Assembly (NCBI GenBank): GCA_937139405.1
Contig: CAKZPV010000002.1
Coordinates: forward strand, 1 to 64,000
Source: an uncultured Nitrospirota bacterium
Lineage (GTDB): Bacteria; Nitrospirota; Nitrospiria; Nitrospirales; UBA8639
Direction: 5' to 3'
Length of the DNA: 64,000 nucleotides
The notes beneath the pieces are model-generated. The model ran no database searches and had not been told where the DNA came from. It worked only from the letters and a program-made list of their open reading frames with translations. How positions within the stretch are numbered: position 1 is the first letter of the stretch; each line of letters starts with the position of its first letter. The position numbers and the translations under genes are program-made. Positions 1-64,000 of this stretch are shown here, in pieces.

Positions 1-695
1 ACAATTGAAATGACTTCTTTTACCACGTCTTTGAATGACTCAACCGCTTGCCATTGTCCTGACCTCCACCATAAGACTGCGGGGAGAAGAAGACTAATTA
101 AGAACAGGATATGGTCATATCCAATCCAAATATGCCATACCCCTTCTCGGCCAAATTCGAAAAACTCTCGCCAGGTAGTCTTTGCGGTGAGGTCAAGTTG
201 GATGGTCGGCTGTTCAGGGCTGAAGATAGCGGTTTGAGTGCTGGACGGGTGGGTGACTTGAAGTAATCCTCGATGTAGAGGATCAACATCAAAGAATAAG
301 CCATAGTGGAGATTTATGAGCGTGGAGATCGTTGAGCAGTGAATGGAAAATTGTAAGACCGCGTAAGCACCATCGCTATGGTGATCGACCAAATGACGTT
401 CGATATGATTCGAACATGGTGAATTGGCTGCGTTGAGTTTCAAGCGAGAAAGCGCATAACTCGTAATGGCTTCATGTTGGCTCTGAACCTCTCCCCACGT
501 GATTTTGCCGTCATCGTTCCCATCAAGACCCATGGCATGATCCAAATCTCGCAGGGCAATATCCCATTGGCCTCGAATCGTGTGGTCTTCAAAGTGTAGT
601 CGCAAATAACTGTCACTGGGCTTATGGGCAAAGGTTTCGCTAGTACCCAGCATAAGAAGGATGAGGGCGAATAATACAACCATCCAGTTTTTCAT
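1..695 (-). CDS. HupE/UreJ-like membrane protein, partial (3' end outside window)
   Basis: An open minus-strand frame runs from ATG at 695 to the window edge without a stop, giving about 231 residues. It begins with a signal peptide (MKNWMVVLFALILLMLGTSE) followed by FAHKPSDSYL. An EF-hand-like loop, DGNDDGKITWGE, lies near residues 58-69. The visible C-terminal part has GREGVWHIWIGYDHILFLIS, the characteristic HxxxGxDHxLFL motif of the HupE/UreJ_2 family, leading into the first membrane helix. The ATG overlaps the TGA of the upstream TPR gene (ATGA), so translation is probably coupled. Family members are multi-pass membrane proteins of unsettled function, sometimes linked to metal handling. 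The truncation is only the window boundary. Confidence 0.8.
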   Translation of the reverse strand, partial: MKNWMVVLFALILLMLGTSETFAHKPSDSYLRLHFEDHTIRGQWDIALRDLDHAMGLDGNDDGKITWGEVQSQHEAITSYALSRLKLNAANSPCSNHIERHLVDHHSDGAYAVLQFSIHCSTISTLINLHYGLFFDVDPLHRGLLQVTHPSSTQTAIFSPEQPTIQLDLTAKTTWREFFEFGREGVWHIWIGYDHILFLISLLLPAVLWWRSGQWQAVESFKDVVKEVISI

Positions 696-1909
696 GAGAA
701 TTGTTCCATTAACCTTGTGATCTGTTTGTCTTCAAGCTTTATTGTCTTGAGCCAATCCAGGACTGGCTGTGCTGCCGCTGTGTTTTCAGATAGAAGAGCA
801 GCTTCAAGAAGAATTCGGGTATCCCAGGGTTCGCGTTGCACCTTCCAATTTTCCTGAGCGATTTGGAGAGCCTGTTGAGGTTGCTTCAAGAGATGCAGGG
901 TGAAACGAGCTTCTTCTCGTAAATGCCGAGCATCGCCTCGGAGGCGGCTATCCGCAAAACGAGCGCTGAGGCTATCGAAATAATTCTTAAATTGAGGACT
1001 GTGAAGTTGCTGGGCAGCGAGGGTTAACCGTAATAGTAATCCATCAGCGCGAATGTTGCCTTGAAGTAATGTCTCAACGTCTCTTGCGCGATTGTGATCT
1101 AACAAGAAATCACTATAAGCGCCGAGGAGATAGGTGTCCTTTGAATCCAAAGCCAAGGCTTGTTGAAAATGTTCCTCTGCTTTCTCGTCATGACCTAGAC
1201 GTGCGGCGGTTTCGGCTAGGATAGTCAATGCCCATAATTGTTCATCTGACGTTGCGGAAGGGTTTTGTGAATAACTCTGACGCAAGCTGTCGTAGCTATG
1301 CTGTGCTTGCCCATTGACGCTAGAGATATTGGCCATGCAGGAAGTGAAGATCATCGAATTGACTAATCGTAAGAGAGGTCCACAGCTTTGCCGAGCTTCG
1401 GAATACTGACCACGCACCTGGTAAATGACCGCTTGAGTTAACCATGCTTGAGGATGGTAGGGTTGTGAGAGCAATACTTGTTGGAGGTCTTCGAGGGCTT
1501 CATCAAAATGATGTCCCCGTTGCTCGAGCATGGCCCGAATGAGCAGAATTTCAGTTGGCGGAGACGGCATCTTCCACCACGGTAAAAGTGCAGCCCTGGC
1601 ATAGCCATCAAAGCGAGGATCGGCTTCGGTATGGCCTAACTTCAGATAATGTCTGGCAACACGAATGGCCAAAGGTAAGTTTTGTGGATTTTTAGATAAT
1701 TGGCGTTGCCATTGTCGTACTAGTCGTTGTTGGAGATCTCCTGATAAGGGAAGGGTTTCCAATATAGTGTTGTCGTCGTTAGGAATGTAGGGCGTCGCAT
1801 GCACCAGTGCCATATTTTCAGTGTGGAGTTGAGTGAAAATTGCCAGGATCAGCATTCCCACTCTGAACAGCATCTTTCGATAATTCCACCGAGATACGTG
1901 TTGTTGCAT
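692..1909 (-). CDS. TPR-repeat exported protein
   Basis: This is a protein of about 405 residues. It starts with a basic stretch and a hydrophobic segment (MLFRVGMLILAIFTQLH), which is a signal peptide or membrane anchor. The rest is helical tetratricopeptide-like repeats, seen in segments such as HFDEALEDLQQVLLSQPYHP and KAEEHFQQALALDSKDTYLL. It lies 62 bp downstream of the DUF4331 gene on the same strand and its stop overlaps the start of the HupE-like gene, so the three probably form one transcription unit. ATG 1909 was chosen over 1948 because the earlier start falls inside the intergenic hairpin. TPR proteins are protein-interaction scaffolds; the specific partner is unknown. Confidence 0.75.
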   Translation of the reverse strand: MQQHVSRWNYRKMLFRVGMLILAIFTQLHTENMALVHATPYIPNDDNTILETLPLSGDLQQRLVRQWQRQLSKNPQNLPLAIRVARHYLKLGHTEADPRFDGYARAALLPWWKMPSPPTEILLIRAMLEQRGHHFDEALEDLQQVLLSQPYHPQAWLTQAVIYQVRGQYSEARQSCGPLLRLVNSMIFTSCMANISSVNGQAQHSYDSLRQSYSQNPSATSDEQLWALTILAETAARLGHDEKAEEHFQQALALDSKDTYLLGAYSDFLLDHNRARDVETLLQGNIRADGLLLRLTLAAQQLHSPQFKNYFDSLSARFADSRLRGDARHLREEARFTLHLLKQPQQALQIAQENWKVQREPWDTRILLEAALLSENTAAAQPVLDWLKTIKLEDKQITRLMEQFS

Positions 1910-1935
1910 GATTGAATCCCTTGTTTGGCCAGCTT

Positions 1936-1961
1936 CCAGAGGGGGCAAAGACCCCCTCTGG
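1936..1961 (-). other. Intergenic RNA hairpin between DUF4331 and TPR genes
   Basis: A perfect 10-bp inverted repeat, CCAGAGGGGG / CCCCCTCTGG, encloses a 6-nt loop between two co-directional genes. No T-run follows on the minus strand. It is therefore more likely an mRNA stabilising or processing stem, or a partial attenuator, than a full intrinsic terminator. Confidence 0.6.
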
Positions 1962-1971
1962 ACATTTAGGG

Positions 1972-3501
1972 CTAGTTACAGGAGTTTGCTCCAAGTTCTC
2001 CGCAATCGATATGTCGTCGATTGCGTCCATCGTGTGGCGTCGGCAGAAACGGAAATTGTGTGGCAATCCCGTTTACCGTCACATAGGACCCAGGGGCATC
2101 TTCAAGAAAATTGACACCATCTCCTACACGATTGTCGATGAAGACTTGCCCACCAACAACTCGGGTCGCAATATCTGTGACATCGTCGTTAGGACGACGT
2201 CCATTTGGAAATCCTGCTGGATCCGGTGGGGTCGCCAGTCCACCCAATCGTTTTTGTTGATCAGGAGATGTGGGCTGTATGCTCAAGTTCAAGCGAAGGA
2301 GCTCTGAACATGGCGAGCCACAATTTAGGCCATCCAACGGTTGGCCAGGATATTTCAGAAAAAGCTGCATCAAATCTGTTCTAGGTGTAGGTGGAACATC
2401 AAGTCCAAAAATCAAGTTCAGTGCGGTTGCCAGCGAAGGGGCTTTGAAGAATTCTTGAAATTGTGCTTCGTCCTCCGGTTCGGAGGCATTCCATTTATCT
2501 TTGGTGGGCGTATCAATTATGAGCTCGTTCACCAACGGATTGGCCAGTCGAGAGACTTGGACAAACCGACCGGCTTCTTTCGTCCGGCCATTATTTTTCA
2601 ACACTTTCACTTTCTGTCGACTTGTAGAGGCGTACACACCAATGTGAGAATTGTTCGTAGAGTTTGCCGTTTGCCCATCCACTGTTACACGCGAAATTGG
2701 GATTTCCAACACAATACTGTTGATATTGAATCCACTGAAACGGTTCATCCCAAAAGGATTGCTAACATCATTGGCATCCTCTTCTTCGGTTAAGGCCGGA
2801 ACGGGGCGGCGAAGGTTCACGGTGTCAAAAACGGCGCCCAGGTCAATGTAAAAAGTCTCAGCCCGCTGCCCGGCAAAGGCTCGAATCCCAGTTTTGGAAT
2901 CGGTGTAGATGCCTTGAGCTGCCAGACTTTCATAATCTGGCATAGTGGCGGGTCCTACGTTGGAGGGAACGGCTACGAGCGTTTGCCCTTTAAAAAGCCG
3001 CTTACGTTTTTTTCCTTTTTTCCCGCGGACCTCCGTTACCGTATAGGTTTGACGTCGGGTGAGACCTTCAGATCCTGAGCCATCTAAGGCTGTGATCCCT
3101 TGAAGTGCAGGAACAGCGCCGATGTTGGGATTGCCCACAAACGGAAGTGGAAAATTCAAGGATCCTAAGGCGGGTCTGTTTTCGGTAGAAAATTTGACTT
3201 CGTAGACAATATCTTCTGCTTTGCCATCCTTATTATTGTCGAGATGAATCCGGTAGAGGACCGTGTCATCAAAGGCAAAGTAATTGGGCCCATCACCAGG
3301 ATCCTGTCCAGGGATAGTGTTGAGGATAAACACCACTTTGTCCGGGTCTTCCCAGCTCCGAAAGGCATAGGTGTCTGTATTGTCCGCCGCTGGATCCATG
3401 GCAATAGATGGTGCCTCTCGATGGCTGGCTCCAAAAGCCGGAACGGCCATGAGGGTGGACATTAATAACGGTAACAATTTGTGAATCGTCGTGAGTCGCA
3501 T
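1972..3501 (-). CDS. DUF4331 family exported protein
   Basis: The protein has about 509 residues, starting at ATG 3501 behind a strong AAAAGGAGATGTC Shine-Dalgarno. The signal peptide (MRLTTIHKLLPLLMSTLMAV, then PAFGA) is followed by SHREAPSIAMDPAADNTDTY, the hallmark N-terminus of DUF4331 proteins. A short basic insertion (GKKGKKRKRLFKG) sits in the middle. The C-terminus, CGELGANSCN, has two cysteines that could form a disulfide. DUF4331 proteins are secreted or periplasmic and have no established biochemical role. Their common neighbours are TPR and HupE-like genes, as here. Confidence 0.85.
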   Translation of the reverse strand: MRLTTIHKLLPLLMSTLMAVPAFGASHREAPSIAMDPAADNTDTYAFRSWEDPDKVVFILNTIPGQDPGDGPNYFAFDDTVLYRIHLDNNKDGKAEDIVYEVKFSTENRPALGSLNFPLPFVGNPNIGAVPALQGITALDGSGSEGLTRRQTYTVTEVRGKKGKKRKRLFKGQTLVAVPSNVGPATMPDYESLAAQGIYTDSKTGIRAFAGQRAETFYIDLGAVFDTVNLRRPVPALTEEEDANDVSNPFGMNRFSGFNINSIVLEIPISRVTVDGQTANSTNNSHIGVYASTSRQKVKVLKNNGRTKEAGRFVQVSRLANPLVNELIIDTPTKDKWNASEPEDEAQFQEFFKAPSLATALNLIFGLDVPPTPRTDLMQLFLKYPGQPLDGLNCGSPCSELLRLNLSIQPTSPDQQKRLGGLATPPDPAGFPNGRRPNDDVTDIATRVVGGQVFIDNRVGDGVNFLEDAPGSYVTVNGIATQFPFLPTPHDGRNRRHIDCGELGANSCN

Positions 3502-4045
3502 GACATCTCCTTTTAATCGGATTAGAGCTTTCAAAAGACCAATCCTCTTAGGTTTGAATGAATCCTCACCTGGCCAGCTTGGATGACTTACAGAGCTTTA
3601 CGAGTGAGTAGGTGATTTTGGATTTCTTTTTCACTAACTCATGGAAGATTCTCCGCTTCCTGGCGATTCAAGTGCGGAATAAGCCTATGATGGCCGAGGA
3701 TGTAATCTTGTGTTGGCAAGAGGCAGGATGAGCGCCAAGCTAAATCTTTAGATTAGACGCTAGGAAAAGCAGTCGTGTACCTAGAAGTTCTGGTGGGAAG
3801 TCGAACAATTGATCTGTATTGCAAAGGACCAATGGAATGTGAGGAGGAGGCATACTGAAGACGGAGCTTTGAATATCCGAACAAAAGAGTTTGGGGAGGA
3901 TTCACAGTCTTCCAGACTCAGAGGCGTGGTGGCTAGAGCCACGGACATTCGTTGTTAACTTGTGTAAGGCATTACTACACTACTTTGCCACAGTCTTTCT
4001 TATATAAAACGGGCCTGGCTCACTAAAGAGGTAGAGTGTTGTTAC
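3502..4045. other. Intergenic region, no gene seen
   Basis: About 540 bp lie between the start of the DUF4331 gene and the terminator of the cytochrome P460 gene. It must hold the DUF4331 promoter. I could not identify convincing -35/-10 boxes, a conserved RNA fold or a coding frame with family resemblance. Confidence 0.5.
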
Positions 4046-4075
4046 AAAAAAGGCGAGGGATTTCAGTCCCTCGCC
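4046..4075 (-). terminator. Intrinsic terminator of the P460 gene
   Basis: The perfect 9-bp stem GGCGAGGGA / TCCCTCGCC has a 6-nt loop. On the minus strand it is followed by six T residues. It sits about 65 bp after the cytochrome P460 stop codon. Confidence 0.85.
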
Positions 4076-4141
4076 AGTCTGCTTGAAAATGGTTTGTGAT
4101 TCGCGAATGTCATTTGCTACGTAACAGGTTTTTCACAGGGA

Positions 4142-4690
4142 TTAATACGAATGTCCTCGCTTCATGAAATACTCATCATACCGATGGACATAATCTTTGG
4201 CCTCCCCTAAAGGCATATGACAGCTTCGGCATTTCCCATACTTAATATCTAGCCGATCGCCATTTGCTTTAAATGCCGAGTAAATCCAATCACCATTCTT
4301 GAGACCTTCAGGAGCATTTTTGCCCCATCCTGCGCCTTTCTGCATGACAAAAACCTTTGCTAAGCCATCTTTTATCAAGTTGCCGTCTCGATTTTTGGTA
4401 AAAGAATTATCAGCATTCTTTTTAGCGTTATGGATTTCCATGACGAGGATACTTCCATTCGCAAAATTTTCACCCTTATGGGTTTCAGCTCCTCTTTGAT
4501 TAACATATAAATCGCGCACCGCGTTGGGTTTCTGAATGCCGTGTAAAAATTTCGGAAAAGACTTGTAAAGAGTGGGAAATGCTAATTCCCCATCTTTGGG
4601 TGTACCATTGGATGGAGCCGAAGGAGTCATAGCCATACCTCCACACCCAAAGATCGACAGCATGACTCCAGCTATTAAGATTTGACGCAT
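4142..4690 (-). CDS. Cytochrome P460 family lipoprotein
   Basis: The protein has 182 residues, with ATG 4690 preceded by AAGGAGGTTGTAAAA. An N-terminal lipobox (MLSIFGC) predicts a lipid-anchored periplasmic protein. The C-terminal half has GKCRSCHMPLGEAKDYV, in which CRSCH is the CxxCH heme-attachment motif, and the fold signature matches cytochrome P460. In ammonia oxidisers cytochrome P460 oxidises hydroxylamine, and related members handle NO or hydroxylamine in methanotrophs. The family's heme-lysine cross-link residue cannot be assigned by eye (several lysines lie upstream). The gene is divergent from an ECF sigma/anti-sigma pair, which may control it. A nitrogen-oxide detoxification role is inference. 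Confidence 0.85.
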   Translation of the reverse strand: MRQILIAGVMLSIFGCGGMAMTPSAPSNGTPKDGELAFPTLYKSFPKFLHGIQKPNAVRDLYVNQRGAETHKGENFANGSILVMEIHNAKKNADNSFTKNRDGNLIKDGLAKVFVMQKGAGWGKNAPEGLKNGDWIYSAFKANGDRLDIKYGKCRSCHMPLGEAKDYVHRYDEYFMKRGHSY

Positions 4691-5041
4691 TTTTACAACC
4701 TCCTTGAATTGAAAAATTAGTAAATTAGGGACCTTCTGTCTCTCTTCATCGAAGCCACTAAAAGAGCTTTTTAGTCTAGGTGGCTTACGCCATGCGTTTG
4801 CTGAACATTTGATCCGATCGCGAAAGGCCGAGTAAGGAATATTATTATTCAATATTCTTTTTTCATGAAAACGGTGTTGGATACCCCTCATCTTGCAAAT
4901 TGAGCTTCACGATGAACTCACAGGTTCTTCGTGATTCCTCACCTAGTCGTTGTGTATCGTGTAATGAGATATACGAGAGCACATTGTAGTTTGGATCTCT
5001 TCAATAGATTTTTTTTGAGCCAAATTTTATAATGAAGCCAA
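4691..5041. promoter_or_regulatory. Divergent promoter region (P460 / ECF sigma)
   Basis: This 351-bp region separates two divergent transcription starts. I looked for paired ECF-type motifs on both strands and found only candidates with poor spacing, so no site is assigned. The region is A/T rich near both ends. Confidence 0.4.
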
Positions 5042-5689
5042 ATGTTGCCTGAGACTCGTACTACAGAATGTGAGGGAACGTCGGAATTGCACTACTCCCC
5101 TAAGGCCAAAGAACTCAGTGGGAATGATCGAGTCCTAATAGGACTGATTGGTCAGGCAGCAAAAGGAGATGAAGCAGCATTGGGGATTCTCTACGACAAA
5201 ACCGGATCACAGGTGTATGGTTTAGCCTTCCGAATGCTCAACGATTCAACGATGGCCGAAGAAGTCACTATGGATGTCTACATGCAGGTGTGGAAACAAG
5301 CCGAAAAATTTGATCAAAGCCGAGGCAACCCAATTGTGTGGCTCACCGTTTTGACTCGTAGTCGTGCCATTGATCGTTTTCGGGTGGGAAAGAAAGATCG
5401 GGAATCCCGTGAACCCCTAGAGGAAATTTCGGATGAGCGGGATGAAAAACATGACCCCGAACAGAGTAGTTTCTATTTAGAGCAAGGTCGAATTGTTCGC
5501 AAGGCCCTCAATTCGTTGCCGACTGAACAGCGTGACATCATCGAATTAGTGTATTTTGAAGGACTCAGTCAAAGTGAAATTGCTCATCATATTGGTGAAC
5601 CTCTTGGTACGGTGAAAACTCGCATCCGATTGGGTATGGTAAAATTACGAAATCTTCTTGGGCCTCTACTAGAGGAAGGGCTTGTGTAA
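5042..5689 (+). CDS. ECF-type RNA polymerase sigma factor (SigK/RpoE-like)
   Basis: The protein has 215 residues. Region 2 is seen as ILYDKTGSQVYGLAFRMLND followed by EEVTMDVYMQVWKQAEKFD. The region-2.4-like WLTVLTRSRAIDRFR comes next. Region 4 ends in LSQSEIAHHIGEPLGTVKTR, a typical helix-turn-helix. The stop codon overlaps the start of the next gene (TAATG), the standard arrangement for a sigma factor and its anti-sigma. No strong Shine-Dalgarno precedes ATG 5042, so the exact start is less certain. Likely targets are its own operon and perhaps the divergent P460 gene. Confidence 0.88.
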   Translation: MLPETRTTECEGTSELHYSPKAKELSGNDRVLIGLIGQAAKGDEAALGILYDKTGSQVYGLAFRMLNDSTMAEEVTMDVYMQVWKQAEKFDQSRGNPIVWLTVLTRSRAIDRFRVGKKDRESREPLEEISDERDEKHDPEQSSFYLEQGRIVRKALNSLPTEQRDIIELVYFEGLSQSEIAHHIGEPLGTVKTRIRLGMVKLRNLLGPLLEEGLV

Positions 5690-6318
5690 TGATTCACCAA
5701 GAACCCAGCGATGAAGTCATGGAACAGGCTGCGTTATACGCTTTGGGGGTCCTAGAGGGGCAGGAAAAGGAAGCCTTTGAGAAGCTCGTCGCGGAAGGGT
5801 GTGCGACGTGTCAGGCTGTCAAAGACTTTCAGAATGTCGCAGGCCGACTTGGCTCCTCCGTGAAACCGATGACTCCGCCGTCTTCTCTTCGCGCAACGTT
5901 AATGGACCGGATTGCAGCGGAACCAAAGGCCCATCAACATGCGTCGACATCCAAACCGGTTGAACAATTGGAGAATGAAGGGTTGACCTTTGTTCGGTCG
6001 ACTGATGATCTTTGGCAGGAGATTTTTCCTGGAATCTTGTTGAAGCCACTCTCTTTCGATAAAACTCAAGGGCGAATGACGGCACTTGCGCGTATGGCTC
6101 CAGGGAAAAATTATGCCGCCCATAAACACACTGCTCCTGAAGAATTTTATGTGCTAGAAGGTACGTGCTTTGTTGGGGGGCAATTGCTGCACCCTGGCGA
6201 TTATCACAGGGCTGAAGTTGGGACTGTTCATCATGAGACTTCTACGGAAGATGGGTGTTTGATGTTGATGACTTTCTCGCCAAATAATGAAATGCTGGAT
6301 TCTGTTAAGACCTCTTAG
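5689..6318 (+). CDS. ChrR-like anti-sigma factor with C-terminal cupin domain
   Basis: The protein has 209 residues. Its N-terminal part (MEQAALYALGVLEGQEKEAF) matches the anti-sigma domain of RskA/ChrR-type factors. The usual zinc motif HxxxCxxC is represented only by VAEGCATC, so the histidine is replaced. The C-terminal half is a cupin: HKHTAPEEFYVLEG and LLHPGDYHRAEVGTVHHE give the metal-binding His/Glu set. In ChrR the cupin senses singlet oxygen or another oxidant and releases the sigma factor. It is translationally coupled to the sigma gene. Confidence 0.82.
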   Translation: MIHQEPSDEVMEQAALYALGVLEGQEKEAFEKLVAEGCATCQAVKDFQNVAGRLGSSVKPMTPPSSLRATLMDRIAAEPKAHQHASTSKPVEQLENEGLTFVRSTDDLWQEIFPGILLKPLSFDKTQGRMTALARMAPGKNYAAHKHTAPEEFYVLEGTCFVGGQLLHPGDYHRAEVGTVHHETSTEDGCLMLMTFSPNNEMLDSVKTS

Positions 6319-6428
6319 GGCTTCAGTCCGCTTCTTTCCTCCTCTGAACATTTCGCACAGACATCTTAGGTCAGGAATTTTTTCAACCAAAGGACCGGGT
6401 TTTTAGTTGAGAAATTCTTTTGTGAAAA

Positions 6429-7091
6429 CTAAGCTTGAGGTTTTTCGAAGAGGTGGGGATGGTCTTGAAAGAGTTGGTCTTTGACTTCCTGATCGAGTTG
6501 GGCCTGATAGAGAGTTTTAGCTTTGGCTAGGAGGTCGATGGAGACGTGAGTGACACCTAGTAGGTTAGCTTCTTGAAGGATAGCTCCGGTAAAGGACGTA
6601 TCTTGAAACGAGGCCCCTTGGAGGTTGGCTCTCATCAATTTCGCTTCACGCAAGTCAGTGAGATTCAATTTCGTTTGAGATAGATTTGCTCCGGTGAGGT
6701 TACCCCAGGGCAGCGAGGCTTGAGTAAGGTTAGACCTTTCTAGATTTGCCCCCTCTAAATTACACGCGATTAATCCAGTCGCTGTGAGGTCTACTCCGAT
6801 CATCGTCGCGAACGAAAGATTGGCTTTGATGAAATTGGCTTCAAGGATATCGGCTTCGGTGAGATTGGCTCTGGTCAGAAGAGCTTCGGTGAGATTGGCT
6901 CGATAGAGATACGCATCGGAGAGATCTACGCCTTCCAGGTTGGCATGGCTTAAATCGAGGCTTGTAAAGTCGTATCCGGAGAGATCGGCTCCACTGAGGT
7001 CTGGTAGTGGTGATTGGGAATTTCGGCGAAATTTATTCCATTCCTCGACACCACCGTCGATCAACAATCGCACATGTTCCGGATTGGCCAT
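6429..7091 (-). CDS. Pentapeptide-repeat protein
   Basis: The protein has 220 residues. From about residue 32 to 180 it is built of A(D/N)Lxx pentapeptides, such as SGADLSGYDF, RANLTEADILEANF and NLTGANLSQTKLNL, which fold into a right-handed quadrilateral beta-helix. There is no signal peptide. The C-terminal 40 residues are helical and non-repetitive. It lies just downstream of hflC on the same strand with a 64-bp gap, so it may be co-transcribed. The molecular role of most such proteins is unknown. Some mimic DNA and inhibit gyrase, but nothing here points to that. Confidence 0.8.
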   Translation of the reverse strand: MANPEHVRLLIDGGVEEWNKFRRNSQSPLPDLSGADLSGYDFTSLDLSHANLEGVDLSDAYLYRANLTEALLTRANLTEADILEANFIKANLSFATMIGVDLTATGLIACNLEGANLERSNLTQASLPWGNLTGANLSQTKLNLTDLREAKLMRANLQGASFQDTSFTGAILQEANLLGVTHVSIDLLAKAKTLYQAQLDQEVKDQLFQDHPHLFEKPQA

Positions 7092-7155
7092 GGGTTACAC
7101 GACAAGGAACGTCAGAGAGACATGAATCAGGATGAGCAGCGAAAAATGGTCTCGT

Positions 7156-8013
7156 CTAGCGGCTCTTGAGGAATTTGAGGAATTCGGAGTCTGGCGTGAG
7201 GACCATGGTAGTATCTGCAGAAAAGGTTTTCTTGTAAGCTTCCATTGATCGGACGAATTCAAAAAACTTTGGGTCTTGTTTGTAGGCAGTGGCATAGATT
7301 TTATAAGCTTGGGCTTCCCCTTCTCCTCGCAGTTCTTGAGACGTCTTATAGGCTTCAGCCAAAATAATTTCTTTATCTTTTTCTGCCTCAGATCGGATCT
7401 TTTGTGCCTCTTCTTCCCCTTCCGCGCGGTATTGCTTAGCTTGGCGTTCTCGTTCAGCTTGCATACGTTGGAAAATAGCTTTTTCATTTTGTTCTGGAAG
7501 ATCCGCACGTTTGATCCGCACGTCTAAGACTTCTAGTCCATACACTGAGGCTTTTTCATTGGATCGATCAGAAACAAGTTTCATGATCAGCGCACGGTTT
7601 GCAGAGACAATTTCTGCTAGCTCATGCCGTCCTAGTTCAACGCGAAGCTCTGAATAGACGATGTCGTCCAACCGTTGAAGGGCTCCCCGCTGTGTTTGAA
7701 ACGCTTGAAAAACTTTTAAGGGATCAACAATTCGCCATTTGGCGAAGTTATCGATGACTAACGATTTTTTATCACTGGTGATGACATCTCGAGACGGCGC
7801 GTCATAATCTAAGTAACGTTTATCGAAAAAGGTGACTTGATGGTAGAAGGGGATTTTAAATTTAAGGCCGGGTTCCGTGATCGTTCGTTGAGGTTTTCCT
7901 AATGCCACGACGATTGCGGTTTCCGTCAAATCAACGACGAAAAACGGGGAGAGACCCAGCGTGACCAGGAGTCCGAATACTAAAATAATTCCAAGGATGA
8001 GATTTTGTTTCAT
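7156..8013 (-). CDS. hflC: HflC, SPFH/band-7 modulator of FtsH
   Basis: The protein has 285 residues. One N-terminal membrane helix (LILGIILVFGLLVTLGLSPF) precedes a band-7 domain with FVVDLTETAIVVALGKPQR. A long helical region follows, rich in E/A/K/R (RAEGEEEAQKIRSEAEKDKE). This matches HflC, which with HflK forms the periplasm-facing cage that surrounds FtsH in the inner membrane. The start ATG overlaps the hflK stop (ATGA), as in most hflKC operons. Confidence 0.93.
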   Translation of the reverse strand: MKQNLILGIILVFGLLVTLGLSPFFVVDLTETAIVVALGKPQRTITEPGLKFKIPFYHQVTFFDKRYLDYDAPSRDVITSDKKSLVIDNFAKWRIVDPLKVFQAFQTQRGALQRLDDIVYSELRVELGRHELAEIVSANRALIMKLVSDRSNEKASVYGLEVLDVRIKRADLPEQNEKAIFQRMQAERERQAKQYRAEGEEEAQKIRSEAEKDKEIILAEAYKTSQELRGEGEAQAYKIYATAYKQDPKFFEFVRSMEAYKKTFSADTTMVLTPDSEFLKFLKSR

Positions 8014-9032
8014 TGTGCGCCACCTCCACGAGACTGGCGAAGACGATCTAAGGGAAGATAGGGCAATACGCTTTTTGCAGCGTTGGAATCCAAGATGATT
8101 TTTTCGGTATTGGAAAGGACTTCTTCCATGGTTTCAATATACACGCGTTTACTAATCACGTCTTTCCCTTGTTTGTATTCTTTTAAGGTTTGCAGGAAGT
8201 GATTGGCTTCCCCTTCGGATCGGTTAATACGAGATTGGGCGTAGGCTTTTGCCTGGTTGATGGCTTGTGCTGCTTCCCCCTTCGCTCTGGGAATGAGGTC
8301 ATTCCTGAAACCATGTGCCTGATTGATGAGTTTCTCTCGATCTTCTTTTGCGCTGGCCACATCTTTGAAAGCTGCTGCGACGGCCTCTGGGGGATTCACG
8401 TCCTGGAGCTGAATTTGGGCAATCTGCACGCCAGCTTGGTATTGATCCAGAATACCTTGCAGTAATAATTGGGCGTTTTGTTGAATTTCAGCTTTTCCAA
8501 CGGTTAAGGCTTCATCGATCTTGCTTTTTCCGATGACTTCGCGCATAGCCGCTTCTGCTGCATTATGAATGGTGTTTTCGACATTGGCGACTTGGTAGAG
8601 ATAATTCTTCGCATCGTTAATTTTGTATTGGACGATAAATTCGAGTGAGAGAATATTCATATCCCCTGTCAGCATCAGGGCTTCACGTGGGACGAATCTG
8701 GTGCGTCCTCGGTCCGTACGGAACCCCACTTCCACTCGATGCAATTTTTCGACTTTTGGTGTATCGACTGTTTCGGCAAATGGAATTTTGAAGTGAGGAC
8801 CTGATTCCACTACTCGGACAATATCTCCAAATCGTTTGACCAAGCCTTGTTCGTCAGGTGCAACAATAAAAACGGATTGCCAGAGGGCCAATACAGCTAT
8901 CACAATATAGATGATAGACTTAAAGCCTTTTCCTGGGACGAGATTTTTGATTTGATCTTGAGCTTTGCGTAAGGCTTCATCCAGAGGGTCTTGCCCGCTG
9001 CCGCCCCATGGATCTTTAGGTTCCCATGCCAT
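8010..9032 (-). CDS. hflK: HflK, SPFH/band-7 modulator of FtsH
   Basis: The protein has 340 residues from ATG 9032, beginning MAWEPKDPWGGSGQDPLDEA, the typical glycine/proline-rich HflK N-terminus. A membrane helix (SIIYIVIAVLALWQSVFIV) and a band-7 domain (PDEQGLVKRFGDIVRVVESG) follow, then a coiled segment with AEIQQNAQLLLQGILDQYQA. It is the first gene of the hflKC operon and divergent from rluE. Upstream in-frame starts (to 9128) were rejected because conservation begins at MAWEPKDPWGG. Confidence 0.93.
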   Translation of the reverse strand: MAWEPKDPWGGSGQDPLDEALRKAQDQIKNLVPGKGFKSIIYIVIAVLALWQSVFIVAPDEQGLVKRFGDIVRVVESGPHFKIPFAETVDTPKVEKLHRVEVGFRTDRGRTRFVPREALMLTGDMNILSLEFIVQYKINDAKNYLYQVANVENTIHNAAEAAMREVIGKSKIDEALTVGKAEIQQNAQLLLQGILDQYQAGVQIAQIQLQDVNPPEAVAAAFKDVASAKEDREKLINQAHGFRNDLIPRAKGEAAQAINQAKAYAQSRINRSEGEANHFLQTLKEYKQGKDVISKRVYIETMEEVLSNTEKIILDSNAAKSVLPYLPLDRLRQSRGGGAQ

Positions 9033-9211
9033 AAGTGAGTCCTGTTTAGGTAAAGTCGAGAAAAAATGGTGTGTGTGATGTGGTGTGCAATTCTGTTTCA
9101 CGGTAACAGAAAATTTATGATTGGGCAATAAAAATGAAACAATTGTTCGGGACGTAAACGTTTGTGCGTCTTGAATATTGTCCTAGTCCACCCTGACTTT
9201 TCCCTCTTTTT

Positions 9212-9829
9212 ATGAACAACGACTTACGCGATAAGCTGCAGCATCTCGTCTTTCATAAACCTTATGGCGTGCTGTCGAAATTTACAGATGATGAAGGTCG
9301 CCCTACTTTGGCTAGCTATGTAGACGTTCCGCAGGTCTATCCTGCAGGCCGTTTGGATATGGATAGTGAAGGGTTGTTGTTGCTGACATCAGATGGAAGT
9401 CTTGCCGCTCGATTAACCTCTCCCTCGTATAAAGTTCCTAAGACTTATTGGGTACAAGTCGAGCGTATTCCCCAAGAAGCTGCCCTTTCGCAATTACGGA
9501 GCGGTGTTGTAGTGAAAGGCCGACGGACTCGACCAGCTAACGTGCACCTTTTTTCAGAAGAACCCAGTGTCTACCCACGCCCGGTCCCCATCCGTTTTCG
9601 AAAGTCTGTACCAACCGCATGGCTGAGGATGGAAATATCAGAAGGTCTGAATCGACAAATTCGCCGAATGACTGCGCAGGTGGGCCATCCGACCTTACGA
9701 GTGATTCGTGTGGCCATAGGGTCAATCCAATTGGGAACATTGGCCCCAGGAGAATGGCGCATTCCGAATCTCACCGAAATCCAGGGTATATTCGATCCGG
9801 CTTCAAGACAGAATAGAGTTGGGAACTAG
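9212..9829 (+). CDS. rluE: 23S rRNA pseudouridine synthase RluE-like
   Basis: The protein has 205 residues. It lacks the N-terminal S4 domain of RsuA/RluB and starts directly with the catalytic fold, as RluE does. LVFHKPYGVLSKFTDDEGRP and YPAGRLDMDSEGLLLLTSDG contain the catalytic aspartate (GRLDxDSEGLLLLT). The C-terminal EGLNRQIRRMTAQVGHPTLR is the second family signature. RluE modifies U2457 of 23S rRNA in E. coli. It is a single gene, divergent from hflK. Confidence 0.88.
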   Translation: MNNDLRDKLQHLVFHKPYGVLSKFTDDEGRPTLASYVDVPQVYPAGRLDMDSEGLLLLTSDGSLAARLTSPSYKVPKTYWVQVERIPQEAALSQLRSGVVVKGRRTRPANVHLFSEEPSVYPRPVPIRFRKSVPTAWLRMEISEGLNRQIRRMTAQVGHPTLRVIRVAIGSIQLGTLAPGEWRIPNLTEIQGIFDPASRQNRVGN

Positions 9830-10233
9830 GGGAAGTGACGACGATTGCTACGGTCTACCTTCAAGAAAATCCTATTCCATAAGGGTAAATACCTTGAACA
9901 TTAATCTTAAGACCGGTAGAATACAAACCTCTTCATTTACAAGATTTAGCGTAGGACCTTCAATGTCGGTACTACATGTTACTTTAATTATGCGGTGTCC
10001 TTATTTTTTCTGACCGATTTAATTCAATTCCCCACATCACATTTGTCTTCCAGTTAGCACGACCTCATTACAGTGGATTGGAGTCGGTGGGTAAAAATTG
10101 AACGACAGTTTTGCGAGTGAGAAGAACGTTTAACGTTCTTTATATTTCAAGCTCTGACAGGAATTGTCATTGTTCAGTACCGATAATTTTTTTTTGAGTT
10201 TTCTTTCTTTCAAATAATGGAGATCTATTCAAC
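9830..10233. other. Intergenic region upstream of hppA
   Basis: This 404-bp region has no convincing gene. It contains a perfect 19-bp palindrome (10122-10140, listed separately) and a smaller dyad TGACA-N5-TGTCA near 10155, followed by a run of eight or more T at about 10190. These may regulate hppA. Confidence 0.45.
10122..10140. promoter_or_regulatory. 19-bp palindrome upstream of hppA
   Basis: AAGAACGTT-T-AACGTTCTT is perfectly symmetrical around one T. The one-base centre makes an RNA hairpin unlikely, so a dimeric repressor or activator site about 95 bp before hppA is the better reading. No cognate regulator can be named. Confidence 0.45.
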
Positions 10234-12375
10234 ATGGCGATAACGATTATTTTGGCCCTTTCACTTTTGGGATTGGCTGTGGCGTTTTATTACTCTTCAG
10301 TAGTCAACAAAATTCCCATTGATATGGGTGTCGAGGATAAGGACACCAAGCAGCGTTTGGCGAAGATCCATTCAGCAATTGCCAATGGGGCTATGGCCTT
10401 CCTCAAGCAGGAATACAAAATTATGGCCATCTTTATGGTGGTCTTTGCCGCGATCATCGCGGTGTTAATTGATGATCATCATACGGATTATGTGAATGAA
10501 GGACTGTACACAGCCATCGCCTTTATCTTTGGCTCCGTTATTTCTATTGCCTCTGGCTTCATCGGGATGAAGATTGCGACACAGGGGAATGTACGAACCA
10601 CAGTTTCGGCCAATCAATCGATATCTTCTGCCTTTAATGTCGCGGTGAATTCCGGGGCCGTTATGGGCTTTGGCTTGGTGAGCTTAGCGGCCTTAGGTCT
10701 GCTCTTGGTCTATCTGGTGTTGAAGGGCATCATGCCAGAACAATTGCCGACACATGTATTAATGGAGGTCATTGCTGGCTTCGGGTTGGGTGGGTCTTCC
10801 ATCGCGTTATTTGCACGTGTGGGTGGCGGTATTTTTACCAAAGCAGCGGATGTCGGTGCTGACCTTGTCGGAAAAGTCGAAGCTGGAATTCCGGAAGATG
10901 ATCCGCGAAACCCTGCGGTCATCGCGGACAACGTGGGTGATAATGTGGGTGACGTAGCTGGTATGGGAGCGGACTTATTTGGCTCCTGTGCTGAAAGCAC
11001 CTGCGCTGCCATGGTCATTAGTGCCGTGGCATTCTCCGGAATGGTTGATGCCTTATTATACCCAATTCTCATTTCTGCCATTGGCATCCCCGTGAGCTTG
11101 CTCACGCTGCTGATGGTCAAGGTCACTACCGAAGAACAGGTTGCCCCAGCATTGAAAAGGATGCTGATTATCTCGAGTGCCATCATGGCAGTGGTGATGT
11201 TCTTTGTGACGAAAGTCATGCTTCCTGATACGTTTGAAATTGGTGGTGTGGCCTATACGGATCTCGGTGTGTATTTTTGCTTTTTGACCGGGTTGATAGC
11301 AGGACTGGTCGTGGGGTTGATGACGGAATATTACACCTCCCATGATTACGCACCTGTCCGGGAAGTGGCCAAATCGTGTGAAACCGGTTCAGCGACGAAT
11401 ATCATCTTTGGATTGGCTCTTGGGTATCAGAGTGCCGTAGGCCCGTATCTGGCTATAGGCCTTGCTATCTACATTCCATGGATATTGGCAGGGATGTATG
11501 GTGTGGCCATCGCATCTCTGGGTATGTTGGGAACATTAGTGATTGCGCTGACGATTGATGCCTATGGGCCAGTTTCTGATAACGCAGGGGGCATTGCAGA
11601 AATGGCAGCGATGCCAGAGCATGTTCGCGAACGGACGGATGTCTTAGATGCGGCTGGAAACACGACCGCCGCTATCGGTAAAGGGTTTGCGATCGGTGCG
11701 GCGATTCTGACTTCCTTAGCGCTCTTTGCGGCCTTCCTGACCCGTGCGGATTTATTGCTCAAGGAACAAAACGGACCAGAGTATGATCTTTTAGGCAGCA
11801 TAAATTTACTTGATCCTTTGGTCTTTACGAGTCTCTTCATTGGTGCAGTTTTGCCGTCATATTTTTCCGCCATGACCATGAAATCTGTGGGATCTGCCGC
11901 CTATGAGATGATTGAAGAAGTCCGCCGCCAGTTCCGTACGATTCCCGGACTGATGGAAGGAAAAGCCGAAGCCGACCATGAACAATGTGTGGCCATATCT
12001 ACTCAAGCGGCGCTCAAGGAAATGATTGCACCAGGCATCCTGATTATGGGAACGCCTTTGGTCACGGGGTTCCTCTTTGGCATTCAAGCGGTTGCTGGTG
12101 TGCTGGCCGGGTCTCTTGTTGCTGGTGGTGTGATCGCTATCTCTTCATCTAATAGTGGAGGCGCCTGGGATAATGCAAAAAAGTATATTGAAAAGGGAAA
12201 TCTTGGGGGAAAGGGGACGGAAACCCATAAAGCCGCAGTCGTTGGTGATACGGTTGGCGATCCCCTCAAAGATACGTCAGGCCCCTCACTCAATATCTTG
12301 ATTAAACTTTCGGCCATTTTGTCTTTGGTCTTTGTGCCATTTTTTGTGCAGTACGGTGGGCTGTTGATAAAATAA
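10234..12375 (+). CDS. hppA: Membrane-bound ion-pumping pyrophosphatase
   Basis: The protein has 713 residues and about 16 membrane helices. It contains the family's substrate motif region around [20 protein letters not shown], then [20 protein letters not shown], and the C-terminal [20 protein letters not shown]. The segment [18 protein letters not shown] has alanine where potassium-independent enzymes have lysine (GNTTKA). This predicts a potassium-stimulated type, pumping H+ or Na+. It hydrolyses PPi to energise the cytoplasmic membrane, which suits a slow-growing chemolithotroph. It is a single gene. Confidence 0.95.
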
Positions 12376-12861
12376 ATCTTTCATGTCGGATGCTCGATAA
12401 ACGGTTTGAATTTATATTTATTGATCTAGGGCCAAAATTTTTATGCGATGGTATATACTATAAATATCCTCACGGGAGGGCGAGTTTTACCAGAATGTTC
12501 ATACCATTCAACTATTTTTATTCCTCTTCCTTCTATCCTTACTCTTTCATCCCCTCGTTCTTTCATTCCGTTTTTATCTTCTTTGCCGAGAAGTGGTCAT
12601 TCTCTTCTAAGGATTGGCACACCTCGGAGTATCAAACTTCTTGCAAGAAATTGTGATGTTTCAACATCTCAGTTGCTAAAGCTCTAGGTAAAAAGGTCTG
12701 CGGGATCTACATCTTCCCTTTTTGCCTGATATTTGGTGAACGTTACTGAGAGAGTTGTCGTGCGAAGATTCGGGCTCCTGCGCTTCTTTGAGTCTTTTCT
12801 CTCTGAATGTGAAGTGGGGAGAAACTATCAGATTTAGGTGTGGGAAAGGAGTGAGAATTTC
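12376..12861. other. Intergenic region before the histidine kinase
   Basis: About 485 bp without a recognisable gene. The part from 12500 to 12600 is strongly T/C-rich on the plus strand. No terminator with a clear stem plus T-run was found after hppA. A good Shine-Dalgarno (AAAGGAGTGAG) occurs just before ATG 12862. Confidence 0.4.
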
Positions 12862-13689
12862 ATGAATACACCGAGTCAACCAGATAAACCATTCACTCCT
12901 CAGACAGGTGAGACGCAAGGAGTTTTGCCAGAAGATATGGAAACGTTAATGCATGTGATTTCTCATGATCTGCGTGCCCCAATTGTGACGATCCAAGGAT
13001 TTTGTCAAGAACTCACCATGGCTTGTGATCGTCTAAAAACCTTGTTTGAAGAAGAAGCGATGTCCGATTCGATTCGAGAGCACGTGAATCCTTTGGTTAT
13101 GCAAGATATTCCAGAGGCCGTGAGGTTTATTCGAGCTGGAGCCGATAGTGTGAATACGGTGACGTCCGGGATATTGCGATTTATTCGGCTTGGCCAAATA
13201 GATATTCAATGGGAACGCTTGGACGTGAATAGGTTGATGATGGGCATTGTGTCTTCCCTGGAATTTCAACTAAAGCAGAAGGGTGTCGTCTTGCATATAG
13301 GCGATCTTCCAGATTGTATGGGTGATGAGGTCTTAGTGACGCAGGTGTTCGCAAATCTAATCGATAACGGGCAGAAGTATCTTGAGCCTTCACGACCTGG
13401 AGAAATAACGATTTCAGGAAAAATGGTTGATGGATGGTCAGCCTATGCCATTACCGATAATGGTGTGGGTATTCCTGAGGAACAACATGCACGAATCTTT
13501 CAGGTGTTTCATCGTTTGAGCCCTCGACATGGTAAAGGTGAAGGGTTGGGATTAGCCATTGTACAGCGGATTATTGATCGGCATCAGGGCAAGATTGAAG
13601 TTGAATCTTTACCAGGGAAGGGTACCACGTTCCATGTGTACTTTCCGCGAGTGATTGACGTTGAAGAGGGAGAGCAACATGAATCCTGA
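12862..13689 (+). CDS. Sensor histidine kinase (soluble, no input domain seen)
   Basis: The protein has 275 residues from ATG 12862, which follows AAAGGAGTGAG. The H-box is LMHVISHDLRAPIVTIQGF near residue 35-50. The N-box is QVFANLIDNGQKYL, the G1 box is ITDNGVGIPEE and the G2 box is GKGEGLGLAIVQRIIDRHQG. There is no membrane helix and only about 30 residues precede the H-box, so the signal must come through a partner or the dimerisation domain. It overlaps the following response regulator by 11 bp. The pair resembles phytochrome-type kinase/Rcp1 modules without the photoreceptor. Confidence 0.9.
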   Translation: MNTPSQPDKPFTPQTGETQGVLPEDMETLMHVISHDLRAPIVTIQGFCQELTMACDRLKTLFEEEAMSDSIREHVNPLVMQDIPEAVRFIRAGADSVNTVTSGILRFIRLGQIDIQWERLDVNRLMMGIVSSLEFQLKQKGVVLHIGDLPDCMGDEVLVTQVFANLIDNGQKYLEPSRPGEITISGKMVDGWSAYAITDNGVGIPEEQHARIFQVFHRLSPRHGKGEGLGLAIVQRIIDRHQGKIEVESLPGKGTTFHVYFPRVIDVEEGEQHES

Positions 13690-14146
13690 CACGACGGTTT
13701 TGATCGTAGAGGATGATGACGGACATGCGGCGCTTATTGAGAAAAATCTTCGAAGGGCTGGAATGGAAAAACCCTGTCATCGATTGCGAGATGGTCAAGA
13801 AGCCCTAGAGTATTTTCTCGGTTCTGACAACATGGTGCAGGGAAAACTGGTGCATCGATATCTGTTGATTCTTGATATTAATCTCCCCAGGATCAATGGG
13901 ATTGAAGTCTTACGAAGGCTGAAAGAACATGAGGTGTTAAAACGAATCCCGATACTCATGTTATCCACGACCGACAATCCTCAAGAAGTTGAAGCCTGCC
14001 ATTCGATCGGATGTAATTTCTATTTGACCAAACCAACCGAGCCTGAAGCCTTTGCTCAGGCAATCAACTGTTTAGGCTCATTTTTAGATATTGTCACCGT
14101 TCCAACCATTCGTCGAAGTACATCTTCCACTATTTCCTTGAATTAA
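13679..14146 (+). CDS. Single-domain response regulator (Rcp1-like)
   Basis: The protein has 155 residues. The receiver domain has the acidic pocket LIVEDDDGHAALIEKNLRRA, the phospho-acceptor aspartate in LLILDINLPRINGIEVLRRL, the ML-S-TT switch region and the conserved lysine in FYLTKPTEPEAF. No output domain is present, so it probably acts by protein contact. ATG 13679 follows GAGGGAGAGCAAC and overlaps the kinase stop. Confidence 0.9.
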   Translation: MNPDTTVLIVEDDDGHAALIEKNLRRAGMEKPCHRLRDGQEALEYFLGSDNMVQGKLVHRYLLILDINLPRINGIEVLRRLKEHEVLKRIPILMLSTTDNPQEVEACHSIGCNFYLTKPTEPEAFAQAINCLGSFLDIVTVPTIRRSTSSTISLN

Positions 14147-14294
14147 TTTAGGGGCACCGCTAGCGGTTTAGTTCGGGGTTTGACGAAAATACGGTGAGAG
14201 ACGTCAGTTGGTAGGAAGACGGGGAGCAGTGCTGCCACGAAGCCTTGAGCACAGCGCTCAGCTGGGATCTCAAGAAAATCGCAAGAAGAAAACG

Positions 14295-14771
14295 CTAGCG
14301 GTGGCGTCGAGAAAAACCCGACCACTGTGCGTGGCGTTGTTCCGTTATTCTCTTCGAGGGCAGGCTGCTTTTCCCTTTGTACTTCCAACCGAGGGCGCGT
14401 AAGATCCGGCTCACGTGATCAGGGTGATACTTCACCCCAAAGGATCGACGAATGACTGTGCCAACACGACGGCACGTCCATTGATCCGCACGTAAGTTTG
14501 CCGCTCTTGGTCCTTTCTTGAGAATGTGGAGAAGATCTTGGCGTTGTTTTGCCGAGAGGCGTGAAGGACGTCCCGTATGGGGTTTCGACTTCAACGCACT
14601 TTTCCCACCTTCTTCAAGAGCATCTTTCCATCGCTTTACGGAAGATGGAGCAGCACCAATTTTTCTGGCAACCTCTCGAATTCCTCGGCCTTTGGTCAAC
14701 ATGGCAGCAGCCAGTCGCCGTCGGGCTTCTAATTTTTCTGCACTTCCCTTTGGTCTCATACAGACATTCAT
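14295..14771 (-). pseudogene. IS630-type transposase N-terminal fragment
   Basis: The fragment encodes 158 residues beginning MNVCMRPKGSAEKLEARRRL. The region VARKIGAAPSSVKRWKDALE is a helix-turn-helix, and SFGVKYHPDHVSRILRALGW is the winged-helix end of IS630-type transposases. The DDE catalytic domain that should follow is missing. Only about 150 bp remain before the response regulator gene and no frame there resembles it. A 12-bp palindrome, ACCGCTAGCGGT (14156-14167), and a related CGCTAGCGG near 14293 lie in this remnant. The element is probably inactive. Confidence 0.7.
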
Positions 14772-15050
14772 CGGATCAGCAGAGAGACCACTTGAGGGTT
14801 CAATTCAGCATGAGAGAAACTTTTTTATATGAAGGGCCGACAACTTGTGTCCTACTCAATCTAGAAGGAAACAAACAAGGAAAAGAATAGGAAGAAAGCA
14901 CTCCCAGAAATTAGGGGTCTTGAGGAGTTGAAGCGGTGGGTGTATGACACACATCTGGATTTCTCATACCATAAAAAGAAGTGGAGGGATCTGGCTTGTT
15001 GAACAATTCAGAAGACCGGGTGTCCCCATAGGCACTGAGGGTGGAGACGG

Positions 15051-15434
15051 TCAATCCAGAGACTCTATGTTCAGGGGAAAACGGATGGCGGTTGATGGAG
15101 TTTGATTTTCTAAGGGTAACCAAAATGCAAGAGGGCCGAAAAGAGGAATGTATTGATAGTGTTTAATCGTTGCATGAGTGGTGGAATAACTCAAAGATTC
15201 CCAGCCTATTTCATCTATCATATGACCTTGACAGTCGGGAGGTTTTCCAAATCTCGTGAGAACCTCTTGTTTGCTTGTGACTCTAATCTCTATTGGAGAA
15301 AAGTACTGTGATGATGCTAGCTGAGAATACTTCAATTGAGAAGGTTCCGATAACAAGTCACGAGCATTCACGTAACTGGTGAAAATTCCACAACACAGAC
15401 ACAATAGCAAAGTTCTGACAATAGGTAGTGTCAT
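15051..15434 (-). CDS. Small exported protein, SmpA/OmlA-like fold possible
   Basis: The protein has 127 residues from ATG 15434. A signal peptide (MTLPIVRTLLLCLCCGIFTS) is followed by IEIRVTSKQEVLTRFGKPPD and IDEIGWESLSYSTTHATIKH. The arrangement resembles the small SmpA/OmlA fold (a helix that sets a distance-dependent "GKPD...W.Y" pattern), but this is weak. It lies downstream of the lipase gene on the same strand. Function is not known. Confidence 0.5.
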   Translation of the reverse strand: MTLPIVRTLLLCLCCGIFTSYVNARDLLSEPSQLKYSQLASSQYFSPIEIRVTSKQEVLTRFGKPPDCQGHMIDEIGWESLSYSTTHATIKHYQYIPLFGPLAFWLPLENQTPSTAIRFPLNIESLD

Positions 15435-15577
15435 GAGGGATTGGACGTTATCTAGGATTCTGTCATGATCTAAAGATATTGTTTTCCTTTTGCCAGGATA
15501 GCCTACGACAATGACAAGGCTGAAGACTCGCGAAGAGGGTGTCTCATGTTTATTGGAGATAAAACTTTCCTGAGAGA

Positions 15578-16906
15578 TCAATCACGATCGGCAAAGGTTG
15601 TTAAGAGAGCTTCGATTTTTTCTATTGCATGTGGTGCGCGCAAAATACTCGTATGGTCTTCATTGAACCCAATGGTCTTGATGGCTGCGTCCTGGGCTTC
15701 TGTTTTTAATTGACTTAATAATGAAACGGTTCCATCGTCGTTCCCATTCGTGAACGGATTGTGTCCTCCTTTAAAGCTAAAGAAAAGGTAGTACTCAATA
15801 TGATCTGATAATCGTGTTTGAAAGAGTGTCTGTTGAAATGGACTATTCGGAATCATATCAATCCAAGAAGGGATCACAGCGGGAGCATGATCTACGCCAA
15901 TTTGAGCAGCTTGGTGCCCTCCCCATGGGGTTGAGAGTGTGACAAAGAGTACCCGAAACTTTAGCTCTACATCCTTTTCTACGATAGTGTTTATCAGAGA
16001 TCGAGAGACGAGTCCTCCCATACTATGGGCAATCACCACGAGTTTTTTAAACTTATTCTTCACCAAAATCTCACTGAGTGATTGAATGAGAAAGTCCGCA
16101 TTCATATGAAGCCGAAGTCCCGAAGGATAATAGAAAATCCAGGGTTGATAGCGGATTCGATCAAGATGATGAATCAGTGAGGTCCATTGCTGCGGATTTC
16201 CTCCAACGCCATGAACGAATACAATGGGTATTTTTGCTGGATCGAAGGGTTCTAGGAAGAAGACCCCTCCACCTACGTTTTGTAAAAATAGAATGGGCCG
16301 CCACAGTCCGTGCTGGGCGTTCTTAGGTGAGAATCTTTGATCCTCAAGGGTGACAATTTCTCCTGCACTAATTTTTGGTAAATCGAGCGTAGCCCTAGTG
16401 GCTGGAGAGGTCAGATTAGGCCATTCGGAAATCGTGACATCGTCAGGATGTTTCAGTCTCAGGTCCAGACTAACAATATCTTTTCCTGGTTTGAGCGTAA
16501 GAACTCTAGGGTTGTCGATATAATTAGCATACTCCGTTGATTGATAAATGAAGTCTTCATTCTCATCTTCGAATGAGGCAATCAGGTATTGTCCAGGTAA
16601 ACGGATAAACGTGAAGGTTCCTGGTCTATGGTGGATAGAGTACGCGACAAGTTTCTTTTCATTCTTCAGGATTTGGTATAGCAAAACGACTAACGGTTTC
16701 TTATGGGATGAGGGACTCGAAATGGTTCCTTGTAAAATTGACGTTTGGTCAAGGATGGCCACCTCTTTTTTCAGTTCCTTGAAAACACAACCTGATAAAA
16801 AGAGAATGAAAATCGCACAGAAAATTATGTGAGGAAAAGCTAATAGGAGATTGCTGTAAAATCCTCTCGCTTCTGTTTTAGCGGGATAATTAATAAGTTT
16901 GAACAT
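15578..16906 (-). CDS. Lipoprotein with alpha/beta-hydrolase (lipase/PGAP1-like) domain
   Basis: The protein has 442 residues from ATG 16906. A hydrophobic segment ends in FLFLSGC, a lipobox. The C-terminal half has the oxyanion segment IVFVHGVGGNPQQW, the nucleophile elbow VVIAHSMGGLVSRS (serine of HSMGG), an acid region near NGNDDGTVSLLSQL and a histidine in GFNEDHTSILRAP, which together form a Ser-Asp-His triad. Such enzymes hydrolyse lipids or acyl esters in the periplasm or outer membrane. It starts 8 bp after the stop of the methyltransferase gene and is likely co-transcribed with it. Confidence 0.75.
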   Translation of the reverse strand: MFKLINYPAKTEARGFYSNLLLAFPHIIFCAIFILFLSGCVFKELKKEVAILDQTSILQGTISSPSSHKKPLVVLLYQILKNEKKLVAYSIHHRPGTFTFIRLPGQYLIASFEDENEDFIYQSTEYANYIDNPRVLTLKPGKDIVSLDLRLKHPDDVTISEWPNLTSPATRATLDLPKISAGEIVTLEDQRFSPKNAQHGLWRPILFLQNVGGGVFFLEPFDPAKIPIVFVHGVGGNPQQWTSLIHHLDRIRYQPWIFYYPSGLRLHMNADFLIQSLSEILVKNKFKKLVVIAHSMGGLVSRSLINTIVEKDVELKFRVLFVTLSTPWGGHQAAQIGVDHAPAVIPSWIDMIPNSPFQQTLFQTRLSDHIEYYLFFSFKGGHNPFTNGNDDGTVSLLSQLKTEAQDAAIKTIGFNEDHTSILRAPHAIEKIEALLTTFADRD

Positions 16907-16913
16907 GAAATCA

Positions 16914-17387
16914 TTACCTTTCCCTACTGCTAATCGGAATCCAGCGACTAACACGTGCGCAATATTCGTCATAAGCGGTTCCAAAGATTTTCTGGAGATG
17001 CGGTTCTTCATACAGTAAGACAAACAAATGAAAGGATACTCCTATTGAAAAACCATAGAAGAGAAGGGGAACGGACGGAAAGAGAACCATCCATCCCAAA
17101 ATGAGAGCAAGGATGCTTCCATACATTGGATTTCGGGTGTAATAGTAGAGTCCGTGCACGACGAGGTGTGTTGGCGCATCAAAAGGGGCAGGAGTGCCTT
17201 GACCAATGGATGCAAAACTCCAGACAGACCATAAATAGGCTGCGCCTCCGAACAGGAATAGGATCAACGAGATGAACCACAAGATTCCCGTACTGGCGAA
17301 ATCTTCAGAGGTCATGAGCCAGGGTAAATAAATGGTAAACGTACTAGGAACAATGATGGTATAAGCGAGGTTCTTTAGCAATAACAC
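16914..17387 (-). CDS. Isoprenylcysteine methyltransferase-like (ICMT/PEMT) membrane protein
   Basis: The protein has 157 residues and about four membrane helices. The signature HGLYYYTRNPMYGSILALIL followed by YEEPHLQKIFGTAYDEYCA and VSRWIP is the SAM-binding C-terminus shared by isoprenylcysteine carboxyl methyltransferases and phospholipid methyltransferases. In bacteria these proteins usually methylate lipids or unknown substrates. The lipase gene downstream suggests a lipid-related role, by inference. Confidence 0.75.
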   Translation of the reverse strand: MLLLKNLAYTIIVPSTFTIYLPWLMTSEDFASTGILWFISLILFLFGGAAYLWSVWSFASIGQGTPAPFDAPTHLVVHGLYYYTRNPMYGSILALILGWMVLFPSVPLLFYGFSIGVSFHLFVLLYEEPHLQKIFGTAYDEYCARVSRWIPISSRER

Positions 17388-17465
17388 CCGATCTGCTCTC
17401 CTGAAAATTTAACCTGACGAGCTATGCAGTGGGGGGAAGTAGTTTCTGTGGTGTTGTTGGATTGT

Positions 17466-17696
17466 TCACAGTCGGACTGAATACCAATGAGTTTGGTCTA
17501 TACTGGAAGTTCTTAAAGTTGACCTGAAAAACAATGTGTACAGAACTGGAACGACTCCGAGTTTCAGTACGGTGGCAAAGAGTAATCTAAACATGATAGT
17601 AATGGCCATAGGTTCCCACATAGCCCCTCGCCGGTATAGAGTGGAATTAATTCTCCCACCGTGGTTCCTGTAGTCAATAAAATAGGGCAAAGCCAT
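17466..17696 (-). pseudogene. Remnant of the C-terminus of an RND efflux permease
   Basis: The fragment of about 76 codons reads WEPMAITIMFRLLFATVLKL then GVVPVLYTLFFRS. This matches the last membrane helices of AcrB/CzcA-type RND pumps, which usually read MAxTIMFGLxFATVLTLxVVPVLYxLFF. The preceding sequence is too short and scrambled to be a pump, and the glycine of IMFG has become arginine. It is a decayed piece beside another pseudogene (17802-18303). Confidence 0.6.
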
Positions 17697-17756
17697 CTTT
17701 CTCTGAAAGCATCAGATCTAGAATGATCAGTGATGGGCATGATGGCTTAGGGTTAC

Positions 17757-17792
17757 AAAAAGGACGGGGAAGACTCAAGCCTTCCCCGTCCT
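17757..17792 (-). terminator. Intrinsic terminator after the Spy-like pseudogene
   Basis: The 12-bp perfect stem AGGACGGGGAAG / CTTCCCCGTCCT has an 8-nt loop and T residues on the minus strand. It lies just after the TAA of the pseudogene's original frame, so it marks the old 3' end. Confidence 0.8.
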
Positions 17793-17801
17793 TCTTCAGG
17801 A

Positions 17802-18303
17802 TTAGGTGAGGGAATCTCTCCGATCCTCAAAGCGATCTTTCCATTTCTGTATGAATTCGGCCGCTCTGGACTTTTGTTCCGGAGCGAAGACGGCGTGAAA
17901 GTCTGCAATTTTGGCGGTCACTTTTGGGGGTGAAGTCCTCCACGATCGATTGATGCCGCTTCACAATGCCCTGAACGCGGCTCTGGTCAAGCGTTTCACT
18001 GGAGACCGCGTCGAGGACCTCGTCAAAAGTTTGAACCCTGGCCTGGAGCATGGCTTGCCGGGTCTTCTGCAAAGACTCCTGTACCCCTCGAAGGTTGGCT
18101 TTTTGGATCTCATGTAAATCCAATTTCTCTGCGATGCGATCAATCTTGCGCTAGCCATCGTTATGTTTTCTCCAATGAGTCGACATGAAGCCACTCTCAT
18201 GAGAGCCACACCATCCAGAATGACTTTTCGAGGCACCGACGGCGAATGCCGCACCAAGTATGACCAATCCCGCGGTGCTAAGAATAAGAACTCGTTTTTT
18301 CAT
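17802..18303 (-). pseudogene. Spy/CpxP-like periplasmic protein, inactivated
   Basis: ATG 18303 is preceded by AGGAGGTG and opens a signal peptide (MKKRVLILSTAGLVILGAAF). The frame then meets an in-frame TAG at 18151-18153, after which the same frame continues as RKIDRIAEKLDLHEIQKANL. Near 17922-17925 one extra A in an A4 run shifts the frame. Skipping it restores VTAKIADFHAVFAPEQKSRA up to a TAA at 17802. The restored product, of about 165 residues, has the helical layout of Spy/CpxP (LTXXQ) envelope-stress or metal-sensing proteins. Two independent lesions plus an intact ribosome site and terminator indicate recent gene loss. Confidence 0.75.
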
Positions 18304-18533
18304 AATACACCTCCTATGTGTGATGATGAATAAATCATTGTGATCTTTCATCACACACGCTACCATTCACCGAATCGGAGATCTTCTCATAATCGTAAAA
18401 CTTTGTAACAAACTGTAACAAGCCGGAGGGAAGAGCAGAGCAGAGTTCGTGAGGTTGTTTTAGGTAAGAGACTAAGAATTCTTGAATCGTGAAACGTTTT
18501 GCTTGCCTCAAGCAAAGGAATTATTAAAATATC

Positions 18534-19160
18534 ATGAAAATGGGAAACACAGCGGGACATTTTATCATCGCTTGTCAGGATTGTGATCTTTTGCATCGCC
18601 AGCGTCTCTTGCATGACGGCGAGCGGGCTACGTGTTCTCGCTGTGGTGCGGTACTCTATCGAAAGAAGCGAAACAGCCTCGATTACACGCTCGTATTCTC
18701 GATGACCGCCTTGGTTTTTTTCTTGATGGCGAATGTGTTTCCTTTCATGACATTCAAGTATGAAGGGCGTGTGCAAGAAAGTGTGCTGTTTACGGGTGTG
18801 AAGGAATTGTTTGTTCAAGATATGTGGGCTGTGGCGACCTTAGTGTTGTTTGTGAGTGTGGTTATCCCCCTGCTCAAAGTCATTGGGATGATCTATGTCC
18901 TTCTGCCCTTAAAATTGCATCACCAGCCTTGGCAGGCACGACGCATCTTTCGATTCGTCGAGGTTTTGCATCCATGGGCTATGGTTGATGTGTACATGTT
19001 GGGAGTGATTGTGGCTATGGTCAAGCTGAATGACTTTGCGACTATTCTGCCGGGCGCAGCGCTCTATTCCTTTGCCGCATTGCTCATTTCAATGGCTGCG
19101 GCTGGTGCGGCCTTGGACCCGCATGATGTCTGGGAACGATTCGATGTGGCTAAAGAATGA
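18534..19160 (+). CDS. PqiA-domain membrane protein, first half
   Basis: The protein has 208 residues. A zinc ribbon (ACQDC ... CSRCGA) is followed by about four membrane helices, including FSMTALVFFLMANVFPFMTF and LVLFVSVVIPLLKVIGMIYV. E. coli PqiA carries two such ribbon-plus-four-helix units in one chain of about 417 residues, whereas here each unit is a separate gene. It overlaps the second half-gene by 4 bp (ATGA). PqiA works with PqiB and PqiC in lipid transport across the envelope. Confidence 0.85.
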   Translation: MKMGNTAGHFIIACQDCDLLHRQRLLHDGERATCSRCGAVLYRKKRNSLDYTLVFSMTALVFFLMANVFPFMTFKYEGRVQESVLFTGVKELFVQDMWAVATLVLFVSVVIPLLKVIGMIYVLLPLKLHHQPWQARRIFRFVEVLHPWAMVDVYMLGVIVAMVKLNDFATILPGAALYSFAALLISMAAAGAALDPHDVWERFDVAKE

Positions 19161-19789
19161 CACCGATGACGGCAGCTCAAGCATCACTTATTAGTTGCAC
19201 AACATGTCGGTTGGTGAGTCGTAATAGGAGTCTATCCATTAAGGGCGATGCTATCTGTCCACGATGTGGTGCTAAGCTCGCTCATCGGAAACCGAACAGT
19301 CTTACTCGAGCGTGGGCCATGATTATTGCGGCGTATATCTTGTATATTCCTGCGAATGTGTATCCTATTATGACAGTCATCTCGTTCGGAAAAGGTGAGC
19401 CTGATACGATTCTCAGTGGTGTGGAATCTTTAATAGCGAGTGGCTGGTGGCCGTTGGCTGTCCTCGTATTCTTTGCGAGTATCATCGTTCCCTTGATTAA
19501 ACTTTTCGGCCTCACTTATCTCGCAGCGTCTGTTCAGTGCAAGTGGCAGTGGCATCCCAAGCAACGAACCATGCTATACCGGATTACCGAGGCAGTCGGA
19601 CGGTGGTCGATGATCGATATTTTCATGATTACAATTTTGGTGGCCCTCGTAAGACTGGAAGCTATCGCGACGATCGAACCAGGTGCGGGTGCGACTTCTT
19701 TTGCCGCCGTTGTGGTGTTGACGATGTTTGCGGCAATGAGCTTTGATCCTCGATTAATGTGGGATGCGATTGAACCACGGCATGACTGA
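19157..19789 (+). CDS. PqiA-domain membrane protein, second half
   Basis: The protein has 210 residues with the same plan as its neighbour: a zinc ribbon (SCTTC ... CPRCGA), then helices such as IIAAYILYIPANVYPIMTVI and LAVLVFFASIIVPLIKLFGL. The two proteins are clearly paralogous and probably form a heterodimer equal to one full PqiA. The stop overlaps the pqiB start by 8 bp. Confidence 0.85.
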   Translation: MTPMTAAQASLISCTTCRLVSRNRSLSIKGDAICPRCGAKLAHRKPNSLTRAWAMIIAAYILYIPANVYPIMTVISFGKGEPDTILSGVESLIASGWWPLAVLVFFASIIVPLIKLFGLTYLAASVQCKWQWHPKQRTMLYRITEAVGRWSMIDIFMITILVALVRLEAIATIEPGAGATSFAAVVVLTMFAAMSFDPRLMWDAIEPRHD

Positions 19790-21458
19790 CGAGCGTACAG
19801 ATCAATCACTTCTTGAGGAACTCCCCGAAGTGGAAGTGGCCTCCCGTGGTGGGTTTTCTCTCATATGGATCATACCGCTGATCGCCGCGTTGATTGGAGG
19901 CTGGTTGGCTTATACAACCATTTCAGAAATGGGCCCCACGATTACCATTACGTTTAATAACGGCGAAGGTTTGGAAGCTGGTAAAACCAAAATTAAATAT
20001 AAGTCTGTTGATATAGGAATGGTTGAAACGGTTGAAATCAGCGAAGATCTCTCGCAAGTCATTGCGACAGCCACGATGCACAAGAAGACAGAATCTCATT
20101 TGACAGATAATACGAAATTCTGGATCGTTCGACCACGTGTGGGGTTTGGAGGAATCTCTGGATTGGAAACCTTAGTCTCGGGTGCCTACATTGATGCTGA
20201 CCCCAGGCCAGGTGAATCAACAGGAGTTTTCATGGGGCTCGATGATCCTCCTGGGGTTACCGCTTTTGAGGACGGCAGTCAATATCGACTGAGGGCTGAA
20301 AAACTCGGATCTTGCTATCCCGGTGCTCCCGTGTTTTTGCGTGGTATTAAAGTCGGGCGTATCTTGGGCCATGAATTGGCACCCGATAACCAAAGTGTCT
20401 TCATTGATTTCTTTATCCAGGCTCCACATGATGGGCTTGTTCAGGACACAAGTCGATTTTGGCAAAGGAGTGGCATTGAGGCTTCAGTAGGAGCGGAAGG
20501 AATTGATGTGAGAGTGGAGTCCCTGGTTTCGGTTATTGCAGGAGGTGTTGCATTTGATACGCCTATTATGGCTGGTGGAACAGGCAAGCCGAGCCAGCAG
20601 GGGACGGTGTTTGAATTGTTTGACAGTTTTTCGAGTATTGGAGAGGCCAAATATGTTCGAAAAGTCCCATTTTTGTTGCATTTTGATGGATCCGTTCGTG
20701 GATTGACCATCGGTGCATCAGTGGAATTGAAAGGGATCAAGGTGGGGACCGTCATTGATATTGCGATGAAATTGGATCCGAAGACGCTGAATTTTGAAGT
20801 ACCGGTTGCGATTGAAATTAACCCTGACCGTATTCTTACCCCCGATGTTCTTGATGCAATTGATCAGATCAATGCAGAAGAACCCTATTCGGTGGGACGG
20901 ATGTTAGTGGAAGATCACGGGTTACGTGCGCAATTGCAAACAGGGAGCCTCTTAACCGGTCAGCTGTTTGTTGATCTTGATTTTTATCCTGATCTTCCTA
21001 AGATGGCACTGAAAATGGACAGTAAGTATCCCGAAATTCCCACGGTGCCTTCAACATTAGATGAGTTTAGGCGAACCGCCACCAATGTCTTGGAGGAATT
21101 GCGAAAACTGCCGTTGGATAAAATTGCTCAAGAATTATTGGGAACGCTCAAGGGAACGAAACGTCTTGCAAACTCGCCTGATCTGACCTTAGCTGTGCAA
21201 ACATTTAGTGCGACATTGGAAGACTTACAAAAACTGACCTATGATGTGAATCAAAACGTAGAGACGTTGGCGAGAAGTACGGAAAAGACCTTGGTGGCTG
21301 CTAGAGCGGCATTGGAGGTAGCTGATCCCAATTCGCCAACAGCGGTTAACCTGGCGAATACTTTAGAAGAGCTTGCGGCGGCAGCACGCTCCATTCGTGT
21401 TCTTGCAGACTATTTGGAGCAACATCCTGAGTCGTTAGTACATGGTAAAAGTGAATGA
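19782..21458 (+). CDS. pqiB: PqiB-like MCE/MlaD-domain protein
   Basis: The protein has about 558 residues. One N-terminal helix (GGFSLIWIIPLIAALIGGWL) precedes three MCE domains, starting at ITITFNNGEGLEAGKTKIKY, YRLRAEKLGSCYPGAPVFLR and LLHFDGSVRGLTIGASVELK. A helical C-terminal part (LDEFRRTATNVLEELRKLPL) would form the periplasm-spanning tube. PqiB makes a lipid conduit between inner and outer membranes. ATG 19782 was preferred to 19764 because it gives the usual short overlap with the PqiA half-gene. Confidence 0.9.
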   Translation: MTDERTDQSLLEELPEVEVASRGGFSLIWIIPLIAALIGGWLAYTTISEMGPTITITFNNGEGLEAGKTKIKYKSVDIGMVETVEISEDLSQVIATATMHKKTESHLTDNTKFWIVRPRVGFGGISGLETLVSGAYIDADPRPGESTGVFMGLDDPPGVTAFEDGSQYRLRAEKLGSCYPGAPVFLRGIKVGRILGHELAPDNQSVFIDFFIQAPHDGLVQDTSRFWQRSGIEASVGAEGIDVRVESLVSVIAGGVAFDTPIMAGGTGKPSQQGTVFELFDSFSSIGEAKYVRKVPFLLHFDGSVRGLTIGASVELKGIKVGTVIDIAMKLDPKTLNFEVPVAIEINPDRILTPDVLDAIDQINAEEPYSVGRMLVEDHGLRAQLQTGSLLTGQLFVDLDFYPDLPKMALKMDSKYPEIPTVPSTLDEFRRTATNVLEELRKLPLDKIAQELLGTLKGTKRLANSPDLTLAVQTFSATLEDLQKLTYDVNQNVETLARSTEKTLVAARAALEVADPNSPTAVNLANTLEELAAAARSIRVLADYLEQHPESLVHGKSE

Positions 21459-21471
21459 GGGGGATTCAAGA

Positions 21472-22125
21472 ATGAGAGGTATCTTTGGTTGTTGCCTAGC
21501 CATCATCTGTCTGTTGAATGTCGGGGGATGCGGTAACACTCAGCCCACTCATTTTTATCTGTTACGTGCCATGGATTCTTCTCTGAGTCGTGTTGCACTT
21601 GAAACAAAAGACTCTGGGATATCTTTGGGTTTGGGGCCGATAAGCATTCCTAAATACTTGGATCGGCCACAAATTGTCACTAGAGTGAGTTCCCATGAAA
21701 TCGCCCTAGCCGAGTTTCATAAATGGGCAGCCCCCCTCAAGGAGAATGTGAGCCACGTTCTGGAAGAGAATCTTTCGGGAATTCTTAAAACCGAGGGGGT
21801 CGTCTCCTATCCATGGAATCGAGGGAATCTTCCTGATTACCAACTCTCACTAGACATTATTCGATTAGACGGAACAAAAAACCAAAACGCGATGCTTAGA
21901 GTTCGGTGGAAGTTGACAGCCCATAAGGGAAAATCAGTCATTCAGAAAAAGACTAGCCAATTCTCAGAAGTTTTACGGGGTTCGGACTATGAGGATCTTG
22001 TTGAGGCGATGAGTCGAATGCTTGCAGCATTCAGCCAAGAAATCAGCGATGTTCTGAATGTTCGTTTGCCTTCAACACTTACAGCCCCGAAGCCACAAAT
22101 GGATGAATTAGGCTTTCTCAAATAG
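21472..22125 (+). CDS. pqiC: PqiC-like auxiliary lipoprotein
   Basis: The protein has 217 residues from ATG 21472, after GAGGGGGATTCAAG. The signal peptide ends in the lipobox LNVGGC. The body contains THFYLLRAMDSS, SLGLGPISIPKYLDRPQIVT and EFHKWAAPLKENVSHVLEEN, the conserved pattern of the PqiC (ABC_trans_aux) family, an outer-membrane lipoprotein that docks PqiB. It closes the four-gene pqi operon. Confidence 0.88.
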   Translation: MRGIFGCCLAIICLLNVGGCGNTQPTHFYLLRAMDSSLSRVALETKDSGISLGLGPISIPKYLDRPQIVTRVSSHEIALAEFHKWAAPLKENVSHVLEENLSGILKTEGVVSYPWNRGNLPDYQLSLDIIRLDGTKNQNAMLRVRWKLTAHKGKSVIQKKTSQFSEVLRGSDYEDLVEAMSRMLAAFSQEISDVLNVRLPSTLTAPKPQMDELGFLK

Positions 22126-22283
22126 GGTCCCACCAAAACTGTAGTATAACCCTATTGTTTCTATGAACTTTTATCCTGAATGATACCTTCTCAATTAGGG
22201 TATACCTTATATGATCGAGTCACTGTTGAATATGTAAGAGATGATTGTGCTCGAAGAAGACAACGACTTGATGGTTGTTTTAG

Positions 22284-22898
22284 CTAGGTGGGCTTAATTC
22301 CTAAATCTGATGCAGTAGCTTGCATGGCTTCTGTTTGGAAGATTTCTTTGAACGTATCTGCTGAGGTTTCAGTTCCTATGGCATCTTTCAGAATGATGAC
22401 TTGGAGGCCGAGTTTGCAGGCATCCATTATTGTCTGTTTGAGACAATCTTGAGTGGCTGGTCCTAAGATAAAGACCGTCTTCACATCTAAATCTTCCAGT
22501 CGATCAGCTAGGCTGCTTCCTTCAAATCCTGATCCCGCATCTTTTTTAGCGTCCGTGCCTTTGGAAATAACCATCATGCCGGGTGGCATGACCAAATCTG
22601 TGTGAAATTGCGCACCACGTGATCCTTGGACGCAATGGGTTGGGTGTACCCCGCCTTGTTCAGCAAACGAACAATGATTGGGTGGATGCCAATCACGGGT
22701 GGCGAGAATCGGCCAGCCGTTTCGACTGAAATGTTTGATATACGTGTCAATGGCCGGTATCAGATTTATGTCTTCCGTCATTCCCATTGCTCCACCTGGG
22801 AAAAAGTCGTTTTGCGGATCGACGAGGAGAAGAGCTGATTGTCGGTCAGGTTGAGGAATTGATGATGAATGAGAAGCAGAATCTTTTGAGAGTCTCAT
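22284..22898 (-). CDS. Nicotinamidase/isochorismatase family hydrolase
   Basis: The protein has 204 residues. The catalytic aspartate is in SALLLVDPQNDFFPGGAMG. The metal-binding/His region is ATRDWHPPNHCSFAEQGG with HPTHCVQGSRGAQFH, the lysine is in VISKGTDAKKDAGSGFEG and the nucleophile cysteine is in FILGPATQDCLKQTIMDA. This is the nicotinamidase (PncA) layout, which converts nicotinamide to nicotinate for NAD salvage. Other members act on different amides, so the substrate is only probable. It converges with pqiC. Confidence 0.8.
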   Translation of the reverse strand: MRLSKDSASHSSSIPQPDRQSALLLVDPQNDFFPGGAMGMTEDINLIPAIDTYIKHFSRNGWPILATRDWHPPNHCSFAEQGGVHPTHCVQGSRGAQFHTDLVMPPGMMVISKGTDAKKDAGSGFEGSSLADRLEDLDVKTVFILGPATQDCLKQTIMDACKLGLQVIILKDAIGTETSADTFKEIFQTEAMQATASDLGIKPT

Positions 22899-23086
22899 GA
22901 TGCTTAAAGCCTGTTAAAAAACAACTCGGACAAAATTTCGCCTAGATTTTGGAAAAATTTGGATGGAACGATTGCGAAAACAGTAGAGGCATGGCACAGC
23001 TATGATGAGATTTTCTCGATTGAGGCGCATTCAAAGGTGGCTCGAAGATAGGATGCGAGTCGTTCAGGTTATCTTTTAATAGGTCC

Positions 23087-23980
23087 TTACGCCACAATTT
23101 CTGTCCCAATGCCTTTGTCAGTGAAAATTTCGAGTAGGATGGCATGAGGTATGCGCCCATCAATGATATGAGCTTTTTCTACCCCACCCTGTAGAGCCGA
23201 TAGGCAGGCATGGACTTTTGGAAGCATACCTTCATTAATGACTTTTTTCTTCACCATTTGTTCCATGTCCTTCCTCGACAATGTGGAAACATGGCTGCCT
23301 TTCTCATTCCGGATGCCTTTGACATCACTTAACATGAGGAGTTTCTCAGCTTTCAGTGCTGCGGCTAAACTTCCAGCTACCAGATCGGCGTTAATATTAT
23401 GGGTGTGCCCTTTGGCATCTACTCCAATAGGGGCAATCACTGGAATGAAATTGGCATTTTGCAGGGTGAGCAATAATTCACTATTGACGTGGCTCACTTC
23501 ACCCACCAGGCCGTAGTTTTCTGATTGGAGTGCTTCAGTCGAGCCACTATAACGATGGAAGAGACTTTTGGGGTTGAACGATTTGGTGGTGAATAGGCCA
23601 CCGTCTTTTCCGGTGAGTCCCACGGCTTTGCCGCCGTGCTGATTCAAGAGCGCCACAATTTCTTTGTTGATCCGTCCGCCTAACACCATTTCCACGATTT
23701 CCATGGTGGGTTTATCCGTCACTCGAACGCCATGGATGAACTTGGCTTCAATGCCGAGGGATTCGAGCATTTTATTGATTTGTGGTCCGCCTCCATGGAC
23801 GATGATAGGATTGAGTCCAACATATTTCAGTAAGACCACATCTTCAGCAAACCCTTCTTTGAGTTCTTCCGCCACCATCGCACTGCCCCCAAATTTAATG
23901 ACAATGGTCTTCCCTGCAAAATTTCGAATATAGGGGAGAGACTCGATGAGGATATCGGCTTTTTTGATGAGTTTGTCCAT
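23087..23980 (-). CDS. argB: Acetylglutamate kinase
   Basis: The protein has 297 residues. It contains KTIVIKFGGSAM (phosphate loop), the LNPIIVHGGGPQINKMLESL substrate motif, VGLTGKDGGLFTTKSF and the C-terminal INEGMLPKVHACLSALQGGV followed by HIIDGRIPHAILLEIFTDKG. It phosphorylates N-acetylglutamate in arginine synthesis. It lies 23 bp downstream of hslU and is probably the last gene of the trmFO-xerC-hslVU unit, an unusual link between arginine synthesis and protease genes. Confidence 0.95.
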   Translation of the reverse strand: MDKLIKKADILIESLPYIRNFAGKTIVIKFGGSAMVAEELKEGFAEDVVLLKYVGLNPIIVHGGGPQINKMLESLGIEAKFIHGVRVTDKPTMEIVEMVLGGRINKEIVALLNQHGGKAVGLTGKDGGLFTTKSFNPKSLFHRYSGSTEALQSENYGLVGEVSHVNSELLLTLQNANFIPVIAPIGVDAKGHTHNINADLVAGSLAAALKAEKLLMLSDVKGIRNEKGSHVSTLSRKDMEQMVKKKVINEGMLPKVHACLSALQGGVEKAHIIDGRIPHAILLEIFTDKGIGTEIVA

Positions 23981-24003
23981 GGTTCGAACTAGATAAGTGG
24001 TCG

Positions 24004-25413
24004 TTATAAAATGAATCGGCTGAGATCTTGATCTTTCACAATGTTTTGCAAATGATCTTTGACGTACTGAGCATTAACGGTGACATGTTTCTCAGGAAGA
24101 TCTTGGGCTTGAAAGGAGACGTCTTCCAATAGGCGTTCGACAATGGTGAAGAGTCGTCGGGCTCCGATGTTTTCGGTACGGTCATTGACCTCGACAGCTG
24201 TCGCAGCAATTTCTTCAATGCCATCTGGCGTGAAATCTAGGTTGATGCCTTCTGTTTCCAGAAGTGCATAATACTGCTTGATCAGTGCATTCTTGGGTTC
24301 CGTGAGGATGCGAATAAGGTCATCTTTTGTCAGAGGCTCGAGTTCCACGCGAATGGGAAACCGACCTTGTAATTCTGGTATCAAGTCTGAAGGCTTTGAC
24401 ACGTGGAATGCTCCGGCCGCAATAAACAAAATATGATCGGTTTTAACAAGCCCATGTTTTGTATTGACCGTGGAACCTTCAACAATCGGTAACAGGTCAC
24501 GTTGAACCCCTTCTCGAGAAATGTCAGGACCTTGGTGTTTTTCTTTGCCGGCAATTTTGTCGATTTCATCCAAAAACACGATGCCGGATTGCTCGGTGCG
24601 GGAAATGGCTTCTTTGGTAACTTCGTCCATGTCGATGAGTTTTTGTGCTTCTTCATGCGCCAAGAATTTGAGAGCCTCTGAAATCTTCATGCGCCGGTCT
24701 TTCTTCTTTCCCGGCATCATCCCGCCGAGCATTTCTCGGAGATTATTTTCCATATCTTCCATGCCGCCAATATTGGAAATAATCCCAACCGGAAGTCCTC
24801 CTCGTTCTTTAATCTCAATTTCGACCATCCGATCATCAAGTTTACCTTCGCGTAATTGCTTTCGAAGTTTCGCGCGTGTGGATTCTTGAGGATCAGGTTT
24901 TTTGGATGATGGAGTGTCTGAACCTTCGTCTTCTTTGTCCGGTTCATCTGTTGATGGCGATGGTGATGGCGGGAGTAGGATATCCAATACCCGTTCTTCG
25001 GCCATTTCTTCGGCTTTATGTTGGACGGTTTCTAAATAGACCGTTTTCACCTGATTAATGGAAATATCCGTTAGATCTCGAATAACCGACTCGACATCCC
25101 GACCAACGTAGCCGACTTCCGTAAACTTGGAAGCTTCTACTTTAATAAACGGGGCATCTGCCAATTTAGAGACGCGACGAGAGACTTCTGTTTTTCCCAC
25201 GCCCGTCGGGCCGATCATAATGATATTTTTCGGCACAATTTCTTCACGCAGTTCCGGGCTGAGCTGTTGGCGTCGCCATCGACTGCGTAACGCAATCGCG
25301 ACCATGCGTTTTGCATCTTTTTGGCCGATGACATAGCGGTCCAACTCTTCCACAATTTGGCGTGGTGTCATGGAATCAAGTTTTGAATTCGAAGGAGGCG
25401 GTTGCTGTTCCAT
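24004..25413 (-). CDS. hslU: HslU, ATPase subunit of the HslVU protease
   Basis: The protein has 469 residues. [20 protein letters not shown] opens the AAA+ domain. Walker A is GPTGVGKTE, Walker B is [15 protein letters not shown], and the intermediate domain contains a low-complexity acidic/proline-rich stretch ([20 protein letters not shown]). The C-terminus ends SRFIL, the usual tail that activates HslV. It lies 3 bp after the hslV stop. Confidence 0.96.
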
Positions 25414-25416
25414 ATG

Positions 25417-25953
25417 CTATTTCGGTAACTCCTCAATCACGATGTTATGGTTAGTGTAAATATCGATGCTTCCAGCGATCTGCATGCTTTGCTCGACGAT
25501 CTGTTTTGGCGCAAGGTCTGTTTGAGCGAGAAGGGCTCGTGCCGCAGCTAAGGCGTAGGAACCTCCCGATCCAATCGCTAAGATGCCATCTTCAGGCTCA
25601 ATGACATCGCCTGTGCCAGAAATAATAAAGGAATGTTCATGGTTTGCGACAGCAAGTAAGGCTTCGAGTCGTCGAAGGACACGATCGGTTCTCCAGTCTT
25701 TGGCGAGTTCGACGGCCGCGCGGGTGAGTTTCCCTCGATATTCCTCTAACTTTGCCTCAAATTTTTCAAACAGGGTGAACGCATCGGCCGTCGCTCCCGC
25801 AAATCCTGCCAGGACTTGGTTTTGATGCATGGTGCGAAGTTTTCGTGCATTGCTTTTCATGACAGTTGTGCCGACTGTGACTTGACCATCGGAGCCCATG
25901 GCCACAATTGGTCCTTTCCGTACGCAAAGAATAGTTGTGGAACGAATGATCAT
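25417..25953 (-). CDS. hslV: HslV, proteolytic subunit of the HslVU protease
   Basis: The protein has 178 residues. The expected N-terminal nucleophile threonine is preceded by five residues ([14 protein letters not shown]), so a short propeptide must be removed. [20 protein letters not shown] and [20 protein letters not shown] are the family motifs. The start overlaps the xerC stop (ATGA). Confidence 0.96.
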
Positions 25954-26927
25954 GATTGACGTTTGTCTCCTTGCTTTGGTGTGGCGACGGAAGAGCCTGA
26001 GCGCGGATGGGCTCGATCATAGACTGCCATGAGTTGATCTGTGGCGACGTGGGTATATTTTTGAGTTGTGGCTAAGGACGTATGGCCGAGTAATTCTTGA
26101 ATCGCTCTCAAATCGGCTCCCTCATCAAGCAAGTGGGTTGCAAAGGAATGACGCAATGTGTGTGGTGTAATCGTCTTTTGGAATCGGTCTCCGGCTTGTT
26201 GTTTGATCATGCGTTCGACACTTCTGGTCGTTAATCGGCCTCCTCGCATGTTTAAAAAGAGCGGTTGTGAGCCCGAGCGAGGTGGAAGTGTCTTGTTGAT
26301 TTTTTGCCCAGTTTGTTTGTTCATTGGAAGTTGCTGGTGTTGATAGTGACCTATAGATTCTACGGCTATCGTCCCGATAGGAACCCTGCGTTCTTTCTTT
26401 CCTTTTCCACGCAATCGAATGAATTGAGCCTCTAAGTCCAGATCGTCCCAATTCAATCCGACTAATTCCGACACTCTGGCCCCACTTGAATAGAGTGTTT
26501 CCAAGATAGCTTGATTCCGGGCTTGGATCCATGTCTGAGCTGACGGTGAATCTAATAACGTGCTGGCTTCATCTTTGGTCAGAACGGTTGGGAGGTGTGT
26601 TCCGAGTCGAGGTGAGCGAACGGCTGCGGCTGGGTTGTGAGTGATGCGCCCGTCGTCTAGCATATATCGAAAGAAACTCTTGAGACAGGCTAATTTTCGA
26701 GCAAGAGAAGTTTTTTTCAGCCCTTGGTCACTCAAGTGTTTCAAATAAGATCGAATATGCAGTGTTTGTATGGAATTAGGTTGTGGGTTGCCATCTGTTT
26801 GAAAAAACTGTTCTTGAATATGTACCAAAAACTGCTGAAGATCAGATTGATAGTTGCGATGGGTTTCTTCTGAAGCTCCGCGTTCCAATTGCAGGTAGAG
26901 GACGAAACTTTGAATGGCGTCATTCAT
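25950..26927 (-). CDS. xerC: XerC-type tyrosine recombinase
   Basis: The protein has 325 residues from ATG 26927, which overlaps the trmFO stop. An N-terminal SAM-like core-binding domain ([20 protein letters not shown]) precedes the catalytic domain with Arg in [20 protein letters not shown], His-x-x-Arg in [20 protein letters not shown], His in [13 protein letters not shown] and the tyrosine nucleophile in TQKYTHV. It resolves chromosome dimers at dif together with XerD. The order trmFO-xerC-hslV-hslU is also known from Firmicutes. Confidence 0.92.
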
Positions 26928-28243
26928 TGTGAAAGTCCGGTTTGTGTCGTCCATGCTCTAAACTCGGAAAGCGCTCGCACTTGAATGGCTTCTCGTTTTT
27001 TCTGTTTGTCTCGTATGGGCGTTTCAAGAGGCGGAAACAACCCGAAATTGGTGTTGATGGGTTGGAAATATTTTGGTTCGCAGGTCGTGATGTATTGGAG
27101 TAATGCACCATGGGCTGTTGTTGCTGGTGGTGTCACAAGATCTTGCTTTGATAGCAAGCGGGCAGCATTCAACCCAGCGAGTCCGCCGCTAGCAGCCGCT
27201 TCTACATAGCCTTCGACACCAACTAATTGTCCAGCGAAAAAGATACTGGATTGTTTTTTTAGTTGTAATGTGTTTTTCAAGAGTATGGGGACATTAATGA
27301 ACGTATTGCGATGAATGCTTCCGCAGCGAAGAAATTCAGCATGTTCTAACCCAGGAATCATGCGAAAAATTCTTTTTTGCTCAGGGTAGGTGAGTTTAGT
27401 TTGGAAACCCACGAGGTTATAACAGGAGCCATGATGATTTTCTGCACGTAATTGTAACACGGCAAATGGGCGTGCCCCGGTTTTTGGGTCAATGAGGCCA
27501 ACTGGTTTTAAAGGCCCGAAGGCCAATGTCTGCCGTCCGCGGTCGGCCATTACTTCAATAGGTAAACATCCTTCAAAATACGGAATATTTTCAAATGATT
27601 TAGCTTGAACCCGGTCTGCTTTGATCAGAGCGTCGTAGAATTGGTTGTAGGTTTCTTCATCCATGGGGCAGTTGAGGTAATCGGCGGTACCTTTGTCATA
27701 GCGAGAGGCCCGAAAGATTCGGTCCATGTCCAGAGAGTCGGTATCAACAATTGGGGATATGGCATCAAAAAAATACAAATTTTTGGATCGCGTGAGCTGG
27801 GTAATAGCCTCAGATAACTTAGGTGAGGTTAATGGGCCTGTTGCAATGATGCACACGGCATCTTGGGGAACATCATGAATCTCCTCACGAAGAATACGCA
27901 CATTGGGATGTGCACTGAGGGCTTGGGTGATGTTTTGCGCAAATAGGTCCCGATCAACAGCCAAGGCGGCTCCTGCTGGAACGGCGACGTCATCAGCGAC
28001 TTTAATAATTAACGACCCCAGTTTCCGCATTTCCTGTTTGAGAATGCCAGGTGCGCTCATAGGGTCGTTGGAGCCTAATGAATTGGAGCAGACAATCTCA
28101 GCGAGTTGCTCGGTCTTATGGGCCGCAGTTTCTGTTTTTGGGCGCATTTCATAGAGGGTGACTTTAGCTCCTTGATTGGCAGCCTGCCATGCCGCTTCAG
28201 AGCCAGCGAGTCCGCCCCCTATAATGACTACATCCTGACGCAT
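26924..28243 (-). CDS. trmFO: TrmFO, folate-dependent tRNA m5U54 methyltransferase
   Basis: The protein has 439 residues. The FAD dinucleotide motif MRQDVVIIGGGLAGSEAAWQ leads into LYEMRPKTETAAHKTEQLAE and IVCSNSLGSNDPMSAPGILK. The C-terminal FFAGQLVGVEGYVEAAASGG completes the GidA-like fold. It makes ribothymidine at position 54 of tRNA using methylenetetrahydrofolate. It is the first gene of the xerC-hslVU-argB unit. Confidence 0.95.
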   Translation of the reverse strand: MRQDVVIIGGGLAGSEAAWQAANQGAKVTLYEMRPKTETAAHKTEQLAEIVCSNSLGSNDPMSAPGILKQEMRKLGSLIIKVADDVAVPAGAALAVDRDLFAQNITQALSAHPNVRILREEIHDVPQDAVCIIATGPLTSPKLSEAITQLTRSKNLYFFDAISPIVDTDSLDMDRIFRASRYDKGTADYLNCPMDEETYNQFYDALIKADRVQAKSFENIPYFEGCLPIEVMADRGRQTLAFGPLKPVGLIDPKTGARPFAVLQLRAENHHGSCYNLVGFQTKLTYPEQKRIFRMIPGLEHAEFLRCGSIHRNTFINVPILLKNTLQLKKQSSIFFAGQLVGVEGYVEAAASGGLAGLNAARLLSKQDLVTPPATTAHGALLQYITTCEPKYFQPINTNFGLFPPLETPIRDKQKKREAIQVRALSEFRAWTTQTGLSQ

Positions 28244-28319
28244 GGGTATTGACTCTTGAGTAAAAGTTGAAGCTATTCAAAAAAGGCGATTTGATTCTAA
28301 AAATGGCTAAAAAAAGGTG

Positions 28320-29144
28320 TCAACCTTCACATGTGGAGCATAGACCCGTCAAGGATTGAAGAACACGCTGATGACAATCTCTTGTTGTAGCTAAGACGCC
28401 ATGTAGATTGCGAATTTCGTTAGTGCCATATTGAATAGGGTTACCATGAATATCTGTAAAACAACCACCAGCCCCCCGCAAAATGGCTTCAGGAGCACAA
28501 GCATCCCAGGCTTTGGTATAAGGTCCAGGCTCCATGTAGAGATCAGCCCCTCCTTTTCCAATGAATCCAATCTTCAACCCGATGCTGCCCATTTGATGTT
28601 CTTCTTCGATTTGCAGAGCGTGTTTGATGACAGAAATATGGGGTGACCGGTGTGAACGGGAGGCCACAACAGACAATGCAGGGGGGCATTTGGCCTGGGT
28701 TGCTGTTAAAGCATGGCGTACGCCTCGATATTCCATCCAAGCTTCTTGGTCAGTAATTCCAATAAATAACTGTTTTTTTGTTGGCCAATACACGATCCCC
28801 AATTGAGGTCTGCCATTGATTGTTAAGCCAATCATGACGGAAAAATCCCCATTGCGAGAAATAAATTCTTTGGTTCCATCCAACGGATCAACGTACCACA
28901 CCCTTTTTGTTTGCTCAGAACCGGTTGGTAAGGGACTTTCTTCAGCTATAATTTCATCTTCAGGAAAATGGGTGGTCAGTCCATTGACTATAATGCTGTT
29001 GGCCAATAGGTCAGCTTCTGTAACGGGATCATTCAACCCTTTATAGGAAACTGAAAAATCTTTCTCATAAATATCCATAATGACCTGCCCCGCTTTCCTG
29101 GCCAGGGTTGAGGCCGCGTCGATTTCCCGGATCCAATCTGTCAT
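28320..29144 (-). CDS. cysQ: CysQ-type 3'(2'),5'-bisphosphate nucleotidase
   Basis: The protein has 274 residues of the inositol-monophosphatase fold. Metal ligands are visible in DPVTEADLLANSIIV, IIAEESPLP and YVDPLDGTKEFISRNGDFSV. The GTKEFI form is typical of CysQ rather than SuhB. The second signature is AYTKAWDACAPEAILRGAGG-like (TKAWDACAPEAILRGAGGCF). It hydrolyses PAP from sulfate assimilation to AMP. The gap to trmFO is about 76 bp and contains no clear terminator. Confidence 0.9.
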   Translation of the reverse strand: MTDWIREIDAASTLARKAGQVIMDIYEKDFSVSYKGLNDPVTEADLLANSIIVNGLTTHFPEDEIIAEESPLPTGSEQTKRVWYVDPLDGTKEFISRNGDFSVMIGLTINGRPQLGIVYWPTKKQLFIGITDQEAWMEYRGVRHALTATQAKCPPALSVVASRSHRSPHISVIKHALQIEEEHQMGSIGLKIGFIGKGGADLYMEPGPYTKAWDACAPEAILRGAGGCFTDIHGNPIQYGTNEIRNLHGVLATTRDCHQRVLQSLTGLCSTCEG

Positions 29145-29255
29145 GATCTATCTTGCTGGAAAATTGAAAGAATTTCATCCCTGAGGCCGATATGAGAGAA
29201 TGGAGAGGGTGCCACATCGGAGTTTGGCAATTTTTTACCAAGTGAGTGTGATTTG

Positions 29256-29735
29256 ATGGTTCGTATTGCCATATTCGTTTTATTACTCATTGTTATACTG
29301 GTGGCAGTAAAATTCCCTAAATTTCGTCGCACTCTTGGTGTAACATTAGTGGTATTGATGGGGGCGATTGGAGTCATAATTTGGCAGGATTCGGTGGAAC
29401 GAGAGTTAGAATTTGAGCGGATGTCTATGGAACAGGCTCAACTCTTACAAATGCAGGTTCGCCCAGGCTTAAATACTCGTTCCTTTGTGGTGGCTGGTCG
29501 TGTCCAGAACCTAGCAAAAGACTATACCATACTTTCGATTCAGCTTCAGGCGACGATCCAAGACTGCGTCATTGGAAACTGCGAAATTGTCGGTCAAGAA
29601 GATGTGATGTTTCCTTTAGAGGTGCCTGCAGCCCAATCCAGAGACTTTTCGGTGACGATACCGTTTTCTGTCGTTCCAGAAGTCCAGGGAGAAGCAACCT
29701 GGGAATATCAAATATTGAAAATTCGTGCTCGGTAA
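29256..29735 (+). CDS. Membrane-anchored protein of unknown function
   Basis: The protein has 159 residues, with two N-terminal membrane helices (IAIFVLLLIVILVAVKF and LGVTLVVLMGAIGVIIW). A soluble beta-rich domain follows from about residue 65 (SFVVAGRVQNLAKDYTILSI, FSVTIPFSVVPEVQGEATWE). The pattern of a repeated beta-sandwich with "VxGxVxN" resembles FxLYD-type domains but is not certain. Its start overlaps no neighbour; it is divergent from cysQ. Confidence 0.55.
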   Translation: MVRIAIFVLLLIVILVAVKFPKFRRTLGVTLVVLMGAIGVIIWQDSVERELEFERMSMEQAQLLQMQVRPGLNTRSFVVAGRVQNLAKDYTILSIQLQATIQDCVIGNCEIVGQEDVMFPLEVPAAQSRDFSVTIPFSVVPEVQGEATWEYQILKIRAR

Positions 29736-29754
29736 TCACAGCCTCATCATCGAA

Positions 29755-29784
29755 TTGACAATATTTACAGGGGCTTCCTATACT
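29755..29784 (+). promoter_or_regulatory. Sigma-70-type promoter of the oxidoreductase operon
   Basis: TTGACA (29755-29760) and TATACT (29779-29784) are separated by 18 bp, close to the housekeeping consensus. Transcription would start near 29791, giving a leader of about 180 nt before ATG 29971. Confidence 0.6.
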
Positions 29785-29970
29785 TGGCCTATATCCTAAT
29801 AGTGTAGGCCCAAAGACTCATAAAATCCTTCTCAAAAAGTCTAAGATTCTGCGTGGCTGGGTCTTTTTTAGCATTGAGAATTTCCCAAAACCTCATTATT
29901 ATAGAATGCTTGGATTTGACCCGTTGGCTTAATTAGTGCAAATTCTTGAAGAATGGAGACGTGTAGGACG

Positions 29971-30585
29971 ATGACCACATCTTATAAGGTGATGCCCGGA
30001 CCTGAGCATTTTTTGCCTCCTTCAGCCTCGTCGATGGGCATTCGGTTGCCCGACCCAGGGCAAGCCCATATTCATGGCGCAATAGTGTCAGAAGAAGAGG
30101 CTATGGAACAGGCTGCTCGGGAATTTCTTTCAGCTAAAGTCCCAACTATTTTCCCGGGTCCGTTAGTATTGTGGGCCTGGAATGAAAAAGCTGCAAAAAA
30201 GGCCAAAGCTGTTCGGCATCTTTATGAAACGATTAAAGAATGTGTCGATCCTAAGCTCCAGCAGGCGATGCTCATTCCCATGCCGGATTATCGTCCAAAA
30301 TACCCCAAAATCAACCCTGAAATTGAAATTAACCCTAATCATCCAAATCTCACGATTTGGCATAATAAAATTGATGCATGTATGTTTGTTGGAGTACATT
30401 GTCATCAAGCGAATCTCTCCCTCAAAATCATTCGAGGGGGGACAAGCTGTTATACTGTAGCCATGTGTGCCCAAGCTGGTCATGAAGATGCGATGCTTTC
30501 ATTTCGGGATGCAACAGCCGAAAAGATGGGGAGATTGGCTGATTGGGTTAAAAAATTAAAGGGATCCGTGCCGCCACCTGAATAA
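29971..30585 (+). CDS. Accessory subunit of 2-oxoacid:ferredoxin oxidoreductase (probable ForE/PorE-like)
   Basis: The protein has 204 residues from ATG 29971. It contains IFPGPLVLWAWNEKAAKKAK, ending with a helical stretch and a conserved LTIWHNKIDACMFVGVHCHQ. The name used for homologues is carbon-monoxide-dehydrogenase-beta-like, which would give it a Rossmann-like fold. That attribution comes from memory of the Aquificota/Nitrospira five-subunit enzymes and is not proven here. Position immediately upstream of the alpha subunit with shared orientation supports it. Confidence 0.6.
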   Translation: MTTSYKVMPGPEHFLPPSASSMGIRLPDPGQAHIHGAIVSEEEAMEQAAREFLSAKVPTIFPGPLVLWAWNEKAAKKAKAVRHLYETIKECVDPKLQQAMLIPMPDYRPKYPKINPEIEINPNHPNLTIWHNKIDACMFVGVHCHQANLSLKIIRGGTSCYTVAMCAQAGHEDAMLSFRDATAEKMGRLADWVKKLKGSVPPPE

Positions 30586-30710
30586 GATTTAAATATGTAT
30601 TATAATCTAGCAATAATGCTAAGATCTTGATTTCAAGAGGAGCAATATCAAGATTGAACATGTTGCTAGGTAATTTCCTTCTCACCTGAAGCGTTTAAAA
30701 GGAGGTCGTT

Positions 30711-31922
30711 ATGGCCACTCAAGCTTCGTTCATAGGACAAAAAAATAAAAAAGACCAGGTTTACACTGATCCCTGGAACATGATGTATGAGGCGGAACGA
30801 ACGCCGTCGTTTTTTACGGGAAGTGAAGTCATTAAAGAGGCGGTTCGTCGAGCTTCTTGTGACATGATGGTCGCGTATCCCATCACCCCACAAAGTGAAG
30901 CGGCTGCCTTATGCGGAGAACTCTTTGCCGAAGGCTACATTGGCGATTATTTCAGAGGTGAAAGTGAATTTGCCGTGATGTCGCAATGTGCGGGAGCGGC
31001 TTTTGGCGGTGCTCGGGTTTTTACCACGACGGCAGGGCCCGGGACGATGCGGGCCATGGAAAATTTCCCGATGTGGGCTGGAGCGCGGTTGCCCATTCAG
31101 ATGATTGTAACTTGCCGAGGTATTAACTCACCGCTTTCGATTCAACCTGACACCTTAGAAATTTCTTATCTCATGCAAACCGGAATGTTGGTGTGGCATG
31201 CGGAGACAGCCCAAGACTTTTATGACTGGATTCTCATGGGATATATGGTATCGGAAGAGCCTGATGTCCATTTACCTCTGGCTCTATGCTGCGATGGTTT
31301 TTTTGTGACACACACGAAAGATATGGTTGATTTAACTCCAGTAGACATGTGTTTGCCGCCGTATGATCCCTATCGATCACCGGTGCCGTGTATGGACATG
31401 GAATGCCCTCCAGTTCGCATGATGAGAGATCCGTTCGTTATGAAAAGTAATTATATTAGTTATGCGACTCATGCGAGTTGGCAGCAAGAGGTGTGGGCAG
31501 CTGTAGAACGGTCACGAAAGCACACCATTCGCTGGATGAATGGATTGATTGACACTGAAAATGCAGATGCCGATGTTCTTGTCGTTGCTTCGGGAACAGC
31601 TGTTTCGCAAAGCAGAGAGGCCATTGCGATATTGGAAGATGAAGGGATAACGGTTGGACTTGTGAAGGTAAAAACCTTGCGTCCATGGCCAGGCGAAGAA
31701 ATTAAAGAAGCGACAAAGCATGCCAAGCATATTATCGTTCCAGAGTTCAACGTAACTGGATGGTTGGCTCGTGAGGTCCGTTCGACTATTCCAAATAACG
31801 AACGAGTGCATGCAGGCCCGCATGTCTGTGGTGGGATGACGATGCCGCCTGAAATTATTGCCAGCGAAATAAAAACTTTAATGGGAATGAAAACCGAAAC
31901 GTTGTCGGCACGCGGAAGCTGA
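30711..31922 (+). CDS. 2-oxoacid:ferredoxin oxidoreductase, alpha subunit
   Basis: The protein has 403 residues, with ATG 30711 after AAAAGGAGGTCGTT. Features of the alpha chain are DMMVAYPITPQSEAAALCGE (PITPQSE motif), FRGESEFAVMSQCAGAAFGG and FTTTAGPGTMRAMENFPMWA. The C-terminal transketolase-like domain has VLVVASGTAVSQSREAIAIL. The enzyme carries out CoA-dependent oxidation or reductive carboxylation of pyruvate or 2-oxoglutarate with ferredoxin. In Nitrospira two such enzymes serve the reductive TCA cycle. Which substrate this one uses cannot be told from sequence by eye. Confidence 0.92.
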   Translation: MATQASFIGQKNKKDQVYTDPWNMMYEAERTPSFFTGSEVIKEAVRRASCDMMVAYPITPQSEAAALCGELFAEGYIGDYFRGESEFAVMSQCAGAAFGGARVFTTTAGPGTMRAMENFPMWAGARLPIQMIVTCRGINSPLSIQPDTLEISYLMQTGMLVWHAETAQDFYDWILMGYMVSEEPDVHLPLALCCDGFFVTHTKDMVDLTPVDMCLPPYDPYRSPVPCMDMECPPVRMMRDPFVMKSNYISYATHASWQQEVWAAVERSRKHTIRWMNGLIDTENADADVLVVASGTAVSQSREAIAILEDEGITVGLVKVKTLRPWPGEEIKEATKHAKHIIVPEFNVTGWLAREVRSTIPNNERVHAGPHVCGGMTMPPEIIASEIKTLMGMKTETLSARGS

Positions 31923-31977
31923 TTCGGACAGACATTTCGTTGAGAACTTCTGCCTAACCAATATAAGGAGATTGCTC

Positions 31978-32892
31978 ATGAGTAAAGAACGTATAAAAAT
32001 AGCAGAAGAACTATTTGATATTATGCCAGTTGAATATCAAGATCTTGTGAAGCGGGCCACATACGGCAACGAAACGCGAGGATGGAAAGATATTGGGAAT
32101 GCCAAAGAACTCATTGAAGAGCATTCGCTCTGCGCCGGTTGTCCGGAGTCCATGGCTTTTCGCTATATTTTAGCTTCTCTTCCAAACCCAGAAGATACGG
32201 TGATGGTTGGGTCAACTGGCTGTACCAGTTTGGTTTTCCCGCATGTGGCCGTTCACAACATTCATTCCTTGTTCGGAAATCAAAACGCCATTGCATCAGG
32301 CTTAAAACGTGCTCTGAGTGTGCGTTTCCCTGATCGAACCAAGGATGTGGTGGTCTTGGCAGGTGATGGAGCCACCGTAGATATCGGGCTGGATATGACT
32401 CTCCAAGCTTGGTTCAGGCAAGAGAAGTTTACGACCATTTGTTTTGACAATGAGCTGTATGCCAACACTGGCGGGCAAGAAAGTGGGCTAATGCAAAAAG
32501 GGTTTGTGGCAAAAATGGCACCGGTCGGGAAATCATTTGAAAAGGTTCGGTTGCCTGAAATTGCTCGAGAATCTGGCTGCCACTATGTTGTGAATTGTAC
32601 AGTGAGTAAGCCAAATCTTGTAGAAAAAGTTATTAAAAATGCGATTCATGTGGCTCGAGAAATTGGTCCTACCTATTTGCAGCTCTATACTCCATGTATT
32701 TTGGAAATTGGGAAAAATAGCATGGAAGGATTGCAGGAAATGCGTGATTCCGAAAAGCCTTCGGAACGATTTGCTTACAAAGAATTTGTCAGTGAGCCAG
32801 CTAAGGAATTGTTGACTGAAATGGCAGCGAAAGAAAAAGAACGAAAAGCTGAAGCTAAAAGACAACTTGCTGCTAAAACAGTATCCGTATAA
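31978..32892 (+). CDS. 2-oxoacid:ferredoxin oxidoreductase, beta subunit
   Basis: The protein has 304 residues from ATG 31978, after AAGGAGATTGCTC. The cluster-ligating cysteines begin with HSLCAGCPESMAF and continue with VGSTGCTSLVFP. The thiamine-diphosphate motif is VLAGDGATVDIGLDMTLQAW ... DNELYANTGGQESG (GDG...N with the beta chain's NTGGQ). The C-terminal 25 residues are a charged helix. It follows the alpha gene at 55 bp. Confidence 0.92.
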   Translation: MSKERIKIAEELFDIMPVEYQDLVKRATYGNETRGWKDIGNAKELIEEHSLCAGCPESMAFRYILASLPNPEDTVMVGSTGCTSLVFPHVAVHNIHSLFGNQNAIASGLKRALSVRFPDRTKDVVVLAGDGATVDIGLDMTLQAWFRQEKFTTICFDNELYANTGGQESGLMQKGFVAKMAPVGKSFEKVRLPEIARESGCHYVVNCTVSKPNLVEKVIKNAIHVAREIGPTYLQLYTPCILEIGKNSMEGLQEMRDSEKPSERFAYKEFVSEPAKELLTEMAAKEKERKAEAKRQLAAKTVSV

Positions 32893-32921
32893 GCAGCGAG
32901 ATTTGTGAGAGGAGTGATCTC

Positions 32922-33626
32922 ATGATTTTACGAAGAATTAATATCAGAATGTCAGGTTTGGGTGGTCAGGGTGCGGTGACTGCCGCACATGTCATGGCCA
33001 TGGCGGCTTCCAAGGATGGCAAATTTGCGATATCCAATCCATTCTTTGGAGCAGAAAAACGAATGGCCCCAGCAGAAAGTTACTGCAGAATAGGGCTGAG
33101 AAAAATTTATGACCGTGGAGAATTGGTCTTTCCTGATGTCATTGAGGTGTTCCATCCCCAAGTCATTACGATGGGGAAGAGTTACACCATGCCATTTTAT
33201 TCAGGGATTAAAGAGGGTGGGTTGGTCATCATTAATACTGATATGCCTCTTTTGTCAGATGAAGACAAAAGACATCTCAAAGAAATGAATGTGTCAGTCT
33301 TTAATATTCCTGGGACAAACATTGCCATGGAAGTTGCTGGAACTGAGTTGGCGACGAATATGACCATGATTGGTTCAGTAGCCGGTATTACCAAATGTGT
33401 GAGCATGAATGGCTTGGACTTAGCTTTACAGGAGCGATTCGGAAAGAAATTTGTTGCCTCTGGTGGTACCGCGACATTGGACGAAGCCATTAAGAAAAAA
33501 TTTGCGAAGAAAGAAATGTTATTAAAAAAGAATTTAGATACGGTGAAGCGATCATATGAAATCGCTGCTGAATGGGCGGAGAAAAACAACGTGGAAGTCA
33601 TGGTTGGAGAAGCCACTGCTGCGTAA
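32922..33626 (+). CDS. 2-oxoacid:ferredoxin oxidoreductase, gamma subunit
   Basis: The protein has 234 residues, with ATG 32922 after GAGAGGAGTGATCTC. The start INIRMSGLGGQGAVTAAHVM is the typical gamma-domain GxGGQG motif for CoA-side binding. NPFFGAEKRMAPAESYCRIG and TNMTMIGSVAGITKCVSMNG follow. It is the third catalytic chain of the complex. Confidence 0.9.
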   Translation: MILRRINIRMSGLGGQGAVTAAHVMAMAASKDGKFAISNPFFGAEKRMAPAESYCRIGLRKIYDRGELVFPDVIEVFHPQVITMGKSYTMPFYSGIKEGGLVIINTDMPLLSDEDKRHLKEMNVSVFNIPGTNIAMEVAGTELATNMTMIGSVAGITKCVSMNGLDLALQERFGKKFVASGGTATLDEAIKKKFAKKEMLLKKNLDTVKRSYEIAAEWAEKNNVEVMVGEATAA

Positions 33627-33657
33627 TTTTGAGAACCTCAGTGAAGGAACGAGATAG

Positions 33658-33936
33658 ATGTATAATGTTGCGCTAGTGACAGAAGAAAAGTGTGTGGCGA
33701 AAAAAGGGTGTCGGCTTTGCATCATGTATTGTCCTGAAGCGAATTGTCTGGATCTGAATTCAGATAGAATGGTGGCAGAAGTAGCCATTGATCGGTGCAA
33801 AGGATGTGAGTTGTGTAAAGTTGTGTGCGACGCCGCCAAGCATGAGGCAATTGATATGGTCGCCGTGAATTCAGATGGGACCTTAATGGATAAGGCTGGA
33901 GAAGCCGCGGAGTTGGGTCAAGCCTATTCAGGGTAA
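33658..33936 (+). CDS. 2-oxoacid:ferredoxin oxidoreductase, ferredoxin-type delta subunit
   Basis: The protein has 92 residues and eight or more cysteines in two clusters, CVAKKGCRLCIMYCPEANC and CKGCELCKVVCDAA. These can bind two [4Fe-4S] centres that carry electrons from the thiamine site to ferredoxin. The C-terminal tail is short and acidic. It is the last gene before the terminator at 33951. Confidence 0.88.
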   Translation: MYNVALVTEEKCVAKKGCRLCIMYCPEANCLDLNSDRMVAEVAIDRCKGCELCKVVCDAAKHEAIDMVAVNSDGTLMDKAGEAAELGQAYSG

Positions 33937-33950
33937 ACTCTTTTACTTGA

Positions 33951-34001
33951 AAAGCCCTGCGATGTTTCTCTTAGTAGATGAAGATCGCAGGGCTTTTTTT
34001 T
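33951..34001 (+). terminator. Intrinsic terminator of the oxidoreductase operon
   Basis: The 13-bp perfect stem AAAGCCCTGCGAT / ATCGCAGGGCTTT has a 20-nt loop and a run of eight T. It lies 15 bp after the ferredoxin stop codon. Confidence 0.92.
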
Positions 34002-34064
34002 CGTCTTGGCTTTAGCAATCACTTAAAAATTTGCCTGACTGACGTTCAGGAGAGGAACGCCATA

Positions 34065-34328
34065 ATGACTGATGATCTTCGTGAACAAATGACGACTTTG
34101 ACCAACCAAATGAAGCATTTCCATGCCTCACTTGAGGTAAAAGCTCGAGATATGGAGATGGCTGGAGGAGACCAGGAGGTTGTCACCAAGCTCATCAACG
34201 GAGCTGATGCTATGAAAGATAGCGCCAATATTTATTTATCCTGGGCCCGACATTATGTGAATCTCTCAGAGGGAGGCGCCTCTGAGGCAGATGAAGGTGA
34301 AGAAGATTCAGCTGATTTTCAATTTTGA
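34065..34328 (+). CDS. Small acidic helical protein, unknown
   Basis: The protein has 87 residues from ATG 34065, after CAGGAGAGGAACGCC. It reads as one or two amphipathic helices (REQMTTLTNQMKHFHASLEV, EVVTKLINGADAMKDSANIY) with a very acidic tail (EADEGEEDSADFQF). No membrane segment or catalytic motif is visible. It lies between the oxidoreductase terminator and tRNA-Asn. A longer frame from 33978 was rejected because it begins inside the terminator. Confidence 0.6.
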   Translation: MTDDLREQMTTLTNQMKHFHASLEVKARDMEMAGGDQEVVTKLINGADAMKDSANIYLSWARHYVNLSEGGASEADEGEEDSADFQF

Positions 34329-34426
34329 AACATAAAAAAGATCAAAAACCTTTCTTCTCTTCTTGAAGAAAATAGGCAGTCAGGCTAGAATCATTTGAAA
34401 AAATAAGCACGACAAGAAATATTCGT

Positions 34427-34502
34427 TCCTCGGTAGCTCAGTTGGTAGAGCGTTCGGCTGTTAACCGAATGGTCGCAGGTTCGAGTCCTGCCCGAGGAGC
34501 CA
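34427..34502 (+). tRNA. tRNA-Asn (anticodon GTT)
   Basis: The acceptor stem is TCCTCGG / CCGAGGA with discriminator G and encoded CCA. The D-arm has AGCTCAGTTGGTAGAGC, the anticodon stem is TTCGG-CTGTTAA-CCGAA with GTT at 34460-34462, and the T-arm is GCAGGTTCGAGTCCTGC. All arms pair well. Confidence 0.97.
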
Positions 34503-34512
34503 AATTCATAAG

Positions 34513-34545
34513 AGCCCTTTGTCCGATAGGTCAAAGGGCTTTTTG
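34513..34545 (+). terminator. Terminator after tRNA-Asn
   Basis: The stem AGCCCTTTG / CAAAGGGCT has a 10-nt loop and is followed by TTTTG, 10 bp after the tRNA CCA. Confidence 0.85.
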
Positions 34546-34939
34546 TATTTTTGGACTGAAGCTAGACCATCCCACGTACAGTCTGATCGACGATGTGCAA
34601 TACACGAACATTTCGATGAGCAAATTGTTGGAGATTGAGCGGTGTGCTTTATTGGGGATTTTTAGAAATTCGCTCCCTTGTATAGAAGAAGATATTATCG
34701 GCCCGTCTGTTTGTGTGTTTGGATTCAATAATTTTTCCTGCCTTCTTTTGACTCATTTAGTTTCTTCAACTAGAGATCATCTAGGATTATTTTATAAAAA
34801 ATTGGCCGTGATTCGAGATCGATATGGGTTTGTTTTGGCACGTACTATGATACATGGCTACTAGAATCATAGGACCTTTTCTCGTTCTAGTGGATTTCTG
34901 TTAACGCATGTATATCGGAAAATTGTAGGTGCTTGAATC
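34546..34939. other. Intergenic region, no gene seen
   Basis: About 390 bp lie between the tRNA terminator and the 3' end of the minus-strand exoprotein gene. The frames present have no recognisable family pattern and no ribosome site. I see no terminator of the exoprotein gene with a clear stem and T-run. Confidence 0.4.
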
Positions 34940-37900
34940 CTAAGGGCATGTGGTCGTGGGCTCACCAGCCTTGCTCAGCATCAGTGGAGCAAGGGAGGCA
35001 GTGAGAACAAAGGGGCTCCTTTCAGTGTTTGAGGAGTCAGCAATGTTGTGAGCTTGTGCGGAGGAAACCAATAAAGGACTGGCAAGGAACTCACCAGGAG
35101 TTGGGGAAAGGCTATCGATTTTTGAATCGACAAATGTGCTGAAATGTCCGCCCCGCCCAGCCGCGCAACGCGCGCCATAGAGTGCAGTCACGGGGAGGGT
35201 GTCTTCGGGCAACGGTGCAATGGTCCCGCTCAAGTTTTGAATAGGCGCTTGGATAGCTACTGAGCCGCTCACGCCTAATGCTGAGGATGCATCCAACGTA
35301 CTGAAGGGATCTACTAAGACAGCATTATTGGCGACTAAAGAAATATTTCCGCCCTGACCAGCTCCGGCTTTCGCCAGAATTTGGCTGTTTTGCAGAATAA
35401 TAAAATCCGGATCTAAGTTGATGTTTCCGCCCTTTCCATCTTCCACGGAACTGGTAACCAGACTATCAGTGAGTTGAATAATGTCAGTGGCGGTAAGTTT
35501 AATATCTCCTCCATCTGCTTGAGAAGCCAAGGTTTTAATTGTACTTTTCTCAAGAACAATCGAGTTCTTGGCCTCCAAGCTAATTACACCAGCATTGCGA
35601 GCACCTAGACTTTCTGCGGTAATTAATGAGGACTCAGTGAGTCGAAGGTCTTGCCCGACATTAATGCTAAGATTCCCCGCAGTCCCATTAACCGCGTCGA
35701 CTCTTACCTCACTGTTATTCAAAGAAAAATTTTTCCCTGTGGTGATCTGAATCTGTCCCGTATTTCCTGTGGAGGCCTGTGAATCCCCAAAGAATCCCAG
35801 ACCGTTTGATGCGGCAATTTGACCATCATTTAACATCGCGATCTCATCAGCCATTACCAAAATGGTGCCCCCGGAGCCTGGTGATGTAGTACGTGAGGAG
35901 ATGACACCACCATCTTGAATTCTTAGGTCCTTCGCTCGAACAGTAATGTCCCCAGCTTTCCCTAATGCTGGGTTACCCTCATTTCCTTCCACCCGGTTAT
36001 AGACGCTAAGTGAATCGGTGGTGATGGAGGAACGCGCCAAATCGCGTGAAAAATCAAGGGTTGCGCCGCTATCAAGGAAAAAATCAATGATATCTGGGTT
36101 TACGTCTGAAATATTTATCTCATCCGCTGTGACGTCCACGGCTCCACCATTTCCAGAAGAAAATGTACGGGAATCGATCCGGCCTCCATCCTTTAGGTTT
36201 ATGGACCTAGCTTTTACTTGAACATCACCAGCATTCCCACCCCCAGGTCCCGGGAGGCTTGAATTAACAATTGATCCAACATTCAAGAAGGCAATGTTTG
36301 GATTGACAATATCAGGAATTGGAACTGGATTGCTTCCCGAAAGTACAATCTCATCAGCAACAACCTCGATTGATCCCGCATTGCCTGTGGCCACTCCGAA
36401 CGTAGATCCCACGATGGCTGAACCATTAGCAAAATCCAAAATACCAGAGAGCTGAATATTTACATTACCCCCGTCTCCCGACCCTACAGTGGCACTGCTA
36501 ATGAGGCCGGTATCCCTCATCGTTAAATTTTTTGCTATGAGGTGGAAATCTCCTCCAGGACCGTTTCCAGTCGCACTTGTAAACCCAGTAAAGTCAGTAT
36601 TACCGCCATCTGCTGGATCTTTAATTCCCACGACGAGGATATCCCTGGCCTCTACTGTTAGTGTTCCACTACTACCTCCGGTGATCCCAGGCAAGTCAGC
36701 CTTGGTCGCAATTTCTGAGCGGTTTCGAATTTCAAGGGTGTCCCTGACCGTCACTGACGCATTTCCTCCAGCCCCCGAGCCAAATCCACCGGCATCAAGG
36801 CGGGCGGCGTTCATTCTCACATTTCCAGCTGTGACAGTAAGAGTCCCACCGGGACCGCTGCTTCCAAATGAGGTTGTCGAACTAATCCGACTTTGTTTGG
36901 GACTCTCCGGATTTGAGAAATTCGGGTCTATAGAACCAGGTCTGCCTCTCATCACCAAGTCGTTGTCAACCGAAATTGTAATCGCCCCACCAGAGCCAGA
37001 CCCCTGAATTCTACTAACAACTTGTCCGCCTTCCAGTAAACTCAAGGTGCCAGCGGTGATCTCAATGTCGGCAGTTCGCCCACTAGAATCAGAAGAAGAT
37101 TGAGATCGGACCAAGGACTCTTGGTTCACCTCAATCAAATCCCCTGAAATTTTGATCAGGCCAGCGGTTCCAGGGCCATCACCGACGTCAGCAATAAGTT
37201 CAGTCTGATTTGTAAACACCGCATCTGCGGCAATATTAACCACGATCCCCACGCCGGTACCTGGTCCCTGTGTGGATGATTCTAAAATAGCGTCATCTAA
37301 CACCAGACGACCCCCACGGATTCTGATCGCACCTCCAGGTGCACCACTCGCATCTACACGAGCTCCATCGGAAACCGTGATCTGGTCAGAGCGAATACCA
37401 AGTGGCTTCATTCCACCCTGAGTCTGTTCGCCATTACGGATATTCACTGTGCTGCGAGAGGGGACGCTGGAAAAAATAATAGAGCCTCCAGAAGTACTCA
37501 CCATTCCTGCAGCGATATCTATACCTCCCCCCACGAAGGAAACAGTTTCACCAGCAGGAGCGGTCAATAGACTTCCCTCAACAGTGATAGGAGCAGGCGT
37601 TTTTTTCACAAAGCTGAGCGTGGTCGGGGAAGTCATAAACCCAAATGCTTCCGCCGGGTCCACCAACAAAATACTATCCGTACTACCGTCCAATGAGGAA
37701 TCGGAATGAAAAGCCGTACCATCTTCGAACTGAAGGAGATCAGCTGTGCTCACGGACAAGGAGCCACGAAGATCCAATGAGGCATTCTGGCCGAACAGTA
37801 CTCCAGCAGGATTCAAGAGAAAAAGATTGGCTCCATCAATTGTAGAGCGCAACATTCCATCAATATTGGAGGGGAGTCCACCCGTCACACGACTGAGAAT

Positions 37901-38197
37901 ATTGGTAATCTCGACAGGGCCATTGAAGCTGGCAATATCATTTGTGCCTACACTGAAATTTCGGAAGCTATGAAACTGATTGGTCCCAACTATGGTCCCT
38001 CCATTTATATTAAAGATGCGATCAGTTGGCACAACCTGCGTCCCTAGGCTGCTGTCCGTGGTGATTACCGAAGTGACTTGGGCCTGAGCGGCAAGAGAGA
38101 GACCATTAACACACCAGACCAAGAGAAGGAGCGAGACTAAACAATTGATCTTTCGATGGCAGAGTAGTAGATGAATGTTACTGCCCACTTTGGTCAC
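34940..38197 (-). CDS. TpsA-like haemagglutinin exoprotein 1
   Basis: The protein has 1085 residues, starting at GTG 38197 closely after GGAGG. A long basic signal peptide (about 40 residues, ending ...LSLAAQAQ) precedes the haemagglutination-activity domain: TNQFHSFRNFSVGTNDIASF, ITNILSRVTGGLPSNIDG and ANLFLLNPAGVLFG. Residues 200-950 are glycine- and asparagine-rich beta-helix repeats (such as GSGSGGAITI, GNGPGGDFHL). The C-terminal 110 residues are almost identical to the other three exoproteins here: LDASSALGVSGSVAIQAPIQ, NLSGTIAPLPEDTLPVTALY, GARCAAGRGGHFSTFVDSK and a final TTTCP. Two cysteines, in ARCAAG and TCP-COOH, could form a disulfide. TpsA proteins are secreted by an outer-membrane TpsB, which is not in this window. 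Unlike its relatives it stands alone. Confidence 0.82.
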   Translation of the reverse strand: MTKVGSNIHLLLCHRKINCLVSLLLLVWCVNGLSLAAQAQVTSVITTDSSLGTQVVPTDRIFNINGGTIVGTNQFHSFRNFSVGTNDIASFNGPVEITNILSRVTGGLPSNIDGMLRSTIDGANLFLLNPAGVLFGQNASLDLRGSLSVSTADLLQFEDGTAFHSDSSLDGSTDSILLVDPAEAFGFMTSPTTLSFVKKTPAPITVEGSLLTAPAGETVSFVGGGIDIAAGMVSTSGGSIIFSSVPSRSTVNIRNGEQTQGGMKPLGIRSDQITVSDGARVDASGAPGGAIRIRGGRLVLDDAILESSTQGPGTGVGIVVNIAADAVFTNQTELIADVGDGPGTAGLIKISGDLIEVNQESLVRSQSSSDSSGRTADIEITAGTLSLLEGGQVVSRIQGSGSGGAITISVDNDLVMRGRPGSIDPNFSNPESPKQSRISSTTSFGSSGPGGTLTVTAGNVRMNAARLDAGGFGSGAGGNASVTVRDTLEIRNRSEIATKADLPGITGGSSGTLTVEARDILVVGIKDPADGGNTDFTGFTSATGNGPGGDFHLIAKNLTMRDTGLISSATVGSGDGGNVNIQLSGILDFANGSAIVGSTFGVATGNAGSIEVVADEIVLSGSNPVPIPDIVNPNIAFLNVGSIVNSSLPGPGGGNAGDVQVKARSINLKDGGRIDSRTFSSGNGGAVDVTADEINISDVNPDIIDFFLDSGATLDFSRDLARSSITTDSLSVYNRVEGNEGNPALGKAGDITVRAKDLRIQDGGVISSRTTSPGSGGTILVMADEIAMLNDGQIAASNGLGFFGDSQASTGNTGQIQITTGKNFSLNNSEVRVDAVNGTAGNLSINVGQDLRLTESSLITAESLGARNAGVISLEAKNSIVLEKSTIKTLASQADGGDIKLTATDIIQLTDSLVTSSVEDGKGGNINLDPDFIILQNSQILAKAGAGQGGNISLVANNAVLVDPFSTLDASSALGVSGSVAIQAPIQNLSGTIAPLPEDTLPVTALYGARCAAGRGGHFSTFVDSKIDSLSPTPGEFLASPLLVSSAQAHNIADSSNTERSPFVLTASLAPLMLSKAGEPTTTCP

Positions 38198-38798
38198 TTA
38201 CCTCCAAGCTCTGTTATTCACAGTAGGCGAGAAGAAGAGAGAATGAATTTTTTTAGATAAAAGGGGTTTGTTCTAAGGTGCAAAATCAGTATTCCATTTT
38301 TGATCAAAAAGAATAGTCTCAAAGAGGCCAGGTACCTAAGTCCACCACTTTGGAAGATGTAGAGAAAAATAGCGAACTTTAATTTTTTTTAAACACTTCC
38401 CTCAATGTACATAACGACTATCATTTCTATTGGATCAGGAGATTGTGGTTCTTTTCTCGTAGTTCATCTGTCACACTGTTCCCTTAGAATCATCTATATC
38501 AGCAAATTATCTGAAATACTTCAACTCCTCGGTTCTTCAACTTCTTTAAACTATCTCGCACACCAAAAGATTCTTTTGGGTTTCATCTGGAACTGTCTCA
38601 GAGATGAACAACTAGTAATGGAAGAATATTGGGAGGATTGGAAGCTGAGGGTTGCAATTTAACGCCACAATGATGCCTGGTAAGGTCGAAACCTAGAGAT
38701 AGGGTTCATCTATGCAAGTCACCGAACCAGAATTCTGGAGGGTGTTAAATCTTTCTAAATTTTTTTTGAAATGCAGAAGGGGAGAAGCAGAGCAAGAA
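38198..38798. other. Intergenic region upstream of exoprotein 1
   Basis: About 600 bp, A/T-rich. I searched it for the -24/-12 promoter and the TATC-N6-GATA dyad found upstream of the other cassettes and saw neither. It holds no supported gene. Confidence 0.45.
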
Positions 38799-39860
38799 CT
38801 ATGCGTTTTCGGCTTCTTTGACAGATGTGGCGATGGCTTGACTGGCGCGATTGCTGAGGAGTCGTTGTTGGTCGTATCCCAGTACTATTTCCCATGCAGA
38901 GTTTTCATAGCGTTTGAGAAGTGGAAGGGCGACTTCGTTCAGCATCCATTGGCCGTGTCGGAGGTCTTCTTTGATGTGCACATCCCAGTACCCAATGGCT
39001 TGTTCGCTGAAGCCAAGACGTTCTCCGGCGGATTTGTAATTCTGAAATGCAGAAGGTACTGAGATTTCGAAGTACAGGAGACTGCCGATATACCGCAAGA
39101 AATTTCTCTTCCGCTCACAAATCGTAAAACTGTGATTGATATTGGCGAGTACTTCCCAGGGAACCAACTCAAAGTAAGCTTCTGGGGTGGTGTCCATGTC
39201 GAATTCTTTCAGCATGGTCGCAAAAAATGAGGAATGTTTTCTGGCCAATTTTCCTCCTCCATACTCCTCGAGCAGAATTTTGGTCAGCATCGCCTGTACC
39301 TCATTGCCAACCCCGCCAATCACTCGTGACAATTGGCTGGCTTCAACCAATCCATCCAGAGACGTGATGGCCAACAAACGATGATATCCGATCTGCGATA
39401 TCTCGTCGCGAAAGAAAAGTCCAGACTGCGAGGGTTCAGGGTCAAGATCCTCAGTCGTACGTTTGCGGAGGGCGGCTTCGATATCTAAAGATTTTAAGGC
39501 AGAAATATTAAGATCTCGGGCTTCCCAATCCTGCCAGGCAGTATCAATTCTTGTCCGTACGGAGAAGAGAAAGGCTGAATCCTCGTTGGCATAGTTTTCA
39601 AGATTGTCGTACCAAAACAGTTTTAATCGATTAATTCGATACAGAATCCGTTGAAGGAATAGCTGTGCTTTAGGAGAAGTGGGCTGGTCTTGGTATGCTG
39701 CTGCCATGGATACACCCAATACATGCTCAAAAAATTCTAGGCATTCGGGGGCACTCGCTACATACTGATCGAGGTCAGTCTGTTGAAGAAGGTGCGATAA
39801 TACTTCTTCGGCTTCTCGAAAATCGATGTCAGAAAGCGTATGAAGGGCAGAAACGTTCAT
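38799..39860 (-). CDS. Haem-oxygenase-like diiron oxidase (HDO) family protein
   Basis: The protein has 353 residues, all helical, with no signal peptide. The family signature LLEEYGGGKLARKHSSFFAT (EYGGG...H) lies near residue 205-220 and YWDVHIKEDLRHGQWMLNEV near 290-305. These provide the Glu/His and His-x3-Asp-x2-His ligands of a diiron site. The family, called iron-containing redox enzyme, performs oxygen-dependent oxidations in natural-product and cofactor routes. It is divergent from an EgtD-like methyltransferase 112 bp away, so a linked pathway is plausible. The N-terminal third has no recognisable domain. Confidence 0.75.
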   Translation of the reverse strand: MNVSALHTLSDIDFREAEEVLSHLLQQTDLDQYVASAPECLEFFEHVLGVSMAAAYQDQPTSPKAQLFLQRILYRINRLKLFWYDNLENYANEDSAFLFSVRTRIDTAWQDWEARDLNISALKSLDIEAALRKRTTEDLDPEPSQSGLFFRDEISQIGYHRLLAITSLDGLVEASQLSRVIGGVGNEVQAMLTKILLEEYGGGKLARKHSSFFATMLKEFDMDTTPEAYFELVPWEVLANINHSFTICERKRNFLRYIGSLLYFEISVPSAFQNYKSAGERLGFSEQAIGYWDVHIKEDLRHGQWMLNEVALPLLKRYENSAWEIVLGYDQQRLLSNRASQAIATSVKEAENA

Positions 39861-39972
39861 GAAGAGATAATTATAAGATGAAGGGGGATTTCAACGTCAG
39901 AATACTATTCTAGCAAGCCCATAGAAGACTGATCAAACGGGGAATCAAGATATACGTCAAAGAAGGAGTCCA

Positions 39973-40971
39973 ATGTCATTTACCTATCAAAATTTGCAAT
40001 CGGAAATCGTAGCAGCTTCGTCCGATGATCAGTTTGCGCAAGCAGTGCTGGAAGGACTATCGAGAAACCCGAAGCGCCTCCCATCATGGCTGATTTACGA
40101 TGATCGAGGTAGCGAAATCTTCACCGAGATTACCCAACTAGTTGGGTATCATCCAGCGCAATGTGAGTTCGAGATATTCGAACAACAGAAACAGGTGATT
40201 ACCGATATCCTGCCAAAAGATGCATTTCGTGTGATTGAGCTGGGCTCAGGAGATGGGCAGAAAACCCATATTCTACTGAAGCACCTCATTCAGAGTAAGC
40301 TGACATTCGATTATGTGCCCATTGATATCTCCGAGGGCGCGATAAAGGATCTTGTTGATTTTTTGAAGTCGCGATTTTCACAGAGTTCTATGTCAGTCAC
40401 AGGATTGGCTGCCGATTATTTTGATGGTCTTCAGGTTATTCGAGAGTATCCCAATCGACGAAACATCGTGCTTTTTCTTGGCTCGACGATTGGAAATATG
40501 GAGTTGCCAGCAGCAGAGCAGTTTGTTGGGAAATTGCAGCAATCGTTGAAGCCAGGGGACTATGTCATGATTGGATTCGATCTCATGAAGCACCCCAAGA
40601 CACTCTATGCGGCTTATAACGATTCCACAGGAGTCTTTGAACGATTCAACCTCAATCTCCTTGATGTCTTGAATAGAAAGCTGGGAGCGAATTTTTCAAA
40701 AGATCATTTTGTTCAACAGGGGCACTATAATCCAAAATCTCATGCGGTTGAGAGCTATATTTACAGTACGCGAAAGCAGTCGGTCTTCATTGAGGCATTG
40801 GAGAAAGAGTTTTTCTTTGAGGCATGGGAAGCGATGCAATCAGAGCATTCCTACAAATACACGCAATCAGAAATCGAATCATTGGCTGAAAACAGCGGGT
40901 ATCGAATTGTGACGAACCTATTTGATGAACATCACCACTTTGTGGACTCGATTTGGGAAGTGAAACAATAA
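39973..40971 (+). CDS. egtD: EgtD-like histidine N-alpha-methyltransferase
   Basis: The protein has 332 residues. SWLIYDDRGSEIFTEITQL is the typical EgtD N-terminus. SAM is bound through FRVIELGSGDGQKTHILLKH and DYVPIDISEGAIKDL, and IVLFLGSTIGNMELPAAEQF is also family-typical. SEHSYKYTQSEIESLAENSG contains E-x-S, at the place where EgtD holds the histidine amino group with Glu and Ser. EgtD makes hercynine, the first step of ergothioneine synthesis. No EgtB-type or other sulfur-inserting enzyme is visible in the window. The divergent diiron oxidase suggests an alternative fate for the product. Confidence 0.82.
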   Translation: MSFTYQNLQSEIVAASSDDQFAQAVLEGLSRNPKRLPSWLIYDDRGSEIFTEITQLVGYHPAQCEFEIFEQQKQVITDILPKDAFRVIELGSGDGQKTHILLKHLIQSKLTFDYVPIDISEGAIKDLVDFLKSRFSQSSMSVTGLAADYFDGLQVIREYPNRRNIVLFLGSTIGNMELPAAEQFVGKLQQSLKPGDYVMIGFDLMKHPKTLYAAYNDSTGVFERFNLNLLDVLNRKLGANFSKDHFVQQGHYNPKSHAVESYIYSTRKQSVFIEALEKEFFFEAWEAMQSEHSYKYTQSEIESLAENSGYRIVTNLFDEHHHFVDSIWEVKQ

Positions 40972-41112
40972 CTTGCTTCGGTGATGGACTCTACCATCAA
41001 GAGGAGCGTAGACCTTGCCATGTGTGACAGGGCCATGGTTTTACTAAGCGGCGGTTGTTTTATTTGAAAGATTTTTGCATGATCATATTGAATTTACAAC
41101 GAGGACGAAAAT

Positions 41113-41904
41113 GTGAAAATTCGAGTCTTAGGGGCACATGGGTCTGATTTACTGGTGAAAGGACCCACTGGTTCAACGATTTGCCGAAGTGTGGGGTTTC
41201 TCGTCAATGAAGAACTGATGGTTGATGCTGGGACGCTTGCTTCCGGACTGACCTTTGAAGAACAAAAATGTGTGAAGCATATTCTTCTCTCGCATCTCCA
41301 TCATGATCACATCAAAGGCATTCCGCCACTCGTCGACAATCTCTTTGGATGTGTAGACCATCAAGTAGTCGTGGCGAGTGTGCCGTCGGTGATTGGAGGG
41401 CTTCACAAGCACATCTTCAATGACATAGTTTTTCCAGATTTCTTCCATCTGCGAGGACGGGGTTCTCCGATTCTACGTGCCCAAGGCCTTGAGGCCAAGA
41501 AGGAGATGATACTTTCAGGTGGAATCACTGTGATGCCAGTGCTGGTCAATCATACTGTGGAAACGGCGGGATTTGTCATACGAGATGACAGTGCAGCATG
41601 GATCTATAGCGGAGACACACACATCACAGAGGAAATTTGGCAGGTGGCTGCCACGACCCCCAATCTCAAGGGTATCTTCATTGAGGTATCCTTTCCTGAC
41701 TCCATGACTGACACCGCTATTCAGAGTAAACATCTCACCCCGACACTTCTTGCCCAAGAATTCCGGAAGATTCGCAAGCCTGATTTACCACTGTATCTCT
41801 ACCATATGAAACCTACTGTGCGAGAAACAATTATTCAGGAGATTGCGAAACTTGATATTGAAAGAGTGACAGTATTGGAAGAAGGGCAAGAAATCGAATT
41901 GTAG
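41113..41904 (+). CDS. MBL-fold hydrolase, probable class II cyclic-nucleotide phosphodiesterase
   Basis: The protein has 263 residues. The start is GTG 41113, preceded by GAGG. A tight beta-lactamase fold is indicated by LLSHLHHDHIKGIPPLVDNL (metal motif HxHxDH at 61-66), MVDAGTLASG, then VNHTVETAGFVIR and YSGDTHITEEIW. The arrangement and the small size match class II cyclic-nucleotide phosphodiesterases, though other MBL enzymes remain possible. Position just upstream of an adenylate cyclase supports cAMP hydrolysis. Confidence 0.65.
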   Translation: MKIRVLGAHGSDLLVKGPTGSTICRSVGFLVNEELMVDAGTLASGLTFEEQKCVKHILLSHLHHDHIKGIPPLVDNLFGCVDHQVVVASVPSVIGGLHKHIFNDIVFPDFFHLRGRGSPILRAQGLEAKKEMILSGGITVMPVLVNHTVETAGFVIRDDSAAWIYSGDTHITEEIWQVAATTPNLKGIFIEVSFPDSMTDTAIQSKHLTPTLLAQEFRKIRKPDLPLYLYHMKPTVRETIIQEIAKLDIERVTVLEEGQEIEL

Positions 41905-42065
41905 AACAGATCTTTCTTTGATTTGCTCGCCATTTCGCCGCTAACCCAGTCTCAAGGTTCTAGTAGGACCAAGTTTTGGCTAATCATGGACTCACCTTGG
42001 GAAGACGGCGTAGAAGCAATGTTCCAGCTTCCTCTCTTTTCTAGGGCACCCGAATTAATAAGGCA

Positions 42066-43997
42066 ATGCTTGTGAGTCATTTTCGTTCTCCTATTATTCA
42101 CATTGCCGTCATCTCTCTCCTTGTCTTTTTCGGTATCATGGGGCTCCGGAGTCAAGGCTTTCTGCAAGCCCTTGAGCTACAAGCCTATGATTGGTCATTG
42201 CAACTTCGACCCGACCGAATCAGTCAATCTCTGCCCATTACGCTCGTGACCATCACTGAGCAAGACATTCGTGAGTTAGGCCATTGGCCCATTTCCGATG
42301 AACTGCTGGCCAAAGCGCTGACACGTATTCATAGCTACCATCCTCGAGCCATTGGAGTTGATATATACCGAGATCTGGAAGTTCCTCCAGGACGTGCGGC
42401 GTTAAACAAAATTTTAAGAGAATATTCAGAAATCATCATGGTCAAGAAATTTGGAAAGCTGGAGGATGGAGGTATTCCAGGGCCTTCGGTCTTGCAGGGA
42501 ACGGGCCGTCTGGGATTCAGCGATGTGATTGTTGATGCAGATGGGGTAGTCAGGCGAGGCCTTTTATTCTTAGATGATGGTACGACCTTTTCTCACTCTT
42601 TTTCCTTCCTGGTGGGGATGAAATATTTGGAAGTGGAAGGGGTTAAGCCAAGCTCTGCCAAGGACAATTCCGATTGGCTACAACTGGGACAGCATGTGTT
42701 GCCTCCCTTTGAATCGCAGGATGGGAGTTATGTAGAGGCCGACGCGCAGGGGTATCAAATATTGTTGAATTTAAATCGAAGAGATCCGGCTTTTCCCACA
42801 TGGTCATTGCAAGCAGTGTTAGCGGGAGAGGTAGAACCCGAACTCATGCATGATCGCATTGTTCTGTTAGGTGTGGTCTCAGAGGGTGTCAAAGACTTTT
42901 TCTACACGTCGCAATGTGGCACGCTCATGGCTTGCCCTCGTGTCTCGGGCATTGAATTACATGCTCATATTGTGGCTCAACTCCTTCAACATGCGCGTGA
43001 GAATTTGGCGCCTCTCGCGACTCTCTCGGATCTTCAAGAAGCGGGGTGGTTGGCCTTCTGGGTGATGGGAGGGGGCTTGGTCGGTCTGTGGGTGCGAGGG
43101 GCTTGGTGGTTTTCAGGAATCGTGCTGGTTGGGTTATTGGCGCTGGGGGCTGTCGTGGTCTGGGCCAGTGCCAATAACGGGTGGATTCCATGGGTTCCGC
43201 CAGCCATGGGCTGGGTTGTAAACGCGATGATCGTGACTGCGCTGGTCTCCAAACAGGAGCAGAAAGATCGTCATGCGCTCATGGGACTTTTTGCGCGGCA
43301 TGTGTCGCCGCAGGTGGCTGAAGCGATATGGGAACAACGAGAGGAATTTTTAGAACAAGGTCGCTGGCGTCCAAAAACGCTCGTGGTGACGACGCTATTT
43401 ACTGATTTGGAAGGGTTCACGACCGTGGCAGAAAAAATGCCTCCCGATCAATTGTGGGAGTGGCTCAATACCTATATGGACAACATGGTAAAAATCATTA
43501 CCGACCATGGGGGTTTGATTGACGATTATTATGGAGATATGATTAAAGCCGGATTTGGAGTGCTGACCAGAGAACAAACCGACGAACAGATTAGTCACAA
43601 TGCACGGCAGGCCGTGAAATGTAGTTTGGCCATGGAACAAGAAATGCTTGGACTGAATGCCAAGTGGAAACAACAAGGCTTCTCGTCGGTCAGAATGCGA
43701 ATCGGCATCAACACCGGACCGGTGATGGTTGGAAGCTTAGGAAGTGCAGAACGTTTGAAATTTACGACAATTGGTGATGCCGTGAATATCGCAGCCCGCT
43801 TAGAGAATCTCGAAAAAGACCTGTGGAAGGCTGAAGACCCAAACACGGTATGCCGGATTCTCATTGGAGAAAAGACCAAGCATAAATTAGGGGCTCATCC
43901 ATGGCTCTTCAAAGAAGTGGGCTCGGTCATGTTAAAAGGCAAAACACAAGAGCTTCCGATTTATCGTCTATATTCTAAGGAGCAAGCCGTGGAATGA
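42066..43997 (+). CDS. CHASE2-domain class III adenylate/guanylate cyclase
   Basis: The protein has 643 residues. An N-terminal membrane helix precedes a periplasmic CHASE2 sensor domain (residues about 35-320, AYDWSLQLRP, AIGVDIYRDLE, IVLLGVVSEGVKDFFYT). Three membrane helices follow (330-395). The cyclase domain starts near 435: the metal aspartate is in TTLFTDLEGFTTV (D447) and the second in IDDYYGDMIKAGFG (D491). Adenine selection/transition-state residues are in FTTIGDAVNIAARLE. The lysine commonly found two to three residues before GD (K-x-x-GD) is replaced by aspartate, so nucleotide specificity is not certain. It lies between the phosphodiesterase and the regulator genes. Confidence 0.85.
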   Translation: MLVSHFRSPIIHIAVISLLVFFGIMGLRSQGFLQALELQAYDWSLQLRPDRISQSLPITLVTITEQDIRELGHWPISDELLAKALTRIHSYHPRAIGVDIYRDLEVPPGRAALNKILREYSEIIMVKKFGKLEDGGIPGPSVLQGTGRLGFSDVIVDADGVVRRGLLFLDDGTTFSHSFSFLVGMKYLEVEGVKPSSAKDNSDWLQLGQHVLPPFESQDGSYVEADAQGYQILLNLNRRDPAFPTWSLQAVLAGEVEPELMHDRIVLLGVVSEGVKDFFYTSQCGTLMACPRVSGIELHAHIVAQLLQHARENLAPLATLSDLQEAGWLAFWVMGGGLVGLWVRGAWWFSGIVLVGLLALGAVVVWASANNGWIPWVPPAMGWVVNAMIVTALVSKQEQKDRHALMGLFARHVSPQVAEAIWEQREEFLEQGRWRPKTLVVTTLFTDLEGFTTVAEKMPPDQLWEWLNTYMDNMVKIITDHGGLIDDYYGDMIKAGFGVLTREQTDEQISHNARQAVKCSLAMEQEMLGLNAKWKQQGFSSVRMRIGINTGPVMVGSLGSAERLKFTTIGDAVNIAARLENLEKDLWKAEDPNTVCRILIGEKTKHKLGAHPWLFKEVGSVMLKGKTQELPIYRLYSKEQAVE

Positions 43998-44170
43998 ATG
44001 GAACGATGTTGAGTGGAAATCTTGTTGAATAAATAGTACCGGTTGATCCATTCTTCAACAGGAGTTGCTCGCGCCATTGACCATGGAATACTACCTAGGG
44101 ATAATGCAGGATGATGATTGAATTAAATAAATGATAATCCTCACGAACAAAGCATAGTACGTCGATTTTT

Positions 44171-45736
44171 ATGCCTACCCCATCAGATAATAGAGCGCAG
44201 CTATTAGGGCCCAAACCTACTGCCAGCCCGTTTCTCATACGTCTTAACCAAGAAACCAACTGTCGGGCCTTTTTGCAACTCATTCGAGAGGAAGCGTGCC
44301 GGCGATTGGAGGCGGAACTGGCAAGTGTGTTTCTTTTAGATCAGAAAAAACACGAGTTATGGTTTCCGTTACCTGAAGATGGGAAATACTTGCGGTTGGA
44401 TGCGCGATTGGGCCTAGCAGGGACCTGCGTGTCGACGGGAGAAATCGTGAATGTGAGTGATGTTCAATCCGATGACCGGTTTTTCTCTGGAATCGATCTT
44501 CATACGAAGCGGCGAACACGGACATTGTTAGCGGTTCCTCTTCGGTTGCCAACTGGAGAGATATTTGGCGTCTTTGAAGCGGTGAATAAAAAGGGCAAAG
44601 ATTTTTCTGCGCGAGATGAACGACGGGCTCAAGCCTTCGTGGAGGAAATCTCTATTCCGCTTCAGAGATTCCAGCGCACGGAGCAACTGCAGCATGAGCG
44701 TCAGCTATTGGAAGAAGAAAATGTGCAATTATGGAAAGAGGTCGAAGGTCGGTTTTCGACACAAAAACTGATTGGGAATAGCCTCCCCATGCAACGGTTA
44801 GTACGAGTCATCGATCAAATACGGGATAGTTCGGTGGATGTCCTGATTACAGGAGAAAACGGGACGGGCAAAGAATTAGTCGCCCAGGCGATTCACTTTT
44901 CGAGTCCGAGGGGACGCAATCCGTTTATTGCCATCAACTGTGCCGCATTGCCAGATAACCTCATTGAAAGTGAACTGTTTGGGATTGGCCGGGGTACAGC
45001 CACAGGAGTGGATGCTCGGATTGGAAAATTCGTCCAAGCGAATAAAGGGACATTGTTTTTAGATGAAATCGGAGACTTGGGGCTCAAGGCGCAAGCCAAA
45101 ATCTTGCGTGTTCTGGAGGAACGCATTGTGGTGCCAGTGGGGGAACGAACTCCGATTCCCGTGAATATTCGTGTGTTGGCGGCCACCAATACCAACCTTG
45201 AAGACGCGATTAAGAATGGGACGTTTCGGGAAGATCTCTACTATCGATTGAAAGTCGTGCATATTCAGACTCCAGCCCTGCGGGAGATTGCGGTTGATAT
45301 TCAATTGCTCGCAAATTACTTTTTGGATCGATATTGTCAAGAAATGAATAAACCTCGAAAAAAGATTGACTCAGCTGCGATGCGCCGCTTAGTGGAATGT
45401 GACTGGCCAGGCAATATGCGGCAATTAGGGAATGAAATGAAACGGCTGGCCGTCATGGTGCGAGGGGCGACCATCAAGGAAGATATGCTTGATGTCGCCA
45501 TCAAACGTAGCGCTCAAAGCCCGCAAAAGACGATCAGTCTGGACGGAAGAAGTCTTCCAGCGATGCTTGGCGAAATTGAAGAGCAAATCATCAAGGATGC
45601 CTTAGTCACGTGCCAATTCAACCAAGTCCGGACGGCGGAACATCTGGGTATCAGCCGACAAGGCCTGATCAAAAAAATCAACCGCTATCATATCCGCGTC
45701 AAAGAACTGCGTGACGAGGTATACGAATCTCTCTGA
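44171..45736 (+). CDS. GAF-AAA+-Fis enhancer-binding regulator (sigma-54 type)
   Basis: The protein has 521 residues. The GAF domain (about 35-165) carries NKKGKDFSARDE at 139-150, that is NK-x4-F-x3-DE, the NKFDE motif of cyclic-nucleotide-binding GAF domains in phosphodiesterases and cyanobacterial cyclases. The AAA+ domain follows: Walker A GENGTGKE (228-235) and Walker B GTLFLDE (293-299). The loop that normally reads GAFTGA is here GTATGV (275-280). The C-terminal Fis-type helix-turn-helix is in QVRTAEHLGISRQGLIKKIN. The end of the gene and its downstream region are duplicated at 51713. Confidence 0.85.
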   Translation: MPTPSDNRAQLLGPKPTASPFLIRLNQETNCRAFLQLIREEACRRLEAELASVFLLDQKKHELWFPLPEDGKYLRLDARLGLAGTCVSTGEIVNVSDVQSDDRFFSGIDLHTKRRTRTLLAVPLRLPTGEIFGVFEAVNKKGKDFSARDERRAQAFVEEISIPLQRFQRTEQLQHERQLLEEENVQLWKEVEGRFSTQKLIGNSLPMQRLVRVIDQIRDSSVDVLITGENGTGKELVAQAIHFSSPRGRNPFIAINCAALPDNLIESELFGIGRGTATGVDARIGKFVQANKGTLFLDEIGDLGLKAQAKILRVLEERIVVPVGERTPIPVNIRVLAATNTNLEDAIKNGTFREDLYYRLKVVHIQTPALREIAVDIQLLANYFLDRYCQEMNKPRKKIDSAAMRRLVECDWPGNMRQLGNEMKRLAVMVRGATIKEDMLDVAIKRSAQSPQKTISLDGRSLPAMLGEIEEQIIKDALVTCQFNQVRTAEHLGISRQGLIKKINRYHIRVKELRDEVYESL

Positions 45737-45924
45737 GTGTGAACGTTTCTCGCCACGCGAGTTGCGTATTGTTCCTTCCCGTTGACATTATTTCGGTCCT
45801 TCTCTAGTCAGCCCGCCTGTAGCGAGCGGGGATCTCTCCGCAGCATCCTTCAGAAACCTTTACTTGCCATATTGTGGTTCGAAATCTTCGATGAGAGGGT
45901 TCTCCTAAAATTAAGGTGTTTTCG

Positions 45925-45959
45925 TATCCATTAAGATACAAAAGTTATCTAATGCGATA
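45925..45959 (+). promoter_or_regulatory. Tandem upstream activator sites, copy A
   Basis: Two dyads TATC-N6-GATA occur at 45925-45938 (TATC cattaa GATA) and 45946-45959 (TATC taatgc GATA). They are 21 bp apart centre to centre, two helical turns, as expected for enhancer-binding protein sites. They lie 137 bp upstream of the -24 element and 190 bp downstream of the regulator's stop. Flanking bases extend the symmetry (TTCG before, CGAA after). They could also pair as a hairpin in RNA, so a terminator or other role is possible. Confidence 0.6.
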
Positions 45960-46078
45960 CGAAAAAGAGCCTTTCTCTCTCTGTTGGCGCCTTCAGTAGA
46001 TTGGAAGCGACGCAGCACAAGGCTTTTGAGTATGGGTGTTAGTCACGGAAAAAAAGAATGAGCATGTTTCCTTCAATA

Positions 46079-46092
46079 GGCACCGCAATTGC
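46079..46092 (+). promoter_or_regulatory. Sigma-54 -24/-12 promoter, copy A
   Basis: AGGCACCGCAATTGCTTT gives GG (46079-46080) and GC (46091-46092), 10 bp apart, matching the consensus GGCAC-N5-TTGC. Transcription would start near 46104, giving a leader of about 390 nt before the peptidase gene at 46497. Confidence 0.62.
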
Positions 46093-46496
46093 TTTAATTG
46101 TAATTATGTCTTTATTGGAGTGGTAAATTTTCAAACAAAATCGATCTGCGAAGGAGGGTAGTGGAGAAAGAAAAGGGTACAGAAAAGAGGAATAGGGACA
46201 TTTAAAACCAAGCCATACCTATTATTTATATTCGTTCGTATTTTCGGTATTGGCAAATGGCATTATCAAGAGTATACCCCCTCCTTTCCCCTTTCATTCA
46301 ATAAAAACAGCGCAGGGAATTCCAACGTTTGCTGGCAAGAGTTTTAGTCTATAGAGCAAACTAGTATTGGAGAACCTTTCTATTTGAGACATTAGATAAA
46401 AGAATCTTGTTTTTTTCGTTTCTTACGTCAAAACATTCTTTTGTCAGGCAAATATCATAAGGGCGAAACTTTTTTCAATGTAATCTTAAGGACAAA

Positions 46497-47195
46497 ATGG
46501 GAAAGACAATGATTAGAACTTTGGTAATGATTCTATTTTTATTGTCGGCATGTACGAAAGTAGATGTGAGCGTTCACAGAGGTGTCGAGGAAGGGTTGCC
46601 CCCTCTTCGATGCAACCCCAATAAATTATTATTGGAGGTGGACTCTCATCCGCAGGAAACGGGTGCGTGGTGTTGGGTGGCAAGCGCCCAAACAATTCTG
46701 GACTATCATGGGATTGGCAAAGCTAACGAACAATGTGATTTTGTGACGCAATCACGAGGGGATAAATTTCAGGGTGCATCCAATAATGCGAGGTTTTGCT
46801 GCCAGAAAGCCATTAACGTCAACGTTGAAAGTAGAGACACTTTTAAGAAAGTCTGTCAAACCGGTGGCTGGCCCGAAGAGGTATTTGGCAAGTCCAATCC
46901 TCCAATATCATCAACTCGAACGGAAAAGTATCATGTATTGACGTGGGATGCCTTACGTCACCAGCTTTGTGAGTTTGGTCCATTTATCTATGCAGTCGAA
47001 TGGTCTCACGGTGGCATACATACTGGAGTCGTTTCAGGCTACCACACAACGCAGGTTCAAGGATCGGAGAAATTTGTGGATGTAGATGAGCATTATGGCG
47101 CTGGTTTTTTAGTAATTCCTTACGAAACGTTCGTGAGAGATCCTGGAACGCACACCCATTATTTGGACATCATTGATATTCAGCCAATCTTCTAA
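46497..47195 (+). CDS. Papain-like cysteine peptidase lipoprotein (AvrRpt2/C39-like)
   Basis: The protein has 232 residues, with ATG 46497 after AAGGACAAA. The lipobox FLLSAC puts the mature start at Cys19, followed by TKVDVSV. The catalytic cysteine is in QETGAWCWVASAQTILDYHG (C59), the WCWxAxxQ motif of AvrRpt2/C70 and C39-like peptidases. A candidate histidine is in GGIHTGVVSGYH (H175). Several other cysteines (FCCQK, FKKVCQTGG, HQLCEFG) suggest disulfides. It is the first gene behind the proposed sigma-54 promoter A. Its target may be an exoprotein or host/competitor protein, which is inference. Confidence 0.72.
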   Translation: MGKTMIRTLVMILFLLSACTKVDVSVHRGVEEGLPPLRCNPNKLLLEVDSHPQETGAWCWVASAQTILDYHGIGKANEQCDFVTQSRGDKFQGASNNARFCCQKAINVNVESRDTFKKVCQTGGWPEEVFGKSNPPISSTRTEKYHVLTWDALRHQLCEFGPFIYAVEWSHGGIHTGVVSGYHTTQVQGSEKFVDVDEHYGAGFLVIPYETFVRDPGTHTHYLDIIDIQPIF

Positions 47196-47220
47196 TCGAA
47201 GGATATATGGGGAGAATCCT

Positions 47221-48171
47221 ATGTTTATCGTCGGCCTTGTGCTAGCTGCAGTTTTTGGATCGTGGAGCGGTGTCATGGCTGAGGATAAACAAGCTGGTGA
47301 TTCACTCCGTAAAGGTACGGTTGATCGAAATACGATTAAAGTGCCAGATTTTTCAAGTCCTGCTATCTCCGCCCCTGAAGACGAAATTCCCTTTGCTGTT
47401 CCACAAGGACATGACCGTATTCTCTATCAATTGCGGGAAAAACAAACGCAAGAACCATTGATCTCTACTCCTGGAATCAAAGTTCCCTTTGCAGTTCCCA
47501 AAAGGGAGATCAGTATCCCCTATAAATTGCCGGAAGTAACATTGCCCTCTGATGTAACGGAGGAAGCGAGTAAGGCTCTTCAGGAGGTTCTTATTCAACT
47601 AGTCAAAGGAGATGAGCGTTACGCGAAGAAGTTAGGGTTTGAATCAGAAAATGAGGTGCATAATTGCATGCTTGGGCGACCCCTTCAGGTTTTTGAAATT
47701 GGTCTACGTGATTTGCATACTTATGGGAAAGACTCATCTTCTCTATCGAATCTTTTTTTGAACCAGGTAGAGGATCGAGAGCGAAAACGGGTTCCGATTA
47801 GATTGGTTTATCCCATTTGCCGGAAAGATACCGCTGAAAACCCAACTTGCACTGTGAAAAACATTAGGTCATCGGCGATCATTATATATTCTCCAGAGGA
47901 CTCTAAGTGGCATTTGGGGGGGCTTGGATTAGAGGTGCTCATTAAAGCTGTTTTTAAATTTGAAAGAGAAATAGAAAATTCTTTTATTCTGTGGGTTCCG
48001 CCATTAAATGGGTATTACTTAGGTACCTATCATTATAATTCCATGCAAATTATTCCTTTGGTCAAGGATCCCCGTTTTAAGGAGTTCACTCAAGGGGTAC
48101 CGGTGACAGGGGATTTTTTCACGGTACTCCAAAAAGTGGCCGGGAGCATTGATGAGAGATTGCCGCATTAA
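47221..48171 (+). CDS. Exported protein with internal VPFAVP repeats, unknown
   Basis: The protein has 316 residues from ATG 47221, after GGGGAGAATCCT. The signal peptide is MFIVGLVLAAVFGSWSGVMA. Near residues 40-105 two similar segments occur: EIPFAVPQGHDRILYQL and KVPFAVPKREISIPYKLP. A globular C-terminal region starts near 110, with LQVFEIGLRDLHTYGKDSSS and SKWHLGGLGLEVLIKAVFKF. No known domain was recognised. It follows the peptidase gene at 25 bp. Confidence 0.65.
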   Translation: MFIVGLVLAAVFGSWSGVMAEDKQAGDSLRKGTVDRNTIKVPDFSSPAISAPEDEIPFAVPQGHDRILYQLREKQTQEPLISTPGIKVPFAVPKREISIPYKLPEVTLPSDVTEEASKALQEVLIQLVKGDERYAKKLGFESENEVHNCMLGRPLQVFEIGLRDLHTYGKDSSSLSNLFLNQVEDRERKRVPIRLVYPICRKDTAENPTCTVKNIRSSAIIIYSPEDSKWHLGGLGLEVLIKAVFKFEREIENSFILWVPPLNGYYLGTYHYNSMQIIPLVKDPRFKEFTQGVPVTGDFFTVLQKVAGSIDERLPH

Positions 48172-48216
48172 CGTATAGAGCAAAATTAAAAAACTAATAG
48201 ATTAAAGGAGGAACCC

Positions 48217-48618
48217 ATGCTAAGCCACGCTGGAATTTTAAGTGAAATGAAACCCATCTTGCTCTCACTTCTCATGTTTTTGGTGCTAGGAGTAGGTTGT
48301 ACGAAAGTAAAGGTGGCGATGGAAACCTGTGCAGCTCCCTCTAGCAAGGCAACGCCGACGCTGCTCAGTGGACCACCAGCGACGGGGGGATGTGACAAAG
48401 ACGACTATTATGGAGGAGATGCACATAACTTTTTTAATGTGGAAACTAGGCAAGTCATACAAAACCCGGGAACTCATACTTGTAATACAGGGATACAAAA
48501 GCAATGTAAATCAAATGCCGGCAGTTGTGGGTTTGGAGGGCGTTTTCCATGCATCAATAAGTTTTATCCTAATAGTACCGGAGCCACTAGTGGGCAATGT
48601 GATTGTCGTTGTTCATGA
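48217..48618 (+). CDS. Small cysteine-rich lipoprotein
   Basis: The protein has 133 residues, with ATG 48217 after AAAGGAGGAACCC. The lipobox LVLGVGC is followed by TKVKVAMETC. The mature protein has about ten cysteines, including a dense C-terminal set (CKSNAGSC, FPCINKF, GQCDCRCS), typical of a small disulfide-knotted extracellular protein. Alternative in-frame ATG 48247 is less likely because no ribosome site precedes it. It lies 136 bp before exoprotein 2. Confidence 0.65.
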   Translation: MLSHAGILSEMKPILLSLLMFLVLGVGCTKVKVAMETCAAPSSKATPTLLSGPPATGGCDKDDYYGGDAHNFFNVETRQVIQNPGTHTCNTGIQKQCKSNAGSCGFGGRFPCINKFYPNSTGATSGQCDCRCS

Positions 48619-48754
48619 TGAAGATGAATTAGCAAAGGGCAAGCTTGTAATTTCCCGATAAAATTTTAGAGGCTTTTTGTTTTCCAGAAACACTATGTGT
48701 GGGCAAAGAATAATTCGCTCACACAACTTTCGGTTTAATTAGGTAGTTTAAAGA

Positions 48755-51715
48755 ATGATTCAAAATTTCTTTCAGTTGCCAAAAAGCAAGCATTCTACCT
48801 CAACGAGGAAAATGCAAATCGGAGTGGTTTTTCTCTTGGCCACCTATATTTGCTTAGGTAAAACAACTTTTGGTCAAGTTGCGTCGATTACTTCATCTGG
48901 ACTTGATACAAATGTAGTAAGCGGGATAGATATTGGGAACGGAGTGATTAAAATTGACATTGTTGGAGGGACGAGACCAGATGGAGGCTCCAATCTTTTT
49001 CATAGCTTTGGAGAATTTAATGTTCAAGAAAACCATATTGCTAACTTTTTGAACGATTCTGGTCTGCCGACTTCAAATATTCTTAGCCGGGTCACCGGTG
49101 GCAACCCCTCCAACATTCTTGGCACAATTCAAACCGAAGGATTCGGCAATGCCAACTTGTTCCTCATGAATCCAGCTGGGATTGTCTTTGGCTCAGATGC
49201 CACTTTGAATGTGGGCGGTGCCACCTATTTTACCACGACTGATTACCTAAGGCTTGCCGACGGAGTACAGTTTACCGCGGTGCCGAGTGCTCAGGATGTC
49301 ATGCTAAGCGTTGCGCCTGTTGCTGCATTTGGGTTTCTCGGCACTAATCCTGGCGCGATTTCGGCTGAGAGGAGTGCCTTATCTGTATCAGAAAGAGAAA
49401 CGCTTTCGCTCGTTGGGGGAAATGTCACCATCCGTAGCGGTCTCAATGCACCTGGTGGTCAGATCGTCTTAGTCAGTGTGGCCTCTCCTGGCGAAGTGTT
49501 GGCTGACACCTACGCTAGCGCTTCCAACGTGAACGGAGAGTCGTTCGCCACGATGGGGAATATTACCCTGTCGGAAGGAACCACGCTGGATGTTTCGGGT
49601 GATGCGGCTGGCACCGTTATCATCCAAGGTGGTGAGCTAATGATCACCAATGCCACGATCTCTGCCAATACAGGAGAAACTTCAGGAACAGCAGTAGCGA
49701 TTGATATCAATATTGAGGGGAACATATCCATCACTAGCGATACCGCATCAGTTATGACCGCAAAGGCAACTGGGACGGGGGATTCTGGTGAAGTAAATCT
49801 TCAATCAGGAAATTTAACCGTGGAATCTTTTATTTCAGATGATGTCACGGCTATAATCGATACCAGTAATTCTGGGGTCGGTAATAGCGGACGCGTTCAT
49901 CTAAAGACTGAAGATGGGAATCTCATTGTTGATGGTGGACCTTCAAGAGCCATCTTTATTGAGAGCGGATCTGGAGGAGACGGAAATGGTGGGAACGTTA
50001 CGATCACCGGAGGAAATATTGAATTTATCAGTACCAAAATTAGCACTGGAGATTTTAATCTGAGTGGTTTGGGCGCCGGTGGCACACTTGAAGTTCACGC
50101 AAATTCGATTAAAGCAGATGGAGCTTTTATAAATACAACTTCCAAAAATGGACGGGGTGGTGATCTTTTTTTTGAAGCAGAAAACATATCCCTTGTAGGT
50201 GCCAATATTGGGGTTCTCAGCCTATTAGGGGAAAGCCAAATAAACTTTGATGCCGAACATTTTGTAATGGATCAAAGCACTATCTTAAACCAAACAGCTT
50301 TGGCAGAAGGCGGAGGGATTACTATCAGTGCGAGGTCTGTGAATTTAATGAACCACAGTCAAGTTGCTAGTCAAACATTTGGAGATGGGGATGCTGGTCC
50401 AATACGAATTTTTGCAACGGATCACGTCACATTTTCTGATGATGGCACTGCCTTATTTGCTCCAGACCCGGGTGGGCTATTCACAAATTCCTTTGGTGAT
50501 CCAGGCCTTGGGATGAATGGAAATGCCGGTGCGATTGAAATTGATTCTCCCATGTTTACGATGACGGGTGGGACCCGTTTAAACAGCACCACAGAAAGTA
50601 ATGGACGAGGTGGAGACGTGAAGGTGATGGCCCAAAAGGTTCTTATTGATGGGCAAAGAAAGTCCGAAGTTTTTTCAGAAGCATTTGGACTAGGTAGTAC
50701 TCGTGCGAGTGGGATTTATACCCGAACGGTTGGAGGGTTCTGTAGTGGGTTCTGCGGAGACTCAGGGGATATTTTAATTGAGGGGGAATCGTTCGAGTTG
50801 GCCAATGGGGCTGTTCTAGATAGTGGGACAACAAGCAATGGCCGAGGTGGGGCGATTTTCGTGGGCATGTCCCAAAATATCTCTCTAGCCGGAACCCTGG
50901 ATGATGGCACTCCTGGTGGAATATTTAGCCGTTCTATAGACAGTACTCTAGATCCCGGCCAAGTCAATAAGGTGGCTACTATTTTCTTGGACGCAGGGAA
51001 GTCATTCTTTGTAAAAGATGGTGCTAATGTTTCTGCCAGCAGTCTAGGACCCGCTAATGCTGGCGATATTCAACTCACAGCGACCGATGTCATTCTGCTT
51101 GATGGGGCAACGGTAACCACTGAAGCAGCGCAAGCGTCAGGGGGGAACATCGAATTGAAAGCCGAAGAACTCATTCGATTAAACAAGAGTACTATTGCCA
51201 GTTCCGTGCAAGGTGATGAGAACACGGTTGGTGGCGATATTGATCTGGACCCGGAGTTTATTATTCTGCAGAATAGCCAAATCTTGGCGAATGCCGTTGA
51301 AGGGCAAGGTGGCAATATTTCCTTGGTAGCTACCAATGCGGTTTTGGTTGATCCATTTAGTAGGTTAGATGCGTCCTCAGCCTTAGGCGTGAGTGGCTCG
51401 GTGGATATCCAAGCCCCCATTCAAAATTTGAGTGGCACTATTGCCCCATTGCCGGAAGACACGGTTCCTGTAACCGCTCTGTATAGCGCGCGTTGTGCAG
51501 CCGGACAAAGTGGACATTTCAGTACCTTTGTCGATTCAAAAGCTGACAGTCTCTCCCCAACACCAGGTCGGTTACTTGCCAGTCCTTTGTTATCTCAAGC
51601 GGTTCAGGCTGTAGCTAATACTTCCAATGGCCTTCAAAACTCAGTCGTGCTCACTGCGTCGATTGCACCCATGTTACTTGGCCAAACTGATGTGCCTGCG
51701 ACGGCCTGCCCGTAG
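48755..51715 (+). CDS. TpsA-like haemagglutinin exoprotein 2
   Basis: The protein has 986 residues. An extended signal peptide (KMQIGVVFLLATYICLGKTT) precedes the TPS/haemagglutination domain: SNLFHSFGEFNVQENHIANF, NILSRVTGGNPSNILGTI, ANLFLMNPAGIVFGSDATLN. Glycine-rich beta-helix repeats follow to about residue 870. The C-terminal module, LVDPFSRLDASSALGVSGSV, IQAPIQNLSGTIAPLPEDTV and SARCAAGQSGHFSTFVDSK, ends ATACP. The TAG stop coincides with the first three bases of the duplicated block copy B. It closes the first lipoprotein cassette. Confidence 0.85.
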   Translation: MIQNFFQLPKSKHSTSTRKMQIGVVFLLATYICLGKTTFGQVASITSSGLDTNVVSGIDIGNGVIKIDIVGGTRPDGGSNLFHSFGEFNVQENHIANFLNDSGLPTSNILSRVTGGNPSNILGTIQTEGFGNANLFLMNPAGIVFGSDATLNVGGATYFTTTDYLRLADGVQFTAVPSAQDVMLSVAPVAAFGFLGTNPGAISAERSALSVSERETLSLVGGNVTIRSGLNAPGGQIVLVSVASPGEVLADTYASASNVNGESFATMGNITLSEGTTLDVSGDAAGTVIIQGGELMITNATISANTGETSGTAVAIDINIEGNISITSDTASVMTAKATGTGDSGEVNLQSGNLTVESFISDDVTAIIDTSNSGVGNSGRVHLKTEDGNLIVDGGPSRAIFIESGSGGDGNGGNVTITGGNIEFISTKISTGDFNLSGLGAGGTLEVHANSIKADGAFINTTSKNGRGGDLFFEAENISLVGANIGVLSLLGESQINFDAEHFVMDQSTILNQTALAEGGGITISARSVNLMNHSQVASQTFGDGDAGPIRIFATDHVTFSDDGTALFAPDPGGLFTNSFGDPGLGMNGNAGAIEIDSPMFTMTGGTRLNSTTESNGRGGDVKVMAQKVLIDGQRKSEVFSEAFGLGSTRASGIYTRTVGGFCSGFCGDSGDILIEGESFELANGAVLDSGTTSNGRGGAIFVGMSQNISLAGTLDDGTPGGIFSRSIDSTLDPGQVNKVATIFLDAGKSFFVKDGANVSASSLGPANAGDIQLTATDVILLDGATVTTEAAQASGGNIELKAEELIRLNKSTIASSVQGDENTVGGDIDLDPEFIILQNSQILANAVEGQGGNISLVATNAVLVDPFSRLDASSALGVSGSVDIQAPIQNLSGTIAPLPEDTVPVTALYSARCAAGQSGHFSTFVDSKADSLSPTPGRLLASPLLSQAVQAVANTSNGLQNSVVLTASIAPMLLGQTDVPATACP

Positions 51716-51846
51716 TCACGTGCCAATTCAACCAAGTCCGGACGGCGGAACATCTGGGTATCAGCCGACAAGGCCTGATCAAAAAAATCAACCGCTATCA
51801 TATCCGCGTCAAAGAACTGCGTGACGAGGTATACGAATCTCTCTGA
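51713..51846 (+). pseudogene. 3' fragment of the GAF-AAA+-Fis regulator gene
   Basis: 134 bp identical to the end of the regulator gene (45603-45736) follow exoprotein 2. They encode the Fis helix-turn-helix region but have no start of their own, and the first TAG serves as the exoprotein stop. This is a by-product of the duplication. Confidence 0.85.
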
Positions 51847-52034
51847 GTGTGAACGTTTCTCGCCACGCGAGTTGCGTATTGTTCCTTCCCGTTGACATTA
51901 TTTCGGTCCTTCTCTAGTCAGCCCGCCTGTAGCGAGCGGGGATCTCTCCGCAGCATCCTTCAGAAACCTTTATCTGCCATATTGTGATTCGAAATCTTCG
52001 ATGAGAGGTTTTCCCTAGAATTAAAGTGTTTTCG

Positions 52035-52069
52035 TATCCATTAAGATACAAAAGTTATCTAATGTGATA
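52035..52069 (+). promoter_or_regulatory. Tandem upstream activator sites, copy B
   Basis: The two TATC-N6-GATA dyads are conserved (52035-52048 and 52056-52069), again 21 bp apart and 137 bp before the -24 element. Only one base in the second spacer differs from copy A (taatgt versus taatgc). Confidence 0.6.
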
Positions 52070-52188
52070 CGAAAAAGAGCCTTCGGCTCTCTGTTGTGGT
52101 CATCAGTCGATTTAATTCAAGGCATCACAATGCTGTCGAGAAAGGGCGCTAGCCACGGAAAAAAAGAATGAGCATGTTTCCTTCAATA

Positions 52189-52202
52189 GGCACCGCAATT
52201 GC
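52189..52202 (+). promoter_or_regulatory. Sigma-54 -24/-12 promoter, copy B
   Basis: GG at 52189-52190 and GC at 52201-52202 in AGGCACCGCAATTGCTTT, identical to copy A. The distance to ATG 52605 is again about 390 nt after the predicted start site. Confidence 0.62.
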
Positions 52203-52604
52203 TTTAATTGTAATTATGTCTTATTGGAGTAATAATTCGCCAAATAAACCAAACTTTCAGAAGGAGGGTAGAAGAGAAAGAAGAGCGTGAGAAAAAGGGG
52301 AAGTGGAGTTATTGAAAATGGAGTAATACCTCTTATTTATATTTTATTCCGGTTTTGCTTAGTACGGCATCATAAATGTGCGCTCCATCCTCTCTTCTTC
52401 TCCCTAACAAAATCCTCATTAGAGCTCTAGCTTTTCAAGGGAATACCTAGAGATCACAGTAGCGAGGAAAAACGGAAACACTCAGAACGAGTCAATCGTT
52501 TCAAGGGCAAACTTATGGTCTGTTCTAGGTTTGGCTTGTATGGAAATTCCGTATCAATAAGATCCAATGTAATAAAAGTTATAAAACTATTATAGGGTTG
52601 ACCA

Positions 52605-53414
52605 ATGAAATTTTTTATCGAAGGTAAACAATTTTTGTTCTACATTTGTCTAGTCAGTCTTGGCGTTACAGGATGTGTCCAGGTTGGTGTAAATGGTGGG
52701 TTAACCGGTGACTCCTCTAATTGTGAGTTTGATCGCAATACTGGTCAAGTGATTTGTGCGGACTCTTGTGAAAAAACCTATGCACATACAGTGACTGTTG
52801 CCAAATCTGAGAGTTTAGACGTGTTAACTCCCGAGGTCGTGAATAGCATATTAGACGAAGGCCAAAGTGCAGCACTGGAGGATGAAGGATTTCCAGGGTC
52901 TCCTGGTGTTGGGTGCCAACTTTCCCTGAAATTATCTCCCGGTGGATTAAACATAATTATTGCCCCAAATACGGATGGAGGTACGGATACAGACGGGGAT
53001 GGATCAACTGACTTGACCCAATCTCAGGGTGGTGAAGGAATGTTTGAATCGAGACAAGATGATACGGTAAACACGGAGTGGGAATATATTACCCTGATGC
53101 AAAGACCGGAATGGGTGAAGGCGGTAAAGTCACTTTACGTCTGTGGGCTGGTAGGCCAGGGAATAGTCATTCGAAACTATCCGTCCCATTTCTCAGGTTG
53201 CTCGAGTGATTATCCGCACAAGCTCTCCATTGTCGAATACGATGGGCTACTGCCTATTGCTTATCATGGATCACTGTGGCTTCACGAAATAGGGCATACA
53301 AGGGGGAATAAGGATACGTGGGAACAAGATGATAGTTGGGTCATGTATGGAGCACCTTCAGAGAATTCTAAAAAATTGTCTTGTCGAGAATGCGCGAGAT
53401 TTCTTTTGCCATGA
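52605..53414 (+). CDS. Metzincin-type zinc metallopeptidase lipoprotein
   Basis: The protein has 269 residues. The lipobox LGVTGC gives a mature start at Cys24, followed by VQVGVNG. The catalytic motif HEIGHTRGNKD (227-237) is HExxHxxGxxD, and the following VMYG (Met247) is a Met-turn. This makes a metzincin with aspartate as the third ligand, as in snapalysin. NTDGGTDTDGDGSTDL (122-137) is a likely calcium-binding loop. Several cysteines may form disulfides. It is the first gene of the second cassette, in the place that the cysteine peptidase has in the first. Confidence 0.75.
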   Translation: MKFFIEGKQFLFYICLVSLGVTGCVQVGVNGGLTGDSSNCEFDRNTGQVICADSCEKTYAHTVTVAKSESLDVLTPEVVNSILDEGQSAALEDEGFPGSPGVGCQLSLKLSPGGLNIIIAPNTDGGTDTDGDGSTDLTQSQGGEGMFESRQDDTVNTEWEYITLMQRPEWVKAVKSLYVCGLVGQGIVIRNYPSHFSGCSSDYPHKLSIVEYDGLLPIAYHGSLWLHEIGHTRGNKDTWEQDDSWVMYGAPSENSKKLSCRECARFLLP

Positions 53415-53467
53415 TCGAGATAACAGGTGGTTGACCCTCTTTCCTTGAAAGGAGTCAAAGTAGGCGG

Positions 53468-54334
53468 ATGCTTAATAAATTGGTTGTCAGTGTAGTAATG
53501 GTGGGCCTAATAACTGCTGGAGGATGTGCAACTGATAGATCAAATTCTGGTAGCAAGACGATTAATCTACAGATGTTCTTTCAGGAATTTTTTCAGGGAT
53601 TTAAAAATCTTCTAAATCCCGGAACCGAGACTACCGATCAGCAGATGTCCGTTCAAGAATTTGTAAGTGTTCGGTTTGTTGACCGCTGGCCGGTGGTTGG
53701 GGCCTACCGATACGGCCCTAACTCCACAGCTCGATCCGCAGCAGTGGAAATTCTTGAGGACATCTTGGAAGATTCAAGCCAGAAATCGACTTGGGCCCAT
53801 AGTGTTGCCACGCTTGGTTTGCTTGGTGGCGAAAAAGCGAGGAGAGTCATTTTTAACTTTATTACGAAGCTTCAAGAGTTAACCTCCTTCTCCCTCTATG
53901 AACAAAGAGCAATGCATAGTGGTGTAGTAGCATTGGGTACGTGGGTCTGGACTAGCAAATATCGTCCGGATCTGGGCTTTGGTGGGCCCAGCATACAACC
54001 TGCCATTACGGCCTTAGAGAAATACGTCAAGAGCTGTGGAAATTTTCCTTCACATATTATCCATTCTCCAATTCCGATTATTTGCCCAGCAGTGGTGGAT
54101 GCTGGCTTGCAACGAGAGATTGCCCAGGCAGCACTTTTGGGTTTAGCACTGTCTGGAGATCAAACTGCGGGAACGGTTCTGCAGGATTTTGCAGGTGCGC
54201 CGGATGGCAATCCTGCGGTGAAGAATTTTATCCCTGAGGCACAGGCCGCACATGCGACGATCAAGCGGATGGGTTTGCTATGCTACTACGAGCCATACAG
54301 CTTTGAATGTCAACAAATGGCCGGCCGGCGTTAA
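53468..54334 (+). CDS. HEAT-like helical lipoprotein, unknown
   Basis: The protein has 288 residues. The lipobox LITAGGC is followed by ATDRSNSG. The mature protein is helical, with repeats such as ARSAAVEILEDILEDSSQKS and REIAQAALLGLALSGDQTAG that resemble HEAT-type units. The end has SCGNFPSHIIHSPIPIICPA and LLCYYEPYSFECQQM, with paired cysteines. No enzymatic motif is seen. It lies 53 bp after the metallopeptidase gene. Confidence 0.6.
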   Translation: MLNKLVVSVVMVGLITAGGCATDRSNSGSKTINLQMFFQEFFQGFKNLLNPGTETTDQQMSVQEFVSVRFVDRWPVVGAYRYGPNSTARSAAVEILEDILEDSSQKSTWAHSVATLGLLGGEKARRVIFNFITKLQELTSFSLYEQRAMHSGVVALGTWVWTSKYRPDLGFGGPSIQPAITALEKYVKSCGNFPSHIIHSPIPIICPAVVDAGLQREIAQAALLGLALSGDQTAGTVLQDFAGAPDGNPAVKNFIPEAQAAHATIKRMGLLCYYEPYSFECQQMAGRR

Positions 54335-54412
54335 AGCAACAAAAGCAAAGGTTTTATAAGTTCATATTTTTGAATAATTTTTTCAGTATTTAATACCCAA
54401 GGAGGGCTTATT

Positions 54413-54943
54413 ATGGGTGTCTTCAAGCAACTTATGCTCGTGTTTTTACTATTTCTGCTGCCAATTGGTTGCGTAGGGGTGGGTGTGAACGCCTCCCCTG
54501 ATGGTGTTCCAAAAGTAACAACCGTGGGTTGGCCGAGTAGTGTTAGTAGTAGTCCAGCCTGTCCACCTGGGACGCCACCCTGGTTATGTGGCGGTCCAGC
54601 TTGTCCCCCCGGGACGCCACCCTGGTTATGTGGCGGTCCAGCTTGTCCTCCCGGGACGCCACCCTGGTTATGTGGAGGTCCAGCTTGCCCAGCAGGAACG
54701 CCACCTTGGTTGTGTGGCGGTCCAGCATTACCGAATTCTTCGATGGCGGCCGTGGTTGAAGAGATCCATGCGAATGCAGCCAACACGGTTAGAATTTTTA
54801 AAGTCGAAGATTTGGCTGGACGGACCTGGTATTTGCCTCAACCACCGATTACGGTAACCGAAGACCCCACCGCACGGATTGCCGTCAATGATGTGGTGAC
54901 TATTGAGTTCACTGGTCACGGATCAATCATCCAGCGACCCTAG
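54413..54943 (+). CDS. Lipoprotein with four CPPGTPPWLCGGPA repeats
   Basis: The protein has 176 residues, with ATG 54413 after CAAGGAGGGCTTATT. The lipobox FLLPIGC precedes VGVGVNASPDG. Four tandem 14-residue repeats with consensus CPPGTPPWLCGGPA run over residues 49-104, each holding two cysteines and one tryptophan. A C-terminal domain follows (AAVVEEIHANAANTVRIFKV, NDVVTIEFTGHGSIIQRP) that looks like a small beta-fold. It lies directly upstream of exoprotein 3, as the small cysteine-rich lipoprotein does of exoprotein 2. Confidence 0.68.
   Translation: MGVFKQLMLVFLLFLLPIGCVGVGVNASPDGVPKVTTVGWPSSVSSSPACPPGTPPWLCGGPACPPGTPPWLCGGPACPPGTPPWLCGGPACPAGTPPWLCGGPALPNSSMAAVVEEIHANAANTVRIFKVEDLAGRTWYLPQPPITVTEDPTARIAVNDVVTIEFTGHGSIIQRP
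54557..54724 (+). repeat. 42-bp tandem repeat, four units, inside lipoprotein gene
   Basis: Units start at 54557, 54599, 54641 and 54683. The first three differ only at a few positions while the fourth has several synonymous and one or two coding changes (PPG to PAG). The repeats keep the reading frame, so copy number can change without a frameshift. Confidence 0.92.
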
Positions 54944-55135
54944 TACTCTGGATATGTCCTAATAATTTGTGAATTTTTTATCTGGATGCCTTGGCAGGAA
55001 ACTAGTTAAAGGAGATTGTTTTTGTGTATAAGTGGGAGTTTCACGTAATGGTGTGATAAGTTTTGCGGTATTACAGAAACAGTATGGTGAGACTACAGAT
55101 ACTTCCGTATCTGTTGCAACTCATTTAGGAACAAT

Positions 55136-58100
55136 ATGGGTTTTAGAATGGGACATCGTTGGTCTGGCCATTCAAGGTTTAGCAATGTGGTACTGTTTGC
55201 CATTTTAACCTTATATTGGAGCCCTCTTTTGACGAGTCAAGCTCAGGTGACGACTGGGATTACATCCGATGGCACCTTAGGTACGGTGGTAACGCAGATG
55301 GGAAACCTTCATGAGATCACGGGCGGAACGCGGCCAGGGAATGGCCCCAATCTCTTTCATAGCTTCGGTCAACTTAATGTGGGGGCAGCAGATATTGCCG
55401 ATTTCCGTAATGATGCTGGTTTCCCAACAGAGAATATCCTGAGTCGTGTCACGGGCGGTAATCCCTCCCAAATTTTTGGATCCATCCAAACGACGAATTT
55501 TGGTAACGCAAATCTTTTCCTGCTAAATCCCGCAGGCATTGTTTTTGGACCGGATGCCTCCTTGAATGTGGGCGGGGGCACTCACTTTACCACAGCCGAT
55601 TATTTGCGACTCAGCGATGGCGTCCAATTCACGGCTCTTCCTAGCTCGCAGGATACGTTGCTGAATGTGGCGTCGGTCGCGGCATTTGGTTTTCTTGAAG
55701 AGAACCCTGCGTCGATTTCGATTGAAGGGAACATCTTATCCGTTGCAGAAGGCCAAACGCTTTCGTTTGTGAGTGGAGACATCACGATCAGCAGCAGCCT
55801 CAATGCACCTGGCGGAAAGATAGCCATAGCCAGTGTGGCCTCTCCGGGCGAAATGCTTGCCGACACCTATGCGAATGCACCCAATGTCAACGGGCAGTCA
55901 TTCGGGGGGATGGGCAACATTTCACTGTTAGAAGGAGCAAGGCTGGATGTTTCCGGAGATGCGGGTGCGGCTGTCGTCATTCGTAGTGGTCGACTTATGG
56001 TCGATGCCTCAACCATCTCTGCCAATACCACGGGACCGGCAAGCGGAGCGCTGAGGACTCTAGGAGTTGAAGGAGCAGGAATTGATATAAAGACTACGGG
56101 AGACTTGCTTGTCGACAATGCTGCTGTCATTGAGGCGAATGTTTTGGGGGGTTCCATGGCTGGCAGAGACATTATCTTGAAGGCCGGCCAGAACTTTGAG
56201 ATACGAGATAATAGCATAGTTCAGACGCAAGCACTCGGAGGGTCAGGGAACGCTGGAAATATCGAGGTAAATGCCAACAAGGTCCTGATTGCGAAATCCT
56301 TTCAGGGTCTTCAGAGCTTGGCGTTTGGTGCTTTTTTTGGAAATTCAACGGGAAATGCTGGGAATGTCCACGTAACCGCAAATGAGTTGCAGATGACTGG
56401 AGGAGGTATAGCGGCTACGACTGTATTCGGCCTAGGGCAGGCAGGGAATATTGCCGTAAGTGTCCAGGGAGGAGATATTTTTCTTGGTAGCAGTGTTATC
56501 TCCGCGAACAGTTTTGGATCGAGCGGTAATGCAGGCCATGTCCAAATCGCAGCAGCCAAGTTGACCCTTACGAATCTTGCTAACATTGAATCGCGTTCTT
56601 TCGGTGGTGCGACCGGGAACGCTGGTAGCGTCAGTGTCGTAGTAAATGGGCAACTGAATATACGGGAGAGAGCTTCAATAACTGTCCGGTCTGACCTCAC
56701 AGGAGCGGAAGGTGACCTGACCATTGCGGCCGAGGACATTGTCATCACTGGCATTCGAGAAGGGATGTTCCCGTTATTTGGGCAAGTTGGTGGGGATTTT
56801 ACCGGCTTTAGCACGAGAACCAGCAATGCGCGGGGTGCGGACATGCGTATTATGGCTCACAATCTCCAGGTGACAGATAAAGGCATTATTAGTGGGGCCA
56901 CAGATGGATCTGGATCATCCGGGAACATTGTAATTAATCTTTCTGAGGGGTTAAGGATTGCTGATGGTGGAGAAATTAGCGCGATTACTACAGGAAGCGG
57001 CTCCGCCGGCCAAATCGAGCTAGTTGCCGATACTGTCGAGTTGTCTGGAAAAAATGCCTTTTCCTTTACTGAGACCGATGGCACTGATGCTTTAGCCTTT
57101 GCCCGTATTTCTACTCAGACTGATGCCAGTGGAAATGGTGGAACAATTGGGATAACCGCTAAACAGATCAATATACTTGATGGAGGGTCCTTGACTTCAA
57201 ATTCTCTTGGTGAGGGAAATGGAGGGAATATTCGTTTAGGAGCTGACACGATATTGATTGCTGGTGAGAATCCAGCGAAGACGGGATTTGGGCTTGATCC
57301 GCGTTCATCTATTACCACTGAAAACGAGGGTCGCATTCCGGGACCGGAAGCCACAGGAATTGCCGGAGATATCTTTCTCGATGCGGGAAATACTTTGAAT
57401 CTTGATCGTGGCCTGGTCAGCGCTGAATCTGGGAGCGCTGGTGCTGGAGGTAGTATACAAGTGAATGCTGGAGACCTGTCTCTTTTTAATAATTCCTCGA
57501 TCACGGCTAGGAGTACCTCTACGGGAAACGCGGGCAATATCAATCTTTTCGCAAACAACACGATTCTGTTCGACAATAGTACTTTGACGACCGAATCCAC
57601 GGAGTCTTCAGGTGGCAACATTGATCTGAGAGCCCGAGAACTCTTTCGTATGAACAGCAGCACCCTTGCTAGCTCGGTGCAAGGCGATGCGAACACGATC
57701 GGCGGCAATATTAGTGTGGACCCCGAATTTATCATTCTGCAAAATAGTCAAATTTTGGCCAATGCCGTAGAAGGCCAAGGTGGCAATATTTCCTTGGTTG
57801 CCACCAATGCAGTCTTAGTGGATCCTTTTAGTAGGTTGGATGCATCCTCGGCCTTAGGCGTCAGTGGCTCCGTGGATATCCAAGCCCCCATCCAAAATTT
57901 GAGCGGCACCATTGCGCCGTTGCCCGAAGACACGGTTCCTGTAACCGCCTTGTATAACGCGCGTTGTGCCGCTGGGCAAGATGGACATTTCAGTACCTTT
58001 GTGGATTCAAAGACCGATAGCCTTTCTCCGATTCCCGGTTGGTTCCTTCCCAGTCCTTTGCCAAGGCCTTCGCCCCAGGCCAATTCCGTTGCGGATGCAT

Positions 58101-58192
58101 CCGCCAGTCTCGTAAGCCCAGTCGTGCTTACTGCGTCCATTGCTCCCCTTGTGCTGGGCCATGTCGACGAGCCCGTGACTGCTTGCCCGTAA
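55136..58192 (+). CDS. TpsA-like haemagglutinin exoprotein 3
   Basis: The protein has 1018 residues. After the signal region (VVLFAILTLYWSPLLTSQAQ) the TPS domain reads PNLFHSFGQLNVGAADIADF, NILSRVTGGNPSQIFGSI and ANLFLLNPAGIVFGPDASLN. Beta-helix repeats fill the middle. The C-terminal module from about residue 880 (LQNSQILANAVEGQGGNISL, LVDPFSRLDASSALGVSGSV, PEDTVPVTALYNARCAAGQD) is nearly identical in protein to exoprotein 2 but has many synonymous DNA changes. It ends VTACP. It closes the second cassette. Confidence 0.85.
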   Translation: MGFRMGHRWSGHSRFSNVVLFAILTLYWSPLLTSQAQVTTGITSDGTLGTVVTQMGNLHEITGGTRPGNGPNLFHSFGQLNVGAADIADFRNDAGFPTENILSRVTGGNPSQIFGSIQTTNFGNANLFLLNPAGIVFGPDASLNVGGGTHFTTADYLRLSDGVQFTALPSSQDTLLNVASVAAFGFLEENPASISIEGNILSVAEGQTLSFVSGDITISSSLNAPGGKIAIASVASPGEMLADTYANAPNVNGQSFGGMGNISLLEGARLDVSGDAGAAVVIRSGRLMVDASTISANTTGPASGALRTLGVEGAGIDIKTTGDLLVDNAAVIEANVLGGSMAGRDIILKAGQNFEIRDNSIVQTQALGGSGNAGNIEVNANKVLIAKSFQGLQSLAFGAFFGNSTGNAGNVHVTANELQMTGGGIAATTVFGLGQAGNIAVSVQGGDIFLGSSVISANSFGSSGNAGHVQIAAAKLTLTNLANIESRSFGGATGNAGSVSVVVNGQLNIRERASITVRSDLTGAEGDLTIAAEDIVITGIREGMFPLFGQVGGDFTGFSTRTSNARGADMRIMAHNLQVTDKGIISGATDGSGSSGNIVINLSEGLRIADGGEISAITTGSGSAGQIELVADTVELSGKNAFSFTETDGTDALAFARISTQTDASGNGGTIGITAKQINILDGGSLTSNSLGEGNGGNIRLGADTILIAGENPAKTGFGLDPRSSITTENEGRIPGPEATGIAGDIFLDAGNTLNLDRGLVSAESGSAGAGGSIQVNAGDLSLFNNSSITARSTSTGNAGNINLFANNTILFDNSTLTTESTESSGGNIDLRARELFRMNSSTLASSVQGDANTIGGNISVDPEFIILQNSQILANAVEGQGGNISLVATNAVLVDPFSRLDASSALGVSGSVDIQAPIQNLSGTIAPLPEDTVPVTALYNARCAAGQDGHFSTFVDSKTDSLSPIPGWFLPSPLPRPSPQANSVADASASLVSPVVLTASIAPLVLGHVDEPVTACP

Positions 58193-58246
58193 TCTCCTGC
58201 CATCGTTTTTGATGCTAGATTTAACAATTCAGAACGGTGATACCCA

Positions 58247-61200
58247 ATGTCATTTATTTTCCCCACTATTCAATTCCTACTTCAGAGCCGCGCCCGTATT
58301 TGCTCTTTTCTGAGAAAGATCTGGCGCGGCATATGGGTTCCTGCCTACCTCTCGACAGTCGTTTTTCCTTTACAAAGCTACGCCCAAGTCGCCACGGCCA
58401 TCATTCCGGATGCCACACTGCCGACGAATTCTTCTGTCACTCAGATAGCTGAAACGTTTCATGTCACCGATGGAACTTCTGTTGGAAGCAATCTTTTCCA
58501 TAGTTTCGACACGTTTCATGTGGGGACCGAAGATACGGCCAATTTTGTAAATCCTGGGGGAATAGACAATATTCTTAGTCGTGTAACTGGTGGGGCTGTT
58601 TCGAATATTTTCGGCACCCTGCAATCAGAGTCGTCAGCGAATGTGTTTTTTCTGAATCCTAGTGGCGTGGTCTTTGGGCCAACGGCGCAACTCAATGTGA
58701 ATGGGTCATTCCATGTGAGCACTGCGGATTCTATCAATCTAGGTGAAGGTCTTGGAGCTGGGATCTTTAGCGCCACTGATCTTGTTAGTGACATTCTCAC
58801 CGTGGCCCCTCCGTCTGCTTTTGGGTTTTTGGAATCGGTCGCCCGTCCCCCTGAAGTCACCGTCGATCAGAGTCTTCTCCTCGTTCCCTCCGGCGAAACC
58901 TTGTCTATCGTGGGAGGCAATATAGATATTCTCGGTGCGACACTCGTGGCCCCAAATGGGAACATCAATCTGGCCAGCGTGACCTCGATTGGTGAAGTAC
59001 CAGTGCGACCTGCAGATCTTCAAGTAGAAAACTTCGAGAGTTTAGGGAACATTAACATTACTGAGTCTCCACTACTTGACACGAGCGGTGCAGAAGGTGG
59101 GACTGTGGTGATTCGAGGCGGGCGTCTGCTCGTCGGCGGTTCAACCCTTGTTTCTAGTACGACGCTAGGAGCTGAAAACGGATCCACTCCAGGAATTGAT
59201 CTCGAGGTGGCGGAAGACATACATCTTGAAAATGGGGCAGTTATTCTTACAGACACCCAAGGAGAAGGGAATGCGAGAAATATTTTTCTGAAGACTGAAA
59301 TTCTGGAGCTGAATGAGTCCGTTGTTTTGTCGAATTCGACCTCTAAGGGTAATGCTGGTAGCGTTGGGATTGACGTTGACCAGTTATCCCTGACGAAAGG
59401 AGCCTTGATCGGTAGCAGTTCAGATGCCAGTGGTAAAGCAGGAGTTGTAACTGTCCAAGCGACTGACTCAGTCTCCGTTCTGGGCAGAGACAGTGCGGGC
59501 GCGCGAAGCCTGATTTTCAGTACAACTCGCGGAGATGGGGATGCCGGAGGCATTAGCCTGTCCACCAGGGCCTTACGTTTGGATGCCGGAGTCATATCGG
59601 GTGGCACTACAGCAGGCGGCGGTGGTGGAGATATCGGAATCACGGTTGATCAGTTAACCCTAACCGGGGGTGCTTTAATCGAAAACACCACGTTTGGGGA
59701 AGGCAAAGGAGGAACTGTAGCTGTGGAGGCGAAGGAATCGCTCTCTATTTCAGGTGAGACGGATGATGGATTTCCCAGTTCGATTCTCAGTCTGGCATTT
59801 GACAAAGGAGATGCAGGAAATATCTTTCTTTCGAGCCGAAACCTGACAATAGATGGTGGAACCATTTTGGCTACATCATCTGATACAGGCAACGCTGGCA
59901 GCATTGAGCTGCGAGCTGGACAGGTGACTCTGATCAATGGAGCCCGTATCGACAGCAGCACATTTGGTTTCGGTGAGGGAGGCACCGTGATTGTCAATGC
60001 CAGCGAAGCAGTTTCCATTTCGGGGAGCAACAGTGAAGACGCGTTCAGCCAGGTTCGAAGTGTTTCATTAGGCTTCGGACCCGAACAAGCAGGCCGTGTA
60101 TCCATAATCAGTCCCCTTGTGGTTCTTGGTGAGGGAGGAATTTTGGCCGCGAATTCGTTTGGAGAGGCTGGGGCGGGGGATATTATGCTGAATGTTGGAC
60201 GCTTGATACTCACGGGCGAGGCTTCAATTACGAACAGTACTCTAGCTACCAAAGGCGGAGGAACGGTGACGATTCTGGCCAGCGAATCGGTGTCAGTTTT
60301 GGATAAAGGGAGAGTGACGAGTTCTACTTTCAACGTTGGGGAGGCAGGACACATTGATATTTCTACACCAGTGTTCCTCTTGACTGGAGGTGGAGCGATC
60401 CAAGCCGTGACTAGTAGCAGTGGAGATGGGGGAAACATCTTGATCCGTGTTGGAGAATTCACCATTGCAGATGGTGCCTTTATTGACACCAGCACTTTTG
60501 GAGTAGGCCGTGGTGGGACGGTAAACATTTTGGCAACAGGTGGCGTATCATTGGACGGGCCTGGGACCGGTGTGACCAGTTCAGCTAGTGGGGAGGGTCC
60601 CGGGGGAGCCGTCAATATTCAGGCGGAGCAGGCTATTCAACTCAAGGCTGGGGCTGTAGTGAAGGTGGATAGCGAAGGATTGGGTAATGCAGGCGATATC
60701 CTGCTTCAATCTGGGGATATCATACAATTGGTCAATAGTTCTATCACCACTGGAGCGGAACATGCATCAGGAGGAAATATCAAACTTGCCGCACCTAATA
60801 TTATCCAATTACAGGAGAGTACCCTGGAAAGTTCGGTTCAGGGTGGAACCGAGACAACCGGGGGAAATATCGACATCGATCCGCAGTTCGTTATTATTCA
60901 AGGAAGTAATATTCTGGCGCGAGCAACGTTGGGTAATGGAGGGCAGATTAACATTGAGGGAAATGTTGTACTTGTTGATCCATTTTCTAGGATCGATGCC
61001 TCTTCCGCATTTGGCGTGAGTGGGTCGGTGGACATCCAAGCGCCCATTCAAAATTTGAGCGGTACGATTGCTCCGTTGCCGGAGGACACGGTTCCCGTGG
61101 TTGCCCTCTATAGCGCGCGTTGTGCCGCTGGAGAAGGTGGACATTTTAGTACCTTTGTGGATTCAAAGGCCGATAGCCTTTCTCCGACTCCTGGTCAGTT

Positions 61201-61348
61201 CCTTGCCAGTCCTTTGTTGGTTTCTTCCACGCAGACTTCCATCATTACTGATGTTTCAAATGTTCATGGAAGCCCCATCCTCCTCTCGGCGTCTATAACA
61301 CCCTTGTTTGTGGGTCAAACTGGGGAATCAACGACCGCCTGCCCGTAG
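58247..61348 (+). CDS. TpsA-like haemagglutinin exoprotein 4
   Basis: The protein has 1033 residues and starts 54 bp after exoprotein 3, with no lipoprotein genes of its own. The signal region is YLSTVVFPLQSYAQ preceded by basic residues. The TPS domain reads SNLFHSFDTFHVGTEDTANF, NILSRVTGGAVSNIFGTL and ANVFFLNPSGVVFGPTAQLN. The repeat region is richer in GEGGT/GDGG units than in the others. The C-terminal module is the most diverged of the four before VDPFSRIDASSAFGVSGSVD, then near-identical (IQAPIQNLSGTIAPLPEDTV, SARCAAGEGGHFSTFVDSK) and ends TTACP. Confidence 0.84.
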   Translation: MSFIFPTIQFLLQSRARICSFLRKIWRGIWVPAYLSTVVFPLQSYAQVATAIIPDATLPTNSSVTQIAETFHVTDGTSVGSNLFHSFDTFHVGTEDTANFVNPGGIDNILSRVTGGAVSNIFGTLQSESSANVFFLNPSGVVFGPTAQLNVNGSFHVSTADSINLGEGLGAGIFSATDLVSDILTVAPPSAFGFLESVARPPEVTVDQSLLLVPSGETLSIVGGNIDILGATLVAPNGNINLASVTSIGEVPVRPADLQVENFESLGNINITESPLLDTSGAEGGTVVIRGGRLLVGGSTLVSSTTLGAENGSTPGIDLEVAEDIHLENGAVILTDTQGEGNARNIFLKTEILELNESVVLSNSTSKGNAGSVGIDVDQLSLTKGALIGSSSDASGKAGVVTVQATDSVSVLGRDSAGARSLIFSTTRGDGDAGGISLSTRALRLDAGVISGGTTAGGGGGDIGITVDQLTLTGGALIENTTFGEGKGGTVAVEAKESLSISGETDDGFPSSILSLAFDKGDAGNIFLSSRNLTIDGGTILATSSDTGNAGSIELRAGQVTLINGARIDSSTFGFGEGGTVIVNASEAVSISGSNSEDAFSQVRSVSLGFGPEQAGRVSIISPLVVLGEGGILAANSFGEAGAGDIMLNVGRLILTGEASITNSTLATKGGGTVTILASESVSVLDKGRVTSSTFNVGEAGHIDISTPVFLLTGGGAIQAVTSSSGDGGNILIRVGEFTIADGAFIDTSTFGVGRGGTVNILATGGVSLDGPGTGVTSSASGEGPGGAVNIQAEQAIQLKAGAVVKVDSEGLGNAGDILLQSGDIIQLVNSSITTGAEHASGGNIKLAAPNIIQLQESTLESSVQGGTETTGGNIDIDPQFVIIQGSNILARATLGNGGQINIEGNVVLVDPFSRIDASSAFGVSGSVDIQAPIQNLSGTIAPLPEDTVPVVALYSARCAAGEGGHFSTFVDSKADSLSPTPGQFLASPLLVSSTQTSIITDVSNVHGSPILLSASITPLFVGQTGESTTACP

Positions 61349-61623
61349 ACTTGGTTTCTTCTTTTCTGCCTATTTTTCTTCTTTTTACTTCATTTCGCAT
61401 GTGATCTTTCTGACATTTGCTAATTGATTTATCGTGGATGAACATTTTCCCACATCTCAACTCACCGCTCCTTTTGGGTATGAGCCTCTAAAAAGACAAG
61501 GGAGTATGATTTGCCATGTACACGTTCTACCGAGACACGGCTACGAAATTAAATTGATAGATTCCTGCTAGCGACTATGTAGACGAGAGGGAAAACTGTG
61601 GGGAGTTAGTTTTTCAGTATGGG

Positions 61624-63945
61624 CTAGAGCCAGTTGTTGATGAGGAGGAACGGAGCCCAATAGCCGGGATGCCCGTAGACGGCATGGTCCAGTAGCGTTA
61701 GTTGGGCCTCGCGCAGAGCCTCGGCTTTTGAATGTGAAGATTGTTTCAATTGTGTATAGAATTGATTGACGAGGAGGGACGACGATTGATCGTTGATGAA
61801 CCAGAGTGTAGCTAAGGCGCTACGTGCGCCAGATTTAATGGCAACGCCTGCCAGTCCTAAGGCTCCCCGTTCATCTCCAGCCGCTGTTTCACAAGCACTT
61901 AACGTGAGTAAGTCTAATGGCGTTTGGCGGAACTGAAACAATCCGATGAGTTCTCCTAGCTGAGTCATGGTGAGCTTTTGATCGTAAGCCAAGATATACG
62001 AATCCTGCGGGTTTTTGTCGAACTTGCCATGTGAGGCAATGTGGACGACCGTAAAGTCTTCCTGCTTCATTTCGCGTTCAATATTCGTCTTCAGAAAGTC
62101 TTTGTTGAGAAGCGATGTTCCTCCAAATATGTTCTGGAGGTCTTGGATTTCTTGTTGCACATTGGGTAATGGAGCAAAGCCCTGGACGCTTTCGCTTAAG
62201 CCCATGGAGAGGAGATGCACTTGCTCGCGATCGAGACTCCGTGCATCTGTGAGTGTGAGCCCGGGTGTTGTGGCGATGGCGTATTTTTGAATGAGAAATT
62301 GTTTGCCATCGTGAAGAGTCGCCATCGGGATAGTTCGCAAGGCGCCATCCGGTACGAAGACGAGCGTGTGGATGTCGAATTCGTTGAGATACGACTCCAA
62401 TGGTTGCATGAGTAACGTATACAGCGCTTGTGCATGCGGGAGATATTGGTGCGTGGTTCGTTTTTCGAGCAGGGTTCGAAATTGGTGAATGCGTGTGGTT
62501 AATTCTTGTTCCGATATCGGGATCGTCATGCGTTTGATGGTGCCGGCGAGGCTGATGAGTATGTCCATGCGATCAGGAAACACAATGGGGTAGATGATGG
62601 CCGTATTGATGGCAATCTGATCAATGGGTTCGATTCTGGCTTGATTCACTGCCACGCAATCGTCTTTAAAGTAATCCTGCATCTCGGCGGCTTTGAAGCC
62701 TTCAATTGTTTTGCGAGTTTGGTAAAGAAGCTTGTTGAGGTGGTCTTTGTCCGTGGGTTGATCTGCTCGCTCTAGTAAGGCATCTGCCATTTCAAAAAAA
62801 AGGCCTCCGATGCTTTCCCGAAACGCAGTTGGATGGTCAGGGAGACCGGCTACGAGTTCCTGACGAATGGGTTGGAGGGTATCGATGGCACGTTGATAGG
62901 CCAGGATGGCTTCGTCCAGTTGTCCCAGTTGTTTGAGGTGCTGTCCCGTTTTCCATTCCCATAAATAAAGGGATTCGGGAGCTTGTCCTTGCTGACTGGC
63001 TCGGATAGCTAATTGGGTGAGTTTGAGTGCCTCACGATGTCGTCCTTCTTCTTCGTACAATTCTGCAAGAAATCCCCAACCATAGGATTCTTGTCTCCAG
63101 TCTCCAATAGCTTTGGCCGAATGAATTCCGTCCTGTAGGGCTTCGCTGGCTTGGGTGAAAAGGGTGGTACGATGGTCGATGTCTTTGCGGCTGATATCAC
63201 GCAGGGCCCGTCCAATCGTCAGAAAGTTTTGAATTTTCTCATGCGAGTCTGGAAGGTTTCGTGTGGTATTCCAGGCTTGTTGTAGGCGAAGCGTGGCATT
63301 AGAAATGGCATCGGTTTTTATTTCGACGAGACCTGCATTGATCATGGCGCGAATAGAGAGGGAATGGAGATCCAGAGAGTCGGCAAGAATACTGGTTTCA
63401 GTATAGGCTGCAATGGCTGCTGCTGAATTCTTGAGCACGACATGCGTATTGCCGAGGTCATTGAGAAGTGTTGCAATGAGTGGACGATCTTGAAGCGTAC
63501 GAGCCACTTTCAGGCCTTCTTGAAGAATCGTGAGAGCCGGTTCTGCTTCACCGACCTTTAAGTGTAAAACCCCCAATTGTCCCATTGCCTGCGCCAATAA
63601 TTGCGAGTAATTGTGGATTTGGGCTGACTGGATTGCCGTCTGTAGAAGAAGTTGGGCTCGATGATTCTTCCCCATTTCCGTTAGCGCTCTGGAGACATAG
63701 ATAAGGGCTTGCACATAGTTGGCATGATCGCCCTTTTGTTGAAAATTGGCTGACGCTTGAGTCCATGATTCCGCTGCCTGCTCAAAATTCCCTTGTTGAT
63801 ACGATTGATGGCCTTGGGCTAGTAGGTCTGTTGATGTGTTTTCGGCAGCCTTCACGCCGAGGAGGTTGCCGCCTATTGTCGTCCATAGCACCAAAGATAG
63901 GGCGAACAATCGGAAGAATCTTGTCTTTTGATATTTGTGGGTCAT
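61624..63945 (-). CDS. Exported TPR-CHAT protein (caspase-like fold)
   Basis: The protein has 773 residues. A signal peptide (FFRLFALSLVLWTTIGGNLL) precedes TPR repeats between about 40 and 400. The CHAT domain covers about 500-773. The catalytic dyad is His639 in VVHIASHGKFDKN and Cys685 in LLTLSACETAAGDERGALG. The end reads HPGYWAPFLLINNWL, the common CHAT terminus. CHAT proteins are cysteine proteases of the caspase superfamily. Many cyanobacterial ones neighbour haemagglutinin-type exoproteins and TpsB genes, as here for the exoproteins. It converges with exoprotein 4, and its upstream region lies beyond the window. Confidence 0.85.
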   Translation of the reverse strand: MTHKYQKTRFFRLFALSLVLWTTIGGNLLGVKAAENTSTDLLAQGHQSYQQGNFEQAAESWTQASANFQQKGDHANYVQALIYVSRALTEMGKNHRAQLLLQTAIQSAQIHNYSQLLAQAMGQLGVLHLKVGEAEPALTILQEGLKVARTLQDRPLIATLLNDLGNTHVVLKNSAAAIAAYTETSILADSLDLHSLSIRAMINAGLVEIKTDAISNATLRLQQAWNTTRNLPDSHEKIQNFLTIGRALRDISRKDIDHRTTLFTQASEALQDGIHSAKAIGDWRQESYGWGFLAELYEEEGRHREALKLTQLAIRASQQGQAPESLYLWEWKTGQHLKQLGQLDEAILAYQRAIDTLQPIRQELVAGLPDHPTAFRESIGGLFFEMADALLERADQPTDKDHLNKLLYQTRKTIEGFKAAEMQDYFKDDCVAVNQARIEPIDQIAINTAIIYPIVFPDRMDILISLAGTIKRMTIPISEQELTTRIHQFRTLLEKRTTHQYLPHAQALYTLLMQPLESYLNEFDIHTLVFVPDGALRTIPMATLHDGKQFLIQKYAIATTPGLTLTDARSLDREQVHLLSMGLSESVQGFAPLPNVQQEIQDLQNIFGGTSLLNKDFLKTNIEREMKQEDFTVVHIASHGKFDKNPQDSYILAYDQKLTMTQLGELIGLFQFRQTPLDLLTLSACETAAGDERGALGLAGVAIKSGARSALATLWFINDQSSSLLVNQFYTQLKQSSHSKAEALREAQLTLLDHAVYGHPGYWAPFLLINNWL

Positions 63946-64000
63946 AGGTATGATTACCCTTTCTCGGATGCATGGCGATATGAATGCGCATATTCTAGAA

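Follow-up and report, generated by a model that had tools for sequence, protein, structure and literature searches.

The 64,000-nucleotide stretch of DNA analyzed here (the window), from an uncultured Nitrospirota bacterium, carries two copies of a tandem dyad, TATC-N6-GATA-N7-TATC-N6-GATA, that is very probably the upstream activating sequence (enhancer) of a sigma-54 regulon of the Nitrospirales worked by a bEBP. Exact copies occupy positions 45925-45959 and 52035-52069. The first consists of TATCCATTAAGATA (45925-45938) and TATCTAATGCGATA (45946-45959), and the second of TATCCATTAAGATA (52035-52048) and TATCTAATGTGATA (52056-52069), all of them strandless features. Dyad centers within a pair are 21 bp apart, or two helical turns. 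The center of the first pair (45942) lies 137 bp upstream of the GG of a -24/-12 sigma-54 promoter, AGGCACCGCAATTGCT, on the plus strand at 46078-46093 (118 bp from the dyad edge); the promoter-site search placed the second copy of AGGCACCGCAATTGCT at 52188-52203 on the same strand, with the same geometry. The original prediction, which put two dyads 21 bp apart in both copies at 137 bp before the -24 element, was thus accurate in position and distance. The window contains six TATC-N6-GATA dyads against 0.71 expected, a number reached in none of 100 shuffles; these shuffles, together with the reversed-pattern controls given below, rule out a chance origin of the pairs.

A duplicated block in the window

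Self-comparison of the window places the two pairs in copies of one block of about 635 nt (45600-46232 and 51710-52343, plus strand) with 89% identity; the enhancer, the promoter and a relic of the 3' end of a regulator gene were moved to the second position. The first approximately 260 nt are identical between copies, including the 3' approximately 130 nt of the regulator gene (45600-45736 and 51710-51846), whose relic directly follows a TPS gene. The copies differ most in two stretches, one from the dyads to the -24 element and the other past the promoter. The earlier statement that the sequence around the dyads has diverged therefore holds only in part. The second copy also contains a perfect hairpin after the dyads (AGAGCC-TTC-GGCTCT, 52076-52100); read on the minus strand, a T run would come after it. 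The first copy has this hairpin in broken form.

Because both copies stem from one recent duplication, they are weak evidence when taken alone, and the element was tested elsewhere in the genome and in relatives. The decisive evidence is the presence of the same pair outside the block, in the organism's own genome, its family and a sample of its phylum, where the control pattern gave no match.

Distribution and consensus of the paired dyads

Pattern searches and retrieved sequence stretches provide the genome statistics. The organism's own genome (4.46 Mb) has six exact pairs and no match to the reversed-pattern control, in answer to the suggestion that it be scanned for more such pairs before sigma-54 promoters, and the pair recurs across the order. 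Within the family, 30 of 49 genomes have exact pairs (1 to 12 each; control 0). The phylum sample yielded pairs in 43 of 246 genomes, again with a control of 0 throughout; these 43 comprise 6 of the 16 genomes sampled from the organism's own family, 32 of 62 from a sister family and 5 from elsewhere. When the gap was left free (0 to 28 bases), nearly all listed pairs had N7 (21 bp center to center), and the others were some N8 (22 bp), one N6 and one N9. Nearly all pairs are therefore dyad-symmetric sites in helical phase, at 21-22 bp.

At the base level, each dyad has the consensus GTATC-YRWWYR-GATAC. A search for single dyads in a strict version found none in G016 or in any of the 14 genomes of genus g2, but all other genomes of the family have it; the control gave a single match in the 49 genomes. 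One-mismatch pairs in G014 proved to be low-complexity repeats and not the element. The pairs avoid coding sequence: only 3 of 96 fall inside ORFs of at least 150 aa, which cover 75% of bases, and the other 93 are non-coding.

Association with sigma-54 promoters

Sites of the -24/-12 type accumulate at one distance from the pairs. In the family set (62 pairs), 28 sites scoring at least 16 lie 100-140 bp from the pair, compared with a background of about 0.24 sites per 20-bp bin more than 200 bp away; 39 of the 62 pairs have a site scoring at least 15.5 at 85-155 bp, versus 2 in a control window. A second set of 40 pairs, drawn almost entirely from other families and with no part in forming the hypothesis, shows 24 sites at 60-140 bp over a background of 0.17 per 20-bp bin. 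The promoters point away from the dyads in 72 cases and towards them in 7, and the median distance from dyad edge to -24/-12 site is 112 bp. In an alignment of the intergenic region 3' of the regulator from seven genomes, both dyads and a GGCAYYRCAATTGC-like promoter (in the window, the one at 46078-46093) are kept while the remainder drifts.

This fits the promoter expected within about 80-200 bp of a sigma-54 enhancer and directed away from it; a minority of pairs have no recognizable -24/-12 site. The most consistent pair without a canonical site lies between histidine-kinase and REC-PAS genes (L086, L089, L094, L077), about 52 bp from a conserved degenerate sequence, TAAGYCTnnAAATTGCA. The many bEBPs with GAFTGA and the -24/-12 sites suggest that RpoN is present in the genome.

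The spacing, the promoter pile-up, the orientation and the non-coding location together indicate that the pairs very probably serve as the upstream activating sequences of a single sigma-54 regulon in the Nitrospirales. The proposal that they are enhancer sites of a sigma-54 activator is supported by their recurrence, fixed 21-22 bp spacing, avoidance of coding sequence and clustering with promoters. From this arrangement we infer the following mechanism. A Fis-type sigma-54 activator would bind as two dimers, one on each of the palindromes of 14-16 bp (GTATC-YRWWYR-GATAC), which are separated by two turns and so share a helical face. Looping would then bring the activator to the sigma-54 RNA polymerase that waits at the -24/-12 promoter, at a distance of about 110-120 bp, and the activator would open the closed complex through ATP hydrolysis. 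The same enhancer would serve a regulon across the Nitrospirales, its second copy in the window having arisen through duplication of the first.

Predicted target genes

The two window promoters are predicted to drive genes from 46497 onward and from 52605 onward. The first gene after promoter 1 (46497-47195, plus strand), a likely target, encodes a predicted secreted protein or lipoprotein whose match to the papain-like Peptidase_C70 is weak, with a score that only just reaches the curated cut-off. Its counterpart after promoter 2 (52605-53414, plus strand), also a likely target, encodes a predicted lipoprotein for which no Pfam family was found. Downstream of the 46497 gene lies a gene for a TPS-domain protein, at 48755. 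Four large proteins with this two-partner secretion domain are encoded in the window (48755-51715, 55136-58192, 58247-61348 and, on the minus strand, 34940-38197); the 3' ends of their genes are alike at 76-84% nucleotide identity, which suggests recombination or gene conversion among the four.

Candidate activator

The most likely activator, a choice held with somewhat better than even confidence, is not the regulator encoded next to the first pair (44171-45736) but an NtrC-family response regulator encoded elsewhere in the same genome (G000, C31:169130-170701). This REC-AAA+-HTH protein has the helix LQRTYLSRLIK and an intact GAFTGA; its REC, AAA+ and Fis HTH domains were read from the G019 ortholog, and with these features it qualifies as a bEBP. 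It is found in 28 of the 30 dyad-bearing family genomes, the exceptions in the ortholog search being G035 and G037, and its gene lies about 1-10 kb from dyads in genera g1, g7, g9 and g10. In the class-level outgroups G206 and G165, which have only two pairs and one pair, respectively, a pair with a -24/-12 site stands immediately upstream of the LQRTYL regulator gene, with another gene next (for a PAS-domain protein in G206), an arrangement that has the layout of an autoregulated signaling operon. Against this candidate, G016 and 9 of the 14 g2 genomes retain the protein but lack sites; the G016 copy reads GAYTGA. Its best NCBIfam match is AtoC, to which it does not belong at 407 bits against a cut-off of 714.

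Other bEBPs were tried and rejected. PrsR is unsuitable as the binder in motif and profile, and L152-type bEBPs also occur in motif-free genomes. The L126-type bEBP (with an FhlA-like HTH) has a fair phylogenetic profile, yet G019 and G023 lack close orthologs of it, and none of its retrieved loci has a dyad within 1.5 kb.

The adjacent regulator

The gene adjacent to the first pair (44171-45736, plus strand) encodes a GAF-AAA+-Fis regulator in which Walker A and B are present. Its sigma-54-contacting L1 loop reads GTATGV in place of GAFTGA, so that it does not qualify as a bEBP by that loop. GAFTGA was found in none of the orthologs examined; across the family these have GTATGV, GTATDV or GVATGV loops and keep Walker A and B. 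In most reported cases, changes in the GAFTGA motif abolish the activation of sigma-54 (PMC3162934), and NtrC proteins lacking it are regulators of sigma-70 promoters (PMC10274813). The regulator and its orthologs are probably a clade of sigma-54-blind bEBP homologs, and the protein is predicted to be incapable of sigma-54 activation. The loop, and the lack of GAFTGA in orthologs, suggest that the activator is probably another protein.

It is nevertheless conceivable, if rather unlikely, that this regulator binds the dyads, either activating the downstream sigma-54 promoter or repressing by competition. In several genomes of g1, pairs sit just 3' of its orthologs, and it has a Fis HTH. However, its loop makes activation, though not competitive binding, unlikely; 9 of the 30 dyad-bearing genomes lack a close ortholog, and one is present in G016, a genome without sites.

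Other binders and whole-site symmetry

A factor other than a bEBP, such as an RhpR-like response regulator of the OmpR/PhoB type, could bind the dyads and make their proximity to sigma-54 promoters secondary. RhpR of Pseudomonas syringae binds a single inverted repeat, GTATC-N6-GATAC (PMC4191427), the same dyad as here, and the minority of pairs without a -24/-12 site would fit such a binder. This reading is improbable because -24/-12 sites accumulate at a single distance in both of the independent sets, the tandem spacing is strict, and a bEBP gene has a layout resembling autoregulation.

That the dyads form an RNA hairpin, for example the terminator of the regulator gene, is highly improbable. 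The two copies in the window do fold well as RNA (z -5.1 and -5.5), but the A+T-rich stem gives no terminator call where an intrinsic terminator has a G+C-rich stem and then a T tract, and 6 of 63 pairs have T5 within 15 nt (57 are without a T tract). The TATC/GATA letters are conserved rather than covarying, and pairs are also found between genes or upstream of them, in every case preceding the -24 element. The terminator had been named beforehand as the alternative that would overturn the enhancer reading, and it fails on T tracts, on locations and on the place of the dyads before the -24 element.

The folding of the window copies can be traced to the N6 spacers of paired dyads, which complement each other. 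This complementarity, the other feature that a hairpin would share, is above chance among 108 distinct pairs from many genomes, with 336 matches versus 273 and a maximum of 307 in 2000 re-pairings that ignore relatedness; direct identity between left and right spacers is not raised in these 108 pairs. The whole 35-bp element thus tends towards a single palindrome. Such complementarity can reflect a dimer of dimers on one long palindrome, for which the two inverted 20-bp sites of AtoC offer a parallel (PMC3118216), or mutational correction between inverted repeats. A more speculative possibility, to be entertained only tentatively, is that two Fis-type AAA+ regulators share the enhancer, an active NtrC-type protein and a sigma-54-blind GAF competitor or lock beside its own gene, with a dimer of dimers recognizing the 35 bp as a single palindrome. 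If true, a regulator that has lost its contact with sigma-54 would persist at sigma-54 enhancers in the role of a built-in antagonist, which would be a new control layer.

Relation to known systems and significance

The tandem-dyad enhancer differs from known systems that resemble it in part. RhpR sites are single and have no tie to sigma-54 in the source, whereas the dyads described here form strict tandem pairs at sigma-54 promoters. Escherichia coli AtoC (AtoSC) is, like the candidate activator, an NtrC-family response regulator that works with sigma-54, and it has two inverted 20-bp sites (PMC3118216); its upstream activating sequence is another sequence, in contrast to TATC-N6-GATA with many sites per genome and a strict consensus. 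PrsR and PEP-CTERM 'motif 1' likewise represent a bEBP regulon, recognized by a repeated motif that precedes -24/-12 sites and genes for secreted proteins (PMC1569441). Motif 1, however, is a 17-mer ending in TTTACA at about 63 nt from the promoter, while the TATC-N6-GATA pairs lie about 110-120 bp away; the pairs fall outside the PrsR regulon in both sequence and distance, and PrsR is absent from several dyad-bearing genomes. TyrR, HupR and the NtrC proteins of Rhodobacter and Caulobacter are AAA+ proteins without GAFTGA (PMC3162934, PMC10274813), as is the window regulator, which combines AAA+ Walker motifs with a Fis HTH; it differs from them in that the loop is substituted rather than deleted and that its gene lies beside sigma-54 enhancers.

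In the literature searched, neither a sigma-54 enhancer with the tandem motif or its regulon nor any paper on the motif in Nitrospira-like bacteria was found, and the motif is absent from the D. vulgaris regulome and a 2025 sigma-54 survey. The element therefore appears, from its sequence and context, to mark a previously undescribed regulon with a sigma-54 enhancer of a type already known.

Gene control in Nitrospira-like bacteria has been little studied. The element makes a regulon of secreted proteins, lipoproteins, peptidases and response regulators readable from sequence across the order, and for this putative regulon there is both a specific candidate for the activator and a precise prediction of the promoter. 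It also singles out a clade of AAA+ regulators that have probably lost contact with sigma-54 and are still encoded beside sigma-54 enhancers.
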